Shown: piece after piece, positions 1 to 64,000 of the stretch
Layout: every line of letters starts with the position of its first letter
How positions within the stretch are numbered: position 1 is the first letter of the stretch
NCBI RefSeq assembly: GCF_003345355.1
Contig: NZ_QQNB01000002.1
Coordinates: forward strand, 558,001 to 622,000
Source: Sphingomonas aracearum
GTDB taxonomy: Bacteria; Pseudomonadota; Alphaproteobacteria; Sphingomonadales; Sphingomonadaceae
DNA: 64,000 nucleotides
Direction: 5' to 3'
Position numbers and translations under genes: made by a program
Notes under the pieces: model-generated
What the model was told of the DNA's origin: nothing
The model's input: only the letters and a program-made list of their open reading frames with translations
The model's database searches: none

Positions 1-332
1 AACGTGCCTTGCGCGATCTCCGGCTGATACGGCGTATAGGCCGTCAGATACTCGCCGCGCTGGATCAGGTGATCCACGGAAGCCGGCACATGGTGCCGAT
101 ACGCGCCGCAGCCGAGAAAGAACGGCCCGTCCCCCGCCGCGATGTTCTTGCGGGCGAGCGCGGTCATGTGCCGCTCCACCGCGATCTCGCTGGCGTGATC
201 GGGCAGGCCGGCGATCGGGCCGGAGAGCCGCGCCGCCTCGGGCACGTCGACGAACAGCTCGTCGATCGAGGCGACGCCGATCGTCGCCAGCATCGCATCG
301 CGGTCGGAGGGGGTCAGGGGCAGGTAGCGCAT
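1..332 (-). CDS. gcvPA: Glycine dehydrogenase (decarboxylating) subunit 1, N-terminal part
   Basis: This is the first 110 codons of the P-protein subunit 1 of the glycine cleavage system. The gene runs off the left edge of the window. The P protein decarboxylates glycine with PLP and passes the aminomethyl group to the lipoyl arm of GcvH. The translation starts [19 protein letters not shown] and contains [18 protein letters not shown] and [12 protein letters not shown], which are typical of the split (two-subunit) P protein. It is the third gene after gcvT and gcvH on the same strand, so the operon continues to the left, presumably with gcvPB. The start is the ATG at 330-332, just past a large inverted repeat. 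Confidence 0.93.
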
Positions 333-340
333 TCAGGTTT

Positions 341-450
341 CTCCCCCCTCCCTGAACGGGAGGGGTCGGGGGTGGGTCGGCCCGCGAGGGAAGGGTCACG
401 CCAGCCAACCGGCCGACCCACCCCCAGCCCCTCCCATGAAGGGAGGGGAG
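341..450. repeat. Long intergenic inverted repeat between gcvH and gcvPA
   Basis: Two arms of about 40 nt (341-382 and 411-450) are near-perfect reverse complements. Each arm itself holds a small hairpin (for example CTCCCTGAACGGGAG). The arms are G-rich or C-rich tracts of the GGAGGGGTCGGGGGTGGG type. Palindromes of this composition are a common dispersed intergenic repeat in sphingomonads and other alphaproteobacteria. Here it lies inside an operon, so it would form a strong mRNA hairpin between the two cistrons. No second copy was noticed in the window. Confidence 0.85.
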
Positions 451-456
451 AAAGGA

Positions 457-828
457 TCAGAGCTTGGACACGAAGGTCGCGTACGCGCTTTCGTCCATCA
501 GCTCTTCCAGCTCGCTCGGATCGGACAGTGTGATCTTGAAGAACCAGCCGTCGCCTTCCGGGTCTTCGTTCACGAGTTCCGGCGTGTCCGACAGCGCCGG
601 ATTGCCCTCCAGCACGGTGCCGGAAGCCGGCGCATAGACGTCGGACGCCGCCTTGACGCTCTCGACCACGGCGGCTTCGTCGCCCTTGGTCAGCTCCTTG
701 CCGTCCTCCGGCACGTCGACGAACACGATGTCGCCCAGCTGGCTTTGCGCATATTCGGAGATGCCGACCGTGCCGATGTCGCCATCGACGTCGATCCACT
801 CATGATCCTCGGTGAAGTAACGGCTCAT
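457..828 (-). CDS. gcvH: Glycine cleavage system H protein
   Basis: This is the lipoyl carrier of the glycine cleavage system, shuttling the aminomethyl group from the P to the T protein. The protein is 123 residues, the usual length. It starts [17 protein letters not shown] and has the lipoylation site Lys59 in [12 protein letters not shown]. The open frame extends upstream to 954, but the family start is the ATG at 826-828, one base past the gcvT stop codon. That spacing fits translational coupling in the gcvT-gcvH-gcvPA operon. Confidence 0.97.
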
Positions 829-829
829 C

Positions 830-1978
830 TCATTTAACTCCACGATGGTAGCGGTGGGGAACGAAGGGCATGGCGGTGACGGTGCCGGTGTGCACCTTGC
901 CGCGCTGGGCCAGCTCGACGCGGGTGCCCACTGCCGACAGTGCGGCGGGCACATAGGCCATGGCGATGGGCTTGCCGATGCTGGGCGCGAAGCCGCCGGA
1001 GGTCACGCGCCCGATCGCGGCGCCGCGGTCGTCCATCACCGTTGCGCCCTCGCGCACCGGCTGGCGGCCGTCGAGCACCAGGCCGACCCGCTTCAGCGCC
1101 GAACCGTTCTCGCGCTCGGCGAGGATGCGGGCGGCACCGGGGAAGTTCGCTTCCTCGCGCCGGCGCTTGCTGGCCACGGCGAAGTTCAGCGCCGCCATGA
1201 TCGGCGTGGTCTCGGGATCGAGGTCATGCCCGTAGAGCGGCAGGTCCGCCTCCAGCCGCAGCGAATCGCGTGCGCCGAGACCGATCGGCTTCACTTCGCC
1301 CTGCGCGCAGAGCGCCTCGGCCAGCGCCTCGGCATGGTCGGCCGGAACCGAAATCTCGAAACCGTCCTCGCCGGTATAGCCCGAACGGCTGATCCACAGG
1401 CTCGCGCCCTGCCACTCGAAGCGTGCGCCGGTCAGGAACACGAGCTCCTCGACCCCCGGCACCAGCCGGGCGAGCGCGTCCACCGCCTTTGGGCCCTGCA
1501 ATGCCAGCAGCGCCTGCTCGTCCATGTGGTTCAGCGTCACGTCATCGGGCAGGCCGTCCAGCAGATGCGCCATGTCGTCATATTTGGTCGCGCCGTTGAC
1601 CACCATGTACAGGCCGTCGTCCCACCGCGTGAGCATCAGGTCGTCGAGGATGCCGCCCTCCTCGTTCAGGAGCAGCGAATATTTCTGATGATGCGGCTTG
1701 ATGCCGGCGACATCGGCCGGAATCAGCCGCTCCAGGGCCGCATCCAGGCCCTCGCCCGACAGGTGCAGCTGCCCCATATGGCTGACGTCGAACAGCCCGG
1801 CATTCCCGCGCACCCACAGATGCTCGGCCATGATCCCCTCGTACTGGACGGGCATCCAATAGCCGGCGAACTCGACCATCCGGCCGCCGCGGGCGCGGTG
1901 CCAGGCGTCGAGCGGCAGCGTGCCGGGCTCGACCTCCACATAGGCGTCCGCATGGTCGATGGAGCTGGCGTTGCTCAT
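830..1978 (-). CDS. gcvT: Aminomethyltransferase, glycine cleavage T protein
   Basis: GcvT transfers the methylene group from aminomethyl-lipoyl GcvH to tetrahydrofolate and releases ammonia. The protein is 382 residues. It shows the conserved catalytic Asp112 in GGILDDL and the folate-binding motif [11 protein letters not shown] (198-208). The last third is the usual T-protein C-terminal barrel ([16 protein letters not shown]). It is the first gene of the operon and lies directly downstream of a tandem glycine riboswitch, so expression should rise with glycine. Confidence 0.97.
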
Positions 1979-2040
1979 GAAACAGGCCTTCAGACACGAG
2001 GATCAACGACGAACAACGCGCTTGCGCGCCTTTCGTCGCC

Positions 2041-2222
2041 CCCTCTGTCACGGAACCTGAGAGCTTTCCCCGCGCATCCGCGGGTTACCCCTTCGGTGGC
2101 CGGCGCGTTGCCGCGTCGGCGCTTTCCAGAGTGTCGTGGCTCCGCGCGGTCCTTTGTGCCTGAGAGATTCCGGGGCGGTTGCTCCTTCGGCGTCCCGGTT
2201 CCCCGAGAACTCTCCCGCGCGT
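2041..2222 (-). promoter_or_regulatory. Tandem glycine riboswitch upstream of gcvT
   Basis: On the minus strand two consecutive glycine aptamers can be read. The first runs from CGGGAGAGTTCTC (about 2218) through CCGAAGGAGCAA to ATCTCTCAGGCACAAAGGAC (about 2150). The second runs from CTCTGGAAAG (about 2130) through CACCGAAGGGGTAA to GCTCTCAGG and GACAGAGGG (about 2041). These blocks match the conserved cores of the two-aptamer glycine riboswitch. About 60 nt separate it from the gcvT start codon. In this family glycine binding normally switches the gcv operon on. Confidence 0.93.
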
Positions 2223-2292
2223 CGCCTATCCGGCTGCCCGGATTCGACCCGGCTCCTCTGGCCGAGCCGAAGCGCGTCGTCAACGCCGCGAA

Positions 2293-2949
2293 TTAGCGTG
2301 TGGCGTTGTAGCGCAGCTGGTCGCCGGTCAGCTGAAAGCCGACCAGCGCCTCGAACGTGGCGCGCTGCACCGCGGCCCGCACTTCCGGCACCGTCAGCGG
2401 ATCCACCGCGGCATCCTCCTCGCCCGCCTTGCGACGGCGCGTCAGCCGCTCGCGCACGTCCGCCGGCAGGGTGGCGGCGGCGCGGTTCACCGTGCCGCTG
2501 GCGCTGCCCGTCGCCGAGGCGCGGGCCTGGCCGGCGTCGAAATGCAGGTTCACCTGCCCCACGCGCTTGGCCACCACCGCGCTGCCGCCCTGCACCACCG
2601 AGAGGAAATACGGCAGCTGCACGTCGCGCGGCGCATCGGTGCGGGTGCGACGGGCGTTCACCGAGAAGGTCACCTGGGTGACGATATCCTCGCCCGTTTC
2701 GGTGCAGGTGGAGCGCACGTCCGTCATCGCCCCCGTGACGTCGATCGCGCTTGCCGCAGTGCTGGCCGGCGGATCGAACAGCGTGATGTCACCCGTGCCG
2801 GCAGGCACGCCGACCGTCGGGCAGCCGGTGCGCACGGACGTGATGCCGCCCTCGATCAGTTCGCCCTTGTTGGCGCATCCCGCCAGCGCGAGAAGAACGG
2901 CGGAGGCGGCGATGGAACGGCTCTTCACGGAACGGCGCACCTTTTTCAC
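2293..2949 (-). CDS. Putative lipoprotein, function unknown
   Basis: The predicted protein has about 218 residues and an N-terminal basic segment followed by VLLALAGC, a clear lipobox with Cys25, so it is probably anchored in a membrane facing the periplasm. The rest has no motif I recognise. It contains many polar and Thr/Val-rich stretches suggesting a beta-rich fold, and a basic patch RERLTRRRKAGEEDA. The start is uncertain: GTG at 2947-2949 or a second GTG at 2926-2928 both give a normal signal peptide, while the frame stays open to 3027. It is divergent from ispH and just upstream of the glycine riboswitch. Confidence 0.75.
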   Translation of the reverse strand: MKKVRRSVKSRSIAASAVLLALAGCANKGELIEGGITSVRTGCPTVGVPAGTGDITLFDPPASTAASAIDVTGAMTDVRSTCTETGEDIVTQVTFSVNARRTRTDAPRDVQLPYFLSVVQGGSAVVAKRVGQVNLHFDAGQARASATGSASGTVNRAAATLPADVRERLTRRRKAGEEDAAVDPLTVPEVRAAVQRATFEALVGFQLTGDQLRYNATR

Positions 2950-3044
2950 AACAAGGGGCCGCCGCGCTGGATACGCCTCGGCCCCGGAACACGGGCGCAG
3001 CATAGGAACCGCCTTTCGCGCACGCAAGCAATCGCGTAGAGCCC

Positions 3045-4007
3045 GTGGCCATGAGCCTTTCCGAAAAGCCTGCGCTTGAGCTCCTGATCGCCGCTCCGCG
3101 CGGCTTCTGCGCCGGGGTAGATCGCGCCATCCGCATTGTCGAGCTGGCGATCGAGAAGCATGGCGCGCCCGTCTATGTCCGGCACGAGATCGTCCACAAC
3201 AAGTTCGTGGTGGACGATCTGAAGGCCAAGGGCGCGGTGTTTGTGGAAGAGCTGGACCAGGTGCCGGACGGGGTGCCGGTCGTCTTCTCCGCCCATGGCG
3301 TGCCGAAATCGGTGCCGGCCGCGGCGCAGGATCGCGGCCTTTCCTATCTCGATGCCACCTGCCCGCTCGTGTCCAAGGTGCATCGCCAGGCCGAGCGGCT
3401 GGTCGCCTCCGGTCGCCACATCGTCTTCATCGGCCATGCCGGCCATCCGGAAGTGATCGGCACCTTCGGGCAGGTGCCGCTCGGCGCGATGTCGCTGGTG
3501 GAGACGCTGGAGGATGTGGCGCTGCTTTCGGTGCCCGATCCCGACAACCTCGCCTTTCTCACGCAGACGACCCTGTCGGTGGACGACACCGCACAGATCG
3601 TGGAAGCGCTGCAGGTGCGCTTCCCCACCATGCAGGCGCCGCGTGGAGAGGACATATGCTATGCCACGTCGAACCGGCAGGCGGCGGTAAAGGCGATCGC
3701 ATCGTCGTGCGATGCCGTGCTGGTGATCGGCGCACCCAATTCCTCCAACTCCGTGCGCCTGGCCGAGGTAGCCGAGCGACAGGGCGTCCCCGCCCGCCTG
3801 ATCGGCCGTGCCGACGAGATCGATTGGGAATGGCTGCACGGCGTCGGCACGCTGGGGATCACCGCCGGCGCCTCCGCCCCGGAAATACTGGTGCGCGAAG
3901 TGGTCGCCAAGCTTGCCGAGCGCTACGACGTGACCGAGCGCGAAGAGGAAACGACGCGCGAGACGATCGCCTTCAAGCTCCCCCGCGAGCTGGAAGCGGC
4001 AGCGTAG
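3045..4007 (+). CDS. ispH: 4-hydroxy-3-methylbut-2-enyl diphosphate reductase
   Basis: IspH is the last enzyme of the MEP isoprenoid pathway and makes IPP and DMAPP with a [4Fe-4S] cluster. The three cluster cysteines are visible at Cys22 ([11 protein letters not shown]), Cys106 ([12 protein letters not shown]) and Cys205 ([12 protein letters not shown]), with the usual substrate motifs VFSAHGVP and GHAGHPEV. The length of about 320 residues is normal. The start is the GTG at 3045 or the ATG at 3051, and either fits. Confidence 0.97.
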
Positions 4008-4048
4008 GCGCCCTCTCCCGTCACCAGAACCGATCGTGGTGAAGAGAG

Positions 4049-4112
4049 ACTGAGCGCATGCGAAGGCTCGTCTCGAACCACATCATCCTTCGAGACGTTC
4101 GCTCTCGCTCAG
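4049..4112. repeat. Imperfect inverted repeat upstream of thrB
   Basis: The left arm CTGAGCGCATGCGAAGG plus TCGTCTCGAA and the right arm TTCGAGACGTTCGC plus CTCGCTCAG are imperfect reverse complements around a spacer of about 12 nt. This kind of TTCGAGAC/CTCAG palindrome is a frequent intergenic repeat in sphingomonads. It sits between ispH and thrB and could act as a bidirectional mRNA stabiliser or weak terminator. No poly-T run follows. Confidence 0.6.
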
Positions 4113-4162
4113 CCGCTCCTCCGGCCGTACGGACGGAGGAAGCGCTGCACGGATTTGACCAC

Positions 4163-5122
4163 ATGGCCGTCTACACCCACGTCTCCGCCGAAGCCCTTTC
4201 CGCCCTTCTCGCGCGCTACGACGTCGGCGCGCTCGTCTCCGCAAAGGGCATCGCGGAGGGGGTGGAGAACAGCAACTATCTGGTCGACACCACGGCGGGC
4301 CGCTTCATCCTGACCCTGTACGAGAAGCGGGTGGACGGGGGCGACCTGCCCTTCTTCCTCGCGCTGCTCGATCATCTCGCGGCCAAGGGACTGCCGGTGC
4401 CGCCCGCCATCAAGGACCGGCAGGGCGCCGCCATCCAGACGCTGGAGGGGCGGCCCGCCTGCCTCATCCAGTTCCTGCCCGGCGTGTCCCTCTCCAGTCC
4501 CACGCCCACCCAGGCCCGCGCGGCCGGCGATGCGCTCGGCCGTCTGCATGCCGCCGCCGCCGACTTCCCGCTCACGCGGCCGAACACGATGGGCTCCCAC
4601 ACCTGGCAGCCCTTGCTGGAGCGCTGCGGGCGCCGCCTCGATGAGATCGCCCCCGGCCTGCACGACGATCTGGCGGATGCCGTCGCCAAGCTGTCGGTCG
4701 CCTGGCCCGCGGGGCTCGACCGCTCGCTGATCCACGCCGATCTGTTCCCCGACAACGTGCTGATGCTCGGCAATGAGATCACCGGCCTGATCGACTTCTA
4801 CTTCGCCTGCACCGACCTGCGGCTGTACGACCTCGCCATCATGCACACCGCCTGGTGCTTCGATGCGCAGGGCCGCACGTTCGACGCGGCGATCGGAGAC
4901 GCGCTGATCGAAGGTTATGGCCGACACTTTCCGCTGAACGACGACGAACGCCTGGCCTTCAACGATCTGGCGGTCGGCGCCTGCATCCGTTTTGCCCTGT
5001 CGCGCGCCTGGGACTGGCTCAACACCCCCGCCGATGCGCTGGTGACCCGCAAGGACCCGCTCGCCTATATGCGCCGCCTCGCGCACTACGATCCCCGACT
5101 TCTGACCCGAGTGAAGCTGTGA
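4163..5122 (+). CDS. thrB: Homoserine kinase (ThrB2, APH-fold type)
   Basis: This kinase phosphorylates homoserine in threonine biosynthesis. It belongs to the phosphotransferase (choline/aminoglycoside kinase) fold used by alphaproteobacteria rather than the GHMP type. The family start [20 protein letters not shown] is at 4163; the frame stays open from 4058. Motifs include [13 protein letters not shown] near the N-terminus, the catalytic loop [12 protein letters not shown] and the metal-binding [11 protein letters not shown]. The length of 319 residues fits. Its stop overlaps the GTG start of rnhA. Confidence 0.95.
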
Positions 5123-5580
5123 CCCTTTCCGCTACCGAACTGCCCCATGTCGAGATCGCCACCGACGGCGCATGCAAGGGTAATCCCGGGCGCGGCGGCT
5201 GGGGCGTTCTGCTGCGCATGGGCGGAACCGAAAAGGAGCTGTCCGGCGGGGAGGCGAACACCACCAACAACCGCATGGAGCTGATGGCGGCAATCCAGGG
5301 GCTCAGCGCTCTCAAGCGCCCCTGCCGCGTCACCCTGTCCACCGACAGCCGCTACGTGATGGACGGCCTGACCAAGTGGATCCACGGCTGGTTGAAGAAC
5401 GGCTGGCGGACCGCGGACAAGAAGCCGGTAAAGAATGCCGAATTGTGGCAGCAGCTCCTTGCCGCCGCCAAGCCCCACCGGGTCGAATGGAAGTGGGTGA
5501 AGGGCCATGCCGGCCATCCGGACAACGAGCGCGCCGACAAGCTCGCCAGCGACGCCGCCATGGCGATCGCCGGGTGCTGA
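5119..5580 (+). CDS. rnhA: Ribonuclease HI
   Basis: RNase HI cleaves the RNA strand of RNA-DNA hybrids such as primers and R-loops. The 153-residue protein keeps all four metal-binding acids: Asp16 ([13 protein letters not shown]), Glu54 (NNRMELMAA), Asp76 (LSTDSRYV) and Asp140 (NERADKLA). The basic handle region [17 protein letters not shown] is also present. The start is GTG at 5119-5121, overlapping the thrB stop (GTGA), so the two genes are translationally coupled. The open frame extends further upstream only as a shadow inside thrB. Confidence 0.97.
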
Positions 5581-5584
5581 CCGT

Positions 5585-6601
5585 TCACGACCAGACGCGC
5601 TCGAACCGCGCGCCGAGGCTGGTCAGCAGCTCGTATTGCGACATGCCCGACCGGGCCGCCGCTTCGGGCAGCGCGAAGTCCAGCACCAGCCAGTCCCCTT
5701 CGCCTATTTCGGCAGCGGCGCTCACGTTCACCGCCGTCAGGTCCATCGACACCCGACCGATCACGGGCAAGATTGTGTCCCCTGCTTTTGCCGTGCCGCG
5801 ATCGGAGAACCCCCGGAAATAGCCGTCGGCATAGCCGATGTTGAGGATCGCCACCTCGGTATCCTCAGGCGCCGTCCAGAGGGCGTTGTAGCCGACCGTC
5901 TGCCCTGCCGGCACCCGGCGGCGCTGCAGTACCTGCGCCTGCGGGGATACGACCTGGCGGACGCCGCCCAGTGCCGCGCGCGGCACGCCGCCATACAGTG
6001 CCAGGCCCGGCCGCGTCAGGTCGAAGGCGAAGTCCGCGCCCAGCCCGATCCCCGCCGAGTTGGCGAGGCTCATCCGCCGCGCCGACGTTTGTCCGGCCAG
6101 CCCGGCAAAGGCGCTGCGCTGGCGGGCGTTCAGCGCGCTGTCCTCATCGGCGCTCGCCAGGTGGCTGAGGAGCGTGTCGATCGCCAGCCCCTCGACGAGG
6201 CCGAGATCGCCTGCCGCCAGGCCCAGCCGGTTCATGCCGGTATCCACCATCACGTCGCACGCGCCGTGCCCGCGCCAGCGCGCCACCTGCCCGGGCGTGT
6301 TCAGCACCGGGCGAGCATGCCGCAGCCGGGTCGCCAGCGGCATGTCCTCTTCGCGCACGCCGTGGAGCACGGAGACGGTCGCGCCGGTGTCGGCCAGCGC
6401 CGCGGCTTCCGCCCAGCTGGCGACGAAGAAGTCGCGGCAGCCCGCTTCCAGCAATCGGCGCACCACTTCGCGCGCGCCCAGGCCATAGGCATCGGCCTTT
6501 ACCGCCGCGCCGCAGGCCGCAGGGCCCGATAGCCGCTGGAGCAGCCGCCAGTTGTGCAGGAGAGCGGCGGAATCGAGCTGAAGGCGGGAAGGCAGGGTCA
6601 C
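5585..6601 (-). CDS. alr: Alanine racemase
   Basis: This PLP enzyme interconverts L- and D-alanine for peptidoglycan. The 338-residue protein carries the PLP lysine Lys35 in GAAVKADAYGLG and the C-terminal block VGYNALWTAPEDTEVA followed by NIGYADGYFRG. The final ELLTSLGARFERVW is also typical. It converges with rnhA with only four bases between the stop codons, so there is no room for a separate terminator. Confidence 0.96.
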   Translation of the reverse strand: MTLPSRLQLDSAALLHNWRLLQRLSGPAACGAAVKADAYGLGAREVVRRLLEAGCRDFFVASWAEAAALADTGATVSVLHGVREEDMPLATRLRHARPVLNTPGQVARWRGHGACDVMVDTGMNRLGLAAGDLGLVEGLAIDTLLSHLASADEDSALNARQRSAFAGLAGQTSARRMSLANSAGIGLGADFAFDLTRPGLALYGGVPRAALGGVRQVVSPQAQVLQRRRVPAGQTVGYNALWTAPEDTEVAILNIGYADGYFRGFSDRGTAKAGDTILPVIGRVSMDLTAVNVSAAAEIGEGDWLVLDFALPEAAARSGMSQYELLTSLGARFERVWS

Positions 6602-6675
6602 CCGCCAGCGGCTAGCGGATGACGGGCCGCAGAGCCAGCACCCGCCTGCCCCTCAGTCACCAGGATGCGATCGGC

Positions 6676-7329
6676 TCAGATCTTGGCCGCGTAGATCATC
6701 CGCCCCGGCCCGAGCCGCTCGAACACCTCGGCGAGCTGCCTTTCCCCAACGGCAAAGCACCCTTGGCTGCGGCCGAGCATGCCGCGCGTCTTCGCCAGGT
6801 CGGGATTGGCATACCAGGCCGAATGCACCACGATCGCGCGGCCGAGCGCGTTGTTGTTGCTCCCGTCGAGGCCGATCAGCCGCTGCGAACGGCCATGCTT
6901 GCCGACATAATAATCGGCCGCCAGGAAAGCCCCGTCGCACGAAGCGTTGGAGTTGAAGGCGTTGGAGAAGCGCTGCACCCATCCGGTATGCGCCGGGTCC
7001 GAACCGCTGCCATGCGCGACCAGGAACGAGGTGGTCGCACCGCTGGCGAGGTCCACCAGGTGAAAGCGCGGCTGCGACGACGGCAGGGCAAAGTCGACCA
7101 CCGCCATCCGGTCCCGCTGCTTCACAGTTCCGTGCGTGTTGAGCGCACCAAGCGCGCGGCGCAGCAATTCGGGGCGCAGACCCCGCGGCATAAGCGGCAG
7201 CGGCGCAGCAGGAGCCGGCGCCATCATTGTCGCACCCGCGCCTTCCGGCAGCATCATGCCCCCGGCGATCAGCGCCGAACCCTTCAACAGCGCGCGACGG
7301 CTTGCCCCGCGCCCCAACAGATCGTTCAT
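6676..7329 (-). CDS. Murein L,D-transpeptidase catalytic domain (YkuD_2 type), Tat-like signal
   Basis: The 217-residue protein begins with a possible twin-arginine signal, GASRRALLKGSALIAGG, followed by an Ala/Pro-rich linker. The catalytic segment GRSQGCFAVG places the nucleophile at Cys191. That segment and the upstream VVHSAWYANP match the YkuD_2 family of exported proteins related to L,D-transpeptidases. The ATG at 7327-7329 was chosen because it precedes the signal peptide; the frame is open to 7461. It is divergent from another L,D-transpeptidase gene, so the pair may share a control region at 7330-7519. Substrate and role are unproven. Confidence 0.85.
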   Translation of the reverse strand: MNDLLGRGASRRALLKGSALIAGGMMLPEGAGATMMAPAPAAPLPLMPRGLRPELLRRALGALNTHGTVKQRDRMAVVDFALPSSQPRFHLVDLASGATTSFLVAHGSGSDPAHTGWVQRFSNAFNSNASCDGAFLAADYYVGKHGRSQRLIGLDGSNNNALGRAIVVHSAWYANPDLAKTRGMLGRSQGCFAVGERQLAEVFERLGPGRMIYAAKI

Positions 7330-7519
7330 GGTATCATGCAGCCCCAGAGAAGTCCCGCTGCACTCCTTATAAGGCGTCGCAGGTAAAGTTTCTCCTGCTT
7401 TTCGAGTGAGTTCCGACCTCCTCGGCTCCGTTCGCCGCGCTCCCGTGGCGGTTCGCCGCATGGACCCAACTTAGATCACGCGCGTTGTAAAATTCGTGAT
7501 CGTCAAGAGGGAAAATGCC

Positions 7520-8110
7520 ATGAAGTCGCTGTGGATCGCTCCGCTGCTGCTCGTCGCCACCGCCTTGCCCGCGCATGCCCGCGAGGCAGCTTCGCCTGCC
7601 ATGGTGGCGGTGGAAGCACAGGCCGCGGCCCTGACCCGCAACAGCTATGTCTGGAACGAAGTACCTGGTGCGGTGGGTCCGCTGCGGGTGGTGGTGAGCA
7701 TCGCCGACCAGCGGGCCTATGTGTATCGCGGCGAGACGATGATCGCCGCGGCCTCCGTCTCAACCGGCAAGGACGGCAAGGAGACGCCGGCAGGGGAATA
7801 TCCGATCCTGCAGAAGGCGGTGAAGCACAAGTCCAATCTCTACAATTCGGCCCCCATGCCGTACATGCAGCGGCTCACCTGGGACGGCATCGCGCTGCAC
7901 GCCGGCAACAATCCCGGCTTCCCCGATTCGCATGGCTGCGTGCGGCTGCCGGCCGCCTTCGCCAAGCGCCTGTTCGCCGCCACGGAAGTCGGCACCACCG
8001 TCAGCGTGGTCGAGGAGCCGATCATGCTGCAAAGCGACCTGTCGCCGATCGAGGATCCGGCGCTGACCACCGCCGAAACTGCCCAGATCGCGGCATTGGG
8101 CGGCCGCTGA
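7520..8110 (+). CDS. L,D-transpeptidase (YkuD domain), exported
   Basis: The 196-residue protein has a signal peptide ending AHA at about residue 20 and a YkuD catalytic domain with HAGNNPGFPDSHGCVRLP, placing the nucleophile at Cys140. The strand IADQRAYVYRGETMIAAASVSTG is the usual start of the fold. Such enzymes form 3-3 crosslinks in peptidoglycan or attach proteins to it. The ATG at 7520 follows AGAGGG at 7505-7510; an upstream GTG at 7496 is less likely. A strong hairpin terminator follows the stop. Confidence 0.9.
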   Translation: MKSLWIAPLLLVATALPAHAREAASPAMVAVEAQAAALTRNSYVWNEVPGAVGPLRVVVSIADQRAYVYRGETMIAAASVSTGKDGKETPAGEYPILQKAVKHKSNLYNSAPMPYMQRLTWDGIALHAGNNPGFPDSHGCVRLPAAFAKRLFAATEVGTTVSVVEEPIMLQSDLSPIEDPALTTAETAQIAALGGR

Positions 8111-8118
8111 ACATGGGA

Positions 8119-8150
8119 GAGGCCGCGACAGGGTCGCGGCCTCTTCTCCT
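8119..8150 (+). terminator. Rho-independent terminator after the L,D-transpeptidase gene
   Basis: A 10-bp perfect stem GAGGCCGCGA/TCGCGGCCTC (8119-8128 and 8134-8143) with a 5-nt loop begins nine bases after the stop codon and is followed by the T/C-rich TTCTCCT. It is well placed to end the 7520-8110 transcript. Confidence 0.8.
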
Positions 8151-8195
8151 CCAACAGGAAACGGGCGCACCAGCCGGTAGCACCCTTTTCTGCGA

Positions 8196-9089
8196 TTAGC
8201 CCATCAGCACGTCGCGATACGCTTCGAAACAGCGTGCACCGCAGCGCAGCCGGATCAGCGCACCTTCGGCCATCGCGGTAGCACGCGCGGGATCCTCGGA
8301 GACCGCCGGGCGGATCGCCTCGCGATTCCAGTCCTCCGAATGCTTGATGTCGAGCACGGCGTGCAGCGAGAAATAGCGTCGCTCCTTGCCGTTCAAGCCA
8401 AGCCGCTTCAGCCCCTCACACACCATGTGCGAGCGCCCCGGCGCAGTCAGTTCGATCACGCCCAGGGCGCCCACAGAGTGCCAGGCATAGCGCCGGCTGG
8501 TCGCCATCGCGGTCATCGCATTGGCCAGGGCGAGGCTCTGCCACACGGTGTTCTCGATCTTGGGATCGACCTTCAGCGTCTCCACCAGCGCATCCAGCAT
8601 CGGGCCGTGCATGCCCTTGGCGGTACCATGCCCCATCTCGTCCCAATAATTGCGCGCAAGCTCCAGCTTCGGCAGCGTCGGCAGCTTGACCTGGGTCATC
8701 GCCACCAGATCGTCGAAGCCCGCCTCACCAGCCGCCTCCTGCTCGAAGAACCACCGCATCTGCTCCATGCTGGCATGGTCCTGCAGCCAGGGGAACAGCG
8801 GGTCGCCCTGCCCTGGCCCGACCTGCTTCAGCTCCTCGAACCATTCGATGAAGCCTTCCACCTCGGTCGGCGCGGCGGCGGCCTCGTCACGCACCTCGGC
8901 GCGCAGTTCCTCCAGGAACCCGCCCTCCAGCCGCTGCATCCGCGTGTCGCGGTCCAGCGTGCGTTGCCAGTCGTCGGTCGGGAACCCCGGCTCCAGCCGC
9001 TCGCGATTCCAGTGGGCAAGACCCCGCTGGAAGCTGTCGGTAAGGAATTGCGAAATATGCTGCTGCTGCGGCGCGAAACGGGTGGCCAT
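8196..9089 (-). CDS. Iron-containing redox enzyme family protein (heme-oxygenase-like fold)
   Basis: The 297-residue, all-helical protein matches the heme-oxygenase-like diiron oxidase family in layout. It shows the acidic helix MEQMRWFFEQEAAGEAGFDD, the ELARNYWDEMGHG signature, then GMHGPMLDAL, and near the end YFSLHAVLDIKHSEDW, which would supply a further metal ligand pair. Members activate O2 at a two-iron site on varied substrates, so the substrate here cannot be told. The ATG at 9087-9089 was picked over the longer frame to 9356 because the earlier part reads like a shadow. The neighbouring epimerase gene is divergent. Confidence 0.75.
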   Translation of the reverse strand: MATRFAPQQQHISQFLTDSFQRGLAHWNRERLEPGFPTDDWQRTLDRDTRMQRLEGGFLEELRAEVRDEAAAAPTEVEGFIEWFEELKQVGPGQGDPLFPWLQDHASMEQMRWFFEQEAAGEAGFDDLVAMTQVKLPTLPKLELARNYWDEMGHGTAKGMHGPMLDALVETLKVDPKIENTVWQSLALANAMTAMATSRRYAWHSVGALGVIELTAPGRSHMVCEGLKRLGLNGKERRYFSLHAVLDIKHSEDWNREAIRPAVSEDPARATAMAEGALIRLRCGARCFEAYRDVLMG

Positions 9090-9255
9090 ATGCTCTCCTT
9101 GTCGGCGAGCGAAACCCGTCGCGCCGGGTGGGAGTTCCCCGGCCTGATCTGCATCAATCCAGGTGCGGATCGGCCATCGGCTTGTCGAGCCGAGTGGAAT
9201 GCCCCATCCCCGCGGCGACGCGGAAACGGTGTGGCGGGTGAAAGGCGGGGTACGG

Positions 9256-10269
9256 ATGGCAGTGCTTGTTACCGGAGCAGCCGGGTTTATCGGCATGCAT
9301 GTCGCGCAGGCGCTGCTCGCGCGCGGCGAAACCGTGATCGGGGTCGACAACCTCAATGACTATTACCCGGTGGCGCTGAAGAAGGCACGCCTGGCGGAGC
9401 TGGAAAAATCCGGCGGCGCGTTCGCCTTTCATTGCGTCGACTTCGCCGATGAAACCGCACTCGACGCCACGCTTGCCGGCCGCGAGATCGACCGCATCGT
9501 CCATCTCGGCGCACAGGCCGGCGTGCGCTACTCGATCGAGAACCCCCGCGCTTATGCCCGCTCCAACCTGACCGGGCACCTCAACATCCTCGAACTGGCG
9601 CGGTCACGGCGCGTGCGGCATCTCGTTTATGCCTCGTCCTCCTCCGTTTACGGCGCCAACGCCGCGCTGCCCTTCTCCGTCGCGGACCGCGCGGACCATC
9701 CCGTTTCGCTCTATGCCGCAACCAAGCGCGCCGACGAACTGATGAGCGAAAGCTACGCGCACCTCTATCGGTTGCCGCAGACGGGCCTCCGCTTCTTCAC
9801 CGTTTATGGACCATGGGGGCGGCCGGACATGGCACCCTGGCTGTTCACCCGCGCGATCTTGGCGGGGGAGCCGATCCGCGTCTTCAACGAGGGCCGGATG
9901 CGGCGCGATTTCACCTATGTCGACGATGTGGTCACCGGCGCGCTGGCGGCGCTCGACCGTCCCCCGGCCGATGACGGCAGCGAGAAGGCCGGCGGCAATC
10001 GCACCCCGCACGCGCTCTACAACCTCGGCAACAACCGCGCCGAGGCGCTCACCGACGTGATCGACCTGTTCGAGAAGGCCTGCGGGGTGCCTGCGATTCG
10101 CCAGCTGGAGCCGATGCAACCGGGCGACGTGCCCGCCACCTATGCGGACCTGACGGAAGCCTCACGCGATCTCTATTTCCGCCCGCGCACCAGCATCGGG
10201 GAGGGCATTCCACGCTTCGTGGACTGGTACCGCCGCCACGGCGCCCCCATCGACGCCGCGCGGGGCTAG
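9256..10269 (+). CDS. NAD-dependent epimerase, UDP-glucuronate 4-epimerase type
   Basis: The 337-residue extended SDR has the Rossmann motif GAAGFIG at residues 7-13, the catalytic YAATK (Tyr153, Lys157), the SSSSVYG strand and the GRMRRDFTYVDDVV sugar-nucleotide segment. The overall pattern (VDNLNDYYPVALKKARL, GLRFFTVYGPWGRPDMA) is that of UDP-glucuronate/UDP-galacturonate 4-epimerases used for surface polysaccharides. The ATG at 9256 follows AAAGGCGGGG. It opens a nucleotide-sugar block with galU, wecB and wecC. Confidence 0.9.
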   Translation: MAVLVTGAAGFIGMHVAQALLARGETVIGVDNLNDYYPVALKKARLAELEKSGGAFAFHCVDFADETALDATLAGREIDRIVHLGAQAGVRYSIENPRAYARSNLTGHLNILELARSRRVRHLVYASSSSVYGANAALPFSVADRADHPVSLYAATKRADELMSESYAHLYRLPQTGLRFFTVYGPWGRPDMAPWLFTRAILAGEPIRVFNEGRMRRDFTYVDDVVTGALAALDRPPADDGSEKAGGNRTPHALYNLGNNRAEALTDVIDLFEKACGVPAIRQLEPMQPGDVPATYADLTEASRDLYFRPRTSIGEGIPRFVDWYRRHGAPIDAARG

Positions 10270-10272
10270 CGC

Positions 10273-11142
10273 CTATCTCTTCAGGTCGTCGATGAACGCC
10301 TGCACCGGCCCCTTCAGGTCCTCGCGCGCGAGCGACAGCGCGATGTTGGCCTGGATCCAGCCGGCCTTGTCGCCGCAGTCGAAGCGCTGGCCATCGAAGG
10401 TGAAGCCGTGGAACGGCTGCTTGCCGATCAGCTGGGCCATCGCATCGGTCAGCTGAATCTCGCCGCCCGCGCCCTTCACCGGATTGTCGAGGATCTTCAT
10501 CACCTCCGGCTGCAGGATGTAGCGTCCCGGCGTCATCAGGTTCGACCTGGCGGTGCCCTTCGCGGGTTTCTCAACCACTTCCAGCACTTCGGTAACGCGC
10601 CCGTCCACCTGGCCCGGCGTGATGATGCCGTACTTGCTGGTCTCTTCCTCCGGCACCTCCAGCGCGCCGATGAAGTTGCCGCCATGTTGGTTATAGGCCT
10701 GCATCATCTGGCCCAGGAAGCTCGGCTCGCCGACCATCAGCTCGTCCGGCAGCAACACGGCGAACGGCTCGTCGCCGACGATGTCGCGCGCGCACCATAC
10801 GGCATGACCAAGACCCAGCGGCTCCTGCTGGCGGACATAGACGGGCGAACCCGGCTTCTGGCGGATGCCTTCGATGAGCGCCATCGACTTGCCGCGCTCG
10901 CGCATCGTCGCCTCGAGCTCGAACGAGACGTCGAAATGGTCCTCCAGCGCGCCCTTGCCGCGGCCGGTGACGAAGATGATCTGCTCGATCCCGGCCTCCA
11001 GCGCCTCTTCCACGGCATATTGGATCAGCGGCTTGTCGACGACCGTCAGCATTTCCTTAGGCATCGCCTTGGTGGCGGGCAGGAAGCGCGTGCCGAGGCC
11101 GGCAACCGGAAACACGGCCTTGCGGACAGGCTTGATGGTCAT
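10273..11142 (-). CDS. galU: UTP-glucose-1-phosphate uridylyltransferase
   Basis: GalU makes UDP-glucose from UTP and glucose-1-phosphate, feeding UDP-glucuronate and exopolysaccharide synthesis. The 289-residue protein begins MTIKPVRKAVFPVAGLGTRF and has LPATKAMPKEMLTVVDKPLI, the normal nucleotide-binding start, and FDCGDKAGWIQANI at the C-terminus. It converges with the epimerase gene (three bases between stops) and diverges from wecB. Confidence 0.96.
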   Translation of the reverse strand: MTIKPVRKAVFPVAGLGTRFLPATKAMPKEMLTVVDKPLIQYAVEEALEAGIEQIIFVTGRGKGALEDHFDVSFELEATMRERGKSMALIEGIRQKPGSPVYVRQQEPLGLGHAVWCARDIVGDEPFAVLLPDELMVGEPSFLGQMMQAYNQHGGNFIGALEVPEEETSKYGIITPGQVDGRVTEVLEVVEKPAKGTARSNLMTPGRYILQPEVMKILDNPVKGAGGEIQLTDAMAQLIGKQPFHGFTFDGQRFDCGDKAGWIQANIALSLAREDLKGPVQAFIDDLKR

Positions 11143-11251
11143 CGAGGGTCCCCCTTGTCTGGCGGCGTCTTAGCCGTGCCGAATTGCGGCGACAATCACA
11201 CCGATCATGAGATTAGTCCCGTTTTAAGCCCCGACGGGCTAGCCGGTTCCC

Positions 11252-12379
11252 ATGAGCAGAACCGTTCTCGTCGTCTTCGGCACCCGGCCGGAAGCCATCA
11301 AGCTGTTCCCGGTGGTGCAGGCCCTCGGGCAGACACCCGGCCTGAAGGTGCGCACCTGCGTGACCGCGCAGCACCGTGGCCTTCTCGACCAGGTGCTGGA
11401 GATCGCCGGTCTTTCGCCGGACGTGGACCTCGACCTGATGGAGCCGGGGCAGACGCTGGACCGGCTCACCGCCCGCCTGCTGACGGGTCTGGGCGAGGTG
11501 ATGGATGCCGAACGGCCGGACATGGTCGTCGTGCAGGGTGATACCGCCACCGCCATGGCCGGCGCGCTTGCCGCCTATTACCGCCGCGTGCCCGTTGCGC
11601 ATGTCGAGGCGGGGCTGCGCTCCGGCGACATCTATCAGCCCTGGCCCGAGGAGGTGAACCGCCGCATCGTCGCGCCGATCGCCGCCCTCCATTTCGCTCC
11701 CACCGACACCGCAGCCGAGGCGCTGCGCCGCGAAAATATCGCGGCCGACACCATCCATGTCACCGGCAACACCGTGATCGATGCACTGCTCGCGACCCGC
11801 GCGAGGATCGCCCAGGAGCCCGCGCTGGCCGCCGGACTGGACGATCTTGCCGATCGCTTCGCCGGCAAGCGCGTGGTGCTCGTCACGACGCACCGGCGCG
11901 AGAATTTCGGCGGCGGCATGGAAGCGATCGCCCGCGCCATCGGTCGCATCGCCGATCGCGGCGACACCGCCGTGCTCTTTCCGATGCATCCCAATCCCAA
12001 CGTGGTTTCCGCCATGGACCGGGTGCTCGGGGAGCGGGACAACGTCGCCCGCATCGCCCCGCTCGACTATCCGCACTTCATCCGCGCGCTGGAGCTCGCC
12101 CATGTGGTGCTCACCGATTCGGGCGGCGTGCAGGAGGAAGCGCCCGCCCTAGGCAAGCCGGTGCTGGTGATGCGCGAAACCACCGAGCGGCCGGAGGGCG
12201 TCGTTGCCGGCACCGCCAGGCTGATCGGCACCGACGAAGACCGCATCGTTTCCGAAATCTTCACGCTCCTCGTCGATAGCCAGGCTTATTCGGCGATGGC
12301 GCGCGCGCACAATCCGTTCGGCGACGGCCACGCCTCGGCACGCATAGCGAGGGTGATCGCGGATGGTTTCGGAGTCTGA
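11252..12379 (+). CDS. wecB: UDP-N-acetylglucosamine 2-epimerase (non-hydrolysing)
   Basis: WecB converts UDP-GlcNAc to UDP-ManNAc. The 375-residue protein has the family motifs FGTRPEAIKLFPVV at the start, VAHVEAGLRSGD, VTTHRRENFGGG and LTDSGGVQEEAP. It overlaps the following dehydrogenase gene by 17 bp, so the two act together to make UDP-ManNAcA for a surface polysaccharide. The 109-bp gap to galU probably holds divergent promoters. Confidence 0.96.
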   Translation: MSRTVLVVFGTRPEAIKLFPVVQALGQTPGLKVRTCVTAQHRGLLDQVLEIAGLSPDVDLDLMEPGQTLDRLTARLLTGLGEVMDAERPDMVVVQGDTATAMAGALAAYYRRVPVAHVEAGLRSGDIYQPWPEEVNRRIVAPIAALHFAPTDTAAEALRRENIAADTIHVTGNTVIDALLATRARIAQEPALAAGLDDLADRFAGKRVVLVTTHRRENFGGGMEAIARAIGRIADRGDTAVLFPMHPNPNVVSAMDRVLGERDNVARIAPLDYPHFIRALELAHVVLTDSGGVQEEAPALGKPVLVMRETTERPEGVVAGTARLIGTDEDRIVSEIFTLLVDSQAYSAMARAHNPFGDGHASARIARVIADGFGV

Positions 12380-13664
12380 GCTGAAGGTCTGCGTTCTCGG
12401 GCTCGGCTATATCGGCCTGCCCACCGCCGCGGTGATCGCCCGCACCGGCGCCCATGTGCTCGGCATCGACGTGCACCAGTCGGTCGTGGATACGGTGAAC
12501 TCCGGCAAGGTGCATATCGAGGAAGTAGACCTCGACGGTCTCGTTTCCGGCGTCGTCGCGCGCGGTCATCTGCGCGCTTCGACGTTGATCGAGCCCGCCG
12601 ACATATTCGTGATCGCCGTGCCCACCCCGTTCAAGGACGACCACCAGCCGAACATCGGCTACGTCCTCCAGGCGGCGACCACCGTTGCCGCGGTGCTGAA
12701 GGCCGGCGACGTGGTGATCCTCGAATCGACCTCGCCGGTCGGCACCACGGAACAGGTGGCCAAGCTCCTGTCGCAGTTGCGGCCCGACCTGCGCGTCCCC
12801 GGCCACTGCGCGGGGACCGCCGACGTGGCCATCGCCTACTGCCCGGAGCGCGTGTTGCCGGGCCGCATCCTGGTCGAACTGATCGACAATGATCGCGTGA
12901 TCGGCGGCATCACCCCGCGTTGCGCGCGCAAGGCACTCGCCTTTTACCGCCGGTTCGTGCGCGGCGCGTGCGTCACCACCACCGCCAACGCGGCGGAGAT
13001 GACGAAGCTGACCGAAAACGCCTTCCGTGACGTGAACATCGCCTTTGCCAACGAACTGAGCCTGGTTGCGGACCGCATGGGCGTGGACGTGTGGGAAGTG
13101 ATCCGCCTCGCCAACCGCCACCCGCGCGTGAACATCCTCTCGCCCGGCCCTGGCGTCGGCGGGCACTGCATCGCGGTCGACCCCTGGTTCCTGGTGTCCG
13201 CCGCGCCCGAGGAGACGCCGCTGATCCGCACGGCGCGGGAAGTGAACGACGCCAAGGTCGCCCACACCATCGCCCGGGCGGAGGCGCTGATCGATGCGCT
13301 GCCACAGGGTGCGCCCGTTGCGTGCCTCGGCCTCGCATTCAAGGCGAACATCGACGATTTCCGCGAAAGCCCGGCGCTTGCCGTCGCCGCCCATCTTGCC
13401 CGCCGCTATGGCGAGCGGATCCATGTGGTGGAGCCGTTCACCCGTATTCTCCCCGCCGTCTTCGATGGCACGGGCGTACGGCTGATCGACCTGGACGATG
13501 CGATCGAGGCGTGCCCGGCGATGATCGTGCTGGTGGACCACGAGATCTTCCGGTCCGTCCCGCTCGACGAGCGCGCCGGCAAGCAGGTCTACGACACGCG
13601 CGGGCTCTGGCCCGATCAGCCGCGGCATGCCCGCGCCGAAGAGGAACTCCGGCTGGTCGGGTAA
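12363..13664 (+). CDS. wecC: UDP-N-acetyl-D-mannosamine dehydrogenase
   Basis: This enzyme oxidises UDP-ManNAc twice with NAD+ to UDP-ManNAcA. The 433-residue protein has the NAD motif VLGLGYIGLPTA (residues 11-22), the catalytic cysteine Cys269 in GVGGHCIAVDPWF, and the C-terminal UDP-binding domain starting GLAFKANIDDFRESPAL. The start codon lies inside wecB, which fits translational coupling. The protein family also includes UDP-glucose dehydrogenases, but the neighbouring wecB favours this substrate. Confidence 0.93.
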   Translation: MVSESELKVCVLGLGYIGLPTAAVIARTGAHVLGIDVHQSVVDTVNSGKVHIEEVDLDGLVSGVVARGHLRASTLIEPADIFVIAVPTPFKDDHQPNIGYVLQAATTVAAVLKAGDVVILESTSPVGTTEQVAKLLSQLRPDLRVPGHCAGTADVAIAYCPERVLPGRILVELIDNDRVIGGITPRCARKALAFYRRFVRGACVTTTANAAEMTKLTENAFRDVNIAFANELSLVADRMGVDVWEVIRLANRHPRVNILSPGPGVGGHCIAVDPWFLVSAAPEETPLIRTAREVNDAKVAHTIARAEALIDALPQGAPVACLGLAFKANIDDFRESPALAVAAHLARRYGERIHVVEPFTRILPAVFDGTGVRLIDLDDAIEACPAMIVLVDHEIFRSVPLDERAGKQVYDTRGLWPDQPRHARAEEELRLVG

Positions 13665-13680
13665 AGCTGCGGCGGCCAGC

Positions 13681-14679
13681 CTAGAACGGCTGGTCGCGCG
13701 TGGCTACCAGTGCCGGAACGACCGGCCGCGCCTTGCCGGTAAGCGCCGCCGCGGCCCGCTCCATCGCGTCCGCGCGCGCGGCGGGGGACGCGTGGGTGCG
13801 ACTGCGGAACAGGCCGCCCCCGATCTTGCGGCCCGCTCCGCGCCAATATCGCGCGCCGATCATCGGGTCGTAGCCCGCGTTGAACAGCAAGGCGACGCTG
13901 AGTTCGTCCGCCTCGTCCTCCGTGCGCCGGTTCAGCTTGCCGCTTCTGCCCAGCTCGGACAGCAGGCCCATGTTCACGCCCGCCGCCTTCAACCGCTCGG
14001 TATGGCGCAGGATGTTGTGCGCCAGTTCGTGCGCGACGATCACCGCGAGCGCGTCGTCATCCCCGTCCAGGAAGCGCGATCCGATCTGCACCATCTCGCC
14101 ATTGGCACTGGCCTCGAAGGCGTCGGACAGCAGCAGCTCGAACCGGCTGCGGCAGGCGGGCACCGGCTGCACCACGACCTGGCGCGAAACGCCTCCGCGG
14201 CTCACTTCCATGCGGATCGGGGCGGACGGCGGCAGGCGTGCGATGCCGCTTTCCAACGCAACCAGCGCAGCCGTGCTGGCCGGCGCTTCGGCCGGGGCGG
14301 GCGCCGGCAGCGCCACGCCGGAAATCCGCTCCACCGCATCGCCCGCGCGGAGGCTCACCTTTGCAGCCGGGCTGCCGGGTACCACGCCTTCGAAGGCGAC
14401 TTCCTGGCGCCCCAGGCCCAGCGCCTGCCGAGCCGCAGGGCGATATGCGGGAGCATATTGCTGCACGGTGGCAAGCTGCCCGCCCGTGGCCGGCTGCTTT
14501 ATGTCGCAGAGGGCCGCATTCGCCGTTGCCAGCCGGAAGCCGATAGCGGCCACCCGCATGTCCCCGGTACGCACCGCCTCGATCACGGCCTGCGGGTCCT
14601 CCGCGGCACTGTAAGGAGCAGGAGCCGCGGCCATGCTGGCGGCGGCAGCGAACGTCAGAAGCCAGGAATGACGGGTCAA
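13681..14679 (-). CDS. M48 family metallopeptidase with PDZ-like domain, exported
   Basis: The 332-residue protein has a signal peptide (LLTFAAAASMAAAPAPYSAA), a PDZ-like segment around residues 94-125 (GVVPGSPAAKVSLRAGDAVE) and a zinc-protease domain with HELAH (His217, Glu218, His221). A third ligand is expected from the Glu in RRTEDEADEL near residue 255. Periplasmic M48 proteases of this layout take part in envelope protein quality control. It converges with wecC. Confidence 0.88.
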   Translation of the reverse strand: MTRHSWLLTFAAAASMAAAPAPYSAAEDPQAVIEAVRTGDMRVAAIGFRLATANAALCDIKQPATGGQLATVQQYAPAYRPAARQALGLGRQEVAFEGVVPGSPAAKVSLRAGDAVERISGVALPAPAPAEAPASTAALVALESGIARLPPSAPIRMEVSRGGVSRQVVVQPVPACRSRFELLLSDAFEASANGEMVQIGSRFLDGDDDALAVIVAHELAHNILRHTERLKAAGVNMGLLSELGRSGKLNRRTEDEADELSVALLFNAGYDPMIGARYWRGAGRKIGGGLFRSRTHASPAARADAMERAAAALTGKARPVVPALVATRDQPF

Positions 14680-14784
14680 GCGAGCGGCTCCGCAGGATCA
14701 TGGGCAGGAACGGTCGGACAGCTAGTGATTGCGTCCCGGCGTTGCGACCCCGTATAGGCGCCACCCGAACAAGCGACACCCCTG

Positions 14785-15543
14785 ATGATTTCCCGTATCT
14801 TTCGATCGCGCACCGCGAAAACGGCCGCCCTGCCCGCCGTCCCACCGGGCCAGCGGCTCTACGCCGTCGGCGACGTCCATGGCCGGCTGGACCTGCTTGA
14901 GCCGCTGCTGGCGCGCATCGAGGACGACGATGCCGGCCGCGCGCCGGCGTCCACGACGCTCGTCTTTCTTGGCGATCTCGTGGATCGCGGACCTCAGTCG
15001 GCCCAGGTCATCGATCGGCTGATCGCGCTCAAGGCGCAGGCGCCGCAGACCCGCTTTCTCATGGGCAACCATGAGGAAGTCATGTTGCTGTCGCTGGACG
15101 CCGACCGGGAGGCGTTGCGACTGTTCGCTCGGATCGGCGGCCGCGAGACCATCCTGAGCTACGGCGTGGACCGCGCCGATTACGACGCAGCCGACTATGA
15201 CGGGCTATTCGAGCTGATGCGCGCCCATGTGCCGGAGGCGCACCGCGCCTTTCTGCGCGCCATGGAGGACATGGTGATCGTGGGCGACTATGCCTTTGTT
15301 CATGCCGGCGTGCGCCCCGACGTGCCGCTTGCCGAGCAGAAGACGGGCGACCTTCGCTGGATTCGCGGCCGCTTCCTCGACCATGGCGAGCGGCTGGAAA
15401 AGATGATCGTGCACGGTCACAGCATTGCCGACGATGTGCAGCAGATGCCCCATCGCATCGGCCTGGATACCGGCGCCTTCTCCACCGACCGGCTTTCGGC
15501 CATGGGGTTCGAATCAACACAGCGCTGGGTGCTGCAAACCTGA
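14785..15543 (+). CDS. Metallophosphoesterase, Ser/Thr protein phosphatase (PPP type)
   Basis: The 252-residue protein shows the metal-binding blocks in order: VGDVHGR (Asp30, His32), FLGDLVDRGP (Asp64, Asp67, Arg68), MGNHEEVM (Asn95, His96), then FVHAGVRPD and VHGHSI. This is the bacterial PPP phosphatase layout, similar to PrpA/ApaH-like enzymes. It may act on phosphoproteins or nucleotides, and the motifs do not decide between them. No partner kinase is adjacent. Confidence 0.88.
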   Translation: MISRIFRSRTAKTAALPAVPPGQRLYAVGDVHGRLDLLEPLLARIEDDDAGRAPASTTLVFLGDLVDRGPQSAQVIDRLIALKAQAPQTRFLMGNHEEVMLLSLDADREALRLFARIGGRETILSYGVDRADYDAADYDGLFELMRAHVPEAHRAFLRAMEDMVIVGDYAFVHAGVRPDVPLAEQKTGDLRWIRGRFLDHGERLEKMIVHGHSIADDVQQMPHRIGLDTGAFSTDRLSAMGFESTQRWVLQT

Positions 15544-15564
15544 AAACCTTAAGAAAACTAACAC

Positions 15565-15601
15565 GATCAGCTTAGATCGGCTTAGGTGTTGCGCCGCAAC
15601 A
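15565..15601. promoter_or_regulatory. Operator-like palindrome and tandem repeat upstream of a small exported protein
   Basis: Two tandem 10-mers GATCAGCTTA and GATCGGCTTA (15565-15584) are followed by the 15-bp palindrome TGTTGCGCCGCAACA (15587-15601). They lie 111 bp before the start of the 82-residue protein gene and just after the phosphatase stop. This looks like a regulator binding region, but the regulator is unknown. Confidence 0.45.
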
Positions 15602-15711
15602 ACAGCGTTCTTTTTACGGGCCCGGATGCGCCGCCGGGGGGTTGTCGCGCCGCAGAGCCTATGTCATATGGCCGCTGCAACGAACCTTCGGAGCACTAAA
15701 GGGAGTTTGAT

Positions 15712-15960
15712 ATGCGTTTGGCGAAGATCCTGATGGCGGCGGCTGCCGTTTCGATGTCGGCGGCGCCGGCGCTGGCGGCTCCTGCCAACCCGGCGGCCTC
15801 GCTCTCGGTGGCCAAGTCGGTCCGCGCCGGCACCTCGGCGGGCAAGAAGAACAACGTGGTCGCCGCTGGCGTGATCGTTGCTGTGCTCGCGGCTGCTGCC
15901 GTGGCGGTGGGCGTGGTTGTGGTTGCTGACGACGACGGCGACGACAGCGACAGCAACTAA
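15712..15960 (+). CDS. Small exported or membrane protein with acidic tail
   Basis: The 82-residue protein has a signal peptide ending ALAA near residue 23, a short linker with the basic GKKNN, one strongly hydrophobic segment (VVAAGVIVAVLAAAAVAVGV, about 49-68) and an extremely acidic C-terminus DDDGDDSDSN. A good ribosome site AAGGGAG precedes the ATG. It has its own upstream palindrome and a strong terminator, so it is likely a single well-expressed gene. The function is unknown; small proteins with this layout occur widely in sphingomonads. Confidence 0.8.
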   Translation: MRLAKILMAAAAVSMSAAPALAAPANPAASLSVAKSVRAGTSAGKKNNVVAAGVIVAVLAAAAVAVGVVVVADDDGDDSDSN

Positions 15961-15984
15961 GACTCGCCTTTGCGACGATTAGGG

Positions 15985-16018
15985 AAGGGCGGCGCCGTTG
16001 GCGTCGCCCTTTCTTTTT
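15985..16018 (+). terminator. Rho-independent terminator after the small acidic-tail protein
   Basis: A stem of AAGGGCG and GCGC on the left pairs with GCG-T-CGCCCTT on the right around a 5-nt loop and is followed by TCTTTTT. This is a textbook terminator placed 24 nt after the stop codon. Confidence 0.9.
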
Positions 16019-16218
16019 GTGCTCGCGACTGAGGCATGCCGGATCCGATGCCTGCGATGGACCTTCTCGCGTGGCTTCGCACGATCACCGGTCTGGCCCC
16101 GCCTGCATCCGCTCCGCGCGCGCTCCTTGTACTCGCGACGAGGCATGCCGGATGCAACGCCCGCCACGCGCCTTCGCGCGAAGCTTCGTATGATTGCCGG
16201 TCTGGCCCCGCCTGCACC
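16018..16218. repeat. Two diverged tandem copies of a ~92-nt unit
   Basis: Copy A (16018-16110) and copy B (16128-16218) both run from TGT-CTCGCGAC-GAGGCATGCCGGAT through CTTCG to CGGTCTGGCCCCGCCTGCA. By eye they are about 80% identical. Neither copy carries a convincing gene. Position right after a terminator suggests duplicated non-coding sequence or a decayed element. Confidence 0.7.
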
Positions 16219-17019
16219 CCGCCCGGAAGGCCCGGCGTCAACTCCGGTCCCTGCCCCAAGCGGCGCGATTTTCGGCCGGCGTAAGGTGCCACCGGCCATT
16301 CGCTTCAATCCGGTGGCAGCTCTTCGGCGCTCGCAAGGTCCAGAGGCGAACCACCCTCCCCTCTGCGGCCACGAACGGCTCGAGGTTCGGTCACCTGCCA
16401 GCCATCCGCTCCTATCCCGCCGCGCGGGCGGTCAATGGAGGACGGAGTTGGAGGCGCAACCGAGCGGGTTTGGCGTTTAACCTGATCCCGCGGCCGCGAG
16501 GCGGCAGCTTGGCGCTCGCGCCATCAACGCTTGTCCAAGCCGAAGCCCTGCCGCACCGATCTCGGGGAAGATCTGGACGCGGTGCGCCTCAGCGTGGAAG
16601 CAACCCACATCCTTTTCGTGCCGGTTCACGGCTCGACGCAGCGCGATGGCTAGCGATGAGGAGCGGACGCTGCGGAACTTGGGTCTGCCCTGCCGAGCTT
16701 TGCCCCCGCCGCGGACAACTTCGACCCTCGCACGATCTTGGCAACGCGCGCGAAGCACGCAGCGCTGAAGGCGCGACTGACGTCGAAGATTTCGCCGCAA
16801 GGCAGTTCCCGCGGCCGACCGGGTCTTGGCCGCGACCCCGCGAAAGCGCCGAGATAGAGGAAGGTTTGACGGGCATCGCCAGCCCAGACTACCACTACCG
16901 TCAGCTGGCGGCAGAGCCACCGCCAAGCCTGTCAATCGTCAATCGAGGCTACGGCTGGCTGCTGCTCGCCTGGACCATACACAAGCAGCTACCCGGCACA
17001 TCGAAGCGCGGGCGCCCGC
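16219..17019. other. Gene-poor stretch, about 800 nt
   Basis: No open frame here has recognisable protein character. The possible reading frames are rich in Arg, Ser and Pro as expected from high-GC shadow translation. I see no RNA gene, terminator or insertion-sequence end. It lies between the tandem repeat and the 3' end of the convergent FKBP gene and may be decayed sequence. Confidence 0.5.
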
Positions 17020-17598
17020 TCAGCGCGGGGCGCGGCCCCCTTGCTGCATCTGCTGCATCATCTGCATCTGCTGGATAAAGGCCTTGGACTGGAAATCGAC
17101 CATGGTGACGTCGAACACCAGCACCGAATGGGCCGGGATCGCCACTTCGCCGGTCTGCGGATTGGTGACCGGCTTGTCGCCATAGCCGAGCTGCGGCGGG
17201 ATCCACAGGCGGTACTTGGCGCCCTTGCCCATCAGCTTGAGGCCTTCCTCGAAGCCCGGGATGGCGCCACCGCCGAGCGGGAACGGCACCGGCTGCTGCG
17301 ACTTGTCGAACTGCTTGCCACTGGTCAGACGGCCCTCATACTCGACCAGCGTGATGTCCGCGTCGGTAGGGGTGGGGCCACCCTTCCCCTTCTGCAGCAC
17401 CTGGTATTGCAGGCCCGAGGGCGTTTCCACCACTCCGGCCGCGCGCTTGTTGCGCGCCAGGAAGCTCGCCGCCGTGTCGCCGGGCGCCTGGAACGCCAGC
17501 AGGGCCGCCGCGATCAGCGCCAGCACGGCGCCCAGCCAGATCCAGCGCACATAGGCCTTCTTGACGGGCAGCAGGGGAACGGCGGTGACAGTGGACAT
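17020..17598 (-). CDS. FKBP-type peptidyl-prolyl cis-trans isomerase, membrane-anchored
   Basis: The 192-residue protein has one N-terminal transmembrane segment (WIWLGAVLALIAAALLAF, about 19-36) and an FKBP domain from about residue 60 to 175. The domain shows VEYEGRLTSGKQFDKS, GGGAIPGFEEGLKLMGKG and LWIPPQLGYGD, all standard FKBP strands. The C-terminus is a short Gln/Met-rich helix (FIQQMQMMQQMQQ). It probably helps fold periplasmic or membrane proteins. Confidence 0.92.
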   Translation of the reverse strand: MSTVTAVPLLPVKKAYVRWIWLGAVLALIAAALLAFQAPGDTAASFLARNKRAAGVVETPSGLQYQVLQKGKGGPTPTDADITLVEYEGRLTSGKQFDKSQQPVPFPLGGGAIPGFEEGLKLMGKGAKYRLWIPPQLGYGDKPVTNPQTGEVAIPAHSVLVFDVTMVDFQSKAFIQQMQMMQQMQQGGRAPR

Positions 17599-17775
17599 GG
17601 GTGCTCCGGAAGTCGGCGGGTGGCGCCTGTTCAGGCTGGTCTCTAGGGCCGCTTCGAACGGCGGGCAAGCCGGGAGACAGCAGACATGACAGCGGCCGCG
17701 GGCGGCCGGCGTGACGGTACGCCCGGCAGCCCACGGCCGCGTAAATCAAGGAAGGGCAGAAGCCCCCGCGACGGC

Positions 17776-17982
17776 TTACTTGGCGCCGTCGCGCTCCATG
17801 CGCTTGCGCTCCAGCTTGCGGGCGCGACGCACGGCGGCGGCACGCTCGCGCGCACGCTTCTCGGAGGGCTTCTCGTAGTGACGGCGCAGCTTCATCTCGC
17901 GATACACGCCCTCGCGCTGCAGCTTCTTCTTGAGCGCGCGCAGGGCCTGGTCAACGTTGTTGTCGCGAACGATAATCTGCAT
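17776..17982 (-). CDS. rpsU: 30S ribosomal protein S21
   Basis: The 68-residue, very basic protein begins [20 protein letters not shown] and contains [19 protein letters not shown], the bS21 signature. It is a small-subunit protein acting near the anti-Shine-Dalgarno region. Neighbouring FKBP lies 177 bp downstream on the same strand. The 327 bp upstream (17983-18309) hold no gene I can support. Confidence 0.96.
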
Positions 17983-18309
17983 AAACCGTCAAACCTCAAT
18001 TCGATAAAAGGGGAGCGCCGCGGGGACAGGCCCCACGTCGTGAAGGTGCGGCCCCTAGCAACCCCGGGGCAGGAAGGCAAGCGCTCCGCGCGCATGTTGC
18101 GCGATTGCCACGGTCCGGCCGAAAGGCGCGTCGGGGAGCCTGGCAGCGGACAACGTGTTTGCCGACCCAGCGCCGCCCGGCTCGCGCCGCAGACCCCAGC
18201 GTTCACCGGCAGCACCAGCGCCGGCTACAGCGCAACGGCCCCCATCGGCATTCACCCGCCAGCGTCGTCATGCGGGAGCACCGGGGCTGGCCGCCGCCTC
18301 AGCCGCAAC

Positions 18310-18498
18310 TCAGGCGGCGTTGCGTACTCCGCTGGCGTCCGGCTCGCCCGCGCTGCCGTTCAAGGCCCCGATCGCCGCCGTGATATGCAGCGCGGCCAGC
18401 GGATCGACCCTATCCGCCACGAGGAGCGCTTCGGTCAGGGCAAGTCGGAGATGGTCGAGCGGGGCGGAGGCGTCTTCGAACATGTTTACGCAAGACAT
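18310..18498 (-). CDS. Small hypothetical protein
   Basis: A 62-codon frame encodes MSCVNMFEDASAPLDHLRL and then an amphipathic helical stretch ALLVADRVDPLAALHITAAI. The regular Leu/Ala/His spacing and acidic start look like real protein rather than shadow, and small helical proteins of this kind occur in sphingomonads. A second Met at residue 6 is an alternative start. No domain is recognised, and it is divergent from cysS. Confidence 0.45.
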   Translation of the reverse strand: MSCVNMFEDASAPLDHLRLALTEALLVADRVDPLAALHITAAIGALNGSAGEPDASGVRNAA

Positions 18499-18660
18499 GT
18501 CGCCGGTCGGGGTTCCGGCCCTTGCGTCCGTTAACCAAGAGGGACCGGATCAGCCGAGTCGTCGCCGCGACGATCCGCCAAGTGCGATGCACTTCCTCTG
18601 GCGGAGCAAAGGCGCGAGAGGGGGTGCGCTCCCCCGGCAAACTGCTCTAAGGCAGCGCGC

Positions 18661-20094
18661 ATGACCGCCGCGCGCCTTCAACTCCACAACAGCCTGTCCC
18701 GCCGCCTCGAACCGTTCGAGCCCATCGATCCCGCCAACGTGCGCGTCTACACCTGCGGGCCGACCGTCTATAACTACCAGCATATCGGCAACATGCGCGC
18801 GTTCCTGTTCGCCGACACACTAGGCCGGACGCTGCGTTGGAAGGGCTGGCCGACCACCCACATCATCAACATCACCGATGTGGGCCACCTTACCTCGGAC
18901 GCCGATGCCGGCGACGACAAGATGGAGAAGGCCGCGGCCCGCGCGGGCAAATCCATTTGGGAGATCGCCGCCTACTATACCGACGTGTTCAAGCACGACG
19001 TGGCGCGCCTCAACATCGCACCGCCGGCCCGCTGGGCGGTGGCGACCGACCACATCGCCGAGATGATCGCGTTCGGCGAGGCCATCGAGGCGAATCACTG
19101 CTACCGGCTCGACAGCGGCCTGTATTTCGACACCTCCACCGTGCCCGATTACGGCCGGCTGGCGCGCAGCGCCGCCGATGATGTGGAGAGCCGCATCGAG
19201 CCGGTCGCCGGCAAGCGCCACCCGCAGGATTTCGCCATCTGGCGCACCTCCGCGCCCGGCGAGAACCGGCAGATGGAATGGGACTCTCCCTGGGGTCGCG
19301 GCGCGCCGGGCTGGCATCTCGAATGCTCGGTGATGAGCCAGAAATATCTTGGCGAACGGTTCGACATCCACACCGGCGGGATCGACCATCGCGAGATCCA
19401 CCACCCGAACGAGATCGCCCAGAACCAGGCGCATTGCGCCTGTCCGGGAGACCGCGACTATACCGGCGCGCGCTTCTGGCTGCACAACAACTTCCTCGTT
19501 GATCGCACGGGAAAGATGAGCAAATCGTCGGGCGAGTTCCTGACGTTGCAGGTTCTGATCGATCACGGCTTCCACCCCCTCTCCTACCGCCTGCTCTGCC
19601 TGCAGGCGCAGTATCGCTCCGAGCTGGAGTTCAGCTGGGAAAACCTCGCCGCGGCGCAGATCCGGCTGAAGCGCCTCGTCCAGGGGGTGGAGCGACTGCG
19701 CGAGCGGGCGGAGGCACCGGGCACCGCGCCCGCCGCCTATCGCGACCAGCTCGACGCGGCCATCTCGGACGATCTCAACACCCCCAGGGCACTGCCGGTG
19801 CTCGATGCCCTGCTCGCCGACAAGAAGCTGTCGCCCGCCGATCGCCTGGCGGCGCTGGCGGACTTCGATGCGGTGCTCGGATTGCGCCTGGCGACGCTCA
19901 CCCGCGCGGACCTGCGCACGCGTCCGGCCGCGGCCGGGATCGCGGAGGCGGACATCGAACGCCGCCTCGCCGAGCGCCTGGACGCGCGCGGGCAGAAGGA
20001 CTTCGCCCGGTCGGATGCACTGCGCGACGAACTTGCCGCCGCCGGCGTGGAAGTAATGGACGGCGATCCCCTGGGATGGGATTGGAAGCTCTGA
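18661..20094 (+). CDS. cysS: Cysteine-tRNA ligase
   Basis: CysRS charges tRNA-Cys. The 477-residue class I synthetase has the HIGH-like motif HIGN (41-44), KMSKS (285-289) and the zinc-site residues Cys32 (YTCGPTVY), Cys222 (WHLECSVMS), and His/Glu in HHPNEIAQNQ. DIHTGGIDHREIHH is the usual active-site block. The ATG at 18661 directly precedes the family start. Confidence 0.97.
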   Translation: MTAARLQLHNSLSRRLEPFEPIDPANVRVYTCGPTVYNYQHIGNMRAFLFADTLGRTLRWKGWPTTHIINITDVGHLTSDADAGDDKMEKAAARAGKSIWEIAAYYTDVFKHDVARLNIAPPARWAVATDHIAEMIAFGEAIEANHCYRLDSGLYFDTSTVPDYGRLARSAADDVESRIEPVAGKRHPQDFAIWRTSAPGENRQMEWDSPWGRGAPGWHLECSVMSQKYLGERFDIHTGGIDHREIHHPNEIAQNQAHCACPGDRDYTGARFWLHNNFLVDRTGKMSKSSGEFLTLQVLIDHGFHPLSYRLLCLQAQYRSELEFSWENLAAAQIRLKRLVQGVERLRERAEAPGTAPAAYRDQLDAAISDDLNTPRALPVLDALLADKKLSPADRLAALADFDAVLGLRLATLTRADLRTRPAAAGIAEADIERRLAERLDARGQKDFARSDALRDELAAAGVEVMDGDPLGWDWKL

Positions 20095-20131
20095 AGCCTC
20101 CGGCCATGAGAGGCGCTGTCGGAGAGCTTGC

Positions 20132-21067
20132 GTGAAGATCGTCCTGCCCGCCCTCGCCCGCCCGCTGCTGGAGCAGCATCTGCCCGCCGGGCATGAGGTG
20201 CGATGGTTCACCAGTCGCGAGGAAGCGGGCGAGATGGTCGCCGATGCCGACATCGCCTGGGTGGATCAGAACCGCCCGGTCTGGACCGGCGAAACGGTGG
20301 CGAAGGGCGAGCGGCTGCGCTGGCTGTTCACCCTCTATGCCGGGCTTGATGCGCTGGACCTGCCGCTGCTCGCGGGCCGGGGCACGATCGTTACCAACGG
20401 CACCGGGATCAATGCGGTGACGGTGGCGGAATATGCGGTGCTCGGCATCCTCGCCGCCGCCAAGCGTTTCGACCAGGTGGTGCGCGCGGCCGACCGGCGG
20501 GAATGGCTGACCGACGCCCCCGGCAAGCTGGAACTCGACGAAACCCGTGCGCTGGTGATCGGCCATGGCACGATCGGCCGCCTGATCGGTACGCGGCTCG
20601 CCGGCTTCGGCGTGGCGGTGACGGGCGTCACCCGGTCGGGCCGCGACGGCACGTTGACGCCGGACGCATGGCGCGAGCGGCTCGGCGAGTTCGACTGGGT
20701 GGTCCTGGCCGCACCCTCCACCGGGGACACCCGCGCCATGATCGGCGCGGCGGAGCTTGCCGCGATGAAGCGCAGCGCCTGGCTCATCAACATCGCGCGC
20801 GGCGACATGATCGAGGAAGCGGCGCTGCTCGACGCGCTGCGGACGCGCACGATCGCCGGTGCCTTCCTCGATCCCACCGATCCCGAGCCGCTGCCGGCCG
20901 GCCATCCGCTGTGGACCGCGCCCAATACCCTGCTGTCCATGCACCTGTCGGGGCGCAGCCAGACCCGGATGTTCCCGCGCGCCGCCGCCTTGTTCCTCCG
21001 CAATCTGGAGGCGTTCCTCGGCGGGCGTCCGATGGAGAATGAGGTTGACCTCCGCCTGGGGTATTGA
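20132..21067 (+). CDS. D-2-hydroxyacid dehydrogenase (NAD-binding)
   Basis: The 311-residue protein has the 2-hydroxyacid dehydrogenase fold. The NAD motif is VIGHGTIGRLIG, where the family usually has GxGxxG, the catalytic Arg is in INIARGDMIEE, and the catalytic His is in LSMHLSGRSQ. The acidic residue region reads DPTDPEPLP, the position of the usual DVFxxEPLP. The substrate cannot be told; glyoxylate/hydroxypyruvate reductases share this layout. It starts with GTG at 20132, 37 bp after cysS, so the two may be cotranscribed. Confidence 0.85.
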   Translation: MKIVLPALARPLLEQHLPAGHEVRWFTSREEAGEMVADADIAWVDQNRPVWTGETVAKGERLRWLFTLYAGLDALDLPLLAGRGTIVTNGTGINAVTVAEYAVLGILAAAKRFDQVVRAADRREWLTDAPGKLELDETRALVIGHGTIGRLIGTRLAGFGVAVTGVTRSGRDGTLTPDAWRERLGEFDWVVLAAPSTGDTRAMIGAAELAAMKRSAWLINIARGDMIEEAALLDALRTRTIAGAFLDPTDPEPLPAGHPLWTAPNTLLSMHLSGRSQTRMFPRAAALFLRNLEAFLGGRPMENEVDLRLGY

Positions 21068-21165
21068 CCGCGCCATGCCGGCTGTTGTTCTCCGCCTGCA
21101 CGGTTGCACTGCCGGCTTGATGAGCTAGGGTTCCCGTTTGGGACGAATGCACGTGGGAGTGTGCG

Positions 21166-21294
21166 TTGGAACTGCGTTTGATTGTTGCTTACTCGATTAT
21201 CGCCTTTCTGCTCGTGGCCGGTTCGGCCGCCGGCATCGTGTATCGCCGCCGCTCGATCGCGCGACGGCGCCGGCTGCGAGGCATCAAGACCTGA
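21166..21294 (+). CDS. Small single-span membrane protein (42 aa)
   Basis: A 42-codon gene with a TTG start at 21166 reads MELRLIVAYSIIAFLLVAGS, then GIVYRRRSIARRRRLRGIKT. This is one transmembrane helix followed by a strongly basic tail, so it should insert with the tail in the cytoplasm. GGGAG at 21155-21159 gives a well-placed ribosome site. The same helix plus Arg-rich tail ending RGIK is familiar from sphingomonad genomes. It is easily missed because of its length and TTG start. Confidence 0.7.
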   Translation: MELRLIVAYSIIAFLLVAGSAAGIVYRRRSIARRRRLRGIKT

Positions 21295-21379
21295 GGCGCC
21301 CCCAAGTCTAGCTTGGTTGCACGGTTTTCGGATTGGGCGCATGGACGCGCGCTAACCGCTGCAAACGAGAAAACCCGTC

Positions 21380-22753
21380 ATGGCCGCAAACTGGGCCCCC
21401 GATAGCTGGACCAACGCCGAAGCGCGGCAGATGCCGCACTATCCCGATGCCGCCGCCCTGGATGCCGCGACACGTCAGCTGGGAAGCTTTCCGCCGCTGG
21501 TCTTTGCGGGTGAGGCGCGGGCGCTCACGGCCGATCTGGCGCGCGTGGCGGAGGGCAAGGCCTTTCTGCTGCAAGGCGGCGACTGCGCGGAAAGCTTTGC
21601 GGAGCACAGCGCCAACAACATCCGCGACACGTTTCGCGTGATCCTGCAAATGGCGGTGGTTCTCACCTTCGCCTCCAAGCTGCCCGTGGTGAAGCTCGGC
21701 CGCATGGCGGGGCAGTTCGCCAAGCCGCGCTCGGCCGACATGGAACAGGTCGGCGACACCGAGCTGCCCAGCTATCGCGGCGACATCGTCAACGACATCG
21801 ATTTCACGCCGGAAGGCCGCGTGCCCGATCCGCAGCGCATGATCCGCGCCTATTCGCAGTCGGCGGCCACGCTGAACCTGCTGCGCGCGTTCGCGCAGGG
21901 CGGCTACGCCAATCTTGCCCAGGTGCATCGCTGGACCCACGACTTCATGGGCCGCAGCCCGTGGGCGAAGAAATATGCCGAAACCGCCGACCGCATCGGC
22001 GAGGCGCTGGAGTTCATGAACGCCTGCGGGATCAGCCCGGAAACGGTGCCACAGCTTGCCCAGACGCAGTTCTTCACCAGCCACGAGGCTTTGCTCCTCC
22101 GCTACGAACAGGCACTGACGCGGCAGGATTCGCTGACCGGCGGCTGGTACGACACCTCGGCGCATTTCCTCTGGATCGGCGATCGCACCCGCTTCGAGGG
22201 CTCGGCGCATGTCGAGTTCCTGCGCGGGATCGAGAACCCGATCGGCATGAAATGCGGGCCGAGCCTGGAGCCGGATGCGCTGCTGCGCATGCTGGACACG
22301 CTGAACCCGGGCCGGGTGCCCGGCCGCATGACGCTCATCACCCGCTACGGCCATGACAAGATCGAGGCCGGCCTGCCCAAGCTGGTGCGCGCGGTGAAGC
22401 GCGAGGGGCATCCGGTGGTCTGGAGCTGCGATCCGATGCACGGCAACGTCGTCAAGGCCGCCAACGGCTACAAGACGCGGCCGTTCGAGCGCATCCTGGC
22501 CGAGGTCCGCGGCTTCTTCGCGGTGCACCGGGCGGAGGGCACGCATGCCGGCGGCATTCATGCCGAGATGACCGGCCAGAACGTCACCGAATGCACCGGC
22601 GGCGCGGTGGACGTGACCGAGCAGAGCCTTGCCGATCGCTACCACACCCATTGCGATCCGCGCCTCAATGCCAGCCAGAGCATCGAGCTTGCCTTTCTGC
22701 TTGCCGAGATGCTCAACGTGGAAATGGCCGAGCGGCGCAAGGCCGCGGCCTGA
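21380..22753 (+). CDS. 3-deoxy-7-phosphoheptulonate synthase, class II
   Basis: This plant-type (class II) DAHP synthase condenses PEP and erythrose-4-phosphate, the first step of the shikimate pathway. The 457-residue protein begins [19 protein letters not shown] and has [46 protein letters not shown] and [14 protein letters not shown], covering the metal and PEP sites. The E4P it uses also arises from the phosphoketolase reaction encoded at the right end of the window. Confidence 0.95.
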
Positions 22754-22764
22754 ACGCGCTTGAC

Positions 22765-22800
22765 GCGGGAGGCGCGGCCCCGTAAAGGCCGCGCTCCCGC
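22765..22800 (+). terminator. Hairpin after DAHP synthase, terminator-like
   Basis: GCGGGAG-GCGCGGCC pairs with GGCCGCGC-TCCCGC around a 7-nt loop, with one bulged base. It starts 12 bases after the stop codon and ends just before tRNA-Glu. No T-run follows, so it may be a partial terminator or mRNA end stabiliser. Confidence 0.5.
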
Positions 22801-22807
22801 TCAGCAC

Positions 22808-22882
22808 GGCCCCTTCGTCTAGCGGTTAGGACGTCGCCCTCTCACGGCGAAAACACGAGTTCGATTCTCGTAGGGGTCACCA
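22808..22882 (+). tRNA. tRNA-Glu (CTC)
   Basis: The 75-nt sequence folds as a cloverleaf: acceptor GGCCCCT with AGGGGTC, T-arm ACGAG-TTCGATT-CTCGT, anticodon stem TCGCC/GGCGA around loop CTCTCAC with anticodon CTC, and an encoded 3' CCA. It matches the bacterial tRNA-Glu pattern (CTTCGTCTAG in the D-arm region). An accessory island begins directly downstream. Confidence 0.97.
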
Positions 22883-23103
22883 GCGTTTACAGGCACTTAG
22901 TTGCCTGATCGCGGGAACTAGCCGGAACTTCGGTAATAGATCGGTTCTGAACAGGCTGAGACAGCCTGAACCAAGCGGGAACGTGCAGGGACGATCCTGC
23001 CAACATCGTCGCGAAGCCTGCGCTCGCCTGCGGCCTCATCGATTAGATGCGCACAATGCCTCCACCATGCGTTGAAGTGTCCTGCCGAAGCATGGAGGAT
23101 GGG

Positions 23104-23292
23104 ATGACGAGAGAAAAGATCACCGATGGCGCGAACGAGCGCGCGGTCGATGAGAACATCGCCGGAACCGCCGCCGGCATCCCGGATGATGCATTGCTGC
23201 CGGGGCAAGATTTGCCAGAGCAGCCAAGCGATGAGGAGGTTGCCCGGACCGCGAAGAAGCTGGACGCGCCCGTGCCAGAAGCCGAGGGGTAA
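23104..23292 (+). CDS. Small acidic hypothetical protein
   Basis: The 62-residue protein reads MTREKITDGANERAVDENIA then GIPDDALLPGQDLPEQPSDE and ends acidic. It is hydrophilic with no transmembrane segment. GGAGG at 23094-23098 is a strong ribosome site for the ATG at 23104. Similar short acidic proteins occur in sphingomonads. The function is unknown. Confidence 0.6.
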   Translation: MTREKITDGANERAVDENIAGTAAGIPDDALLPGQDLPEQPSDEEVARTAKKLDAPVPEAEG

Positions 23293-23362
23293 AGTTGTCT
23301 TGAGGCTGTCGACGGCGGCAGCCACGAAGTGGCAGCCTGGCAGGTAGAGAAAGTTGGATTGA

Positions 23363-23608
23363 ATGGGTGCGTTCGATGATCCTGTAGACCCGGAACTGGG
23401 TGCCGCCTGCAATCGCCTTGCGGCGTGGGTAGAGCCGCTTCCCACCGGAGTTCTAATTGATCAAGCATCCGGGCTCAAAGAATCCGATCTCGCCCTTATC
23501 TTGCGGCATCTGCATGCCACTCGGTTGGGTATGCTCGACGACGCACCGGAGCCGCCTCAGGCGCTGCGATCTGGTCGGGCGTCTGTTCCCCTTACTGCAA
23601 AGGATTGA
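23363..23608 (+). CDS. Hypothetical protein, 81 aa
   Basis: The frame encodes MGAFDDPVDPELGAACNRLA followed by a mixed helical stretch ALILRHLHATRLGMLDDAP. Residue use looks protein-like, with acidic and hydrophobic residues alternating, but no domain is recognised. It lies on the plus strand between a small acidic gene and a minus-strand gene. Confidence 0.5.
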   Translation: MGAFDDPVDPELGAACNRLAAWVEPLPTGVLIDQASGLKESDLALILRHLHATRLGMLDDAPEPPQALRSGRASVPLTAKD

Positions 23609-23627
23609 GCGCCACCGCGATGAACCT

Positions 23628-24626
23628 TCAGCGTGGCTCGGCCATGAACTGCTCTAGCCATCTGTTTCCTTGTAGAGATTCGCTAAATGGCCGCTCTGAT
23701 CCGATTACGGGCGAGCCGCCTCTGCCCCAAAGGCAATATTGAGAGAGATCGTCAAGCATCGAATCCAACCAATCGTGGCCATGATATTTGAATTCTCTAT
23801 GTCCTTCGATCTTGAAGTCATCTATCAGAATGGGTTTCTGCTCGCGGAAGAACAGGAAGTCGCTAGCATACACTTGCACTATATCGTTGAATTTCTCGAC
23901 CTCATCCGAGTTCAACCGTAACGTGACGAGACGCGGGTCGCTTGGGTGTGACATCGGGCGGAGAAATACTATCGACGCGGTGGGTAGAATGGGCAGGACC
24001 AACTTGCGGCCGCTATTTAGGCCATCCTTGGACGAAGGAAGGTTGTGGAAGAAGCCGTCTCCGGCAATGAATTCTCTTTCGTCACTGAAGAGGACAGCCC
24101 ACCTACCGCTTTCTTCCATGTACTTGCGGTAAGCATCATAAAGCCCACGCTGGTTCAGCGCGATAAGCGTCTTGTCCGCCCTAGTATCAGCAAGGCCGAA
24201 GTCGCTGCGGAACTGCTCCGTCGTCAACTTAATTACGTGACGTACACGCGGGGTGCGCGCCAGCAGCGAAGCTGTGACGCGAGCGAGCTGATGCTGCCTA
24301 GCTGGCGGTAAAGATTGGGCCGCTATTCGTTTCACCATTGGTTGATCCGCGGCCACGATCGGTGCTTCAAGCGTCGACAACCAACGCACGAGGTCAGACA
24401 TCTCGGCGTCTGGTTGGTTGAATATCGGTTCGAATGTGGAGTCCCAAGGCCCGCCCATTTTCATGTGATGTGCATTGGTAATGGCTCCGAATGCACCGGG
24501 CGGAGCTCGTCGCACCTCTCCGTTGGGCCGAATGACCGATACCATACCTTCGTGGTCTGCCCAGTGCTCGGCGAGGGTGCGCGGCCACCAGTGATGAAGC
24601 TCTGTCTTAAGCGGCCTTTTTTTCAT
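23628..24626 (-). CDS. Hypothetical protein, DUF4238-like
   Basis: The 332-residue protein begins MKKRPLKTELHHWWPRTLAE and contains PWDSTFEPIFNQPDAEMSDL, FLRPMSHPSDPRLV and FYD-poor, aromatic-rich middle parts. An N-terminal His/Trp block followed by a helical body and a mention-like FDEAxFEPIF-type segment recalls the DUF4238 family of element-borne proteins. This is a resemblance, not a firm assignment. Codon use and base composition are less GC-rich than the flanking genes, which suggests horizontal origin. In islands such genes are often defence-related, but there is no direct evidence here. Confidence 0.7.
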   Translation of the reverse strand: MKKRPLKTELHHWWPRTLAEHWADHEGMVSVIRPNGEVRRAPPGAFGAITNAHHMKMGGPWDSTFEPIFNQPDAEMSDLVRWLSTLEAPIVAADQPMVKRIAAQSLPPARQHQLARVTASLLARTPRVRHVIKLTTEQFRSDFGLADTRADKTLIALNQRGLYDAYRKYMEESGRWAVLFSDEREFIAGDGFFHNLPSSKDGLNSGRKLVLPILPTASIVFLRPMSHPSDPRLVTLRLNSDEVEKFNDIVQVYASDFLFFREQKPILIDDFKIEGHREFKYHGHDWLDSMLDDLSQYCLWGRGGSPVIGSERPFSESLQGNRWLEQFMAEPR

Positions 24627-24737
24627 TTGGCGTGAGCGCCCCCTTCTCCAGGCAAAGTGAGCAGACGTCAGTATGGGATTGCAAACGAAATATGCTATAT
24701 GGCGGTCGTGACAGGTTGTCTGTCAGAGGCATCTTCA

Positions 24738-25295
24738 ATGTATAACGCGGCAAAGGCGGCGCAGATTATCGCCTATCTCGCGCTGAAGACGCCAGCGCGG
24801 TCGATCAACATGCTGAAGGCGATCAAGCTGGTCTACATCAGCGATCGGGAGGCGCTCCGGCGCTTTGGTTACCCCATGCTGGACGAGCCACGCGTATCAA
24901 TGCGCCACGGGCCAGTTAATTCTTGGACCTATGACAACGCCAAGGGCGAGGTCGAGAACGCGAGCTGGGCCGCCGTGCTCGATGACCGCGAGAACCACCT
25001 CATCGGCGTGAAGCCGGACATTACCGCGAACGAGTTGGACGAGCTCAGCGACGCAGAGGTCGAGGTGCTCGATGAGGTCTGGGGCAAGTTCGGCGGCATG
25101 ACGCAGTGGCAGCTGGTCGAGTGGACCCACAACTCGGACAACGTGCCCGAGTGGGAAGACCCAGGCTTCAGCTCCGATCCGATACCGCTCGAACGTGTGT
25201 TGCGTGCGGTTGGGATCGGCAATGCCAACGAGCACGCTCGTTTTCTGAAAGATCAGGCGGCCGTCGGTCGGATCTTCGCTGAGCTAGCGAAGTAG
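24738..25295 (+). CDS. Panacea-domain protein (DUF4065/SocA-like), probable antitoxin
   Basis: The 185-residue protein starts MYNAAKAAQIIAYLALKTPA and has NMLKAIKLVYISDREALRRF, then PMLDEPRVSMRHGPVNSWTY. This is the Panacea fold (formerly DUF4065), named after SocA and GepA, used as an antitoxin domain with many different toxins. AGAGG at 24725-24729 supports the ATG at 24738; the frame is open from 24657. Six bases separate its stop from the next gene, so the two form a bicistronic module. The C-terminal half (from about residue 125) may be the toxin-contacting or regulatory part. Confidence 0.88.
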   Translation: MYNAAKAAQIIAYLALKTPARSINMLKAIKLVYISDREALRRFGYPMLDEPRVSMRHGPVNSWTYDNAKGEVENASWAAVLDDRENHLIGVKPDITANELDELSDAEVEVLDEVWGKFGGMTQWQLVEWTHNSDNVPEWEDPGFSSDPIPLERVLRAVGIGNANEHARFLKDQAAVGRIFAELAK

Positions 25296-25300
25296 GCCGC

Positions 25301-25705
25301 ATGCCAGTCGCGAAACGGGGCACGCTGCTGATTATCTCGGGGCCTGCGCACGATCCTGATCGCAAGCACCTGCATGTTGTCTGCAACGATCCGGACGAGC
25401 ACGGAAATGTGCTGGTGGTAGGCGTCTGCTCCGTCACCGCTGCGCCGCATGATGCCACCTGTATCTTGCAGGCGCACGAGCACGAATGGCTCCACCACCT
25501 CTCCTACGTCTTCTACGCCCGAGCCCGGGTCGTTTCCGAAGCGAGCTTAGATGCCGGGGTTGCTCAACGGCTCATGGAGGTGAGGGACGACGTGAACGGT
25601 CAGACGTTTCTACGAGTGAAGAACGGCATTTGTCGGTCGCCCTTCACGCCGCGCAAAGTGAAACAATATGCTGGTTGTGCGGACGAGCAGCCAGAGGCGG
25701 CTTAG
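25301..25705 (+). CDS. Partner of the Panacea gene, possible toxin with PemK-like fold
   Basis: The 134-residue protein begins MPVAKRGTLLIISGPAHDPD and has HLHVVCNDPDEHGNVLVVGV, DATCILQAHEHEWLHHLSYV and a basic end SPFTPRKVKQYAG. A small beta-barrel with an RG-TLLIxSG start, a central strand pair and a final basic segment recalls SH3-like PemK/MazF proteins. It directly follows the Panacea gene, the usual place for the cognate toxin. Function is inferred from position and fold impression only. Confidence 0.6.
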   Translation: MPVAKRGTLLIISGPAHDPDRKHLHVVCNDPDEHGNVLVVGVCSVTAAPHDATCILQAHEHEWLHHLSYVFYARARVVSEASLDAGVAQRLMEVRDDVNGQTFLRVKNGICRSPFTPRKVKQYAGCADEQPEAA

Positions 25706-25718
25706 CGCCGGCACACTG

Positions 25719-26303
25719 TTAGGACACAAACATCGCCTCCACTATTGCCTGCATCAACACGCCACGCGGCACTGGCACGCTGACCGATGTATAACCGCGG
25801 TTCTGCGCACGGCGCTGCCCATACAAGCCGATCCATTGCCGCCCATGCTGGCGCCAGGCACGCTGTAGAGCCGGCACTGGCAGCAACACGCAGGTGGCGG
25901 CTGGCGCATGGGCATAGGCGATGAAGTCGCAGGCCAACGGCTTCTGCACCCAGCCTGGCGAGCGCCGCGCTTCGTCCGACCAGCGTTCCAGCAGCACGTC
26001 CGGCCATTCCTCCGTCCTGATCTTCTCATCTACCGTGTAGGTGCGACCGCAAGCCAAGGTGAGCAGACGGTCGATGCCTGCCCGCTGTGCCCAGCCATCG
26101 TTCTCGATCGCCACCGCAGACATGAGCGTGGGGAAGGCCTGACGGTAGATGGGCAGCCACCAGTCTGGGCCATAGCTCTCTGCCAGGGCAAGGCTGTCCT
26201 CGAACCGGTGGACACGCGTGAAGCCCGCCGTTCGGGTGTGCCGAGCGACGGGCAGGTGGGGCGCTAGCCGGGCGGTGGCCGGCTCCCGGAGGGCGGTGCT
26301 AAT
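25719..26303 (-). CDS. Hypothetical protein with PD-(D/E)XK nuclease-like pattern, possible ATT start
   Basis: The reading frame continues well upstream of its first ATG (26123) with protein-like sequence (VHRFEDSLALAESYGPDWWL). It reaches no ATG, GTG or TTG before the 3' end of the preceding gene. An ATT at 26301-26303, 10 nt after AGGAG, would make a 194-residue protein overlapping that gene's TAG stop. Core motifs are AGIDRLLTL, TYTVDEKIR, EEWPDVLLERWSDEARR and GWVQKPLACDFIAYAH. The Asp...Asp-Glu-Lys spacing resembles the PD-(D/E)XK nuclease fold found in phages and islands. It is the last gene of the long minus-strand run. Confidence 0.6.
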   Translation of the reverse strand: MSTALREPATARLAPHLPVARHTRTAGFTRVHRFEDSLALAESYGPDWWLPIYRQAFPTLMSAVAIENDGWAQRAGIDRLLTLACGRTYTVDEKIRTEEWPDVLLERWSDEARRSPGWVQKPLACDFIAYAHAPAATCVLLPVPALQRAWRQHGRQWIGLYGQRRAQNRGYTSVSVPVPRGVLMQAIVEAMFVS

Positions 26304-26667
26304 CGTGGTGCTTCTCCTGATCGTCGCAAGAGCGACCTTGGCGAGTGGTGCCGAACAATCGCTGGCGAAATGCCGCCAGCCGGGCAGGATTGAGATAGCG
26401 GGACGGGTTTGCAGTCAGATTGTCGGCTTGCTGCTCCGCCCAGCGGATCGCCTCGGGGGCCGGCTTGTCTTGCCCTTGATCAAGGTCATGCGCTTCGAGG
26501 CAGGCGCGCGCCTGCGTCGCCCAGCCACCGAGCAGCATGTAGAGTTCCGATCGAACCCGGCTTGGGGGCAGCGCCCTCAGCCCGAGATGGATCAGCGCAC
26601 GGCCAATGGTGAAGCGCAGGTGCGACAGCCTGCTTTGGGAGCAGGATGTCACTTCGGGAACATCCAT
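26299..26667 (-). CDS. Hypothetical protein of the island operon
   Basis: The 122-residue protein begins MDVPEVTSCSQSRLSHLRFT and is helical with LYMLLGGWATQARACLEAHD. It is hydrophilic and has no recognised domain. The ATG at 26665-26667 lies inside the end of the preceding gene, and its own stop overlaps the possible ATT start of the next. This tight packing supports it being a real gene. Confidence 0.6.
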   Translation of the reverse strand: MDVPEVTSCSQSRLSHLRFTIGRALIHLGLRALPPSRVRSELYMLLGGWATQARACLEAHDLDQGQDKPAPEAIRWAEQQADNLTANPSRYLNPARLAAFRQRLFGTTRQGRSCDDQEKHHD

Positions 26668-27107
26668 CCGCCGGTTGGACTGCGAACCAGCCCCAGCTCG
26701 CGCGCGCGATGCTGACGGTTTGCATCCTCGACATTGATTGGCCCTGCCGATTGATCGACGCCGTAGATCGGCATCAGCGCGCCAGGCTCTTCCTCCTGCG
26801 TGCCCCACACGACTTCACCCTGTCGGTTCGGGACCGAGCCGCAGCCGTCGTCACCAGCGATGCAGCAATCTTCCTCTGCCTCAAGCTCTGGGTCGCCGTC
26901 GAGTTCGTCCATCCGGTCGATCAAGCGCTCTGTCAGTCGGGCAAGTACCGGACGCGGCAAGGAGGGGATTGCGGCAAAGAGGGCGGCCGGCGACAGCACG
27001 TCCGTGCTCCGCATCCAGCGGCCGGATCGGCGGCGGGGCCACGGGCGCGCGGTGGCTGCCGTCCGGGCGCCCAGAGCGGGAGCTTGGCCATCATGCGGTC
27101 TCCCCAC
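26649..27107 (-). CDS. Hypothetical protein of the island operon, acidic
   Basis: The frame of 152 codons has a clear protein core from Met32: MRSTDVLSPAALFAAIPSLP, RPVLARLTERLIDRMDELDG, then the acidic DPELEAEEDCC. The first 31 codons are Arg-rich and doubtful, so the true start may be at 27014. No domain is recognised, though the LPRPxLARLTERLID helix looks conserved. It overlaps both neighbours by 17-19 bp. Confidence 0.6.
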   Translation of the reverse strand: MGRPHDGQAPALGARTAATARPWPRRRSGRWMRSTDVLSPAALFAAIPSLPRPVLARLTERLIDRMDELDGDPELEAEEDCCIAGDDGCGSVPNRQGEVVWGTQEEEPGALMPIYGVDQSAGPINVEDANRQHRARELGLVRSPTGGWMFPK

Positions 27108-27330
27108 ATTGTCGGCGCTCGATCGCCGCCTTGATCGCCTCCTGCCGGTCCGCGCGGCCGATCAGGTGCGACATGACGACGGCAAGGTCCTCAGGGTCGC
27201 AGTCCTCCACCATAAAGGCGAGCCGCCGGCCGGACATCAGCGCGTAGCCGCCACCGATCTGCGTCAGCGCCGCCAGCCACGCGGCTGCATCGAAGCTGTC
27301 CTGCTCCTGGGCGGGATAGAGCGTCGCCAT
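27091..27330 (-). CDS. Small hypothetical protein of the island operon
   Basis: The 79-residue protein begins MATLYPAQEQDSFDAAAWLA and contains GGYALMSGRRLAFMVEDCDP. It looks like a compact alpha/beta protein with an acidic middle. The start at 27330 lies one base before the stop of the preceding gene, as expected for coupled translation. Function unknown. Confidence 0.6.
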   Translation of the reverse strand: MATLYPAQEQDSFDAAAWLAALTQIGGGYALMSGRRLAFMVEDCDPEDLAVVMSHLIGRADRQEAIKAAIERRQCGETA

Positions 27331-27331
27331 G

Positions 27332-27790
27332 TCAGCGGTCCTCCCGTGCACGGTGCTGAACCTTCAGCTCAGGCAGCCACCTGTTCGCCTGCCTGCCGAT
27401 GCAGACGAGGTCTTGATGCTGCGTGTCGGTGGGTTCTTCGTCCGGGCGGAACAGACTGGCGAGCCGCAGAACGCAGTTGTTGACGGCAACGCCGGTCATC
27501 TCGTGCAGGTCACGCAGATCCCGCTCGTTGTCGTCCTCGGTGGTAATCAGATCCTGCCATCGGCTCAGGGCCGAAAGGACGGCCAAGACATCATCGAAGT
27601 TCTGCGGCGGCTCGGCGATGATCGCGCAAGTCAGGGCGTTCGCCTGTCTGCACCAGACCCTGTTGGCCGGTGCCGCCTCGGAGCGGGTGAGGTCGTCGCG
27701 CTGCTCGGCCGCGTCAACGGCGCTCAGGCGCTTGTTGACCGTATCCAGCATCAGCGTGAGATTGCGGATCGGAGTGGTCGTCATGGTCAC
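27332..27790 (-). CDS. Hypothetical protein of the island operon
   Basis: The 152-residue, mostly helical protein starts MTMTTTPIRNLTLMLDTVNK and carries VLAVLSALSRWQDLITTEDD and DLHEMTGVAVNNCVLRLASL. No motif or family is recognised. Its ATG overlaps the stop of the preceding gene (ATGA), and it continues directly into the next gene. Confidence 0.65.
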   Translation of the reverse strand: MTMTTTPIRNLTLMLDTVNKRLSAVDAAEQRDDLTRSEAAPANRVWCRQANALTCAIIAEPPQNFDDVLAVLSALSRWQDLITTEDDNERDLRDLHEMTGVAVNNCVLRLASLFRPDEEPTDTQHQDLVCIGRQANRWLPELKVQHRAREDR

Positions 27791-28137
27791 GCCTCCCCCG
27801 CCAGCAGGCGCACGTCGGCGATCACTCGCTCCGCTTGGCCGTCATCATCGAGCATGCCGCTGTTGCGGAGCAGAGTGAGCTTCCACTCCAATGCCGCTAG
27901 GTCAGGTGCGGGGATCGCGAACAAGGCCCATTCCGCCTGTCCGACCGGGCCGATGCTGTCGGACCACTCCTCCCCGAGCTGGTCGGTCAACGTGCCATCA
28001 GCCTCCGCTTGCTTGTAGCGGGCATTAATGACGGCATCCCGTTCCTGTTCACGGCGGAGCGCAGCGGCTGCTTCCTCCCACGCCGTGCGATCGGACACTG
28101 CCTTCGGAGGGCAGGGCGCGATTGTCTGAAGCATCAT
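27787..28137 (-). CDS. Hypothetical protein of the island operon
   Basis: The 116-residue protein begins MMLQTIAPCPPKAVSDRTAW and has a charged coiled-coil-like helix EEAAAALRREQERDAVINAR, then PDLAALEWKLTLLRNSGMLD. It is acidic and soluble. The stop overlaps the next start codon. Function unknown. Confidence 0.65.
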   Translation of the reverse strand: MMLQTIAPCPPKAVSDRTAWEEAAAALRREQERDAVINARYKQAEADGTLTDQLGEEWSDSIGPVGQAEWALFAIPAPDLAALEWKLTLLRNSGMLDDDGQAERVIADVRLLAGEA

Positions 28138-28140
28138 GGC

Positions 28141-28557
28141 TCAGCCCTCCCCGCGCAAGTTGAGGATCGCGGCGAAGATCAGCTTTTCCTGCCAGTCCAG
28201 CTTCGCTCGTTCGCGAAGCAGCGCCGTCACATCGCCCTGAGCCACAGCCTCGCGGCGGGTGGCGTCGCAGTGGGACCACGCCACCCACAGCCGCAACTCG
28301 GCGGCGCGGGTGCTGGTGTCCGGGCTGTTGAGAATGGCGCTCTCAGCCGCGTCGATCCGATCCCAATACCGCTGCCCCACTTCGGGGTCGTCCAGCGAAT
28401 CAGGATCGGCATCGAACTCGGCATAGGCGCGGCGGCGAGCCTGCCAATGCGCTTCAAGGCTCGCGGCGTGACAAGGTGCGGCCGGTAAGATGCCGGCGGC
28501 GGCGAAAGCGGTCAGCGCGACTGCGCCAGCCAGCAGCTTGCGGCGGGTGGTCTGCAT
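28141..28557 (-). CDS. Exported hypothetical protein of the island operon, Tat-like signal
   Basis: The 138-residue protein starts MQTTRRKLLAGAVALTAFAA and has a signal peptide ending CHA near residue 31; TTRRKLLAG resembles a twin-arginine motif. The mature part is helical and rich in Trp and Asp (RYWDRIDAAESAILNSPDTS). It is the only clearly exported member of the run, so the operon product may act partly at the envelope. Family unknown. Confidence 0.65.
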   Translation of the reverse strand: MQTTRRKLLAGAVALTAFAAAGILPAAPCHAASLEAHWQARRRAYAEFDADPDSLDDPEVGQRYWDRIDAAESAILNSPDTSTRAAELRLWVAWSHCDATRREAVAQGDVTALLRERAKLDWQEKLIFAAILNLRGEG

Positions 28558-28559
28558 GG

Positions 28560-28802
28560 TCAGCCCCCCACCATTGCCGTTGCAGCGGCGTCGAGTGTGT
28601 CGACCTGCTCCTGGATGCGCCGGAGATGGTCATTCAGCATAGCCAGCAGCCATAGTCCGTGATTGTGCCGGTCCTGCGAAGCCGGGTCAGCCGGCAGGTC
28701 GCGAAACAGGTCTGCCGCGTTGATCGCGTGCACCGTGGCGAGCGCGCATGAGACGCCCTCCTGGAGGACCGCGGTGCGCTGAACGTCGTCAAGGTCTTGC
28801 AT
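28560..28802 (-). CDS. Small helical hypothetical protein of the island operon
   Basis: The 80-residue protein begins MQDLDDVQRTAVLQEGVSCA and contains LWLLAMLNDHLRRIQEQVDT. It is helical throughout with no recognised domain. It sits two bases from each neighbour, consistent with a polycistronic unit. Confidence 0.6.
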   Translation of the reverse strand: MQDLDDVQRTAVLQEGVSCALATVHAINAADLFRDLPADPASQDRHNHGLWLLAMLNDHLRRIQEQVDTLDAAATAMVGG

Positions 28803-28804
28803 GC

Positions 28805-29290
28805 TCAGCCCTCCAGCTCTGCTGTGCGGAAGCGGCGGCGGTTCCAGACTCGCATCGTGGCGGCCTTGAAGCGGTCGCCGATCGCCTCATGGTCCACGTT
28901 CACCTCGGTGGCTATGAAGTCGAACAGCGTGTCTATCGCAGTGGTGAGTGCGGCAGCCTCGTGCGGCGGCTCCTTGCCTGGCGTGTGCAGGCCGTGCGCG
29001 ACGGTGATGTGGTACTGCAAGATCAGCGCGTCGGTCCAGGTCGTCGGGACCTGGTAGAAGATCGCCGTCCGGAGTGCGTCGCCCTCGGCGTCGGCAGCCT
29101 CCATCGCTTCCTCATAGCGGGTCTCGCGCTGCCTGTCGGCGGGGCTGTCGCCTAGCTCCAGTTTCGCCTCGTCCAGCGCGTTGGCGGCGGACATCGCGGC
29201 TTCGTAGCGGGTGTGCATGACCCGGATTGGGGTCGCTGCGTCGATTGTGGCTGCGGCGTTCGCCGCGGTGGCGGGAAGCATAAGCATCAA
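28805..29290 (-). CDS. Hypothetical protein of the island operon
   Basis: The 161-residue protein begins MMLMLPATAANAAATIDAAT and is helical with ALDEAKLELGDSPADRQRET and YHITVAHGLHTPGKEPPHEA. The first 14 residues look weakly hydrophobic but not like a full signal peptide. The true start might be the second Met codon or later. No family recognised. Confidence 0.6.
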   Translation of the reverse strand: MMLMLPATAANAAATIDAATPIRVMHTRYEAAMSAANALDEAKLELGDSPADRQRETRYEEAMEAADAEGDALRTAIFYQVPTTWTDALILQYHITVAHGLHTPGKEPPHEAAALTTAIDTLFDFIATEVNVDHEAIGDRFKAATMRVWNRRRFRTAELEG

Positions 29291-29566
29291 TCAGCCCTCC
29301 CGCGCCATGAGGCAGCCGTTGGCCGGGTGCCGGGTGAACAGGCGTTCGCGACCGTCAGCGGCGATCACCGCTTCGATCGCACGCTGCTGGCGCGAGTTGG
29401 TGGCGCGGTGCTCGCCAGCGAGAGCGCGGGCATAGGCGCCGGGATTGCCTGTGCGCAGGTGCAGGCGCGCCATATCCACCGCACGTGCGGTGTTCTTGCT
29501 AAGACCGGAAGATGTGCGCGTGATCTTGGCCGAGCGCACGTCGGCCGTTAGGGTCATCATAGCCAT
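29291..29566 (-). CDS. First gene of the island minus-strand operon, hypothetical
   Basis: The 91-residue basic protein begins MAMMTLTADVRSAKITRTSS and contains NTARAVDMARLHLRTGNPGA. It may be an N-terminally basic, nucleic-acid-contacting protein, but no motif proves this. Its start follows CAGGAGGTGA, a strong ribosome site. It heads the run of ten genes reaching 25719, and its promoter should lie in 29567-29700 beside the divergent XRE gene. Confidence 0.65.
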   Translation of the reverse strand: MAMMTLTADVRSAKITRTSSGLSKNTARAVDMARLHLRTGNPGAYARALAGEHRATNSRQQRAIEAVIAADGRERLFTRHPANGCLMAREG

Positions 29567-29642
29567 TCACCTCCTGAATAGGTGTGTGGTCAGGCCGGAG
29601 AGGGAGATTGAGCCCTCCCCTTCCGGCCGTCTGCCGATATAG

Positions 29643-29688
29643 TTTGTATCAGTGCGTGTCAGGGTGTTCAAGTGGTTGCTGATATAAA
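29643..29688. promoter_or_regulatory. Operator-like inverted repeat between XRE gene and island operon
   Basis: The arms TTTGTATCAG (29643-29652) and CTGATATAAA (29679-29688) are reverse complements with one mismatch, separated by 26 nt. They lie in the only AT-rich divergent intergenic region of the island, ending 12 bp before the XRE start. This fits an operator bound by the XRE protein to control itself and the minus-strand operon. Confidence 0.5.
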
Positions 29689-29700
29689 TTGTCTCCGTCG

Positions 29701-29934
29701 ATGAAGATTGAACAATGCCGCGCGGCAAGAGCACTCCTCGGCTGGTCGTCGGCCGAACTGGCGCAGGCGGCAGGACTCGGCCCGGTGACGGTCAGGCGTT
29801 TCGAAAGCGGCCAAGCAGTCCAGCAGATCTCGATCGATACGATGCGCACTGCGCTTGAAGCTGCGGGAGTGGTGTTCATCCAGGACGGCGAGACATCCCG
29901 CCGGGCAGGCGTAGGCGTCCGCCTCGCTGATTAG
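29701..29934 (+). CDS. XRE-family helix-turn-helix regulator
   Basis: The 77-residue protein starts MKIEQCRAARALLGWSSAEL and is a single Cro/cI-type HTH: SSAELAQAAGLGPVTVRRFE followed by SGQAVQQISIDTMRTALEAA. The tail AGVVFIQDGE is the usual short dimer strand of stand-alone XRE proteins. It faces the island operon across a shared control region with an inverted repeat. It is probably the local repressor. Confidence 0.88.
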   Translation: MKIEQCRAARALLGWSSAELAQAAGLGPVTVRRFESGQAVQQISIDTMRTALEAAGVVFIQDGETSRRAGVGVRLAD

Positions 29935-29997
29935 CTAGGCTGTACTGTTTGGAGCGTCGCTGACCGGATTTTTACTAGCCGCGGCCGATGTTCGGGC

Positions 29998-30642
29998 ATG
30001 TCGCTCGATTCTCCTGCCCCGTCCTCGGTGACACCACCCGCCGCGCTGTCGCCCATTGAGGCGCGCCGGTTGTTGCAACGGTGTCGCGACGTCATCGTCG
30101 CCATGCGCGAGATTGGAGCGGCGATCGGCCGCGGCGATGTAGAGGTCTGGGCTCACTCGCGTGTCAAAATAATGGACAGCGGGGCTGAGCACCCCGGCAA
30201 CAATGCGCGGGTGCGTGGGAGCTACTGGCACCGGATCGAAGCCGAGGCCTTTGATCCATTCTGGTCCGGCGACGTCTTCACGCTGAAACGAGTGTCAGGC
30301 GACGACAGTTACCGCTTCGAGCAGATACGGTTCGACCGCGTGAGCTTGGAGTCCTTCGCTCGACAGCACGGGCTTGATGAGGCGAGACCCGCCTCCCCTC
30401 CCCTCCGCCGAGCTGGGCGGCCACGGGACAATGATGCTTGGTTTCGGTTCTGGTGCACGGTCGTCAGCATCGCTCAAGACGATCGGCTCAATGCACGAGA
30501 GCAGAGAAGCCAAGCCAACCTGCGCCGGAACATCATGGATCGGATGGGCGACAACCCAATGTCAGAAGAGACGATGAAGCCGGTCGTTCGCGATCTATGG
30601 CACGCTGTCATCGAGCCGGCAGAGGCAATTAACACCTATTAA
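29998..30642 (+). CDS. Hypothetical protein, 214 aa
   Basis: The protein begins with a Pro/Ser-rich tail, then a helix IEARRLLQRCRDVIVAMREI, a segment FDPFWSGDVFTLKRVSG that looks beta, and a helical end with Arg-rich EQRSQANLRRNIMDRMGDNP. No family is recognised. It follows the XRE gene by 63 bp on the same strand and may be in the same unit. Confidence 0.6.
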   Translation: MSLDSPAPSSVTPPAALSPIEARRLLQRCRDVIVAMREIGAAIGRGDVEVWAHSRVKIMDSGAEHPGNNARVRGSYWHRIEAEAFDPFWSGDVFTLKRVSGDDSYRFEQIRFDRVSLESFARQHGLDEARPASPPLRRAGRPRDNDAWFRFWCTVVSIAQDDRLNAREQRSQANLRRNIMDRMGDNPMSEETMKPVVRDLWHAVIEPAEAINTY

Positions 30643-30735
30643 CACCCGTTCGTACTGCGACCGCTGCTCCGGCATGCGTCAATTGGATCCCCGCAGAAGG
30701 CGAATCAGCCCGGTTCGCCAAAGCGGAGAACGACA

Positions 30736-30900
30736 ATGCAGAAGTTGCACACGATCAATGACACCTGCCGTATCCTCTCGGTATCTCGCGCAACCGTCTA
30801 TCGCCTGATCTCGGACCAGCAGTTGCTGACCGTGAAGGTGCGGGGCCGCACGCTGGTGCGTGCCACCTGCATCGACACAATCGCGGGAGTTGCCGCGTGA
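30736..30900 (+). CDS. Excisionase-like helix-turn-helix protein (54 aa)
   Basis: The 54-residue gene starting at 30736 reads MQKLHTINDTCRILSVSRAT, then VYRLISDQQLLTVKVRGRTL. This is a MerR-like winged HTH as in phage excisionases and AlpA-type regulators (PF12728 layout: a start-helix, SRATVYRLI recognition helix, and KVRGRTLVR wing). GGAGA at 30724-30728 supports the start. Its GTGA end overlaps the next gene. Such proteins control excision or element transcription. The gene is short and easy to miss. Confidence 0.8.
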   Translation: MQKLHTINDTCRILSVSRATVYRLISDQQLLTVKVRGRTLVRATCIDTIAGVAA

Positions 30901-31301
30901 GCCGCGGCGAGGAAGCCGAGCAGATGGCGCTGGATCTCGGATCGCCGGTCCACCGTGATGTGGAGCCTACCGTTACGCCAAGGATCGTCGTGCCGCAGGT
31001 CACAGCCACGCCCCACGTCGCGAAGCCGCAGCGGGCCAAGATTACCGGCCCGCGGCCGCCCCACCATTGGACGCCCAGTGTGCCGGCACCGCGAGCGGAG
31101 ATGAACCAGATGAACAATCGGCGTTGGATCCGCTTCCTGCTCATCCACAAGGTGTGGCTCACCGACTTCGAGAAAGGGGTTTGCCTGACGACAATGCGCC
31201 AGCGCTTCCCCTCGGCCAAACAGCGCCGGGTTCTCTGGTGGGCGCTGTACCGCGTCTATCCGATTGGGTGCGGCAAGTGGGGCAGCCCTAGCTCGAACTA
31301 G
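30897..31301 (+). CDS. Hypothetical protein coupled to the excisionase-like gene
   Basis: The 134-residue protein starts with GTG inside the stop of the HTH gene. It has a Pro/Val-rich first half with no fold and a more structured second half, NNRRWIRFLLIHKVWLTDFE followed by RQRFPSAKQRRVLWWALYRV. The Trp/Arg-rich second half could bind nucleic acid. No family is recognised. Confidence 0.6.
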   Translation: MSRGEEAEQMALDLGSPVHRDVEPTVTPRIVVPQVTATPHVAKPQRAKITGPRPPHHWTPSVPAPRAEMNQMNNRRWIRFLLIHKVWLTDFEKGVCLTTMRQRFPSAKQRRVLWWALYRVYPIGCGKWGSPSSN

Positions 31302-31317
31302 AGCGCCCCACCCTTTC

Positions 31318-31581
31318 CTACTTTGAGACTGCCATATTCACCGCCTTGGGCACCGGCCTGGGGCGGTGAATTTCTACGTGGCACCGCTGGCAGAGAGCGA
31401 GCATGTAAAGCCACTCGAAGCGCAGGGGATGCCCCTTGGCCAGCGTATGATGCGCCTCGATCGAGGGACACCCGCACACCTGGCAGTCTGGGTGTGCATC
31501 CAGGAACAGACCATTCCTTTTCTGGCGAGAGTTGGGCTTGGAAGTGCGCGGCTTGGCGCGCCATTGACGGGTATTACTCAT
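31318..31581 (-). CDS. HNH endonuclease-like protein
   Basis: The 87-residue protein has CQVCGCPSIEAHHTLAKG followed by LCQRCHVEIH, the two Cys pairs and His residues of an HNH nuclease. The first 25 residues are basic. AGGAGG just before the ATG at 31579-31581 is a near-perfect ribosome site; the frame continues upstream to 31995 only as a shadow. HNH genes of this size are common in phages and islands, often beside packaging or mobility genes. Confidence 0.85.
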   Translation of the reverse strand: MSNTRQWRAKPRTSKPNSRQKRNGLFLDAHPDCQVCGCPSIEAHHTLAKGHPLRFEWLYMLALCQRCHVEIHRPRPVPKAVNMAVSK

Positions 31582-31659
31582 GTTTTTCCTCCTTTCATGA
31601 AACCCGCTTTCCTTCCTCACTTCCTCTCTGGCCCACCGGCCCGGCTTCTTCGCGCCCCG

Positions 31660-31712
31660 ATCCACGGATCGGGTGCTAGTACATATACGGTTGCGGTCCC
31701 CGATCCGTGGAT
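31660..31712. repeat. 14-bp inverted repeat upstream of the HNH gene
   Basis: ATCCACGGATCGGG (31660-31673) and CCCGATCCGTGGAT (31699-31712) are perfect reverse complements around a 25-nt spacer that includes the AT-rich TAGTACATATAC. Each arm also contains the shorter palindrome GATCC-CGGATC. This could be an operator, a terminator-like hairpin, or a recombination core. It lies between the HNH gene and the MarR fusion. Confidence 0.7.
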
Positions 31713-31714
31713 TG

Positions 31715-32023
31715 TCAGCAGGTTGAGCAGCGCAGGTCCTGCGGAAGCATGGCCGCCCTGCTTGCACGGTCCAAGGCTTCCTGCGGACTGAACGGGCCCT
31801 CGATTCGGCCACAGCTGCCGCATTCAATGAGGTGACTAGGCCCCTTCCACGACAGCAGCAGGACAGGCGCCAGGAGACCGAGCGAGAGCCCATGCTCGCG
31901 CAACGCTGCATCGACGCTGCGGTTGAACACACGAGCAGCGTGGTTCGCCAGATAGCCCGGGGCGACCGCAGCCTCGGGATGCACCGCTTCCCCATCGTTC
32001 GTCGTCGGATCGCCGGCGGTCAT
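31715..32023 (-). pseudogene. Truncated MarR-type regulator fused to a zinc-ribbon-like tail
   Basis: Residues 1-61 (MTAGDPTTNDGEAVHPEAAV, then PGYLANHAARVFNRSVDAAL and LAPVLLLSWKG) match the start of a MarR-family regulator. The HTH and wing that should follow are absent. Instead the frame reads SHLIECGSCGRIEGPFSPQE and ends DLRCSTC, with two Cys pairs like a small zinc ribbon. The junction near 31837 is best explained as the right edge of the island landing in a chromosomal marR gene. The fused frame is still open, so a hybrid protein of 102 residues could be made. Confidence 0.6.
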
Positions 32024-32306
32024 CCCGCGCTTATGCCGCTTCCCGGCCTCGTCCGCGATACTGAAGTCAGCGCTGACGCCCCGGCGCGGGTAGACAGCAG
32101 GAAAGGCACGGCCCCGCAACAGTTCTGCCCCTTCATCACCGCAAGAACCCGGGTCCGGACGCTCGCACCGCCCTTTCCGCCCCCGACTTCGGACAACCTG
32201 CGCATCCGCGGCTCGTGCGGCAGCGCTGCATCATCTGCCCTGACTGTCCCCGAACTGACATTTGCTGCGGCTATCGGCCTGCCTGTTCGCAACGTCGCGA
32301 GATCAC

Positions 32307-32876
32307 GTGACCGTCATCCGACCTATCGATTGCTGGTTTGCGCAGGAAGTGCTGCCGCATGAGCGCGAGCTGCTGATCGTGGCGCGCCGGCTCCGCACGG
32401 GCAGCGATGAGCCGCAAGATCTGGTGCAGGACGTTTTCGCCCGGATGCTGACCACCGAGGGATGGTCGGCAATCGCCAATCCCCGCACCTACATGCTCCA
32501 GATGCTGCGCAACATCGCCATCGATCGCATGCGGCGGGCCAAGATCGTCGATTTCCGCCACTTCGCCGATGCCGACGAATACGATCTGCCGGATGACGCG
32601 CCCGATCCGCACCGGATCGTCGAGGGCCGCCAGCAGATGAAGGCGTTCGCCGAGGCGCTGCACGCCTTGCCCGAACGCTGTCGCGTGGTGTTCGAGCGGC
32701 GACGCATCGAGGGCCAATCGCCTCGTCAGATCGCAAGCGAGTTGGGAGTGAGCCTCTCGACTCTGGAAAAGCGGCTCGCCCGTGCCATCCACCTGCTCAC
32801 CCGGGCACTCGAACCGGGCCGAGCGGGCGACGCATCGGACGGGGCAGCCTCCGAACGGCTGCGGCAAGAGCGCTGA
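32307..32876 (+). CDS. ECF sigma factor, FecI type
   Basis: The 189-residue protein has sigma region 2 (EPQDLVQDVFARMLTTEG and LQMLRNIAIDRMRRA) and region 4 (LPERCRVVFERRRIEGQSPR, QIASELGVSLSTLEKRLARA). This is the layout of FecI-like sigma factors that drive TonB-receptor operons. The GTG at 32307 was chosen because it directly precedes the conserved part; the frame is open from 32262. The anti-sigma gene is 127 bp downstream. Confidence 0.9.
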   Translation: MTVIRPIDCWFAQEVLPHERELLIVARRLRTGSDEPQDLVQDVFARMLTTEGWSAIANPRTYMLQMLRNIAIDRMRRAKIVDFRHFADADEYDLPDDAPDPHRIVEGRQQMKAFAEALHALPERCRVVFERRRIEGQSPRQIASELGVSLSTLEKRLARAIHLLTRALEPGRAGDASDGAASERLRQER

Positions 32877-33003
32877 GCCCGAACGGCCCTTCGCGCGACC
32901 TTCCCTTCCCGTTTATTTTGCGCCAGCCGATTGGCGGCCGGCATGGCGGTTGGCACGGCATGGTTCGTCTTAGGGATATGGCATTGCTCGAAATGACCGC
33001 CGC

Positions 33004-33951
33004 GTGACGCGGCAAGGCGACAATCCCGAACCGGTACACGCGGACGACACGGCCGCGGCGCAGGCGGCCACCTGGCTGGCACGCTATCAGCTCGGCACGC
33101 TCGACGAAGCCGCATTCGACGCGTGGCGCACCGCCGACCCGGCACACGCGGTCGCCTTCGCCCGCGCCTGGGCGATGTGGGACCGGTTCGAGGCCCAGCC
33201 GGCAAGTGCCGCCCAGCCGCCGCTTCCCGTCCGCCCGGCCCGGCGCGAGCTCCTGCGGGCAGCCTGTGCGGTGCTGGCAGTGGGCATCGTCGCGGCCGGC
33301 ACCAGCGTGACCCGTGCCTATGCCTGGAGCAGCGCGACGACCGCTCTGGGCGAGAACAAGCGGCTGCGGCTGCCCGATGGCAGCATGGCCGCGCTCAATA
33401 CCGATTCGCGCCTGTCGTGGCGCTTCTCCGACCGCGAGCGCACCTTCTGGGTGGAGCGCGGCGAAGTGTCGTTCGCGCTGCGAGACGGTCCCCGCGCGAT
33501 AGTGCAGGACGATGGCAAGGCAATCCGGCTCTCTCCGGGCCGATTCAATCTGCGCCGGCGCAGCGAGGCGGTCGACCTGCTCGTGCTTGCCGGAAGCGCC
33601 AGCGTGACCGATGCGGGCGGCCGCCTCGTGCGGGCCGATCCGCGGCTACCCAGCCTGCTGGTGTCGCAGAGCACCGCCGTGGTTCGTCCTGCAACCAGCG
33701 AGCAAGTCGCCGGCACGATTGCCTGGCAGAGTGGCGAGATCCTGTTCCAGGATGCGACGCTGGGCAGCGCAGTGGAGGAATATAACCGCTTTCTCACCCG
33801 CAAGATCGTGATCGTCGATCGCGAGCTGGCGAGCATCCCCGTCGGCGGCCGCTTCACCTCGACCGATCCGACCGCCTTCCTTCGCGCGATTTCGGCGGGT
33901 CTCGGCGTTCGCGTGTCGCAGTCCAACAGCGCCTATCTGCTGACGCGGTAA
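33004..33951 (+). CDS. FecR-type anti-sigma regulator, inner membrane
   Basis: The 315-residue protein has the FecR N-terminal helix bundle (AATWLARYQLGTLDEAAFDA, WRTADPAHAVAFARAWAMWD), one transmembrane segment near residues 82-100 (ACAVLAVGIVAAGTSVTRAY) and a periplasmic FecR domain. The C-terminal part RFTSTDPTAFLRAISAGLGV is an STN-like signal-receiving segment. It should hold the sigma factor inactive until the receptor at 34059 is loaded. The start is GTG at 33004. Confidence 0.9.
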   Translation: MTRQGDNPEPVHADDTAAAQAATWLARYQLGTLDEAAFDAWRTADPAHAVAFARAWAMWDRFEAQPASAAQPPLPVRPARRELLRAACAVLAVGIVAAGTSVTRAYAWSSATTALGENKRLRLPDGSMAALNTDSRLSWRFSDRERTFWVERGEVSFALRDGPRAIVQDDGKAIRLSPGRFNLRRRSEAVDLLVLAGSASVTDAGGRLVRADPRLPSLLVSQSTAVVRPATSEQVAGTIAWQSGEILFQDATLGSAVEEYNRFLTRKIVIVDRELASIPVGGRFTSTDPTAFLRAISAGLGVRVSQSNSAYLLTR

Positions 33952-34058
33952 AAAAATCCGCGCCGATATGGCGGCGCCGGGTCTTTGGATCGTCTCTGCA
34001 AGGGAAGGCTTCAAAAAACCAACCCTCCTAAACCTTCGGGTCGCAAAAAGGTTCCTCC

Positions 34059-37000
34059 ATGTTCGCCAAAACCACTGGGGCGTCGCTCGCCGCGACGCTG
34101 CTGATGACGACTGCCGCCTATGCGGCGCCCGTGATGCCCGCTGCCGAGCGGCGCTTTGATATCGCGTCACAGCCGCTGGCCGGCGCCCTCACCGACTATG
34201 GCCGCCAGGCCGGCGTGCAGATCTTCTTCCCGCGCGCCTCCATCGCCCATCTCCGCTCGGGCGGCGTTCGCGGCCAGATGAGCCGCGAGGCGGCGTTGCG
34301 CCGGCTGATCCTGGGCAGCGGGTTGCAGGTCCGCAGCGACGATGGGCGGACGGTGGTGCTGGGCGTGGCACAAGGGGCCGAAACCGCCCGTGCCGCGACC
34401 GTGGCGCTGCAACTGCCCGACGCGCCCGCCGGATCGGGCATGCAGGACAACACCGCTCTCGCCGGCGAGGAAGCCCAGACCGATCAGGAGATCGTCGTCA
34501 CCGGCACGGTGCCGCTGGAGGAGGAAAAGGCGCTGGAATGGAAGCGGCGGCAGATCGGCACCAATGCCGTGATGTCAGGCGAGACGATCGCGCGCCGACC
34601 GGGCGGCAACATCGTCGACATCCTGGCGGTGCTCCCCGGCGTCACCGCCTATGCCGATATGGGCCTGGGCCAGGCGGCGACGGGCGAGGCCGAATATGTG
34701 TCGATCCGCGGCATCGACTCCAGCTACAACGCCTATTCGATCAACGGCATGCGCGTGGCCGAGGCGGATCCCGCCACGCGCGCGCTCTCGCTCAAGATGG
34801 TCGCCCCCTATGGCTTGCGCTCGGCCAGCGTGTCGAAGACCCCGAGCGCGTCGGACTATGGCGATTCGATCGGCGGTACCGTCAACATCGATACGCCCGA
34901 CGGCTTCCAGTACGGCCGCCGCCATTTGAAGGTGACCGGCGGCGCGAATTACAACGATCGCGCGGATCGGCTGGGCTTCAAGGCCTTTGGCGGCGTCGGC
35001 CAGGTCGAGCTTGGCGGCATCTTCGGCGCCAACGAGAATATCGGCTTCTACGCCACCGGCTATTACGAGCAGCGCAAATCGGCCGCGGAGAGCACCGAGG
35101 CGATCCAATATGTTCCCGCCACCGCCAATGCCCCGCGCGACGAACTGACGCCGCAGGGCGTTCGCTTCGACCTCTATGACTCCTCGATCACCCGCTATGG
35201 CGGCAACTTCTCGCTCGACTTTCGCGACGACGGCTTTTCCGCCTTCATGCGGGGTTCCTATGGCCACTACAACGTGTCGTCGGTCGATGTGCAGCACAGT
35301 CTGACCTCTTCGGTCCTCGCGCAGATCGGCGCGGCGCCGCAATATGACGCCAATGGCAATTACCTGCCGCTCGGCACGCTGGCAGGCAGCTATTTCCAGG
35401 CGCGCGACCAGATCTCGCAGCTCGCCACGATCCAGGGCGGCGCCGACTTCGCCGTGGCGGACAAGCTCAGCATGTCGCTGCGCGCCTCCTATGGCTATGG
35501 CGAGCAGCGCCGGCCGAACTATGCCGAAGGCAGCATGTACAGCGACACCAGCCTGCTGATCGACAGCGCAGGCAATCCGGTGGGCGGCGCGACCATCGAC
35601 ACCTCGGACCCCACCAGGATCGGCCTGACCTTCATGGACCCGGCCTATCGAGACCGCATCCTCAGCGCGGAGTCGATCCGCGTCTGGAAGTTTCAGGGCC
35701 GCGACGTGAAGTCGGACGACAATCTGTTCGAATTGAAGCTGGACATGGATTATGCCGCCGGCGGCGTGCTCCAGCACCTGAAATGGGGCGCGAACCTCAG
35801 CGTCTCGGATCGTGCCCAATATGATCGCGGGCTGCTGGGCAACAATGGCGACAATTTCGTCATTCCCGCCGCCGATGGCAGCCGGCCGGGATCAACGGCG
35901 GCGGTGGGGCCGACGGCGGGGTCGCTGGCCGGCCGCAACATCGATTTCATGAACGGCAACTATCCCGATTTCCGCTTCTACGATCGTGCCTATTTCGAGA
36001 ATGCGATCCTGCCCTACGCTTATTCAAACCAGTTCACGCCGGACGGATCGCCGAACCCGGGCTATTACACGGTCAACGATTACAACCGGAACACGGTAAC
36101 CGGCACCGAGACGGTCTATGCCGCCTATGTCCAGGGCGATGCGATGCTGGGCCCGGTCCAGCTCGTCGCCGGCCTTCGCTTCGAGCACACCGATTTCCGT
36201 GCGACGCACTGGGTCACGGTGACCGACAGCGCGGGCGCCTCGCCGAACGACACCGGCTATTTCACCAGCGACGGTAATCGCTACAACCAGTTCCTGCCCA
36301 GCCTGAACCTCGCCTGGCGCCCGAACGATCGCATGGTGGTGCGCGCCGCGGCCCGCCGCAGCTTCGCCCGTCCTGCCTTTGCGCTGATCGCCGGTCCCGA
36401 GACCTATGGCTATAGCACCCTGCCCGGACAGGAGAACCAGCTGCTGTTCGTCAATCGCTCGAACCCCGATCTGAAGCCTACCGAGGCCACCAATGTCGAT
36501 CTGGGCGCGGAATGGTATCCGGATCGCAGCGCCGTCATCGAAATCGCGGGTTTCTACAAGCACCTGACCAACTTCGTCTTCACCGCCAGCGCCACGGGCA
36601 GCACGCCGAGCGCAAGCAACGGCGCGGATGTGATCGGCGGCATCACCTACACCATGCCCGAGAACGGCAACGCCGCCGACCTCTACGGCGTCGAGTTTCA
36701 TGCCCGGAAGCAGTTCTTCGAACTGGGCGGGTTCCTCGGCGGCTTCGGCGTTGAAGGCTCGGCCACGCTGCAGGACAGCAAGGCCGACAGCGGCCTGGCC
36801 GGCCATGGCAAGACCGTGCTGCCCCGCGCGCCGCACGTGATCTACAATGCCGAGCTGTTCTACGAGCGGCCGGCCTTCTCGGCCCGGCTCGCCTGGCAAT
36901 ATGTCGGCCGCCAGCTGCTCAGCCTGAACAACCAGCTGGACACCTATCTCCAGCCCAATCGCCAGCTGAACTTCAACGCCACGTATCGCCTGACGCCGAA

Positions 37001-37163
37001 CTGGTCGATCTCCGGACAGGTGCAGAACATCCTGAACCAGGAGAGCTTCTACAAGACGATGGGCAAGTCCACGCGCTATCTCGGCACCCAGGATGGCGGC
37101 GGCAACGGCTCCTATGTGGAAACCGGCCGGTTCTTTAAGCTGACCACCTCGTTCCAATGGTAA
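34059..37163 (+). CDS. TonB-dependent receptor with STN signalling domain
   Basis: The 1034-residue outer-membrane protein has a signal peptide ending AYA, an STN domain (about residues 31-105: FDIASQPLAGALTDYGRQAG through LQVRSDDGRTVVLG), a TonB-box-like EIVVTG near residue 145, a plug domain (MSGETIARRPGGNIVDILAV, YVSIRGIDSSYNAYSINGMR), and a long beta-barrel ending FKLTTSFQW. The STN domain marks it as a transducer that signals to the FecR/FecI pair upstream. The ligand is unknown, but the overlapping genes downstream suggest a phospho-ester or related organic compound rather than only a siderophore. Confidence 0.93.
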   Translation: MFAKTTGASLAATLLMTTAAYAAPVMPAAERRFDIASQPLAGALTDYGRQAGVQIFFPRASIAHLRSGGVRGQMSREAALRRLILGSGLQVRSDDGRTVVLGVAQGAETARAATVALQLPDAPAGSGMQDNTALAGEEAQTDQEIVVTGTVPLEEEKALEWKRRQIGTNAVMSGETIARRPGGNIVDILAVLPGVTAYADMGLGQAATGEAEYVSIRGIDSSYNAYSINGMRVAEADPATRALSLKMVAPYGLRSASVSKTPSASDYGDSIGGTVNIDTPDGFQYGRRHLKVTGGANYNDRADRLGFKAFGGVGQVELGGIFGANENIGFYATGYYEQRKSAAESTEAIQYVPATANAPRDELTPQGVRFDLYDSSITRYGGNFSLDFRDDGFSAFMRGSYGHYNVSSVDVQHSLTSSVLAQIGAAPQYDANGNYLPLGTLAGSYFQARDQISQLATIQGGADFAVADKLSMSLRASYGYGEQRRPNYAEGSMYSDTSLLIDSAGNPVGGATIDTSDPTRIGLTFMDPAYRDRILSAESIRVWKFQGRDVKSDDNLFELKLDMDYAAGGVLQHLKWGANLSVSDRAQYDRGLLGNNGDNFVIPAADGSRPGSTAAVGPTAGSLAGRNIDFMNGNYPDFRFYDRAYFENAILPYAYSNQFTPDGSPNPGYYTVNDYNRNTVTGTETVYAAYVQGDAMLGPVQLVAGLRFEHTDFRATHWVTVTDSAGASPNDTGYFTSDGNRYNQFLPSLNLAWRPNDRMVVRAAARRSFARPAFALIAGPETYGYSTLPGQENQLLFVNRSNPDLKPTEATNVDLGAEWYPDRSAVIEIAGFYKHLTNFVFTASATGSTPSASNGADVIGGITYTMPENGNAADLYGVEFHARKQFFELGGFLGGFGVEGSATLQDSKADSGLAGHGKTVLPRAPHVIYNAELFYERPAFSARLAWQYVGRQLLSLNNQLDTYLQPNRQLNFNATYRLTPNWSISGQVQNILNQESFYKTMGKSTRYLGTQDGGGNGSYVETGRFFKLTTSFQW

Positions 37164-38287
37164 GGCGGCGGCGCGCGCTGCGCTTGCTTGCGGCGGCGCT
37201 GCTGTCGCTCGGTCTGGCCGCTCCCGCGCCTGCGCGGGAGGCGGACCAGGTCGAGGGCCTGCCGGGTTCGCTGCGCCTCGATCAGGTGCAGCAGCTCGGC
37301 TCGCACAACAGCTACAAACACTATCCCTCCCCCGCCGCGCAGGCGCGGATCGAGGCACTGGCGCCCGAGCATCGGGATGGCCTCGATTACGGCCATCCTC
37401 CGCTGGAGGCGCAGCTTTCGCTGGGTATCCGCCAGATCGAAATCGACGTCGCGCCCGATCCGCAGGGCGGCCGCTATGCCACGCCCTACCAGCTCCTCGC
37501 CAGGGCGGCGCACGGGGCGATGATGGCACCGGGCGCCAAGGTGCTGCACTTCCCGCAAATCGACTTCGAGAGCCATTGCCTCAGCTTCCGCGACTGTCTG
37601 GCGGTGCTGCGCCGCTGGTCGGACGGACATCCGGGGCATCTGCCGGTGACCGTGCTGGTCAACGCCAGCGACTTCCCGCCGATCGCTGGCTTCTGGCTGC
37701 AGGACGCAAAGTTCGAGGCGGGCGATCTCGACGCGCTCGATGCGGACATCCTGGCGATGATCGGCCGCGACAAGCTGATCCGCCCGGACGACGTGCGTGG
37801 GACCCGCGCCACGCTGGCGCAGGCGGTCCGCGCCCATGCGTGGCCCAGGCTCGATGCCGCGCGCGGGCGCTTCCTGTTCGTGCTGGACGGAAACGAGCGG
37901 CATTACGCCCTCTATCGCGCCGGCCATCCCTCGCTGCAGGGGCGCGCGATGTTCGGTTACTACCCCGAAGCGGATGCCGAAGCGGCGATCTTCAACATCC
38001 AGGAGCCACGCGGGCATGAAGCGGAGATCACGCGTCTGGTCCGCGCCGGCTTCCTGGTGCGCACCCGTGCCGATGCGGACACCCGAGAGGCGCGCAGCAA
38101 CGATCGCACCCGCCTCCATGCCGCGATCGCTTCGGGCGCGCAGTTCGTCAGCAGCGACTATTATGACGGCGTCCCCAATCCGCACGGCTATGCCTATCGC
38201 GCCGCGCTGCCCGGCGATCGCCTGCGCCGCTGCGATCCGGTGACGGCGCCCTGCTCCATGCAATCTCGCTCGAAACGAGGAAAATGA
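37157..38287 (+). CDS. Phosphatidylinositol-specific phospholipase C-like protein, Ca2+-dependent type
   Basis: The 376-residue protein has a signal peptide ending APARE, then LDQVQQLGSHNSYKHYPSPA with His50, the catalytic His of the PI-PLC TIM barrel, and IRQIEIDVAPDPQGGRYATP carrying the metal-binding acids. Further blocks (PVTVLVNASDFPPIAG, GRFLFVLDGNERHYALYRAG) fit the Ca2+-dependent bacterial family (PF16670 type). It overlaps the TonB receptor gene by 7 bp and the next gene by 4 bp, so it is in one operon. It probably cleaves a phosphodiester in the periplasm. Confidence 0.85.
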   Translation: MVRRRRALRLLAAALLSLGLAAPAPAREADQVEGLPGSLRLDQVQQLGSHNSYKHYPSPAAQARIEALAPEHRDGLDYGHPPLEAQLSLGIRQIEIDVAPDPQGGRYATPYQLLARAAHGAMMAPGAKVLHFPQIDFESHCLSFRDCLAVLRRWSDGHPGHLPVTVLVNASDFPPIAGFWLQDAKFEAGDLDALDADILAMIGRDKLIRPDDVRGTRATLAQAVRAHAWPRLDAARGRFLFVLDGNERHYALYRAGHPSLQGRAMFGYYPEADAEAAIFNIQEPRGHEAEITRLVRAGFLVRTRADADTREARSNDRTRLHAAIASGAQFVSSDYYDGVPNPHGYAYRAALPGDRLRRCDPVTAPCSMQSRSKRGK

Positions 38288-39828
38288 TGTTCGACCTGCT
38301 CGCGCTTGCCGCCTCCGCCGCCCTGCCCCAGCCCACCCTGCCGCAGGTCGTCCCCTCGCCCGCGGCGGCGCAGCCGGACGCTTCGGGTGACCTGGTGCTT
38401 TCGGGCACGTTCACCGATGCCGATCGCGGCAGCTATCGCGAGCTGCCGTTCGATGTGCCCGCCGACGTCACCAGGATGACGATCGAGATGGAGGGCGCCG
38501 ATCCGGCCAAGGGCATCTATCTGGTGCTCGGCCTCTACGATCCGCAGCGCGAGCGCGGTTGGGGCGGCGCGATCAAGCCAAGGATCACCATCGCTGAGAC
38601 CTTCGCCTCCACTTCCTATCTGCCGGGGCCGCTGCCGGCAGGGAAATGGCGCCTGAGCGTAGCGGTGGCCTTCCTGCGCCCGGGCGCGGTCTCGCCCTGG
38701 AAGCTGCGCGTCCATTTCGATCGCGGCCCGGCCGCGCAGCAACTGTCGGCCACGCCGCTCAAGGCCGGTGCCGGCTGGTATCGCGGCGACTTCCACACCC
38801 ATACCGGCCACAGCGATGCCGTGTGCCGCAGCGAGCCCAGCCGCAATCCCGTCCCCTGCCCGGTCTATTTCACGCTGCAGGCGGCCCGGGCGCACAAACT
38901 CGATTTCGTCTCGGTGACCGATCACAACGTGACCTCGCACATCGCCGAGCTGGCGACGATCGCGCCCTATTTCGACGGACTGCTGACGATCCCCGGCCGC
39001 GAAATGACCACCCAATATGGCCACTACAATCTGATCGGCGTGACCGATTTCGTCGACTTCCGCGTCGGCCCGGTCGGGCACAAAGACATCAACGCGATGT
39101 TCGATGCCTCAAAGGCCACCGGCGCCCTGGTTTCGATCAATCATCCCGAAATCCCGACCGGCGAGAATTGCCTGGGCTGCGGCTGGTCGGCGCCGGGCAC
39201 CGATTATAAAAAGGTCGGCGCGATCGAAGTCGCCAATGGCGGGATCGCGGCCGAGCATGGTGACAAGTTCGACGACGGCGAGGGATCGGGTACGGCCTGG
39301 TGGGAAAAGCTCCTCGACCAGGGCTTTCACCTGACCGCGATCGGCGGCAGCGACAATCACGACGCGATCGATGGCCGCGCCGGCAGTTCGCCGGTGGGCG
39401 CCCAGTCGGCGGTCGGCACGCCCGCGACCGTGGTGCATGCCGCCGAACTGTCGCAGGCCGGCATCCTCGCCGGCGTGCGTTCGGGTCGCGTGTTCATCGA
39501 TCTGGAAGGCGCGCATCCCGAGCGGCTGCTCGACCTGTCGGCCAGCGTCGCCGGCGGTCCGGCAGTCGCGATGGGCGGTACGCTGCACCGCCGCGCGGGG
39601 CGGCCGATCCGAGGCACGGTGCAGGTCAAGGGTGCAGCGGACCACCGCGTGGATCTGATCGTCGACGGTCGCCACGTCGCGCTGCCGGCGGGCGGACAGG
39701 TCGTGGGCTCCGACGCGGCCGTGCCCTTCACCATCGCCGCGGGCGACAAGGCGCACTGGATCCGCGCCGATATACGCACCGCCGACGGCCGCCGCGTGCT
39801 GATCGGCAACCCGATCTATGTGGAGTAA
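38284..39828 (+). CDS. CehA/McbA family metallohydrolase (PHP domain), exported
   Basis: The 514-residue protein has a short signal region, a beta-rich N-terminal domain (to about 155), and a PHP hydrolase domain beginning WYRGDFHTHTGHSDA (His171, His173) with SVTDHNVTSH, LTIPGREMTT, VSINHPEIP and IGGSDNHDAIDG supplying the metal ligands. A beta C-terminal domain follows. CehA and McbA act on carbaryl ester, and relatives hydrolyse phosphoesters. It overlaps the PI-PLC gene by ATGA, so both should act on the same imported substrate. Confidence 0.87.
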   Translation: MMFDLLALAASAALPQPTLPQVVPSPAAAQPDASGDLVLSGTFTDADRGSYRELPFDVPADVTRMTIEMEGADPAKGIYLVLGLYDPQRERGWGGAIKPRITIAETFASTSYLPGPLPAGKWRLSVAVAFLRPGAVSPWKLRVHFDRGPAAQQLSATPLKAGAGWYRGDFHTHTGHSDAVCRSEPSRNPVPCPVYFTLQAARAHKLDFVSVTDHNVTSHIAELATIAPYFDGLLTIPGREMTTQYGHYNLIGVTDFVDFRVGPVGHKDINAMFDASKATGALVSINHPEIPTGENCLGCGWSAPGTDYKKVGAIEVANGGIAAEHGDKFDDGEGSGTAWWEKLLDQGFHLTAIGGSDNHDAIDGRAGSSPVGAQSAVGTPATVVHAAELSQAGILAGVRSGRVFIDLEGAHPERLLDLSASVAGGPAVAMGGTLHRRAGRPIRGTVQVKGAADHRVDLIVDGRHVALPAGGQVVGSDAAVPFTIAAGDKAHWIRADIRTADGRRVLIGNPIYVE

Positions 39829-40099
39829 GGCCGGCCGTAGGCAACTCGCCATGCCGAAAGGCGAAGGCTGCGTGACAGAATCATCTGCGCTGTCACGCCC
39901 ACTTGTCGAGCAACGCCGGGGCGCGCTCCCGACGTGCCTTGGCCGCAGGACTAAGCACGCCCCAGTAAATCCTGGCAAGGTCCTCGCGCCGCCTGATCCG
40001 CGATGAAGATTGCGGTCGTTTCGATGTTGCTCGAGCGGCCGATGCAGTTGCCGCACGACCTCTATCCCGACATCCAGGCCGGGCCGCCGGCTCCCTCCT

Positions 40100-40756
40100 T
40101 CAGCTGGCGGGCGCGCCGATAGTGATCGTCCCGCCGAGCGGGCCGTGCTGCTCTGCGCACCGGACGAGGAAGCCGGCGACCGACCGCCGCGACACCGTCT
40201 CGAACGAGGACCAGCTGTCGCTCTTGTCGACAAGGGCAATCTCCTCATCGGCGTCTGACAGCCCCGGTGGGCGCACGATCGTCCAGCGGATCCCGGATCG
40301 CGCGATCGCCGCCTCGGCCTGCACGTGGTCCAGATACGCCGCGTGGATGCTGCTCAGGCGCAGGATGACGCGGAAGAGAAGCGCGTGGCGCCGGCGGTCG
40401 GCACCGACGCCGAACGCACTCATGTAAATCAGGTGCTGCGGCCCCCCGCCGATCGCCGTGATGGTCGCCTCGGCAACACGCCGAAGAAGGTCGGCCGGCG
40501 AGGTGCGCCGCGCGAACAGGCTCCTGGAGGCGCGGTTCTGCCCGAGACAGGAGATGATCGCATCACAGCCCTCGATCGCCGGGCGGAGGAATGCCGGATC
40601 GGTCAGATCACCGACCTGGCTGAGGAGGCGCGGCTCGTCGCTGGCCTCCCGGAGCGGCGATCGCGACACCGCGACGACGCGATGATCGTGAGCGAGAAGC
40701 CGTTCGACCGTCAGCCTGCCGGTCGCGCCGGTCGCGCCGAGCACCGCGATCCTCAT
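40100..40756 (-). CDS. NAD(P)-binding oxidoreductase, atypical SDR
   Basis: The 218-residue protein starts MRIAVLGATGATGRLTVERL, with the GxxGxxG motif, and contains CDAIISCLGQNRAS, HLIYMSAFGVGADRRR and SGIRWTIVRPPGLSDAD. This is the NAD(P)H-binding atypical SDR layout of anti-sigma/nmrA-like and flavin reductase-like proteins. The ATG at 40754-40756 was chosen over the longer frame to 40783. It is divergent from an HxlR regulator, which probably controls it. The 271-bp gap before it (39829-40099) has no gene I trust. Confidence 0.85.
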   Translation of the reverse strand: MRIAVLGATGATGRLTVERLLAHDHRVVAVSRSPLREASDEPRLLSQVGDLTDPAFLRPAIEGCDAIISCLGQNRASRSLFARRTSPADLLRRVAEATITAIGGGPQHLIYMSAFGVGADRRRHALLFRVILRLSSIHAAYLDHVQAEAAIARSGIRWTIVRPPGLSDADEEIALVDKSDSWSSFETVSRRSVAGFLVRCAEQHGPLGGTITIGAPAS

Positions 40757-40812
40757 GCTGGAAGGCTCTTGTCGGTCGTCCATGTCATCCGGTCACTCCT
40801 TGCGAACAGTAT

Positions 40813-41274
40813 GTGCGTAAGGATAAAAGGATGCCTTCCGGCCGCAAGAACGCAGGATTTTCTACCTTGGGCACATCCATGATCGCAGAGCCCCCCGTTG
40901 CTCCCGCATCCGGCACGGCGTCCGAATGCAAGGCGCTCGGCCAGATCATCGACCGCATCGCGGACAAATGGGCCGTGATGGTGGTGGGGCACCTGTCCCA
41001 GGCGGAATCGCTGCGGTTCAACGGCCTGATGCGGGCGATCCCCGGCGTGTCGCATCGGATGCTGACGCTCACGCTGCGCGGGTTGCAGCGCGACGGGATC
41101 GTCAGCCGGACGGCTTTTGCCACCATCCCGCCACGGGTGGACTATGCGCTGACGGCGCTCGGTCGCTCGCTGACCGAGCCTTTGTCGCAACTGGCGCTGT
41201 GGGCGGGCGATCACCAGTCGGAGATCGAGGCGGCGCGCCAGCATTATAACGACGAGGCCGCGCGCGACGATTAG
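40813..41274 (+). CDS. HxlR-family transcriptional regulator
   Basis: The winged-helix domain shows CKALGQIIDRIADKWAVMVV, RFNGLMRAIPGVSHRMLTLT, LRGLQRDGIVSRTAF and PPRVDYALTALGRSL, the complete HxlR pattern with one N-terminal Cys. Start codons at 40813, 40831 or 40879 are all possible; the last gives a length nearer the family norm. HxlR proteins often sense electrophiles or redox change through that Cys. The divergent oxidoreductase is the likely target. Confidence 0.9.
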   Translation: MRKDKRMPSGRKNAGFSTLGTSMIAEPPVAPASGTASECKALGQIIDRIADKWAVMVVGHLSQAESLRFNGLMRAIPGVSHRMLTLTLRGLQRDGIVSRTAFATIPPRVDYALTALGRSLTEPLSQLALWAGDHQSEIEAARQHYNDEAARDD

Positions 41275-41295
41275 CGGGCGGGCGCCTGCACCGGG

Positions 41296-42276
41296 TCAGT
41301 TCCTGAAATAGGCCGGTCCTTCCAGATCCTCGCGCAATGTCGGGCCAACCGGGGTCCAGCCGAGTTCGCGTCGAGTGCCATCGCTGGCGACCGGGTTGTC
41401 GGTCGCGACGAAGGGCGCGGTGAAGCCGAGCTGCCGGCGTGCTTGCGCCGATGTGCCGGCGCGCACGGGAAGGCCCAGGCGCTTGCCCATGATCGTGGCG
41501 ATCTCGCGGTAGCTGAGGCCGGGATCGCCCACGCCGTGGTAGACGCCGCCGGCCGCGCCCTGTTCGAGCGCCAGACGGAACAGCGTCACCGCGTCGCCGT
41601 GGTGGACGCCGGTCCAGCGCTGGGCGCCATCATCGACGTAGAGCACTTCACCCTGCTTGCGCGCGGCCTGGGCGAGCTGCGGGATCAGCCCCGTGTCTCC
41701 CGACCCGTGCACCGCCGGCGCAAGCCGCACGATGGAGGCGCGTACCCCGCGCTCCGCCCAGCGCCGCACCCGTGCCTCGCTGACCGAGCGGACATAGCCG
41801 GCCGAGTCCGGGTTCGGCCCGTCCGCCTCCGTCGCGGCGCGGGACGCCTGGTGGCCAGGCGCCCCCGCGACGCCCATGGTGGCGAACGCCGTCACCAGCG
41901 GTCGACCCGAGCCCTCCAGCGCCATGCCGATAGCGTCCAGCGCCGCATCGTTGGTGGCGGTGATCGCCCGCATCATGCGCGGCACGGTTCGCCACGGCGC
42001 GCCGCCCAGCACCGCACCGAGCAGGCGCCCGAGCGGAAGGTCGCCCGGCGAGAACGTGTAGGCGAGATGGATCACGCCATCGGCTGCGCCTGCGGCCCGC
42101 CGCAGCGTGTCCGGCTCCTTCAGGCTGCCACGGTGCGGCTGCACCCCGATCGCGCGCAGCCTGTCGGCCGCCGCGTCGGTCCGGGCCAGGCCGATCACCT
42201 CGTGCCCCTGCGCCAGCAGGTCCCTGGCAAGCGCCGGGCCGATAAAACCGGTCGCGCCGGTGAGAAACACGCGCAT
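41296..42276 (-). CDS. SDR family oxidoreductase (extended type)
   Basis: The 326-residue protein starts MRVFLTGATGFIGPALARDL and has the NAD(P) motif GATGFIG, GVIHLAYTFSPGDLP, and a late YHGVGDPGLSYREIATIMG segment as in NAD-dependent epimerase/reductases. The usual catalytic YxxxK is replaced by a region GYVRSVSEARV, so the catalytic set is not fully clear. It diverges from an AraC gene that probably regulates it. The frame upstream to 42570 is a shadow. Confidence 0.87.
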   Translation of the reverse strand: MRVFLTGATGFIGPALARDLLAQGHEVIGLARTDAAADRLRAIGVQPHRGSLKEPDTLRRAAGAADGVIHLAYTFSPGDLPLGRLLGAVLGGAPWRTVPRMMRAITATNDAALDAIGMALEGSGRPLVTAFATMGVAGAPGHQASRAATEADGPNPDSAGYVRSVSEARVRRWAERGVRASIVRLAPAVHGSGDTGLIPQLAQAARKQGEVLYVDDGAQRWTGVHHGDAVTLFRLALEQGAAGGVYHGVGDPGLSYREIATIMGKRLGLPVRAGTSAQARRQLGFTAPFVATDNPVASDGTRRELGWTPVGPTLREDLEGPAYFRN

Positions 42277-42382
42277 ATCGTCCTCCGTCGTTGCTTGGCG
42301 AGGTAGATATCGCGCACCGGACGTTCTATGCGTGATCGACCCGAACTCTGTTTCGATCGTCCGTAACCGATGGTGGCCCGAC

Positions 42383-43279
42383 ATGGACGATGATCCCCTG
42401 TCCGAAGTGCTGGCGTTGGTGAAGCCGCGCTTCTCGGTGGCCGCCGCCCTCGATGCAGGCGGGCGCTGGTCGATCCAGTTTCCCGGCGAGAACCAGATAC
42501 GACTGCAGGCGGTCATGAGTGGCGACTGCTGGCTGGAGGCGGATGATCTGGCGCAGCCGATCCGGCTCAATGCCGGCGACTGTTTCCTGTCGGTCGCCGG
42601 ACGGTTCCGCCTCGCGGGCGATCTCGCGGCGCCTTCCGTCCCCGCCTATCCGATCTTCGCGGCCAAGCGCGGCGGGGTCGCCGTCCATCAGGGCGGCGGG
42701 GCGTTCCTGGGGCTGGGCTGCCTGTTCGCGCTGGACGATGCCCATGCCCGACTGCTGGCGGAACTGCTGCCGCGCACGATGCTGATCGAAAGTGCCCGGG
42801 CGCAGGCACGGCTGAGGACCCTGCTCGACCGGATGTTCGAGGAGGCGCGGACGCCTCGCCCCGGTAGCCGGCTGGCGATGCAGCACCTGTCGCAGATGAT
42901 CCTGATCGAGGCGCTGCGGCTGCACATGGCGGACGACATGGCGCCAGCCACCGGCTGGCTCGCCGCCTTCCGCGATCGCCGGCTGGCTCCCGTGCTCGCC
43001 GCCGTCCATCATCGGCCGGACCATCGCTGGACGCTCCAGGCGCTTGCCGCTTGCGCCGGCATGTCGCGCACCAGCTTCGCCGCCTGTTTCCGCGAGATGG
43101 TGGGGCTTGCGCCGATCGAATACCTCACCCGATGGCGGATGCTGCGGGCAGCGGACGCGCTCCGCACCGGGAGCGACAGCGTCGCCGAGATCGCCCGCGC
43201 CGCCGGTTACGCCTCGGAAAGTGCATTCGGCGTCGCCTTCAAGCGCGTCATGGGCCGGTCACCCCGACGCGGGATCTAG
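42383..43279 (+). CDS. AraC-family transcriptional regulator with cupin sensor
   Basis: The 298-residue protein begins MDDDPLSEVLALVKPRFSVA and has a cupin-6 sensor domain (WSIQFPGENQIRLQAVMSGD) and a C-terminal pair of HTH motifs (WTLQALAACAGMSRTSFAAC, FREMVGLAPIEYLTRWRMLR, SVAEIARAAGYASESAFGVA, FKRVMGRSPRRG). The ATG at 42383 is the family start; the frame is open from 42107. It is divergent from the SDR gene, a common regulator-target pair. Confidence 0.92.
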   Translation: MDDDPLSEVLALVKPRFSVAAALDAGGRWSIQFPGENQIRLQAVMSGDCWLEADDLAQPIRLNAGDCFLSVAGRFRLAGDLAAPSVPAYPIFAAKRGGVAVHQGGGAFLGLGCLFALDDAHARLLAELLPRTMLIESARAQARLRTLLDRMFEEARTPRPGSRLAMQHLSQMILIEALRLHMADDMAPATGWLAAFRDRRLAPVLAAVHHRPDHRWTLQALAACAGMSRTSFAACFREMVGLAPIEYLTRWRMLRAADALRTGSDSVAEIARAAGYASESAFGVAFKRVMGRSPRRGI

Positions 43280-43411
43280 CCACCCGCGATCCGCCGCAGC
43301 AGTTCCTCAAGCAGCAGGCGCTCGCCGGAGAGAGCACGGTCGCTTCTTCAAGGCGGGCGCGGACTCCGGAGACCAGGCTGGCGATCCCTGCGCCTTCCCC
43401 GCCATCTTTCC

Positions 43412-43610
43412 TCAGATCGGGCGGGCATCCTGATAGAATGCGAGCATCCGTTCGTGCAGGCGCCCGGTCCCGCGCAGCGCCAGCTGCCGCCTTTTGCCGA
43501 ACGTCGCCCCCTCGATCAGCCCGCAGGCCTCGGCGGCCTTGACGACTCCTTGGACGATCTTGTCCTTCGCCCCGCGCGCCTTCGCGGCGGCAGATCGCTT
43601 CAGGGACCTG
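43412..43610 (-). pseudogene. Possible regulator gene remnant, C-terminal part
   Basis: A minus-strand frame without an in-frame start codon reads KDKIVQGVVKAAEACGLIEG, then RRQLALRGTGRLHERMLAFY and ends QDARPI. The residue pattern is protein-like and resembles the end of a regulator or small enzyme, but the front is missing. A stop codon lies upstream. It is probably a decayed gene in the gap between the AraC and SDR genes. Confidence 0.3.
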
Positions 43611-43628
43611 CCGCCGCGCCGAGATCAA

Positions 43629-44417
43629 CTACGCGCTGGCCTGCTCCGGCGTCTGCCGCAGGAAGGCGTTCCGGATAGCCGTGGCCCGTGCGGCCGGCCC
43701 TTCGATGTGGTCGGGATGGCTGATGATATAGTCTTCGTTGTTGTCGATCCCGCGAACGACGCATTCGCCGACATCGGCAGCGGACATGCGCTTCACGTCC
43801 GGCCACTGCCCGATCTCGCCGCCCTCCCGCAGCGTGGAGTTATCGAGGTCCGTAGCGACGGGGCCGGGGCACAAAACGCCAACACCGACGCCGTGCGGCG
43901 CCAGTTCTGCGCGCAGGGCTTCGCTCAGCGACACCACGGCCGCTTTCGCCGCGCTGTAGGAACCCATGGTCGGGTAACCTTGTACGATACCCAGAACCGA
44001 GGAGTTGTTGACGATAAAGCCGGTGCGGCGCGCGCGCATGTCGGCGGCGAACGTGACGATGCCGTTGAGCACGCCCGTCACATCGACCGCCATGAGGCGA
44101 TCGAACGACTTCGGGTCGATGTCGGCGATCTCCTTGCCGTCAGGACCGATCCCCGCATTGTTCACCAGGATGTCGACCGGGCGGAACGTGGCCTCGGCCT
44201 TCGCCTTGGCTTCGGGCCAGGCAGCGCGATCGCTCGCGTCGAGGACGATGGCCTGAAATCGCTCGCCGCGCTCGGCCGCCACCGCTTCGGCGCGTTCGCC
44301 GAAGATATCGGCGATCGTCACGGCCACCCCATGTTTGGCGAGGGCGTCGGCTATGCCCAACCCCATGCCGCTTGAGCCCCCGGTGATGAACGCGTGCTTA
44401 GCCTCTGAAACTCGCAT
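43629..44417 (-). CDS. SDR family NAD(P)-dependent oxidoreductase (classical)
   Basis: The 262-residue protein has the classical SDR motifs: TGGSSGMGLGIA for cofactor, NNAGIG, SSVLG and the catalytic YSAAK. It ends with ISHPDHIEGPAARATAIRNA. The substrate is unknown. It sits alone on the minus strand between decayed sequences, after a short intergenic region starting TTTCTTGTGACTGACG. Confidence 0.9.
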   Translation of the reverse strand: MRVSEAKHAFITGGSSGMGLGIADALAKHGVAVTIADIFGERAEAVAAERGERFQAIVLDASDRAAWPEAKAKAEATFRPVDILVNNAGIGPDGKEIADIDPKSFDRLMAVDVTGVLNGIVTFAADMRARRTGFIVNNSSVLGIVQGYPTMGSYSAAKAAVVSLSEALRAELAPHGVGVGVLCPGPVATDLDNSTLREGGEIGQWPDVKRMSAADVGECVVRGIDNNEDYIISHPDHIEGPAARATAIRNAFLRQTPEQASA

Positions 44418-44581
44418 GTCCTGCCTTTCTTGTGACTGACGTTGGGTCGGTTTATAGGGCGCTGTCTGTACTTAGGACCTTGGATGGCGTCCTGACCTCC
44501 TCCGTTCGTTGTGGTGATGGGTGAATCGACCCGTCGGACGTCAGCTGACCGCAATCGTGATACCGTCGGCACTCAGCTCGC

Positions 44582-45004
44582 TCAGGTGGAAAAGCAGGTC
44601 GCTGGTGGCTGCAGCGTGCGATTGCTGCCCGGCTGCGTGCAGACGCACTCGGCCAAGAGCGCGCCGATGAGCACGATCGGCCCGGCGGAAAACCGCAGCG
44701 GCTGTTCCAGCTGGCGCAGGATGAGCGAGAGCCCCGCACCGCAGTCGCGAACGAGCTCCGCGAGCAGGTCCCTGCCTCCCGGGCGCAGTCCCCGCGCGGC
44801 TGCTGCAGCCGAAGCCGGCGCGAGGAGAAAGCCCGCTGCCATGCACAATCCCGCTTCGGCCTGCGCGACCGGGGCATCGGCTTGGTCGATCTGGGCCTGA
44901 TATTCACGTGAGTCGATGCGCAACAATGGCTCGCCCGCAGCGACGTGCCGGTTGTCGCTGACCAGCACTTCGGCGACATAGCCGCCGATCTGCGACGAGA
45001 TCAC
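44582..45004 (-). pseudogene. HlyD/EmrA-type membrane fusion protein remnant
   Basis: The first 55 codons read ISSQIGGYVAEVLVSDNRHV, AAGEPLLRIDSREYQAQIDQ and ADAPVAQAEAGL, the biotinyl-lipoyl hairpin and first coiled-coil helix of an HlyD-family adaptor. The rest (GFLLAPASAAAAARGLRPGG onward) does not match that family. The N-terminal membrane anchor is missing as well. It is most likely a broken efflux gene joined to unrelated sequence. Confidence 0.55.
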
Positions 45005-45142
45005 CAGCGCCGGCCTGCTCTTCAGTGCTGGCCATGGGTCACCTGATCTTCCTCCTTGCGCAGGCCGGACGAAGGCGGGCGAGGCGGCGCCGTCAGCGGG
45101 CCGGAGCGCGGCGCCTTTCGCCGCGGGAGCGTTTCGCGGGCC

Positions 45143-46294
45143 TCACTTCGGTTGTTCCGGCGCCCGCGGCTGCTCCGGGGCCAGGCAGCCACCGGTTTTG
45201 CCGGTGCGAAGGCCGTAGTCGTAGAGGGCGCGCATATAGGCCGGGTCGAACAGCTTCCCGGCCGGTTCGCCGAAGTCGTTGCCGATCGCGCACAGCGAGA
45301 ATGCGATGCGGCGCTCGCGGGCGTAGCGGCGGAGGTCCGCCACGGTCGACCGGTCGATCTCGCCCAGCACGGTGGACAGCGCCCGGCTCATGATGTCGAA
45401 GGTCTTGGGCTTCACCACTTCGAACTGCGGGGCGATCCGGCCGTTGTACAATATCTGGACGGCGCCGTTCGCTGATGACGGGTCGGTGGCAGCGTCGAGC
45501 ATTGCGCGCGGCATGACGAAGAAGCCGCCGATCGCGCCGCCATCGACATGCATCTCGGCAAATGGCCGGCCATTGCCGGTCACGTCCACCATCACCGGGG
45601 GGAACGCGCCGGGAATACTCGCGGAAGCCAGGAGAACGTCGCGGAACAGCGCCGCACTGCGAGGCGAGCCGCTAGCGGCGATCGCGCCCATGTCCCAAAC
45701 GACGCCGCGCTGCGCGTCCAGATTGGTGGTGAGCACCAGGAGCCGGCGGCCGCGCCGGTGTTCGGCGGCGATGCGCGCGAGGAACGCCGGCGTGACGTGC
45801 CGGGCGATCAACGCTTGCAGCGGCTTGGTGTCGAGCAGGCTGGAGCCCCCAAGCAAGCCGCTCAGAACATGCGGCCGGAAGATGCTGTCGCTGTCGATGC
45901 CGGTGTAGATCGACGTCAGAGAGCGGTCCTCCGCAGAGCCGAGGAATGCAAAGGGTGCGATCAGGGCGCCGGTGCTGACGCCGGTGACGATGTCGAAGAC
46001 CGGACGCGACCCGCGCTCGGTCCACCCGTTCAAGAGACCTGCCGAATAGGCGCCCTTGTCGGAGCCGCCGGACAGGGCAAGAAGGCGCATGGCGCCGACC
46101 GTGCCGCGCTGACGCAAAAGGGCCTCACCCCATTTCCGGTACGCCGCAGGGGTATCGTCCGTCCAGAAACGAACGTCATCGCCTTCGATAACACGGGCAA
46201 CCGCGAGATCGGCGGAAGTGAACGCCGCGCGCTTTGGCGTGCTCGCACAGGCAGCCAGCGCACATAACGCCAAGAGCGCGCCTCCTTTACCCAC
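45143..46294 (-). CDS. Patatin-like phospholipase, lipoprotein
   Basis: The 383-residue protein starts with a GTG at 46292-46294, giving a signal peptide that ends LCALAAC, a lipobox. The patatin domain has the oxyanion stretch LALSGGSDKGAYSAG, the nucleophile elbow GVSTGAL and the catalytic Asp in MHVDGGAIGG, so the Ser-Asp dyad is complete. It is probably a membrane-attached lipase or phospholipase. The frame continues upstream to 46831, but that part does not resemble any known protein and was left out. Confidence 0.85.
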   Translation of the reverse strand: MGKGGALLALCALAACASTPKRAAFTSADLAVARVIEGDDVRFWTDDTPAAYRKWGEALLRQRGTVGAMRLLALSGGSDKGAYSAGLLNGWTERGSRPVFDIVTGVSTGALIAPFAFLGSAEDRSLTSIYTGIDSDSIFRPHVLSGLLGGSSLLDTKPLQALIARHVTPAFLARIAAEHRRGRRLLVLTTNLDAQRGVVWDMGAIAASGSPRSAALFRDVLLASASIPGAFPPVMVDVTGNGRPFAEMHVDGGAIGGFFVMPRAMLDAATDPSSANGAVQILYNGRIAPQFEVVKPKTFDIMSRALSTVLGEIDRSTVADLRRYARERRIAFSLCAIGNDFGEPAGKLFDPAYMRALYDYGLRTGKTGGCLAPEQPRAPEQPK

Positions 46295-47436
46295 ACGCGC
46301 GGCAAGACCTCCCTTCGGGCGGGAAGGTGGAAAATGATCGATCCGCCGTGGCCGTGAGCCCGCCGCCCGCGCAACATTGGCATGCTCAATGGCGGCGCCT
46401 GAACCTGCACCTGACGACGGTTTGCGCCGTTGCGATGCTACTCTCAACCGATCCACAGCGTCGCCCCCCGTAACTTTCGCCGCCGCCCAGCGCTTGCGTC
46501 GCGGCGAGATTTCGACCGCATCAAAGATCCAAGCCAATAAGCGTGCTCCAGCTTGGAAGCCGATAAGCGCCTTCAACGTCCGCAACGGGATCTCCTGCTC
46601 TGGACCGAAGGCGACCTCTCTGCCGCGCACTAGCGACCCTGCGTAGACCCGCAGCCTCGGCACCATCGCCGGCCGGTTTCTCGGCAGCAGGGATCCGACC
46701 AGTCCCTCGTCAGCGCAGTCGATGCTAGCCAGCAGCCGGGAAACGACCCGATCCAAAGCCAGGGCCTGGTTGGGAGCGGACGCGCAGCACAGCGCATGGC
46801 CCATCCAAACCCGGCACAGGATTTCCGACAAGCAAACCTCCGACTCTATGGGCAGGACCTAAGCGACATTAACAATAAACGCTACTGATTGGTTGCGTTT
46901 GGCAGCGCGTGTACCACATTCCGATCCGGGCCAGCTCGCGGTGCATCTGCTCCTCCGGTATTAGCTGCGTTCGGTCCTGAGGCGATCGGCTCCGCCCCCC
47001 CCTATGCGGGGTACGTCATGAGCATCGGTCACCCGGGACAGGTTCTTCCCAGCTACGAGCGAAGGTTCCTGCAGTAACACTTCCTTGCATCAGCACGGGA
47101 TTGGACCGCCTCAGCCGATGCGACGAACCACCGACGCACCAGCCGGCGACTTCACCCGCTCAATTGCCGTCACCAGCCGCCGAGGCTTGTTATGGCGGAA
47201 AGAGGAGCGCCAGCCGATCCGAGAGCGATCGTCTCACTCGAAGGCACCGCGAGCGGATAGCTGGCCGGCGCCGTGCTGCACAGACCTGGCGAAGCTGACG
47301 AAGGTTCCTTGTTCGTACAGCACCGAGCATTGTCCATCTCATTCGGCGGTGCCCGTGCAGGACAACCAATTTGTCCTAAGCCGGATCTCCGGCTGCGACT
47401 GCTGCCTGTGCCTTGTTCGCGGCCCTGTCTGCCGCT
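46295..47436. other. Gene-poor stretch, about 1.1 kb
   Basis: No frame here gives a recognisable protein. The minus-strand frame upstream of the patatin gene stays open to 46831 and includes LRTLKALIGFQAGARLLAWI, which is weakly protein-like and may be a remnant. Around 46860-46890 the sequence is locally AT-rich (CATTAACAATAAACGC) and could hold a promoter. Nothing else was identified. Confidence 0.45.
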
Positions 47437-48063
47437 TCACGCACCTGTCCGCGCCTCGATCTGCTCGGCGATGGCATGCGCCTGTGCCCGCACGTCGTGC
47501 AGGTGACGATCGATCACGTCGGAGGTCACGCCGGCCACGATGCCGCCGACGTGGTGATGCTCCGAAGGCTGCATGCCGAACGCATGCTCGATGTAACGAT
47601 CGAAGCCGGTGATCACCGCCTGGAGTTGTCCCTGCTGGTCCAGCCAGTCCGCAGCCAGTGCGGACGAGGTGAAGCTGACCAGGCGCTTGCCGGCCAGCAC
47701 CCCGCGGGCGTCGCGATCGTGCACCGACTGCGGGACCACGCCGCTCCCCAGGACGCGCTCGATATAGCCCTTGAGCATCGCCGGCGGACCACCGAACCAA
47801 ATCGGATAAACGAGCACGAACACATCGGTTCCCTCGAGGATGTCCAGCTCCTGCTCGACATCGCTGAATTCGCGGAAATGCTCGCCTGGGCGCTCGGTGG
47901 ATTTCAGGACGGGGTGAAAGCCCATCCCGTAGAGATCGCGGACGAGCGCCTCGTGGCCGCGCTCGTGAACGGCTGCGCAATAGGCCTTGGCGACGGATGC
48001 GTTGAAGCTGTCCTGCTCGGGGTGGCAGAGGATGACCATGTGGCGCAGCTGACGATCGTACAT
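47437..48063 (-). CDS. NAD(P)H-dependent oxidoreductase (flavodoxin-like fold)
   Basis: The 208-residue protein starts MYDRQLRHMVILCHPEQDSF and has FNASVAKAYCAAVHERGHEA, FVLVYPIWFGGPPAMLKGYI and ERVLGSGVV, the Flavodoxin_2 (NQO/MdaB) pattern for FMN or FAD binding. Such enzymes reduce quinones or related acceptors by two electrons. A perfect TTGAC-N4-GTCAA site lies 65 bp upstream, so it probably belongs to the low-oxygen regulon described for this region. Confidence 0.9.
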   Translation of the reverse strand: MYDRQLRHMVILCHPEQDSFNASVAKAYCAAVHERGHEALVRDLYGMGFHPVLKSTERPGEHFREFSDVEQELDILEGTDVFVLVYPIWFGGPPAMLKGYIERVLGSGVVPQSVHDRDARGVLAGKRLVSFTSSALAADWLDQQGQLQAVITGFDRYIEHAFGMQPSEHHHVGGIVAGVTSDVIDRHLHDVRAQAHAIAEQIEARTGA

Positions 48064-48128
48064 GTCGGGCTTCCCTTGGTGGAAGATGGTCGATGCTCGC
48101 CGCGTAGATCGCGCTCCGCTTACTCTCC

Positions 48129-48142
48129 TTGACCTTGGTCAA
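48129..48142. promoter_or_regulatory. FNR-type palindrome TTGAC-CTTG-GTCAA
   Basis: A perfect 5+5 palindrome with 4-nt spacer, 65 bp upstream of the start codon of the NAD(P)H oxidoreductase gene. It is one of four such sites in this window, all at a similar distance from a gene start. It fits an activator site of Crp/Fnr type. Confidence 0.75.
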
Positions 48143-48268
48143 GAACGCGCGTTCTCCGCGGCCGAGCCGGCGGTGGCACCTCCGTCTCGTCACGGCATCT
48201 CTGAGGGGACGCTCGTCACTGGAGGCGGTGCGAACGACTGCGACTGTGTGGTCGGCTCTTCGCTTCGC

Positions 48269-49291
48269 TCAAGGGCGCAACACGATGCGTCCTTCGACCT
48301 TGCCGCGACGCATCCGGTCGTGCACGTCGTTGACCGCCGACAGCGGCTCGACGCTCACGGTCGTGCGCACCTTGCCCTCGGCGGCGAAGGCGAGCGCTTC
48401 GGCCAGGTCCTTGCGCGTGCCGACGATCGAGCCGCGCACGGTGATCCGCTTCAGCACCACATCGAAGATCGGCGTCGGGAAATCGCCGGGCGGCAGGCCG
48501 ACCAGCGCGACCGTGCCGCGGCGTCGGGCGCAGGCGATCGCCTGGCCGAAGGCGGCCGGCGAGACCGCGGTGACGAGCACCCCGTGCGCGCCGCCGCCGG
48601 TCTCCGCGATCACGCGCGCGGGCGCATCCCCGGTCGCGCAGTTGACCGCCAGATCGGCGCCCAGGTCACGCGCGAGGGCGAGCTTATCTTCCGCCACGTC
48701 GAGCGCCGCGACGTGCAGGCCCATCGCCTTGGCATATTGGATGGCGACATGGCCGAGGCCGCCGATGCCGGAGATGACCACCCACTCCCCCGGTTTGGCC
48801 TCCGTCTCCTTCAGCCCCTTGTAGGTCGTCACGCCCGCGCACAGGATCGGCGCCAGCGCATCGAAATCGGGGTTGGGCGGCAGGTGGCCGACATAGGGAG
48901 CGCTGGCGATCGCATATTCGGCATAGGTGCCGTTCACGCTGTAGCCGCTGTTGTGCTGCTGTTCGCACAGCGTCTCCCAGCCGGTCTGGCAATATTCGCA
49001 CCTGCCGCACGCGTCGTGCAGCCAGGGGATGCCGACCGCATCGCCCTCCTTCAGCTCGGTCACGCCCGGGCCGAGCGCGGCGACATGACCGACACCTTCG
49101 TGGCCGGGGATCAGCGGCATGATCGGCTTGACCGGCCAATCACCGTCGATCGCGTGGAGATCGGTATGGCACACGCCGGTCGCCTCGATCTTCACGAGCA
49201 CCTCGCCCGGACCGGGCGTGGGAATCTCCATTTCCTCGATGGCGAGCGGCTGGCGGAACCCGCGTGCCACGGCGGCCTTCATGGTCGGCAT
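48269..49291 (-). CDS. adhP: Zinc-dependent alcohol dehydrogenase AdhP
   Basis: The 340-residue protein has the catalytic zinc motifs GVCHTDLHA and GHEGVG, the structural zinc loop [15 protein letters not shown], and the NAD motif GIGGLGHVA. It begins [20 protein letters not shown]. AdhP oxidises ethanol and other short alcohols or, in reverse, reduces aldehydes. Here it may rebalance NADH during oxygen limitation, as a TTGAC-N4-GTCAA site lies 62 bp upstream. Confidence 0.95.
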
Positions 49292-49353
49292 CTGCTCTGC
49301 TCCTTGCGGCGATCCTTGACGGCCGCTGTAGGGGAAAGGACCGGCGGCGATCC

Positions 49354-49367
49354 TTGACGGTGGTCAA
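49354..49367. promoter_or_regulatory. FNR-type palindrome TTGAC-GGTG-GTCAA
   Basis: A perfect palindrome 62 bp upstream of adhP and directly beside the stop codon of atpG. Since atpG is the last gene of its operon, the target must be adhP. It matches the sites at 48129, 55816 and 56553. Confidence 0.75.
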
Positions 49368-50213
49368 TCAGCGGCGGGAGCGCGCCCCTGCGGCGAGTTC
49401 GACCACCTCGGCGGTGATCTCCTCCTGCCGCGTCAGCCGCTCCTCCGCCTGCAGGGCGGCGAGCTTGCCGTCGATGTTGGTCTTGGCCGCCGCCATCGTC
49501 GCCATGCGCGCCTCGTTCTCCGCGGCGAACGCCTCGGCCGCCGCCTCGCACAGCTGCGCGAACACATGCTCCTGGGCCAGCCGGACGATCAGCTCGGCGG
49601 GCGGCAGGTTGGTCAGCGGGACCGCGCCCGTGCCCGACGCGGACGTGCCGGCCGGGTCGAACGGCAGCAGGCTGCGGCGGACGATCGTGACGCCCCCGGC
49701 CGCGCGCCAGACGGGAAACAGCATCGCCACCGGCGCGGGGCCCGCGCTCGCCAGATAATCGTAAACCGCCTCGACGATGCGACGCGCGGTATCCGGGATG
49801 GCGGCGGCGCGGTTGGGCAGGCTGGTCTGCCATTCCGCCGCCAGACCGCGCTCGCCCGCCAGCGCCGCCGCGCGCGTGCCGACGAGGAGGATATAAGCGT
49901 GGCCGAAATCGCCCCGCGCCGCGTCGAGCGCCTGTTCGACGAACGCCCCGGCGAAGCCCTGTTCGGCGCCGAAGACGATCAGGCCGGGACGGGCCTTGCC
50001 GGGCCGCTGCGGCTCTGCCGGCTCGGATCGGTCCAGCCGCCGCGCCTGGGCGATCGCTCCCGCGGCGACCTCGGCATAGGCGCGGATCGCGGGGAGCAGC
50101 GCACGGCTCTGCTGCGCCCGTGCGCCCGCGATACCGCGCATCGCATTCACCACCGCGCCGAGCTGGCGTACGGTGGCGATGCGCCAGCCGACCTCGGCCA
50201 GCCGGTCGCTCAC
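49368..50213 (-). CDS. atpG: N-ATPase gamma subunit
   Basis: The 281-residue protein is the central stalk of the F1 sector. It begins [20 protein letters not shown] and ends with the paired helix [35 protein letters not shown], the diagnostic gamma C-terminus. The GTG at 50211-50213 overlaps the atpA stop. Overall it is short and diverged compared with housekeeping gamma subunits. It closes the operon. Confidence 0.88.
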
Positions 50214-51745
50214 GCCGCCGCCGCGGCCGGCTGGGCCGCCAGTTGCGCGACGGTGGCGAGCAGCGCGCTGCGGTGCGCATCGTCGAGCACGCCCGAGGCC
50301 TCCACCGCCGTCACCACGTCGGGCACATGCGCGTCGAGCCAGCCCGGCAGCGCCGCACGGATCTTCGACACCTCGGCCAGCGGCAGCGTGTCGAACAGCC
50401 CTTGCACCAGCGCCAGCGCCAGCGCGGTCTGGTCGATCACCCGCAGCGGCCGGAACTGCGGCTGGGCGAGCAGCGCGCGCAGCCGCCGCCCGCGCTCGAT
50501 CTGCGCCTGTATGCGCGGCTCGGGCTGCTCGCCGAAGCGGGTGAACATCTCCAGCTCGATGAACTGCGCATAGTCCAGCCGCAGCGTGCCCGTCGCCGCG
50601 CGCAACGCCTTCGCCTGCGTCTTGCCGCCGACGCGGCTGACGCTGGTGCCGACGTCCACCGCCGGCTTGTGCCCCTCGGCGAACAGCTTGGCGTCGAGCA
50701 CGATCTGCCCGTCGGTGATCGAGATGAGGTTGGTCGGGATATAGGCGCTGAGGTTCCCCGCATCGGTCTCCGCGATGGGCAGCGCGGTGAGCGAGCCGCC
50801 GCCCTTCCCCGGCGCGAGCTTGGCCGCACGCTCGAGCAGCCTTGAATGGAGGAAGAACACGTCGCCCGGGTAGGCTTCGCGCCCCGGCGGCTGGCCGGTC
50901 AGCAGCGCGATCTCGCGGTGGGTGGCGGCGTGCTTGGTGAGATCGTCCACCACCACCAGCGCATGTCCGCCGCGGTCGCGGAAATATTCGGCGATGGTGA
51001 AGCCGGCGAACGGCGCGATCCACTGCATCCCCGGCGCGGATGCGGGGCTCGCCACCACGAAGATGCAGCGCTCCGGCGCGCCGTGGCGGCGCACCTGGTC
51101 GATCACGCGCGCGACGCTGGAGGACTTCTGCCCGATCGCAACATAGACGCAGACGATGTCGCTCGACCGCTGGTTGATGATCGCATCCACCGCAAGCGAC
51201 GTCTTGCCCGTCGCGCGGTCGCCCAGCACCAGCTCGCGCTGGCCGCGGCCGAGCGCGAACATCGCGTCCACCACCAGCGTGCCGGTCTGCACCGGCTGCA
51301 CCACCAGGTCGCGATCGATGATCGCGGGCGCCGGCCGCTCGATCGGCTCGAAGCTGTCGGCACGGATGGCGGGGCCGCCGTCGAGCGGGCGGCCGAGCGG
51401 ATCGATCACGCGCCCGAGCAGGTCCGGGCCAACCGGCGTGCGCACCACTTCGCCGGTGCCGGTCACCAGCGCGCCGGCACGCACGTCATCGCCGGCGTCG
51501 AGCAGCACGCAGCCGATCCGGTCGCGGTCGAGCGTCTGGACGAAGCCCGCCTGCCCTCCGGCGAAATGAAGCAGCTCGTCGAGCCGCGCGTCCGGCAGGC
51601 CGGAGACCATCGCCACCCCGTCGCCGATCGATTCGACGCGGCCGATCTGCTGGAGCTCCGGCCCCGATGCGGCGTCGGCGATGCGCGCCTCGGCTTTTGC
51701 GAGCCAGTCGTCAGGCGAGTGCGGCACGGCTGCCTTCCTCCTCAT
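50210..51745 (-). CDS. atpA: N-ATPase alpha subunit
   Basis: The 511-residue protein has Walker [19 protein letters not shown]-like [15 protein letters not shown], and the alpha-specific [15 protein letters not shown]. The C-terminal part [20 protein letters not shown] is also typical. It is the non-catalytic nucleotide-binding subunit. Its start overlaps the end of atpF by 35 bp and its stop overlaps atpG. Confidence 0.95.
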
Positions 51746-52466
51746 TCAGGCGCGCGATCAGGCCATCGAGATCCGCGCGCCAACTGTTGCGCACGATGGT
51801 GTGCGGGCCGCGCAGCTCGAACCCGGCGACCAGCGCGGGGTCGGCCGCGAACTCGGGCGGCGTCATGTCCGGCAGGAGCTGGCGCAGCGCATCGGCGTAG
51901 CGAACCCGGTCGGCCTCGCCGGGCGCGGCGGGGGTGACGAGGGTCAGCGTCCCTTCCGCGGCCAGCTTGCGGCGTTCGGGCTCGGGCATCGCGCGCAGGC
52001 GATCGAGCAGGGCGGCGAACATCGCCGCGGTGGTCTCGCGCTCGGGCAGGCGGCGCAGCAGCTTCTCCGCCATGCTGCCGGCAAGCACGCCCGCGCGCGC
52101 CTCCAGCTCGCGTTCGATCCGTTCGCGCTCCGCCGCACTCGCCGCCTGCGCCTGCCGCGAGAGCGCCTCCGCCGCTTCCTTGGCCTGGGCAAGCAGGCGC
52201 GCCCGATCGGCCTCGACGCCCGCCTGCATCGCCGCGCGGCGCTCGACCGCCTCGGCGGCGAAGGCGTCGTTCTGCGCCTTGAGCGCCGTCGCGCGCGCCG
52301 CCGCTTCGGCACGCGCCGCCTCGGCATCGGCGAGCAGCGTCTCCGCTGCCGCCTGGCGCGCCGCGATCATATCCGCCACCGGCCGGAACAGGAACCGCTT
52401 GAGCAGCCAGACCAGCACCAGCACGTTGATCGTCTGGAGCGCGAGCGTCCACCCGTCGAAATGCAC
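51711..52466 (-). CDS. atpF: N-ATPase b subunit, long form with delta-like end
   Basis: The 251-residue protein has an N-terminal membrane helix ([23 protein letters not shown] region), a long Ala/Glu-rich coiled coil (about 35-150) and a globular C-terminus including [20 protein letters not shown]. No separate delta gene is present, and the extra length fits N-ATPase b subunits that take over the delta role. Confidence 0.87.
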
Positions 52467-52479
52467 CGTCGCGGCGCCT

Positions 52480-52722
52480 TCAGGCGAACGGATTGGCGAA
52501 GAGCAGCAGCAGCGCGACGACCAGGCAGTAGATCGCCATCGTCTCGATCAGCGCGAGGCCGACGAACAGCGTGCGCGACACGGTGTTCGCCGCTTCCGGC
52601 TGGCGCGCGATCGCATCCATCGCGGCGGCGACCGCCCGGCCCTGCGCGAGCGCGGGCCCGATCGCGCCGAGCGCCACGGCCAGCGCCGCGCCGAGGATGC
52701 TGACAATGTGGATCCAGTTCAT
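52480..52722 (-). CDS. atpE: N-ATPase c subunit (proteolipid ring), Na+-type ligands
   Basis: The 80-residue hairpin has two transmembrane helices joined by the polar loop ARQPE. Gln27 (PALAQGRA), Glu60 and Thr61 (ALIETMA) and Tyr65 occur with the same spacing as the Gln32, Glu65, Ser66 and Tyr70 ligand set of the Ilyobacter Na+ ring. This suggests Na+ rather than H+ coupling. The ATG at 52720-52722 overlaps the atpB stop, and the longer frame upstream is a shadow. Confidence 0.92.
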   Translation of the reverse strand: MNWIHIVSILGAALAVALGAIGPALAQGRAVAAAMDAIARQPEAANTVSRTLFVGLALIETMAIYCLVVALLLLFANPFA

Positions 52723-53411
52723 GGGTTTGCCCCTTCGTGAGTGTGGGATGCTTCGCTGATCGCGCCGCCGATGAACACCATGGCCAGCGTGGCGAAAATA
52801 TAGGCCTGCACCGCGCCGGTCAGCAGTTCGAGCGCCATCAGCGGGATTGGCACCAGCAGCCCGGCGAGGCTCAGCACCACGCCAATCATGAACACGCCGC
52901 TCATCACGTTGCCGAACAGGCGGACGGTGAGCGACAGGCTGCGGGTGAACAGCTCGATCAGGTTGAGCGGCGCGAGCAGGAACGAAGGCTGCGCGAAGCT
53001 GCGCAGATAGCCTGCGGGGCCGAGCACACGGACGCCGTAGTAGATCGTCGCGCCGAACACGATCAGCGCGAGCGCGGCGTCCGTCTCCAGCGCGGCGGTC
53101 GGCGGCTCGACGCCGGGGACCAGCGACGACCAGTTGGCGGCGAGGATGAAGATAAGGAAGGTGCCGATCAGCGGCAGATAGCGCGCCGGCGGCACCTCCA
53201 TCGTCTCGCGGATCTGGCCGGCGATCATGTCGACCGTGAGTTCGAGCGCGGCCTGCGCCTTGCCGGGATGGAGCGCGAGGCGGCGCGTCACCGCCCAGGA
53301 GACGAGCGTCAGCACCGCCATGATGCCCCAGGTGGTGACGACCGGCTGCGCGATCGGCACCGGGCCGACCGTGAACAGCACATGGGTTTCGAGCGGCGAG
53401 GCGATCTTCAT
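52719..53411 (-). CDS. atpB: N-ATPase a subunit
   Basis: The 230-residue integral membrane protein begins MKIASPLETHVLFTVGPVPI. It has the half-channel helix with the essential stator Arg in SLTVRLFGNVMSG and the following MALELLTGAVQAYIFATLAM. It couples ion flow to ring rotation. Overlaps with atpR and atpE (ATGA) show a tightly coupled operon. Confidence 0.94.
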   Translation of the reverse strand: MKIASPLETHVLFTVGPVPIAQPVVTTWGIMAVLTLVSWAVTRRLALHPGKAQAALELTVDMIAGQIRETMEVPPARYLPLIGTFLIFILAANWSSLVPGVEPPTAALETDAALALIVFGATIYYGVRVLGPAGYLRSFAQPSFLLAPLNLIELFTRSLSLTVRLFGNVMSGVFMIGVVLSLAGLLVPIPLMALELLTGAVQAYIFATLAMVFIGGAISEASHTHEGANP

Positions 53412-53683
53412 GCCGCGCCCAGCCTGCGCAGCACGAGCTGCCGCGCGACGAGGGTGCCGATGCTGGCCGCCACCAGGGCCGGCCAGCCCTGCCGCGCGGC
53501 GACGACAAGCATGGCGACCGTCAGCAGCATCCGCCCCAGCCGCAATCCGATCACGGCGAGGGCCGAGCCGCCGCGCACCAGCAGGTCCGCATCGCGGGCG
53601 AGCGCCGCAAAATGCACCGCGCCCGCCAGGGCGCCGAGCGCGAAGAAGAGCAGGACGAGCCCGATCATTGCCGCTGGATCCAT
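53408..53683 (-). CDS. atpR: N-ATPase subunit AtpR
   Basis: The 91-residue membrane protein has three predicted transmembrane helices (MIGLVLLFFALGALAGAVHF, LAVIGLRLGRMLLTVAMLVV, GWPALVAASIGTLVARQLVL). This is the small N-ATPase-specific protein encoded between atpQ and atpB. Its role is unsettled and is thought to be assembly of the ion channel part. Confidence 0.85.
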   Translation of the reverse strand: MDPAAMIGLVLLFFALGALAGAVHFAALARDADLLVRGGSALAVIGLRLGRMLLTVAMLVVAARQGWPALVAASIGTLVARQLVLRRLGAA

Positions 53684-53942
53684 GCCCAGGCCGACCAGCA
53701 GCCGAGCCCGGTGCCGACGATCAGCAGCGGCGCGGTCCAGAAGATGCCGCTCGCCAGCCGGTGATCGAGCCAGCGCCCGATCGCCAGCCCGACCAGCATC
53801 GGCACCGTCACCTGCCAGCCGAGGATGCCGATCTGACCCAGATTGCGCGTGACCGTCGGCAGCCGCCCGGCCCGCCTGCGCCGCTCCGCGCGCAGCCGCA
53901 CGGCCTCGGCCAGCGGCTTGTCGGGGGGAGGCAGTTCGCCGC

Positions 53943-53946
<4 letters not shown>
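53665..53946 (-). CDS. atpQ: N-ATPase subunit AtpQ (AtpI-like)
   Basis: The 93-residue protein has a basic N-terminal helix (AEAVRLRAERRRRAGRLP) and two transmembrane helices (GILGWQVTVPMLVGLAIGRW, IFWTAPLLIVGTGLGCWSAW), like AtpI/AtpQ assembly proteins. It occupies the conserved position after atpC in N-ATPase operons. It overlaps both neighbours. Confidence 0.85.
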
Positions 53947-55825
<1,879 letters not shown>

Positions 55826-55829
<4 letters not shown>

Positions 55830-56530
55830 ATCGGCTGCCGTGCCCATCCGGCATAGCAGCCGAGCGCTTCGGGATCGGGAAGCAGGATGTCACGCCGCGT
55901 CAGCCGCCGGATCAGCCCCTCTCTTTCCAGCCGGGTGAGCGCGCGCGCCACCGCCTCGACCGTGGCCCCGAGGTAATCGGCCATGTCCAGCCGTTTCATC
56001 GGCAGGATCAGCACGCCGCTCGCGCGATCGAACAGCTCCGGCTGTTCCGTACAATCCAGCAGGAAGCGCGCGACGCGGCGCTGGACGTCCAGTTGCCCGA
56101 GGCACAGGATGTGGCCCTGCGCGGTCCGCAGCTCGTGCGCGGCACGGATGGCGAAGCCGAGCGCGAGCTGCGCATCCTCGCGCAGCATCGCTTCCATCGC
56201 GGCGATCGGGATGCGGTGGAGCACGCTGTCGCACACCGCTTCGAGCGAGTTCACATACCGTCCCGCTTCCGAAAGGCCGAACATGTCGCCGCTCCACAGG
56301 AAGCTGACGAGCTGGCGATTTCCGTCCAGCAGCAGGCGGCTCGCCCGCACGATGCCGCGATCCAGCAGGTAGAGGTGCCCCGCCGCATCTCCCTCGCGGT
56401 AGATCGTGCCGTCCGCCGCGCAGGAGAACTGCGTGCCGGCCCGCAGGAGCTGCTCCTGCTCGGCAGGCGTCAGCAACTTGGCGATGTCGCAGCCGAACGG
56501 GCTGGCGGATGCTTCACTCGGCTCGGTCAT
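55826..56530 (-). CDS. Crp/Fnr-family transcriptional regulator
   Basis: The 234-residue protein has a cyclic-nucleotide-fold sensor (GTIYREGDAAGHLYLLDRGI, LWSGDMFGLSEAG) and a winged HTH with the recognition region ADYLGATVEAVARALTRLER. E-xx-xR in the helix (EAVAR) resembles the ExxSR of FNR, which reads TTGA half-sites. There is one N-terminal Cys14 plus Cys37 but no CxxC cluster like that of FNR, so a [4Fe-4S] sensor is not obvious. The ATG at 56528-56530 lies 22 bp from one TTGAC palindrome. It probably controls all four sites in this region. Confidence 0.92.
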
Positions 56531-56552
56531 CGCGCGCCCTCTAGGGTTCCAC

Positions 56553-56566
56553 TTGACCGTCGTCAA
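56553..56566. promoter_or_regulatory. FNR-type palindrome TTGAC-CGTC-GTCAA between regulator and phaC
   Basis: A perfect palindrome located 59 bp before the phaC start and 22 bp before the start codon of the divergent Crp/Fnr gene. One site could activate the phaC-to-xfp operon and at the same time repress, or limit, the regulator itself. Confidence 0.75.
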
Positions 56567-56625
56567 AGTCGCGGCGGCTGTCACCGCGTATCGCCTGCCG
56601 TGCCACACAGCCGAGGGGTCGCGCA

Positions 56626-58389
56626 GTGAACGAACAAGCCCGCATCGCCGGATCGGACACGGCTGCTTCCGAGGTCCACACACCTCCGGCGCAGACGCCG
56701 CCCGCTGCGCCGGCCTCCACCGCCGGCGCCGATCGCTGGCTGCACGGGCTCCAGGGACGGCTGACCGGCGGCGTGTCGCCCTTTGCGCTGTGGCAGGCTT
56801 GCGCCGATTGGGCGAGCCATCTCGCCAATGCGCCGTCGCGCCGCGCCGAACTCGCCACCGACGCTTTCCAGCGCTGGGTGCGGCTGTTCGACATCGCTGC
56901 GGGCGGCGAGCCGGTGCAGCCTGCCCCGGGAGACCACCGCTTCACCGATCCGGGCTGGAAGGAAGCTCCGTTCGACCTGCTCGAACAGGGCTTCCTGCTT
57001 GCGGAGGATTGGATGGAGCGTGCCACCACCGGCCTCCCCGGCGTTTCGGTAGAGAACGGGCGAATCGTCAACTTCGCCGCGCGGCAGTGGCTCGACATGG
57101 TCTCGCCGTCGAACCTGCCCTGGGCGAACCCGGAGATCCTCGCGCGGACGGCGGCGGAGGGCGGGAAGAACCTGCTTGCGGGCTATGGCAACCTGCTCGC
57201 CGATTTGGGCGGCCGTGCCGGCGGCAGCGGCGAAGCGCTGCGCGTCGGCCGCGACCTCGCCGTGACGCCGGGCAAGGTGATCTGGCGCGACACGCTGTTC
57301 GAGCTGATCCAGTACGCGCCCGCAACCGAAACGGTCCATGCCGAGCCGGTGCTGATCGTGCCGGCGTGGATCATGAAATACTATATTCTCGACCTTTCGC
57401 CGCACAATTCGCTGATCCGCTACCTCGTCGAACAGGGGCACAGCGTCTTCTGCATGTCCTGGCGCAATCCCGGAGCGGACCTGCGCGACACCGGGTTCGA
57501 CGACTATCGCCGCGCGGCGATGACGGCGATCGAGGCGGCGTCCGCGATCTGCGGCGGCGCGAAGGTCCACGCCGCCGGCTACTGCCTGGGCGGCACGCTG
57601 CTCGCCGTCACCGCCGCTGCAATGGCGCGCGACGGCGATGAACGGCTTGCGAGCGTCACGCTGTTCGCGGCGCAGACCGATTTCAGCGAAGCGGGCGAAC
57701 TGCAACTCTTCATCACCGAGGACCAGCTCGCCTTCCTCGAAGACGTGATGGCCGCACAGGGCTATCTCGACGGGCGGCAGATGGGCGGCGCGTTCCAGCT
57801 CCTGCGCTCGCGCGACCTGATCTGGTCGCGGCTGCTGCGCAGCTACTTCCTCGGCGAGCAGGAACATGCCAACGACCTGATGACCTGGAACAACGACGCC
57901 ACCCGGATGCCTGCGCGGATGCATTCCGAATATCTGCGCCGCCTCTTCCTGCGGAACGACCTCGCCGCCGGCCGGTTCGAGGTGGAGGGCAAGCCGATCG
58001 CCCTGTCGGACATCCACCTGCCCTTCTTCGTGGTGGGAACCGAAACCGATCACGTCGCGCCGTGGCGATCGGTGTACAAGCTCCATCTGCTGAACCCGGG
58101 CGAGATCAGCTTCGTGCTGACCTCCGGCGGGCACAATGCGGGGATCGTCAGCGAGCCGGGCCACCCCCGCCGCCATTTCCGCATCGCGAGACGCGAAGCC
58201 GGCGCGCCCTATGCCGATCCCGCGAGCTGGGCCGCCCGGGCCGAGCAGCGCGAGGGCTCGTGGTGGCCGGCATGGCAGGCGTGGCTGGCGGAACGCTCCG
58301 GCCCGCGCGACGCTTCACCGCCGGCGCCGGGCAGCGCCGCCTATCCGCCGCTCACCGACGCGCCCGGCAGCTACATACTGGAGCGTTGA
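56626..58389 (+). CDS. phaC: Polyhydroxyalkanoate synthase (PhaC-like)
   Basis: The 587-residue protein begins with a variable acidic/Pro-rich part and has the PHA polymerase N-terminal domain followed by an alpha/beta hydrolase fold. The lipase-box GYCLGG gives the catalytic Cys320. VPAWIMKYYILDLSPHNSLI, SWRNPGADLRDTGF, the acid in GTETDHVAPW and the final His in TSGGHNAG complete the triad. It polymerises hydroxyacyl-CoA and would store carbon and reducing power. The start is GTG at 56626. It heads the operon of fermentation genes. Confidence 0.9.
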   Translation: MNEQARIAGSDTAASEVHTPPAQTPPAAPASTAGADRWLHGLQGRLTGGVSPFALWQACADWASHLANAPSRRAELATDAFQRWVRLFDIAAGGEPVQPAPGDHRFTDPGWKEAPFDLLEQGFLLAEDWMERATTGLPGVSVENGRIVNFAARQWLDMVSPSNLPWANPEILARTAAEGGKNLLAGYGNLLADLGGRAGGSGEALRVGRDLAVTPGKVIWRDTLFELIQYAPATETVHAEPVLIVPAWIMKYYILDLSPHNSLIRYLVEQGHSVFCMSWRNPGADLRDTGFDDYRRAAMTAIEAASAICGGAKVHAAGYCLGGTLLAVTAAAMARDGDERLASVTLFAAQTDFSEAGELQLFITEDQLAFLEDVMAAQGYLDGRQMGGAFQLLRSRDLIWSRLLRSYFLGEQEHANDLMTWNNDATRMPARMHSEYLRRLFLRNDLAAGRFEVEGKPIALSDIHLPFFVVGTETDHVAPWRSVYKLHLLNPGEISFVLTSGGHNAGIVSEPGHPRRHFRIARREAGAPYADPASWAARAEQREGSWWPAWQAWLAERSGPRDASPPAPGSAAYPPLTDAPGSYILER

Positions 58390-58392
58390 ACG

Positions 58393-59787
58393 ATGAGCCC
58401 ACCCACCACCATCGAGAACCGCACCTTCGACGAGATCGCCGTCGGCGACACCGCCAGCGTCACCCGCACGCTCACCGTGCAGGACATCCAGCTCTTCGCG
58501 CTGGTCTCCGGCGACGTGAACCCGGCGCATGTCGATCCGGAATTCGCCGCCACCGACATGTTCCACCGCGTGATCGCGCACGGCATGTGGGGCGGCGGGC
58601 TGATCTCCGCCGTGCTCGGCACCGAGCTGCCGGGGCCCGGCACCATCTATCTCAGCCAGACCCTGCGCTTCACCCGCCCGGTGGCGCTCGGCGACACGAT
58701 CACCGCGACGGTGACCGTCGCCGAGAAGCGGGTGGAGCATGACCTGCTGGTGCTCGAATGCCGCTGCACCAACCAGGCGGGCGAGGACGTCATCACCGGC
58801 CGGGCCGAAGTGAAGGCCCCGCGCGACAAGGTCAGCCGCCCGCGCGTGGCGCTGCCGGACGTGCGGCTCGCCGGGCACGAACGCTATCACGCGCTGCTCA
58901 AGCGGGCGAGCGGCGCGGCTCCGGTGCGCGCCGCGATCGCGCATCCGTGCGATCCACAGGCGATCCGGGCGGCGGTGCAGGCCGCCGATGCAGGACTGAT
59001 CGCGCCGATCCTCGTCGGCCCCGAAGCGAAGATCCGGGCCGCCGCGGAAGCCGCCTCGGCGGATATCACGGCGTTCCGCCTGGTCCCCGCGCCGCACAGC
59101 CACGCCGCGGCGGCCGAGGCCGTCGCGCTGGTCGCTTCGGGCGAGGCCGGGCTGCTGGTCAAGGGATCGCTCCACACCGACGAACTGCTCTCCGCCGTCC
59201 TGGCCGCCTCGGCGGGATTGCGCACCGAGCGGCGGATCAGCCACGTCTACGTCATGGACGTGCCCGGCCATCCGCGCCCGCTGCTGGTCACCGACGCGGC
59301 GATCAACATCGAGCCGGGCCTGGAGGAAAAGGCCGACATCATCCGCAACGCGATCGGTCTCGCGCAGGCGATCGGCATCGAGACGCCGCGCGTCGCGATC
59401 CTCGCCGCGGTCGAGACGGTGAACCCCAAGATGCGCTCGACGCTGGAGGCGGCGGCGCTCTGCAAGATGGCGGATCGCGGCCAGATCGCCGGCGGCCTGA
59501 TCGACGGGCCGCTCGCGCTCGACAATGCGATCAGCCCGGCCGCCGCGCAGGAGAAAGGCATCCGCTCGCCCGTTGCAGGCATGGCCGACATCCTGGTCGT
59601 GCCGAATCTGGAGGCAGGCAACATGATCGCCAAGCAACTGACCTTCCTCGCCGGTGCCGATGCCGCGGGAATCGTGCTCGGCGCGCGCGTGCCGATCGTC
59701 CTTACCAGCCGCGCGGACAGCGTGCGCACGCGGCTCGCCTCCTGCGCGCTCGCCGTGCTGCTGGCCCGCGCGGCGGAGGCGGGCTGA
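58393..59787 (+). CDS. Bifunctional enoyl-CoA hydratase (MaoC) / phosphate acetyl- or butyryltransferase
   Basis: The 464-residue fusion has an N-terminal MaoC hot-dog domain (residues about 10-140: FALVSGDVNPAHVDPEFAAT, HGMWGGGLISAVLGTELPGP) and a C-terminal phosphotransacylase domain from about 165 (IAPILVGPEAKIRAAAEAAS, ILAAVETVNPKMRSTLEAAA, and GLIDGPLALDNAISPAAAQE). It can feed (R)-3-hydroxyacyl-CoA to PhaC and interconvert acyl-CoA and acyl phosphate. It is followed by ackA one base later. Confidence 0.93.
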   Translation: MSPPTTIENRTFDEIAVGDTASVTRTLTVQDIQLFALVSGDVNPAHVDPEFAATDMFHRVIAHGMWGGGLISAVLGTELPGPGTIYLSQTLRFTRPVALGDTITATVTVAEKRVEHDLLVLECRCTNQAGEDVITGRAEVKAPRDKVSRPRVALPDVRLAGHERYHALLKRASGAAPVRAAIAHPCDPQAIRAAVQAADAGLIAPILVGPEAKIRAAAEAASADITAFRLVPAPHSHAAAAEAVALVASGEAGLLVKGSLHTDELLSAVLAASAGLRTERRISHVYVMDVPGHPRPLLVTDAAINIEPGLEEKADIIRNAIGLAQAIGIETPRVAILAAVETVNPKMRSTLEAAALCKMADRGQIAGGLIDGPLALDNAISPAAAQEKGIRSPVAGMADILVVPNLEAGNMIAKQLTFLAGADAAGIVLGARVPIVLTSRADSVRTRLASCALAVLLARAAEAG

Positions 59788-59788
59788 C

Positions 59789-60982
59789 ATGGCCGGTGCG
59801 CTCCTCACGCTCAACGCGGGCTCGTCCAGCATCAAGTTCGCGATCTTCCAGGTCGAGGGCTCCGGTGATCCGCAAGCGGTCGCGCGCGGCAAGATCGAGG
59901 GGATCGGCACGGCGCCGCACCTGATCGCCCGCGCGGCCAACGGCGCGGTGCTGACCGAGAAGCGCTGGGAGGACGGCGCCGACCTCAGCCACGAGGCGTT
60001 CCTGGGCGATCTGCTCGACTGGGTGGACACGCATGTCGATGGCGACCGGCTCATCGGCGTGGGCAACCGCGTGGTCCATGGCGGTCGCGACTTCTTCGCT
60101 CCCGTGGCGATCGACGACACCGTGCTCGACCGGCTGGACGCGCTCTGCCCGCTCGCCCCGCTCCACCAGCCCCACAGCCTCCATGCGATTCGCGCGGTGC
60201 GCGCGGCGCGTCCGTCGCTGCGACAGGTCGCCTGTTTCGATACCGCCTTCCACCACGAACAGCCGGCGGTCGCCACGCGCTTCGCCCTTCCGCGCGCGCT
60301 GGAGGAAGAAGGCGTGCGGCGCTACGGCTTTCACGGCCTGTCCTATGAATATGTCGCCGGGCGGCTGGCGGAGCTCGATCCGCCGCTCGCCGCCGGGCGC
60401 GTAATCGCCGCGCATCTCGGCAACGGCGCCAGCCTCTGCGCGATGCACGGCGGGCGCAGCATCGACACCACCATGGGGTTCACCGCGCTCGACGGGCTGA
60501 TGATGGGCACGCGCTGCGGCACGATCGATCCCGGCGTGATCTTCTACCTGATGCGCCAGCACGGACTTTCGGCCGACGCGGTGGAGCACCTGCTCTACGA
60601 TCGCTCCGGCCTGCTCGGAGTATCCGGGGTATCGAGCGACATGCGCGCGCTGCTCGACAGCGACGATCCGCGCAGCGCCGAAGCCATCGACCTGTTTACC
60701 TATCGCATCGCCCGCGAAAGCGGGGCGCTGGTCGCGTCGCTCGGCGGGGTCGACGGCGTCGTCTTCACCGCCGGCATCGGCGAGAACGCGACCGAGGTCC
60801 GCGCCCGCGTCTGCGCCCGGCTCGGCTGGCTGGGCGTCGTGCTGGACGAGCAGGCGAACGAGCGCGGCGAACCCGTCATCAGCACGCCCGAAAGCCGCGT
60901 TACGGTCCGGGTCATCCCCACCGACGAGGAAGCCATGATCGCCATCCATGCCCGCGACGTGGTCGGGAGCGCCGCACGATGA
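59789..60982 (+). CDS. ackA: Acetate kinase
   Basis: The 397-residue protein starts MAGALLTLNAGSSSIKFAIF and has VGNRVVHGGRDFF, YGFHGLSYEYVAGRL, AAHLGNGASLCAMHGG and FTAGIGENA, the complete acetate kinase set. It makes ATP from acetyl phosphate, which the phosphoketolase downstream and the phosphotransacylase upstream supply. The ATG at 59789 follows the stop of the fusion gene by one base. Confidence 0.96.
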   Translation: MAGALLTLNAGSSSIKFAIFQVEGSGDPQAVARGKIEGIGTAPHLIARAANGAVLTEKRWEDGADLSHEAFLGDLLDWVDTHVDGDRLIGVGNRVVHGGRDFFAPVAIDDTVLDRLDALCPLAPLHQPHSLHAIRAVRAARPSLRQVACFDTAFHHEQPAVATRFALPRALEEEGVRRYGFHGLSYEYVAGRLAELDPPLAAGRVIAAHLGNGASLCAMHGGRSIDTTMGFTALDGLMMGTRCGTIDPGVIFYLMRQHGLSADAVEHLLYDRSGLLGVSGVSSDMRALLDSDDPRSAEAIDLFTYRIARESGALVASLGGVDGVVFTAGIGENATEVRARVCARLGWLGVVLDEQANERGEPVISTPESRVTVRVIPTDEEAMIAIHARDVVGSAAR

Positions 60983-61752
60983 AGCCGCTGGTCGATCTCT
61001 CGGGCAAGCGCGGCCTCGTCGTCGGCATCGCCAACGAACACAGCATCGCGACCGGCTGCGCGCAGGCGTTCCGCCAGTGCGGCGCCCGGCTGGCCGGCAC
61101 CTATCTCAACGACAAGGCAAAGCCGTTCGTGGCGCCGGTGGCCGAGCGGCTCGGCATCGAGTGGCTCGCGCCGTGCGACGTGCGCGTGCCCGGCGAGACC
61201 GAGGCGCTGTTCGATCGCATCCGTGGCGAATGGGGCGGACTCGACTTCCTGCTCCATTCCATCGCCTTCGCCCCGAAGGAGGATCTGCACGGCCGCGTCG
61301 TCGATAGTTCGGCCGAGGGGTTCGCCACCGCGATGGACGTGTCGTGCCACTCCTTCCTTGCGATGGCGCGGCTCGCCGAGCCGCTGATGCGCGACGGTGG
61401 CTGCCTGCTCACCGTCACCTTCTACGGCTCCGAACGGGTGGTCGAGCACTACAATCTGATGGGTCCGGTCAAGGCGGCGCTGGAAAGCGCGACGCGCTAC
61501 GTCGCCGCCGAGCTGGGGCCGAGGGGCATCCGCGCCCATGCGATCTCGCCCGGCCCGATCGCGACGCGCGCGGCGAGCGGCATCGACCGGTTCGACGAGC
61601 TGCTCGACCGCGCCGCCGCGCGTGCACCCGAAGGCCAGCTCGTCGAGATCGGCGACGTCGGCGCGCTGGCCGCGTTCCTGGTCAGCGATGCCGCACGGCG
61701 CATCACGGGCACGATCATCCCGGTCGACAGCGGCCAGCATCTGCTCGCCTGA
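60979..61752 (+). CDS. fabI: Enoyl-ACP reductase FabI-like (SDR)
   Basis: The 257-residue protein starts MKPLVDLSGKRGLVVGIANE and has the FabI cofactor loop GIANEHSIATG, LLHSIAFAPKEDL, and the catalytic Tyr158-x6-Lys165 with the accessory Tyr149. It overlaps ackA by ATGA. A fabI paralogue inside this operon suggests a role in adjusting acyl chains, or in disposing of reducing power, under the same conditions as fermentation. A general housekeeping fabI is probably elsewhere. Confidence 0.9.
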   Translation: MKPLVDLSGKRGLVVGIANEHSIATGCAQAFRQCGARLAGTYLNDKAKPFVAPVAERLGIEWLAPCDVRVPGETEALFDRIRGEWGGLDFLLHSIAFAPKEDLHGRVVDSSAEGFATAMDVSCHSFLAMARLAEPLMRDGGCLLTVTFYGSERVVEHYNLMGPVKAALESATRYVAAELGPRGIRAHAISPGPIATRAASGIDRFDELLDRAAARAPEGQLVEIGDVGALAAFLVSDAARRITGTIIPVDSGQHLLA

Positions 61753-61767
61753 GCGAAGGAGAAAGAC

Positions 61768-64000
61768 ATGAGCACTCCGGAAAGCACCCTTACGGCCGAC
61801 GAAGCGCGGCTGATCGACCGCTATTGGCGCGCGGCCAATTATCTGTCGGTCGGGCAGATCTACCTGCTCGACAATCCGCTGCTGCGCGAGCCGCTGGCGG
61901 CCGAGCACATCAAGCCGCGCCTGCTCGGCCATTGGGGCACGACGCCGGGCCTGAACTTCATCTACGCGCATCTCAACCGGGTGATCCGGGAACGAGACAG
62001 CAACGTGCTCTACATCTGCGGTCCGGGGCACGGCGGCCCCGGCATGGTCGCCAACACCTGGCTGGAAGGCACCTATAGCGAGATCTATCCGCTGATCGGC
62101 GACGATGCCGATGGCCTGCGCCGGCTGTTCCGCCAATTCTCCTTCCCCGGCGGCATCCCCAGCCACGCGGCGCCCGAGACACCGGGATCGATCCACGAGG
62201 GCGGCGAGCTCGGCTATGCGCTGGTCCACGCTTACGGCGCCGCGTTCGACAATCCGGATCTGGTGGTCGCCTGCGTGATCGGCGACGGCGAGGCGGAAAC
62301 CGGGCCGCTCGCCGCGTCGTGGCACGGCAACAAGTTCCTCGATCCCGTGCACGACGGGGCCGTGCTGCCGATCCTGCACCTCAACGGCTACAAGATCGCC
62401 AACCCGACGATCATGGGCCGGATGAGCGACGAGGCGCTGTGCCAGCTGTTCGAAGGCTTCGGCTACGAGCCCTTCTTCGTCGAGGGCGCGGACCCGATGC
62501 CGATGCATGGTGCGATGGCTGCGACGCTCGACCGCTGCTTCGACCGCATCGCCGAGATCCAGCGCGCCGCACGTGCCGGCACCGCCGAGGGGATGCCGCG
62601 CTGGCCGATGATCGTGCTGCGCAGCCCCAAGGGCTGGACCGGGCCCAAGGAAGTGGACGGCAAGAAGGTCGAAGGCTTCTGGCGCGCGCATCAGGTACCG
62701 GTCGATGCCGCGCGTGAAAGCGACGCGCATCGCAAGGTGCTCGAGGAATGGATGCGCAGCTACCAGCTCGACGAGCTGTTCGATGCGGAAGGGCGACTGC
62801 TGCCTGAGCTGCGGGCGCTCGCGCCGGAAGGCGGCAAGCGGATGGGCGCCAGCCCCTATGCGAATGCGGGCGGGCTGCACCCGCTGAAACGTCCCGACTG
62901 GCGCGACTTCGCGGTCGACGTGCCGCATCCGTGCGGGGCGATCGCCGAATCCACCCGCGCGACGGGCCAGTATCTCGCCGAGGTGCTGCGCATGAGCGCG
63001 GACGCCCGCAACTTCCGCGTGATGGGCCCGGACGAAACCAATTCGAACCGGCTGAACGCCGTGTTCGAGGCGACCGACCGCGCATGGATGGCGCCGATCG
63101 AGCCCTATGACGATCATCTCGCCGCCGGCGGGCGCGTGATGGAGGTATTGTCGGAGCATCTCTGCCAGGGGTGGCTAGAAGGCTATACGCTGAGCGGGCG
63201 GCACGGGCTGTTCAACTGCTACGAAGCGTTCGTCCACATCGTCGATTCGATGTTCAACCAGCACGCCAAATGGCTCAAGGTCAGCCGCGAACTCGATTGG
63301 CGGCGGCCGGTGCCGTCGTTCAACTATCTGCTGTCGAGCCATGTCTGGCGGCAGGACCATAACGGGTTCAGCCATCAGGATCCGGGCTTCCTCGACCTGG
63401 TCGTGAACAAGAAGGCGGACGTGGTGCGCGTCTACCTGCCGCCCGACGCCAACACGCTGCTGCGGACCGTCGATCATTGCCTGGGCACGCACGACCGCAT
63501 CAACGTGATCGTCGCCGGCAAGCAGCCGGCGCCGCAATGGCTCACTGCCGAGGAGGCGGAGGTGCATTGCGCGGCCGGCGTCGGCATCTGGGATTGGGCC
63601 GGGACCGACGGCGACGGCGCCCCGCCCGACGTGGTGATGGCCTGCGCGGGCGACGTGCCCACGCTTGAGACGATCGCCGCGGTCGACCTGCTGCGCCAGC
63701 ACGTTCCGGGCCTGAAGGTCCGCGTCGTCAATGTCGTCGACCTGATGACGCTCCAGCCGCATGAGGAGCATCCCCATGGCCTCACCGATGCCGATTTCGA
63801 CGCGATCTTCACCCGCGACCGGCCGGTGATCTTCGCCTTCCACGGCTATCCGTGGCTGATCCACCGGCTGACCTACCGCCGCACCAACCACCACAATTTC
63901 CATGTGCGTGGCTTCAAGGAGGAAGGCACCACGACCACGCCGTTCGACATGGTAGTGCTCAACGACCTCGACCGCTTCCACCTGGCGATGGACGTGATCG
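61768..64000 (+). CDS. xfp: Phosphoketolase, C-terminus cut by window end
   Basis: The 744 codons present cover most of a phosphoketolase, which splits xylulose-5-P or fructose-6-P with phosphate to acetyl phosphate plus GAP or E4P. Visible are [38 protein letters not shown], the thiamine-PP motif [33 protein letters not shown], and [20 protein letters not shown]. The ribosome site GAAGGAGA precedes the ATG at 61768. Its product feeds AckA directly. The E4P product can also feed aromatic synthesis. Confidence 0.97.

Follow-up and report, generated by a model that had tools for sequence, protein, structure and literature searches.

Sphingomonas aracearum carries a tightly packed run of ten minus-strand genes, none of them of a nameable family, in the 64,000-nucleotide stretch of contig NZ_QQNB01000002.1 that was analyzed here (the window). 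What is such an operon for, and how is it controlled? The answer that we favor, and hold to be moderately probable, is that it is an accessory operon of phage-satellite-type integrative elements of sphingomonads, gated by a repressor together with a RepX-type antisense RNA, and that the copy in the window is a remnant.

The operon and its predicted products

The ten genes run from position 29566 down to 25719, with gaps of 1-3 nt or overlaps of at most 19 nt, as described in a first-pass annotation of this DNA. That annotation could assign no family to the products, apart from a nuclease-like pattern in the last, and comparison of the ten proteins with Pfam and PHROGs gave no match at a useful level; weak Pfam matches (Arg_repressor_C on g02, ImpE on g05) fell under the cut-off and were dropped. 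PHROG structural families gave zero matches for all ten, so these are not ordinary prophage structural genes. Purifying selection on g01, g07, and g10 (dN/dS about 0.08-0.12 for g10 and 0.25-0.3 for g07) and the recurrence of these three genes in identical order among related loci place the operon beyond chance. A search for the gene order in other genomes found the genes co-conserved, not scattered, in about 25 Sphingomonas relatives, where the frame that is kept consists of the XRE gene, the leader, g01 or a substitute and, at the far end, g07-g08-g10, with reshuffled interior genes.

The first gene, g01 (29291..29566; minus strand, like all genes of the operon), is conserved, and unrelated first genes replace it in some relatives. 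The variable interior comprises g02 (28805..29287, its start more likely the ATG at 29287), with relatives in loci L013 and L036; g03 (28560..28802), with relatives in L014, L017, L024, L026, and L028; g04 (28141..28557); g05 (27787..28137), of the helical type "PAPD..AL..KL"; and g06 (27332..27784), with relatives in L020, L021, and L034. The Tat-like signal noted earlier on one product belongs to g04, which begins MQTTRRKLLAGAVALTAFAAAGILPAA and is predicted to be exported; Tat-type signals were found in 14 of the 159 operon genes of the relatives. Further downstream, g08 (26649..27107, GTG start) encodes an acidic protein with the motif "(I/L)DRMDE(L/I)DGD" (cluster c2, in 26 loci), and g09 (26299..26667) is a small ORF with no homologue among the related loci.

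Two conserved products have informative models. The 79-aa protein encoded by g07 (27091..27330, start more likely ATG 27330; cluster c3, in 26 loci) has a predicted fold (AF2 model, pLDDT 82) like that of the beta-hairpin docking domains of NRPS assembly lines. The top eight structural matches are all such domains, and Kj12C NDD (6ewu) aligns over 62 residues with Z 7.1. However, g07 lies outside any NRPS context, and the likeness is limited to 11% identity and a Z below 8.

The last gene, g10 (25719..26309), is the most conserved of the operon. It had been credited with a PD-(D/E)XK-like pattern. Its residues D80...D94-E95-K96 proved to be conserved: among 34 sequences D94 and K96 are invariant and D80 and E95 exceed 90%. 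The model fold agrees, since nearly all of its top structural matches are PD-(D/E)XK nucleases, at Z values from 5.8, the highest, to 3.7 in a model of modest confidence (pLDDT 66). By fold and D...DEK pattern, g10 is therefore a putative PD-(D/E)XK nuclease resembling the Eco15I N-domain, Hjc, and PvuII; unlike these, it has no sequence family match and its activity is only predicted. Protein conservation extends to about 26309, whereas the conserved N-terminal part holds no ATG, GTG, or TTG and the first ATG stands at 26123. Thus, g10 needs an ATT start (at about 26303) or has lost its start codon.

The leader, the putative antisense RNA and the repressor

A structured, antisense-type leader precedes g01 (29567..29635, minus strand). 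It was missed by the first-pass annotation and is the best evidence on control of the operon. It consists of a GC-rich hairpin 1, the linker CTGACCACA and hairpin 2 (CACCT ATTCAGG AGGTG), which holds the Shine-Dalgarno sequence of g01, so that the two hairpins cover the ribosome site of this gene. Covariation bears the structure out, with two-sided changes at 12 of the 14 pairs and 86 compensated cells vs. 23 in shuffles (0 of 500), and hairpin 2 is found in 21 of 23 loci where 0.8 would be expected. This structure comes from a covariance model; RNAalifold gave hairpin 1 only, because the MAFFT alignment on which it ran had misplaced hairpin 2. A reading of hairpin 1 as an attenuator was dropped, as no T-run follows it.

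Antisense control of the RepX/FinP type is known from a few plasmids. The operon leader is like the RepX/repA leader of IncQ R1162 and RSF1010 (RF00043) in having two hairpins over the ribosome site, the linker CTRACCA, the ending ATGGCT and, on the antisense strand at the same place within the gene, a -10-like TA. A search with our leader model recovers the repA leader of IncQ1 (38.8 bits, E 2.4e-10), which Rfam labels R1162-like antisense RNA (85 bits), and Rfam finds the operon leaders on the same strand, at 32.4 bits for the window leader and 24.6-44.8 bits for those of relatives, all below the RF00043 gathering threshold of 55. RepX itself is an antisense RNA that covers the ribosome site of repA, and its mutation raises copy number (PMC8136791). 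A literature search on RepX-like RNAs in Alphaproteobacteria turned up work on RSF1010 and otherwise only unrelated papers.

A putative promoter for a RepX-like antisense RNA lies inside g01 on the plus strand (29526..29553), with TTGGCC (29526-29531) and TTAGGG (29548-29553) spaced by 16 nt. Its -10-like TA, which falls outside the leader model, keeps a fixed position inside gene 1 in 42 of 43 and in 19 of 20 loci, against 0 of 14 control genes. The arrangement differs from that of IncQ in several respects. The gene downstream is g01 or another unknown gene and not the helicase gene repA, so that a hypervariable accessory operon is controlled; a transcriptional repressor is added; and the antisense RNA is only predicted here. 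No FinO/ProQ protein was found in the S. aracearum genome, and stabilization of the antisense RNA, if needed, would therefore differ from that in RSF1010. The antisense strand also matches the FinP structure of the IncF FinP/traJ system (RF00107) at 24.5 bits in the window and 39.1 bits in L098, both below the gathering score of 45, but neither traJ nor FinO accompanies it. Weak antisense-strand matches to symR and PtaRNA1 in Rfam were taken as structural look-alikes.

The operon promoter deduced from the sequence (29643..29671, minus strand) has a -35 TTGAAC (29666-29671), a 17-nt spacer and a -10 TACAAA (29643-29648), and its TTG...TGATAC is conserved in relatives. The earlier proposal of a divergent XRE gene with an inverted-repeat operator is sound: the regulator (29689/29701..29934, plus strand) matches Pfam HTH_3 with E 1e-7, and TATCAG (29647-29652) and CTGATA (29679-29684) flank the operon -35 (operator 29647..29684). 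Between leader operons, repressor type (XRE or RHH) and operator swap together while the RNA stays. The leader occurs in 81 of 295 Sphingomonas genomes and in 42 of 96 sampled genera of the family, is scattered in other Alphaproteobacteria, and also heads similar operons without g07 and g10.

The window remnant and its intact relatives

The island lies beside a tRNA-Glu (CTC) gene (22808..22882, plus strand; ARAGORN), the insertion site. In S. glacialis E6.1 (L012), flank synteny places a related element at the same tRNA-Glu site, there with a 52-bp att repeat. Next to the operon in the window lie cargo genes for a DUF4238-like protein (23628..24626, minus strand; E 6.8e-6, narrowly missing the Pfam cut-off), a SocA/Panacea antitoxin-domain protein (24657..25295, plus strand; Pfam E 3e-20) and the partner of this Panacea protein (25301..25705, plus strand), a pair that recurs in L016 (tblastn E 2e-11, adjoining the L016 Panacea homologue). 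On the other side are an ORF with no family assigned (29998..30642, plus strand), an HTH_17 (AlpA/Xis-like) protein of a kind common to intact elements (30736..30900, plus strand) and, at the approximate right end, an HNH-type gene (31318..31593, minus strand), which in relatives has an HNH homologue close to the XRE gene (55% identity, E 1e-27, for the HNH gene of element E303). There is no integrase near the window operon, and an att search within the window found the tRNA-Glu end repeated only as chance 12-mers, with no second att copy. The window copy is therefore a remnant, on an island whose borders are defined only in part. A search next to aroG-tRNA in 19 relatives with 1.5 kb of sequence beyond it did not find the right flank.

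Intact relatives are elements of 24-39 kb with integrase, primase, and helicase. Seven of ten elements are bounded by att repeats that match exactly over 17-52 bp, in most cases at the 3' end of a tRNA gene; at 16 g10 places the integrase lies 14-30 kb upstream on the same strand, and in 14 loci a tRNA lies 2-8 kb downstream. Defense or toxin-antitoxin cargo is found beside g10, with IetA/IetS, Schlafen AlbA_2, HipA_2 and DUF3037, PIN, and Panacea proteins. Capsid, portal, and terminase are absent from the best 25 families of a PHROGs screen of elements E310, E312, E302, and E305b. The first-pass view of a repressed, co-expressed system on an island thus holds, and its suggestion of a phage-satellite or defense function came close, because the relatives lie next to defense cargo on integrase/primase elements that are bounded by att repeats and show no capsid or terminase among the families listed; it falls short in that the window copy is a remnant.

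Some relatives have a Mob_Pre-like gene, which makes conjugative mobilization possible. The operon could itself be a mobilization or establishment module, aiding the replication or transfer of a new element as traJ does under FinP and repA under RepX. The only characterized relatives of the leader do control replication or transfer (PMC8136791), and in other loci leaders precede short operons ending in an integrase-like gene (L120, L123, L125-L127, L152, L158, L159) or have replication or relaxase-like genes in their vicinity (L150, L153). We nevertheless find this rather unlikely, since no operon protein resembles a replication or transfer protein in Pfam or PHROGs, primase and helicase lie elsewhere in the elements, Tat signals and rapid exchange of interior genes are not usual in a module of this kind, and the window has kept the operon whole but lost the integrase and replication genes.

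The sphingomonad elements, as putative satellites, resemble P4-like satellites and the P2/P4 defense hotspots (PMC9122126), which are likewise integrase-primase elements at tRNA genes with no capsid set and with variable defense cargo at one fixed place. No known P4 proteins were seen in the sphingomonad elements, however, and these have in addition the hypervariable leader-headed operon and their own tape-measure or ejection proteins. Tape-measure genes in E302 and E305b recall the PLE satellites of Vibrio cholerae, which have their own tape measure protein (PMC12987554), but gene content and host are unrelated. No specific report on phage satellites of Sphingomonas turned up in a literature search.

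Tape-measure or DNA-ejection proteins, which lie upstream in many elements, would also suit a lysogenic-conversion (moron) operon of a defective prophage, serving host fitness only, for instance by envelope superinfection exclusion through exported proteins. The Tat signals, the orientation toward the att end and the retention in a remnant agree with it. We consider it improbable, because g10 had no match in 50,697 phage GenBank records and g07 none in 2.9 million IMG/VR contigs, the families listed in the four elements lack capsid and terminase, and most interior proteins are without signals. For g10, the IMG/VR scan gave a single short match (L039), and only 3 plasmid records contain the gene.

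Proposed mechanism and its meaning

In a satellite-type accessory operon, the XRE repressor would block transcription, and pairing of the leader with an antisense RNA some 75 nt long would stop translation, as with RepX and repA; the operon would therefore be nearly silent in a resident element. It would be released on induction, or when a copy reaches a naive cell. Its products would then act for a short time, most likely in competition with further phages or elements: the helical proteins, exported or cytosolic, would vary by target, g07 would be a peptide-docking adaptor, and g10 would cut DNA. The biochemical role is probably competition with phages or other elements. That the operon is instead a type I-like toxin-antitoxin or addiction module that antisense RNA silences, the DNA-damaging toxin being g10, is slightly less probable again than a moron operon, for although double repression, co-expression with a putative nuclease and the presence of the antisense antitoxin families PtaRNA1 and SymR among the weak Rfam matches would suit it, g10 comes last in a long operon and is missing from several leader operons (L117, L122), the first genes are not small hydrophobic peptides, and the operon contains no antitoxin candidate.

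A leader that matches the IncQ copy-number switch suggests that mobile elements silence costly genes by a shared means. More tentatively, an antisense gate of the RepX type, separated from the control of plasmid copy number, could be a general lock on fast-exchanged operons, common to alphaproteobacterial mobile elements, in which the RNA lock stays and the repressor (XRE or RHH, along with the operator of each) and the genes under lock are exchanged. If so, the antisense lock would make the operon fire on arrival in a naive cell, since only a resident copy supplies the antisense RNA and the repressor, and would give an element its own incompatibility or immunity group. Found before hypervariable operons in about a quarter of Sphingomonas genomes, the RepX-type leader would be a control device in wide use among mobile elements of chromosomes. 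The leader model and the antisense -10 provide a sequence handle to locate such operons without knowing their proteins, and the lock would explain, in a way open to testing, why expression of unknown small-protein operons of mobile elements is rarely seen. The analysis further brings to light a family of satellite-like elements with defense cargo among hosts in which elements of this kind have hardly been described.

The operon, its frame and its predicted folds

Ten abutting or overlapping minus-strand ORFs (g01 first, g10 last) run from 29566 to 25719 opposite a divergent XRE gene (29689-29934, +), and the -35 of the good operon promoter, TTGAAC-17-TACAAA, is flanked by the inverted repeat TATCAG/CTGATA. 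This layout, operator included, had been described in the first-pass annotation and was recovered here, as were one product with a Tat-type signal (g04) and a general lack of nameable families: Pfam and PHROGs searches named none for any of the ten products. The operon-bearing DNA is of lower GC; the operon lies between tRNA-Glu(CTC) (22808-22882), which adjoins DUF4238-type and Panacea-type cargo, and an ECF-type sigma gene (32262).

The PD-(D/E)XK-like pattern previously seen in the last gene agrees with the AF2 model of g10 (pLDDT 66). Nearly all of its matches to PDB structures are PD-(D/E)XK nucleases (Eco15I, Z 5.8; Hjc, 5.0; PvuII, 4.8), and in its family D94 and K96 are invariant and D80 and E95 conserved in >90%. 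In the window, the conserved N-terminal part of the g10 frame (up to 26299-26309) is without a canonical start codon, the first ATG being at 26123; g10 may start at ATT or have lost its start in the remnant. The g07 model (pLDDT 82) has NRPS beta-hairpin docking domains as its top eight PDB matches, at Z 7.1 to 4.4 against 2.8 for the ninth, which suggests a peptide-docking adaptor.

Gene calling and clustering of related loci revealed a constant frame: divergent XRE gene, first gene, changing interior, then g07, g08 and g10. Gene order, proposed earlier as something to look for in other genomes, recurs in Sphingomonas for this frame. The first gene is of the g01 type or of the unrelated c6 or c48 types (protein clusters), and the interior mixes Tat proteins with helical proteins of the 'PAPD..AL..KL' kind, number and order differing between loci. 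The g10 product was found at 27 Sphingomonas loci in the genome contigs searched. Among sampled genomes of the family it was present in 9 of 298, and among those of the order in 10 of 396; g07 by itself occurs in 38 of 295 genus genomes. dN/dS is ~0.08-0.12 for g10, ~0.25-0.3 for g07 and ~0.15-0.45 for g01, so these three are real genes under constraint.

Carrier elements and cargo

Association with integrases and with defence genes, which the first-pass annotation left to be checked, was found in relatives for both. Integrases lie on the operon's strand, 14-30 kb upstream, at 16 g10 places, and 14 loci have a convergent tRNA gene (Glu, Leu, Thr, Ala, Arg) 2-8 kb past g10. Ten elements (E298, E300, E302, E303, E305a/b, E306, E307, E310, E312; L060-L079) were examined over their whole length. 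Seven have an exact repeat of 17-52 bp. One copy is at the distal, operon-side end of the element and, where there is a tRNA, sits at its 3' end; the other lies 0.1-0.5 kb upstream of the integrase. The elements contain integrase, HTH_17, CHC2/Toprim primase and DUF3987/AAA_25 helicase, together with either a siphovirus-type tape measure protein or DNA-ejection proteins of podovirus type (phrog_598, phrog_5880); capsid, portal and terminase were absent from the PHROG and Pfam families listed. It seems, then, that every element carries a genome-delivery protein of its own. Recent work has described satellites that encode their own tape measure protein (PMC12987554). Different operon-bearing elements occupy the same few tRNA sites across species (L013/L018, L020/L025/L027/L036, L017/L028). 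The window copy has neither an integrase nor a second att copy that we could find and is therefore a remnant, in which operon, regulator and cargo are kept.

Defence-type genes lie next to g10 in relatives. The variable cargo between g10 and the tRNA (IetA/IetS, Schlafen AlbA_2, HipA_2 plus DUF3037, PIN, DUF3800 and Panacea proteins) invites comparison with the defence hotspots of P2/P4 (PMC9122126). At one locus (L023:9636-13021) subtilase and AAA proteins, probably an IetA/IetS-type defence pair, stand right behind g10 in the cargo slot adjoining tRNA-Thr.

A two-hairpin leader RNA

Alignment of the intervals between the XRE gene and gene 1 (g01 or its substitute) revealed two hairpins ahead of gene 1 (29567-29635, minus strand, in the window). 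Pairing is maintained in hairpin 1 (30 compensated cells vs 8.7 in shuffles, 0/500). Hairpin 2 has a stem of 5 bp and a loop of 5-7 nt, and it contains or abuts the Shine-Dalgarno sequence. Its pairing is perfect in 21 of 23 loci, with 0.8 expected, and six different stems occur among them. A model-based alignment of 27 leaders has two-sided changes in 12 of 14 pairs and 86 compensated cells vs 23.3; this alignment was fitted to the structure, whereas the two preceding tests were not. Sliding the partners abolishes its covariation signal. In loci left out of its building (L012, L013, L034, L007 and others), the leader model found one leader each, at the operon start.

Model searches placed the leader in 81 of 295 Sphingomonas genomes, twice the g07-carrying count, in 57 of 298 family genomes across 42 of 96 genera, and in 21 of 289 class genomes. 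At the additional loci the leader precedes operons of like gene types without g07 or g10, or short ones whose last gene is integrase-like (called by eye from sequence). Of 20 such loci, 7 have a divergent XRE gene; at L118 and L150 a ribbon-helix-helix-type ORF, read by eye, takes its place. Operators differ correspondingly in XRE-less loci, those among L112-L127 having other inverted repeats around a TTGAC -35. The RNA is the constant part of leader-headed loci, while regulators, operators and genes vary. One class genome (G847) has six copies (L143-L148), each followed by a MADSEN.../MVDSEN...-type start and small unknown ORFs. A reduced, AT-rich alphaproteobacterial genome of 1.2 Mb (G1011) has two (L151, L154) before a 224-aa gene, and at L153 a TraA/MobA-like relaxase ORF (985 aa) follows within 2 kb.

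Likeness to RepX

RepX is an antisense RNA of 74-75 nt over the repA ribosome site of IncQ plasmids; mutations in RepX raise copy number (PMC8136791). The window leader matches RF00043 (R1162-like antisense RNA) over its full length, under the gathering score, and its opposite strand matches FinP and PtaRNA1; most of 19 relatives have like matches. We do not claim RF00043 membership, given that score and a target other than repA. A model built from sphingomonad leaders only matches the IncQ1 repA leader (38.8 bits, E 2.4e-10), itself RF00043 at 85 bits, and an IncQ2 leader at 21 bits. A search of this genome gave no FinO/ProQ protein. We propose that this system works like RepX.

Leaders read as RepX-like would require an antisense promoter within gene 1. 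Of 43 loci, 42 have a TA at sense position 14 or 15, counted from the start's GGCT and outside the covariance model (other scanned positions, 0-2 of 43). The TA is also present in 19 of the 20 distant leaders, and IncQ1 has it at position 15. Relatedness makes the loci less than fully independent, and the counts should not be taken as probabilities. Controls had the position-locked TA in 0 of 14 leaderless ATGGCT-start genes and in 57 of 820 ATG-start genes overall, leader genes included. In the window, the antisense promoter-like signal is TTGGCC-16-TTAGGG (29526-29553, +). We infer that an antisense RNA would be made from such signals and repress the operon, that entry into a naive cell would release it, and that the operon may have a role in competition.

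What the first reader, a model, noticed from the sequence alone, without database searches (positions are those of the whole stretch)
32307..39828. FecI/FecR/STN-TonB receptor operon with two periplasmic hydrolases for an unknown ligand
The sigma factor and anti-sigma are followed by a 1034-residue transducer receptor that overlaps a Ca2+-type PI-PLC-like gene, which overlaps a CehA/McbA-type PHP hydrolase. The overlapping genes argue for one substrate pathway: bind and import, cleave a phosphodiester, then hydrolyse an ester or phosphate. Phosphoinositides, inositol phosphates, phospholipids or an ester xenobiotic are all possible. This differs from the usual iron-citrate or siderophore theme of FecIR systems.
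Basis: partly seen in the sequence, partly recalled or inferred. Interest (0 to 1): 0.6.

Follow-up and report, generated by a model that had tools for sequence, protein, structure and literature searches.

The report
Self-regulated operon for scavenging organic phosphate
A Sphingomonas bacterium carries a self-regulated set of five genes that probably detects, imports and breaks down phosphate-bearing inositol compounds (such as those in plant and fungal membranes), and it suggests a natural job for an enzyme family so far known mainly for degrading pesticides.

Summary
In detail: sigma factor, FecR, STN-TonB receptor, PI-PLC-C1 and CehA/McbA-type PHP hydrolase lie in order, the last three overlapping. 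Beyond that: (1) the same five-gene operon is in five named Sphingomonas genomes, but, apart from three of these, nowhere else in samples of 101 genus, 347 family and 385 class genomes; (2) two copies of a conserved ECF-type promoter (TGGCGG-N16-CGTC), before fecR and before the receptor, recur in all six genomes, as in a FecIRA-type autoregulated unit; (3) the receptor is not siderophore-like: all 15 of its nearest non-operon relatives lie within two genes of a phosphoester-hydrolase gene, 10 of them AppA-type; (4) receptor > PI-PLC > CehA/McbA recurs on a Hymenobacter plasmid (Bacteroidota) with phosphatases, and a related receptor-PHP pair sits in an inositol-catabolism cluster. Best reading: scavenging of phosphorus from inositol-phosphate or phosphoinositide ligands, with the PHP enzyme in the phosphatase slot. 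It works like phosphate-utilisation system PUSI of Flavobacterium, itself an ECF-sigma/PI-PLC cluster: a new variant of a known kind. Weak points: no proven Pho box in this operon, no enzyme assay, exact ligand unknown.

The parts
32244..32261 (+). Conserved block CTGTCCCCGAACTGACAT upstream of the sigma gene; Pho-box-like, identity uncertain
   Evidence: 16 of 18 bases kept in S. kyeonggiensis and 13 of 18 in strain PP-CE-1G-424, against 36 and 31 of 100 in the flanks; 11 of 14 to CTGTCAT-N4-CTGTCAT, reached by 27 of 763 background upstream regions; not recognised by the pstS-derived matrix
32307..32876 (+). FecI-type ECF sigma factor, 189 aa
   Evidence: PF08281 49 bits, PF04542 37.2 bits; conserved first gene of the operon
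32944..32970 (+). Putative ECF promoter copy 1, TGGCGG-N16-CGTCT, before fecR
   Evidence: TGGCGG-N16-CGTC is present in all six operon genomes
33004..33951 (+). FecR-type anti-sigma, 315 aa
   Evidence: PF04773 34.4 bits, DUF4880 26.6 bits
33969..33995 (+). Putative ECF promoter copy 2, TGGCGG-N16-CGTCT, before the receptor
   Evidence: Same motif and spacing, 75-90 bases before the receptor start in six genomes
34059..37163 (+). STN-TonB-dependent transducer receptor, 1034 aa
   Evidence: TIGR01782 487.7 bits, STN; sister to an AppA/PHP-linked receptor clade
34215..34364 (+). STN signalling domain of the receptor (residues 53-102)
37157..38287 (+). Presumably exported Ca2+-type PI-PLC-C1, 376 aa
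   Evidence: PF16670 342.4 bits; predicted fold (pLDDT 91.2) matches 5fyp and 3h4w
38284..39828 (+). CehA/McbA-type PHP metallohydrolase, 514 aa
   Evidence: NF038032 241.2 bits; PHP-type His/Asp/Glu residues invariant in 33 sequences; predicted fold (pLDDT 86.5) closest to predicted PHP phosphoesterase 3e38

Best explanation
A cell-surface-signalling operon for acquiring phosphorus from inositol-phosphate-containing organic molecules. Inferred cycle: the receptor binds and imports an inositol phosphate, glycosyl-inositol-phosphate or phosphoinositide-derived ligand. Its STN domain signals through FecR to the ECF sigma factor, which transcribes fecR and receptor-PLC-PHP from two copies of TGGCGG-N16-CGTC. 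In the periplasm PI-PLC-C1 cleaves the phosphodiester, and the PHP enzyme removes phosphate from the product, for uptake of the phosphate. Shown by sequence: gene order, families, conservation, the twin promoter-like elements, the receptor's kinship with AppA-linked receptors. Inferred: ligand, enzyme activities, signalling, low-phosphate control.
For: Operon intact in 5 named Sphingomonas. Twin promoter-like elements. All 15 of 15 nearest non-operon receptors in 101 genomes lie within two genes of a phosphoester-hydrolase gene: 10 AppA-type histidine phosphatase, 3 CehA/McbA PHP, 2 calcineurin-like. Across 72 PI-PLC loci, 48 have an adjacent TonB receptor and 21 a phosphatase (AppA-type, PhoA or PAP2) within three genes. 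The own genome's second STN receptor lies beside a PI-PLC paralogue, PAP2 and PhoD. Receptor > PI-PLC > PHP recurs in Hymenobacter next to phosphatases; receptor-PHP lies beside iolG-iolC-iolD in S. parapaucimobilis. Pi-induced ECF-sigma/TonB/PI-PLC cluster PUSI in Flavobacterium (PMC8115612, passages). None of 4 operon genomes has iolD over cut-off, favouring phosphorus over carbon.
Against: No proven Pho box: the pstS matrix puts the sigma promoter near the background median. Receptors linked directly to PI-PLC show no significant Pho-box excess (12 of 44 at 10 or more; p 0.16). PHP loci have none of the seeded phosphatases within three genes (0 of 34). Only 4 of 10 annotated plasmid-borne PHP loci inspected have an inositol or phosphodiester link. 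Two of the three PHP links of the receptor clade are convergent, not co-directional. FecIR-STN relatives in Novosphingobium carry aminotransferases. The PI-PLC has Asn169 where solved enzyme 3h4w has Glu129.
Confidence: 0.6

Rival explanations
1. General organophosphate scavenging: same logic, but the ligand is a non-inositol phosphodiester (glycerophosphodiesters, nucleotides, phospholipid head groups), and PI-PLC-C1 and PHP have shifted specificity.
For: PI-PLC-C1 relatives pair with PhoA, PAP2, calcineurin-like and PLC-type phosphoesterases; CehA/McbA PHP pairs with glycerophosphodiester phosphodiesterase and ABC transporter genes in Roseinatronobacter and Deinococcus; Asn in place of a presumed Ca-ligand Glu in 45 of 52 PI-PLC sequences hints at shifted chemistry.
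Against: AppA-linked receptor clade and iol-linked receptor-PHP pair point to inositol.
Confidence: 0.22
2. Uptake and hydrolysis of an ester or carbamate compound (natural or xenobiotic) with the PHP enzyme acting like carbaryl/carbofuran hydrolase CehA/McbA.
For: NF038032 is named after CehA and McbA; 28 of 34 PHP loci follow a TonB receptor without PI-PLC between; a review draws a TonB receptor with carbofuran genes (PMC8292978, passages).
Against: Fixed association here with PI-PLC in six genomes and in Hymenobacter; inositol and phosphodiester contexts of other family members; closest solved folds are PHP phosphoesterases/nucleases.
Confidence: 0.08
3. Classical iron system: a FecIRA-like siderophore receptor with enzymes that dismantle the siderophore or release iron.
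For: FecI/FecR/STN architecture; N-terminal match to FpvA, PupB and HasR. The one receptor of a PHP-only locus examined is siderophore-like but below cut-off (111.7 of 223.5 bits).
Against: TIGR01782 and no TIGR01783 match for this receptor; AppA-linked sister clade; no Fur consensus; PI-PLC has, to my knowledge, no role in siderophore breakdown.
Confidence: 0.05
4. Envelope-lipid remodelling: PI-PLC and PHP act on the cell's own lipids, and the receptor only senses.
For: Caulobacter replaces phospholipids by glycolipids under phosphate starvation and its PhoB regulon holds phospholipase C and TonB receptors (PMC11208175, passages).
Against: Hydrolase genes overlap that of a full transport barrel and track TonB receptors across phyla.
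Confidence: 0.05

Closest known systems
PUSI, phosphate utilisation system of Flavobacterium johnsoniae (PMC8115612; passages read)
   Same: ECF sigma factor, TonB outer-membrane receptor, PF16670 PI-PLC and a second phosphodiesterase in one cluster; induced by phosphate depletion there.
   Different: Here a single STN-type receptor (no SusD), an adjacent FecR, a CehA/McbA PHP enzyme as second hydrolase; Alphaproteobacteria; induction not tested.
FecI-FecR-FecA ferric citrate surface signalling
   Same: Sigma, anti-sigma and STN receptor in the same order and the same logic.
   Different: Receptor family TIGR01782, enzymes downstream, extra promoter-like element before fecR, no iron signature.
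TonB receptor-phytase pairs (Citromicrobium, PMC3400609, one passage; AppA-type pairs found here)
   Same: Receptor of the sister clade next to an AppA-type (phytase/inositol-phosphatase-like) gene.
   Different: No FecIR pair lies beside those receptors in my loci; the operon has PI-PLC and PHP instead of AppA.
CehA/McbA carbaryl-carbofuran hydrolases (PMC8292978, passages)
   Same: NF038032 PHP domain; periplasmic in one studied case; TonB receptor drawn near in some clusters.
   Different: Known members are described as ester/carbamate hydrolases; here linked to PI-PLC and inositol-phosphate contexts.
Gene cluster of Hymenobacter volaticus plasmid NZ_CP095068.1
   Same: Receptor > PI-PLC (40% identity) > CehA/McbA PHP (33% identity).
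   Different: SusC/SusD receptor, alkaline phosphatase and endo/exonuclease/phosphatase genes; no FecIR seen in the 19 kb.

Membership tests
Phosphate utilisation system (PUS) | TonB-type outer-membrane receptor co-located with periplasmic phosphoesterases | tested here: met
   by family and gene order; activity and location of the enzymes not tested
Phosphate utilisation system (PUS) | SusC/SusD pair | tested here: not met
   single TIGR01782 receptor followed directly by PI-PLC
Phosphate utilisation system (PUS) | Induced by phosphate depletion | not testable with these tools
   Pho-box evidence inconclusive
FecIRA-type cell-surface signalling | ECF sigma, FecR and STN-bearing receptor in one unit | tested here: met
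FecIRA-type cell-surface signalling | Sigma-dependent promoter before the receptor | tested here: inconclusive
   conserved TGGCGG-N16-CGTC before receptor and before fecR in six genomes; dependence on this sigma factor not tested
FecIRA-type cell-surface signalling (iron branch) | Iron ligand or Fur control | tested here: not met
   no Fur consensus with 3 mismatches in the window; receptor family not siderophore
PI-PLC-C1 (PF16670) | Family profile and fold | tested here: met
   342.4 bits over the whole profile; fold match to 5fyp and 3h4w
PI-PLC-C1 (PF16670) | Ca2+ ligand set (His-Asn, Glu-x-Asp, and a further Glu) | tested here: inconclusive
   H50, N51, E95, D97 kept; the further Glu (3h4w Glu129) is Asn169, as in 45 of 52 sequences; the role of the residues is recalled
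CehA/McbA metallohydrolase (NF038032) | Profile above cut-off | tested here: met
   241.2 against cut-off 80
CehA/McbA metallohydrolase (NF038032) | PHP metal-site residues | tested here: met
   H171, H173, D178, H214, E240, H287, D357, H359 invariant in 33 sequences; assignment as metal ligands is recalled
CehA/McbA metallohydrolase (NF038032) | Carbamate ester hydrolysis | not testable with these tools
   needs an assay

The most novel reading that the evidence does not exclude
The CehA/McbA-type PHP enzyme is an inositol-phosphate phosphatase (or cyclic inositol-phosphate hydrolase), and this natural role is the source from which pesticide carbamate hydrolases were recruited. The STN receptor recognises the inositol-phosphate or glycosyl-inositol-phosphate head group of plant or fungal membrane lipids, so the operon is a surface-signalling sensor and harvester of host phospho-inositol lipids.
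Probability: 0.22. Interest if true: 0.75.

Novelty: new variant of a known kind. Interest (0 to 1): 0.5.

Why it matters
It makes three questions testable at once: the natural substrate of the CehA/McbA PHP family, known mainly from pesticides; the ligand of a large uncharacterised group of sphingomonad TonB receptors; and whether FecI-type surface signalling controls organic-phosphorus uptake in Proteobacteria, as an ECF-sigma cluster seems to do in Flavobacterium. At least one carrier, Leaf242, is by its name a leaf isolate, where membrane phospho-inositides and phytate could be phosphorus sources (habitat inferred, not looked up).

Tried and rejected
Rejected: iron/siderophore theme. Broad co-conservation of the two hydrolases: in the genus sample 44 of 101 genomes have a PI-PLC relative, 27 a PHP relative, 18 both (11.8 expected; hypergeometric p 0.005), but only 4 have them adjacent. 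In the family sample 30 and 17 of 347 have them and only the window genome has them adjacent (the tool scored only the 4-5 best candidates per genome). In the class sample 4 and 1 of 385.

Did not work: Pho-box test of this operon. The consensus scan is suggestive; a matrix from 19 of 32 pstS loci fails for the window's sigma promoter and also rates 10 of 45 other receptors above the background 95th percentile, so it is not specific. Fur-like heptamers: 0-1 sequence per receptor group for each word, no sign of Fur. The twin-promoter 11-mer is not rare genome-wide: 47 hits in four genomes against 37 for the reversed control, 7 of the 47 in the operons; its support is conserved position, not rarity.

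Limits of the counts: gene calls come from my own codon-usage script and labels from phmmer seeds. Neighbourhood counts used every genus PI-PLC place except one short fragment (G018) and the second piece of a split one (G023), but only 21 of 34 non-own PI-PLC places and 8 of 17 non-own PHP places of the family search. Five weak genus PHP matches were not counted as PHP loci: two of them lie in L125 and L129, three were not fetched. L091 (PHP in pieces) was left out of the PHP alignment, which also leaves out near-duplicates: it holds 33 sequences. The tree holds only receptors from loci I fetched and no reference siderophore receptors. The background of 7% for a gene next to a TonB receptor (78 of 1090) comes from the same receptor-rich loci.
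Full report
What is there. Five genes run in one direction: ECF sigma (32307-32876), FecR (33004-33951), STN-TonB receptor (34059-37163), PI-PLC (37157-38287), PHP hydrolase (38284-39828). The families are clear. The PHP enzyme has no Pfam match at E 0.1 but matches NF038032 (CehA/McbA) at three times its cut-off. Predicted structures are confident (pLDDT 86.5 and 91.2); nearest solved folds are a predicted PHP phosphoesterase (3e38) and the RNase AM PHP domain for PHP, and Ca2+-dependent PI-PLCs for PLC.

Distribution. In 101 genomes of the genus, PI-PLC relatives occur in 44 and PHP relatives in 27; they are adjacent in four, always in the order sigma-FecR-receptor-PLC-PHP. In 347 family genomes and 385 class genomes only the window genome has the adjacent pair. 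A scan of one genome per species found the whole operon in Sphingomonas sp. PP-F2F-G114-C0414, PP-CE-3A-406, PP-CE-1G-424, Leaf242 and S. kyeonggiensis DSM 101806. Equal contig lengths show three of these to be the sampled G034, G070 and G078. The next receptor hits (25-38% identity) have no PLC or PHP beside them. So the operon is a narrow, well conserved unit.

Regulation. The gap before the receptor in six genomes holds one conserved element, TGGCGG-N16-CGTCT, 75-90 bases before the start codon. The same hexamer pair with the same spacing (TGGCGG-N16-CGTC) lies before fecR in all six. The CGTC at the -10 place is, from recall, typical of ECF sigma promoters. I read this as the sigma factor's own promoter, driving its anti-sigma and the receptor-PLC-PHP unit. 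Genome-wide the pattern is no more common than its reversed control once the operon copies are set aside (40 against 37), so conserved position, not rarity, is the evidence. Upstream of the sigma gene a second block, CTGTC(G/C)(T/C)CG(A/G)A(A/C)TGACA(T/C), is kept at 63-66 bases (16 of 18 and 13 of 18 bases against about a third in the flanks). It resembles a Pho box: the window scores 11 of 14, S. kyeonggiensis 12 of 14, the PP strains 10; of 763 background regions 27, 3 and 137 reach these scores. But the pstS-derived matrix does not see it. I leave low-phosphate control of this operon open.

Receptor kinship. The 15 best receptor matches outside the operon in 101 genomes (30-34% identity) were all inspected. 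Ten lie next to an AppA-type histidine phosphatase gene. Three of these ten, and a fourth from a PI-PLC locus, were compared with NCBIfam: the AppA phytase and glucose-1-phosphatase/inositol phosphatase models are their only hits, below the equivalog cut-offs. Three receptors lie within two genes of a CehA/McbA PHP gene (in two of these the PHP gene belongs to a convergent receptor pair). Two lie two genes from a calcineurin-like phosphoesterase gene. In a tree of 155 receptors from my loci, the operon receptors are sister to these 15 (support 0.992). This is the strongest evidence on the ligand. Upstream of these 15, Pho-box-like repeats scoring 10 or more occur in 10, against 9 of 45 other receptors; for receptors followed by PHP, 11 of 30 score 11 or more, against 2 of 45 (one of the 15 in the script's set, L068, is a further relative and L070 is in the PHP set instead; Fisher p 0.003 and 0.0005). 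Sequences are related, so these p values are optimistic.

What PI-PLC and PHP go with elsewhere. Of 72 PI-PLC loci inspected, 48 have an adjacent TonB receptor and 21 a phosphatase (AppA-type, PhoA or PAP2) within three genes; of 34 PHP loci, 28 directly follow a receptor, three are the operon, three have none. In the window's own genome the second STN receptor sits with its own sigma and FecR, a PI-PLC paralogue, PAP2 and PhoD. Among plasmid records, all six annotated PI-PLC loci inspected have a TonB receptor, SusC or receptor-like gene at or near the PI-PLC (in 90 the neighbour is annotated only as carboxypeptidase-regulatory-like); two more records had no annotation. One, in Pseudoalteromonas, has sigma-FecR-receptor, metallophosphoesterase, PI-PLC and a second receptor. 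Of ten annotated PHP loci inspected, four have inositol or phosphodiester links: Hymenobacter volaticus (SusC-SusD-PI-PLC-PHP with phosphatases), S. parapaucimobilis (receptor-PHP-GH92-iolG-iolC-iolD), Roseinatronobacter and Deinococcus (glycerophosphodiester phosphodiesterase with ABC transporter). Six do not: two sugar-ABC contexts, three Haladaptatus, Streptomyces. One more PHP record had no annotation.

Inositol or just phosphorus? The S. parapaucimobilis receptor belongs with the sister clade of the window receptor (1079-1515 bits to several members), and its neighbours include inositol catabolism genes, as in genome G062, where iolD is present. None of the four operon genomes has iolD over cut-off. 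So if the ligand carries inositol, the operon more likely serves phosphorus than carbon supply.

Mechanism and known systems. I propose: bind and import; cleave the phosphodiester by PI-PLC; dephosphorylate by PHP, which occupies the slot held by AppA-type, PAP2, PhoA or calcineurin-like enzymes in related loci; amplify by STN-FecR-sigma signalling. The nearest described system is PUSI of F. johnsoniae, whose ECF sigma factor, PusCD receptor, PF16670 PI-PLC and second phosphodiesterase are induced by phosphate depletion (PMC8115612, passages). In Caulobacter, PhoB controls TonB receptors, a phytase and phospholipase C (PMC11208175, passages). A review of sphingomonad TonB transporters has no match for phytase, phospholipase, sigma or FecR in its text (PMC7142613). 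Ten searches of the open-access library listed no paper that I could recognise as describing a FecIR-controlled PI-PLC/PHP operon or a natural role for the CehA/McbA family; I read passages of six of the listed papers only, and subscription papers are mostly not held.

Oddity. The PI-PLC has Asn169 where 3h4w has Glu129, by recall the last Ca2+ ligand; 45 of 52 sequences share the Asn. The other four site residues are kept, so I take it as a subfamily trait, possibly with different metal use.

Verdict. Observation confirmed; interpretation partly supported and sharpened. New variant of a known kind. Interest 0.5.

Noticed in passing
L019:14768-15604 (own genome contig C9): An NPP1-family (necrosis-inducing-like) protein gene lies directly after the second STN receptor, in a locus with PI-PLC, PAP2 and PhoD. 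Not seen in the related loci L150 and L153.
   Followed up: partly
window 37157-38287, residue 169; 45 of 52 sequences: Most sphingomonad PI-PLC-C1 proteins examined have Asn where a solved family member (3h4w) has Glu in the presumed Ca2+ site.
   Followed up: partly
L201:3523-4620, L202:10640-11662, L205:10628-11923: FecI-FecR-STN receptor operons of Novosphingobium (sigma gene not seen in L201) end in PLP aminotransferase genes; the one in L201 starts with a signal-peptide-like stretch, suggesting an exported aminotransferase.
   Followed up: no
L208:2809-8934 (Caulobacter sp. 602-1): Two FecR-receptor units face each other, one ending in PhoD and the other in a glycerophosphodiester phosphodiesterase: further FecIR-type organophosphate candidates.
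   Followed up: no
L046, L048, L051, L055, L058: A PI-PLC subgroup lies divergent from a LacZ-type beta-galactosidase (annotated in L046) and a TonB receptor in five genomes.
   Followed up: no
L194, L195, L196, L197 downstream of PHP: A peroxidase-family gene (PF00141 in L021) follows the operon in four of the five named genomes but not in S. kyeonggiensis or the window.
   Followed up: no
L197 (Sphingomonas sp. Leaf242), start of fecR: FecR is called short (start 7401; 163 bits against about 350 in sisters): a frameshift, a sequencing error or a gene-calling artefact.
   Followed up: no
L241 and L070: Receptor - CehA/McbA PHP - GH92 with inositol catabolism genes nearby: a candidate pathway for mannosylated inositol phosphates.
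   Followed up: partly
L263, Zymomonas mobilis plasmid pZM32: A small plasmid carries a PI-PLC divergent from a TonB receptor gene; 14 Zymomonas plasmid records match the PI-PLC, only this one was inspected.
   Followed up: no
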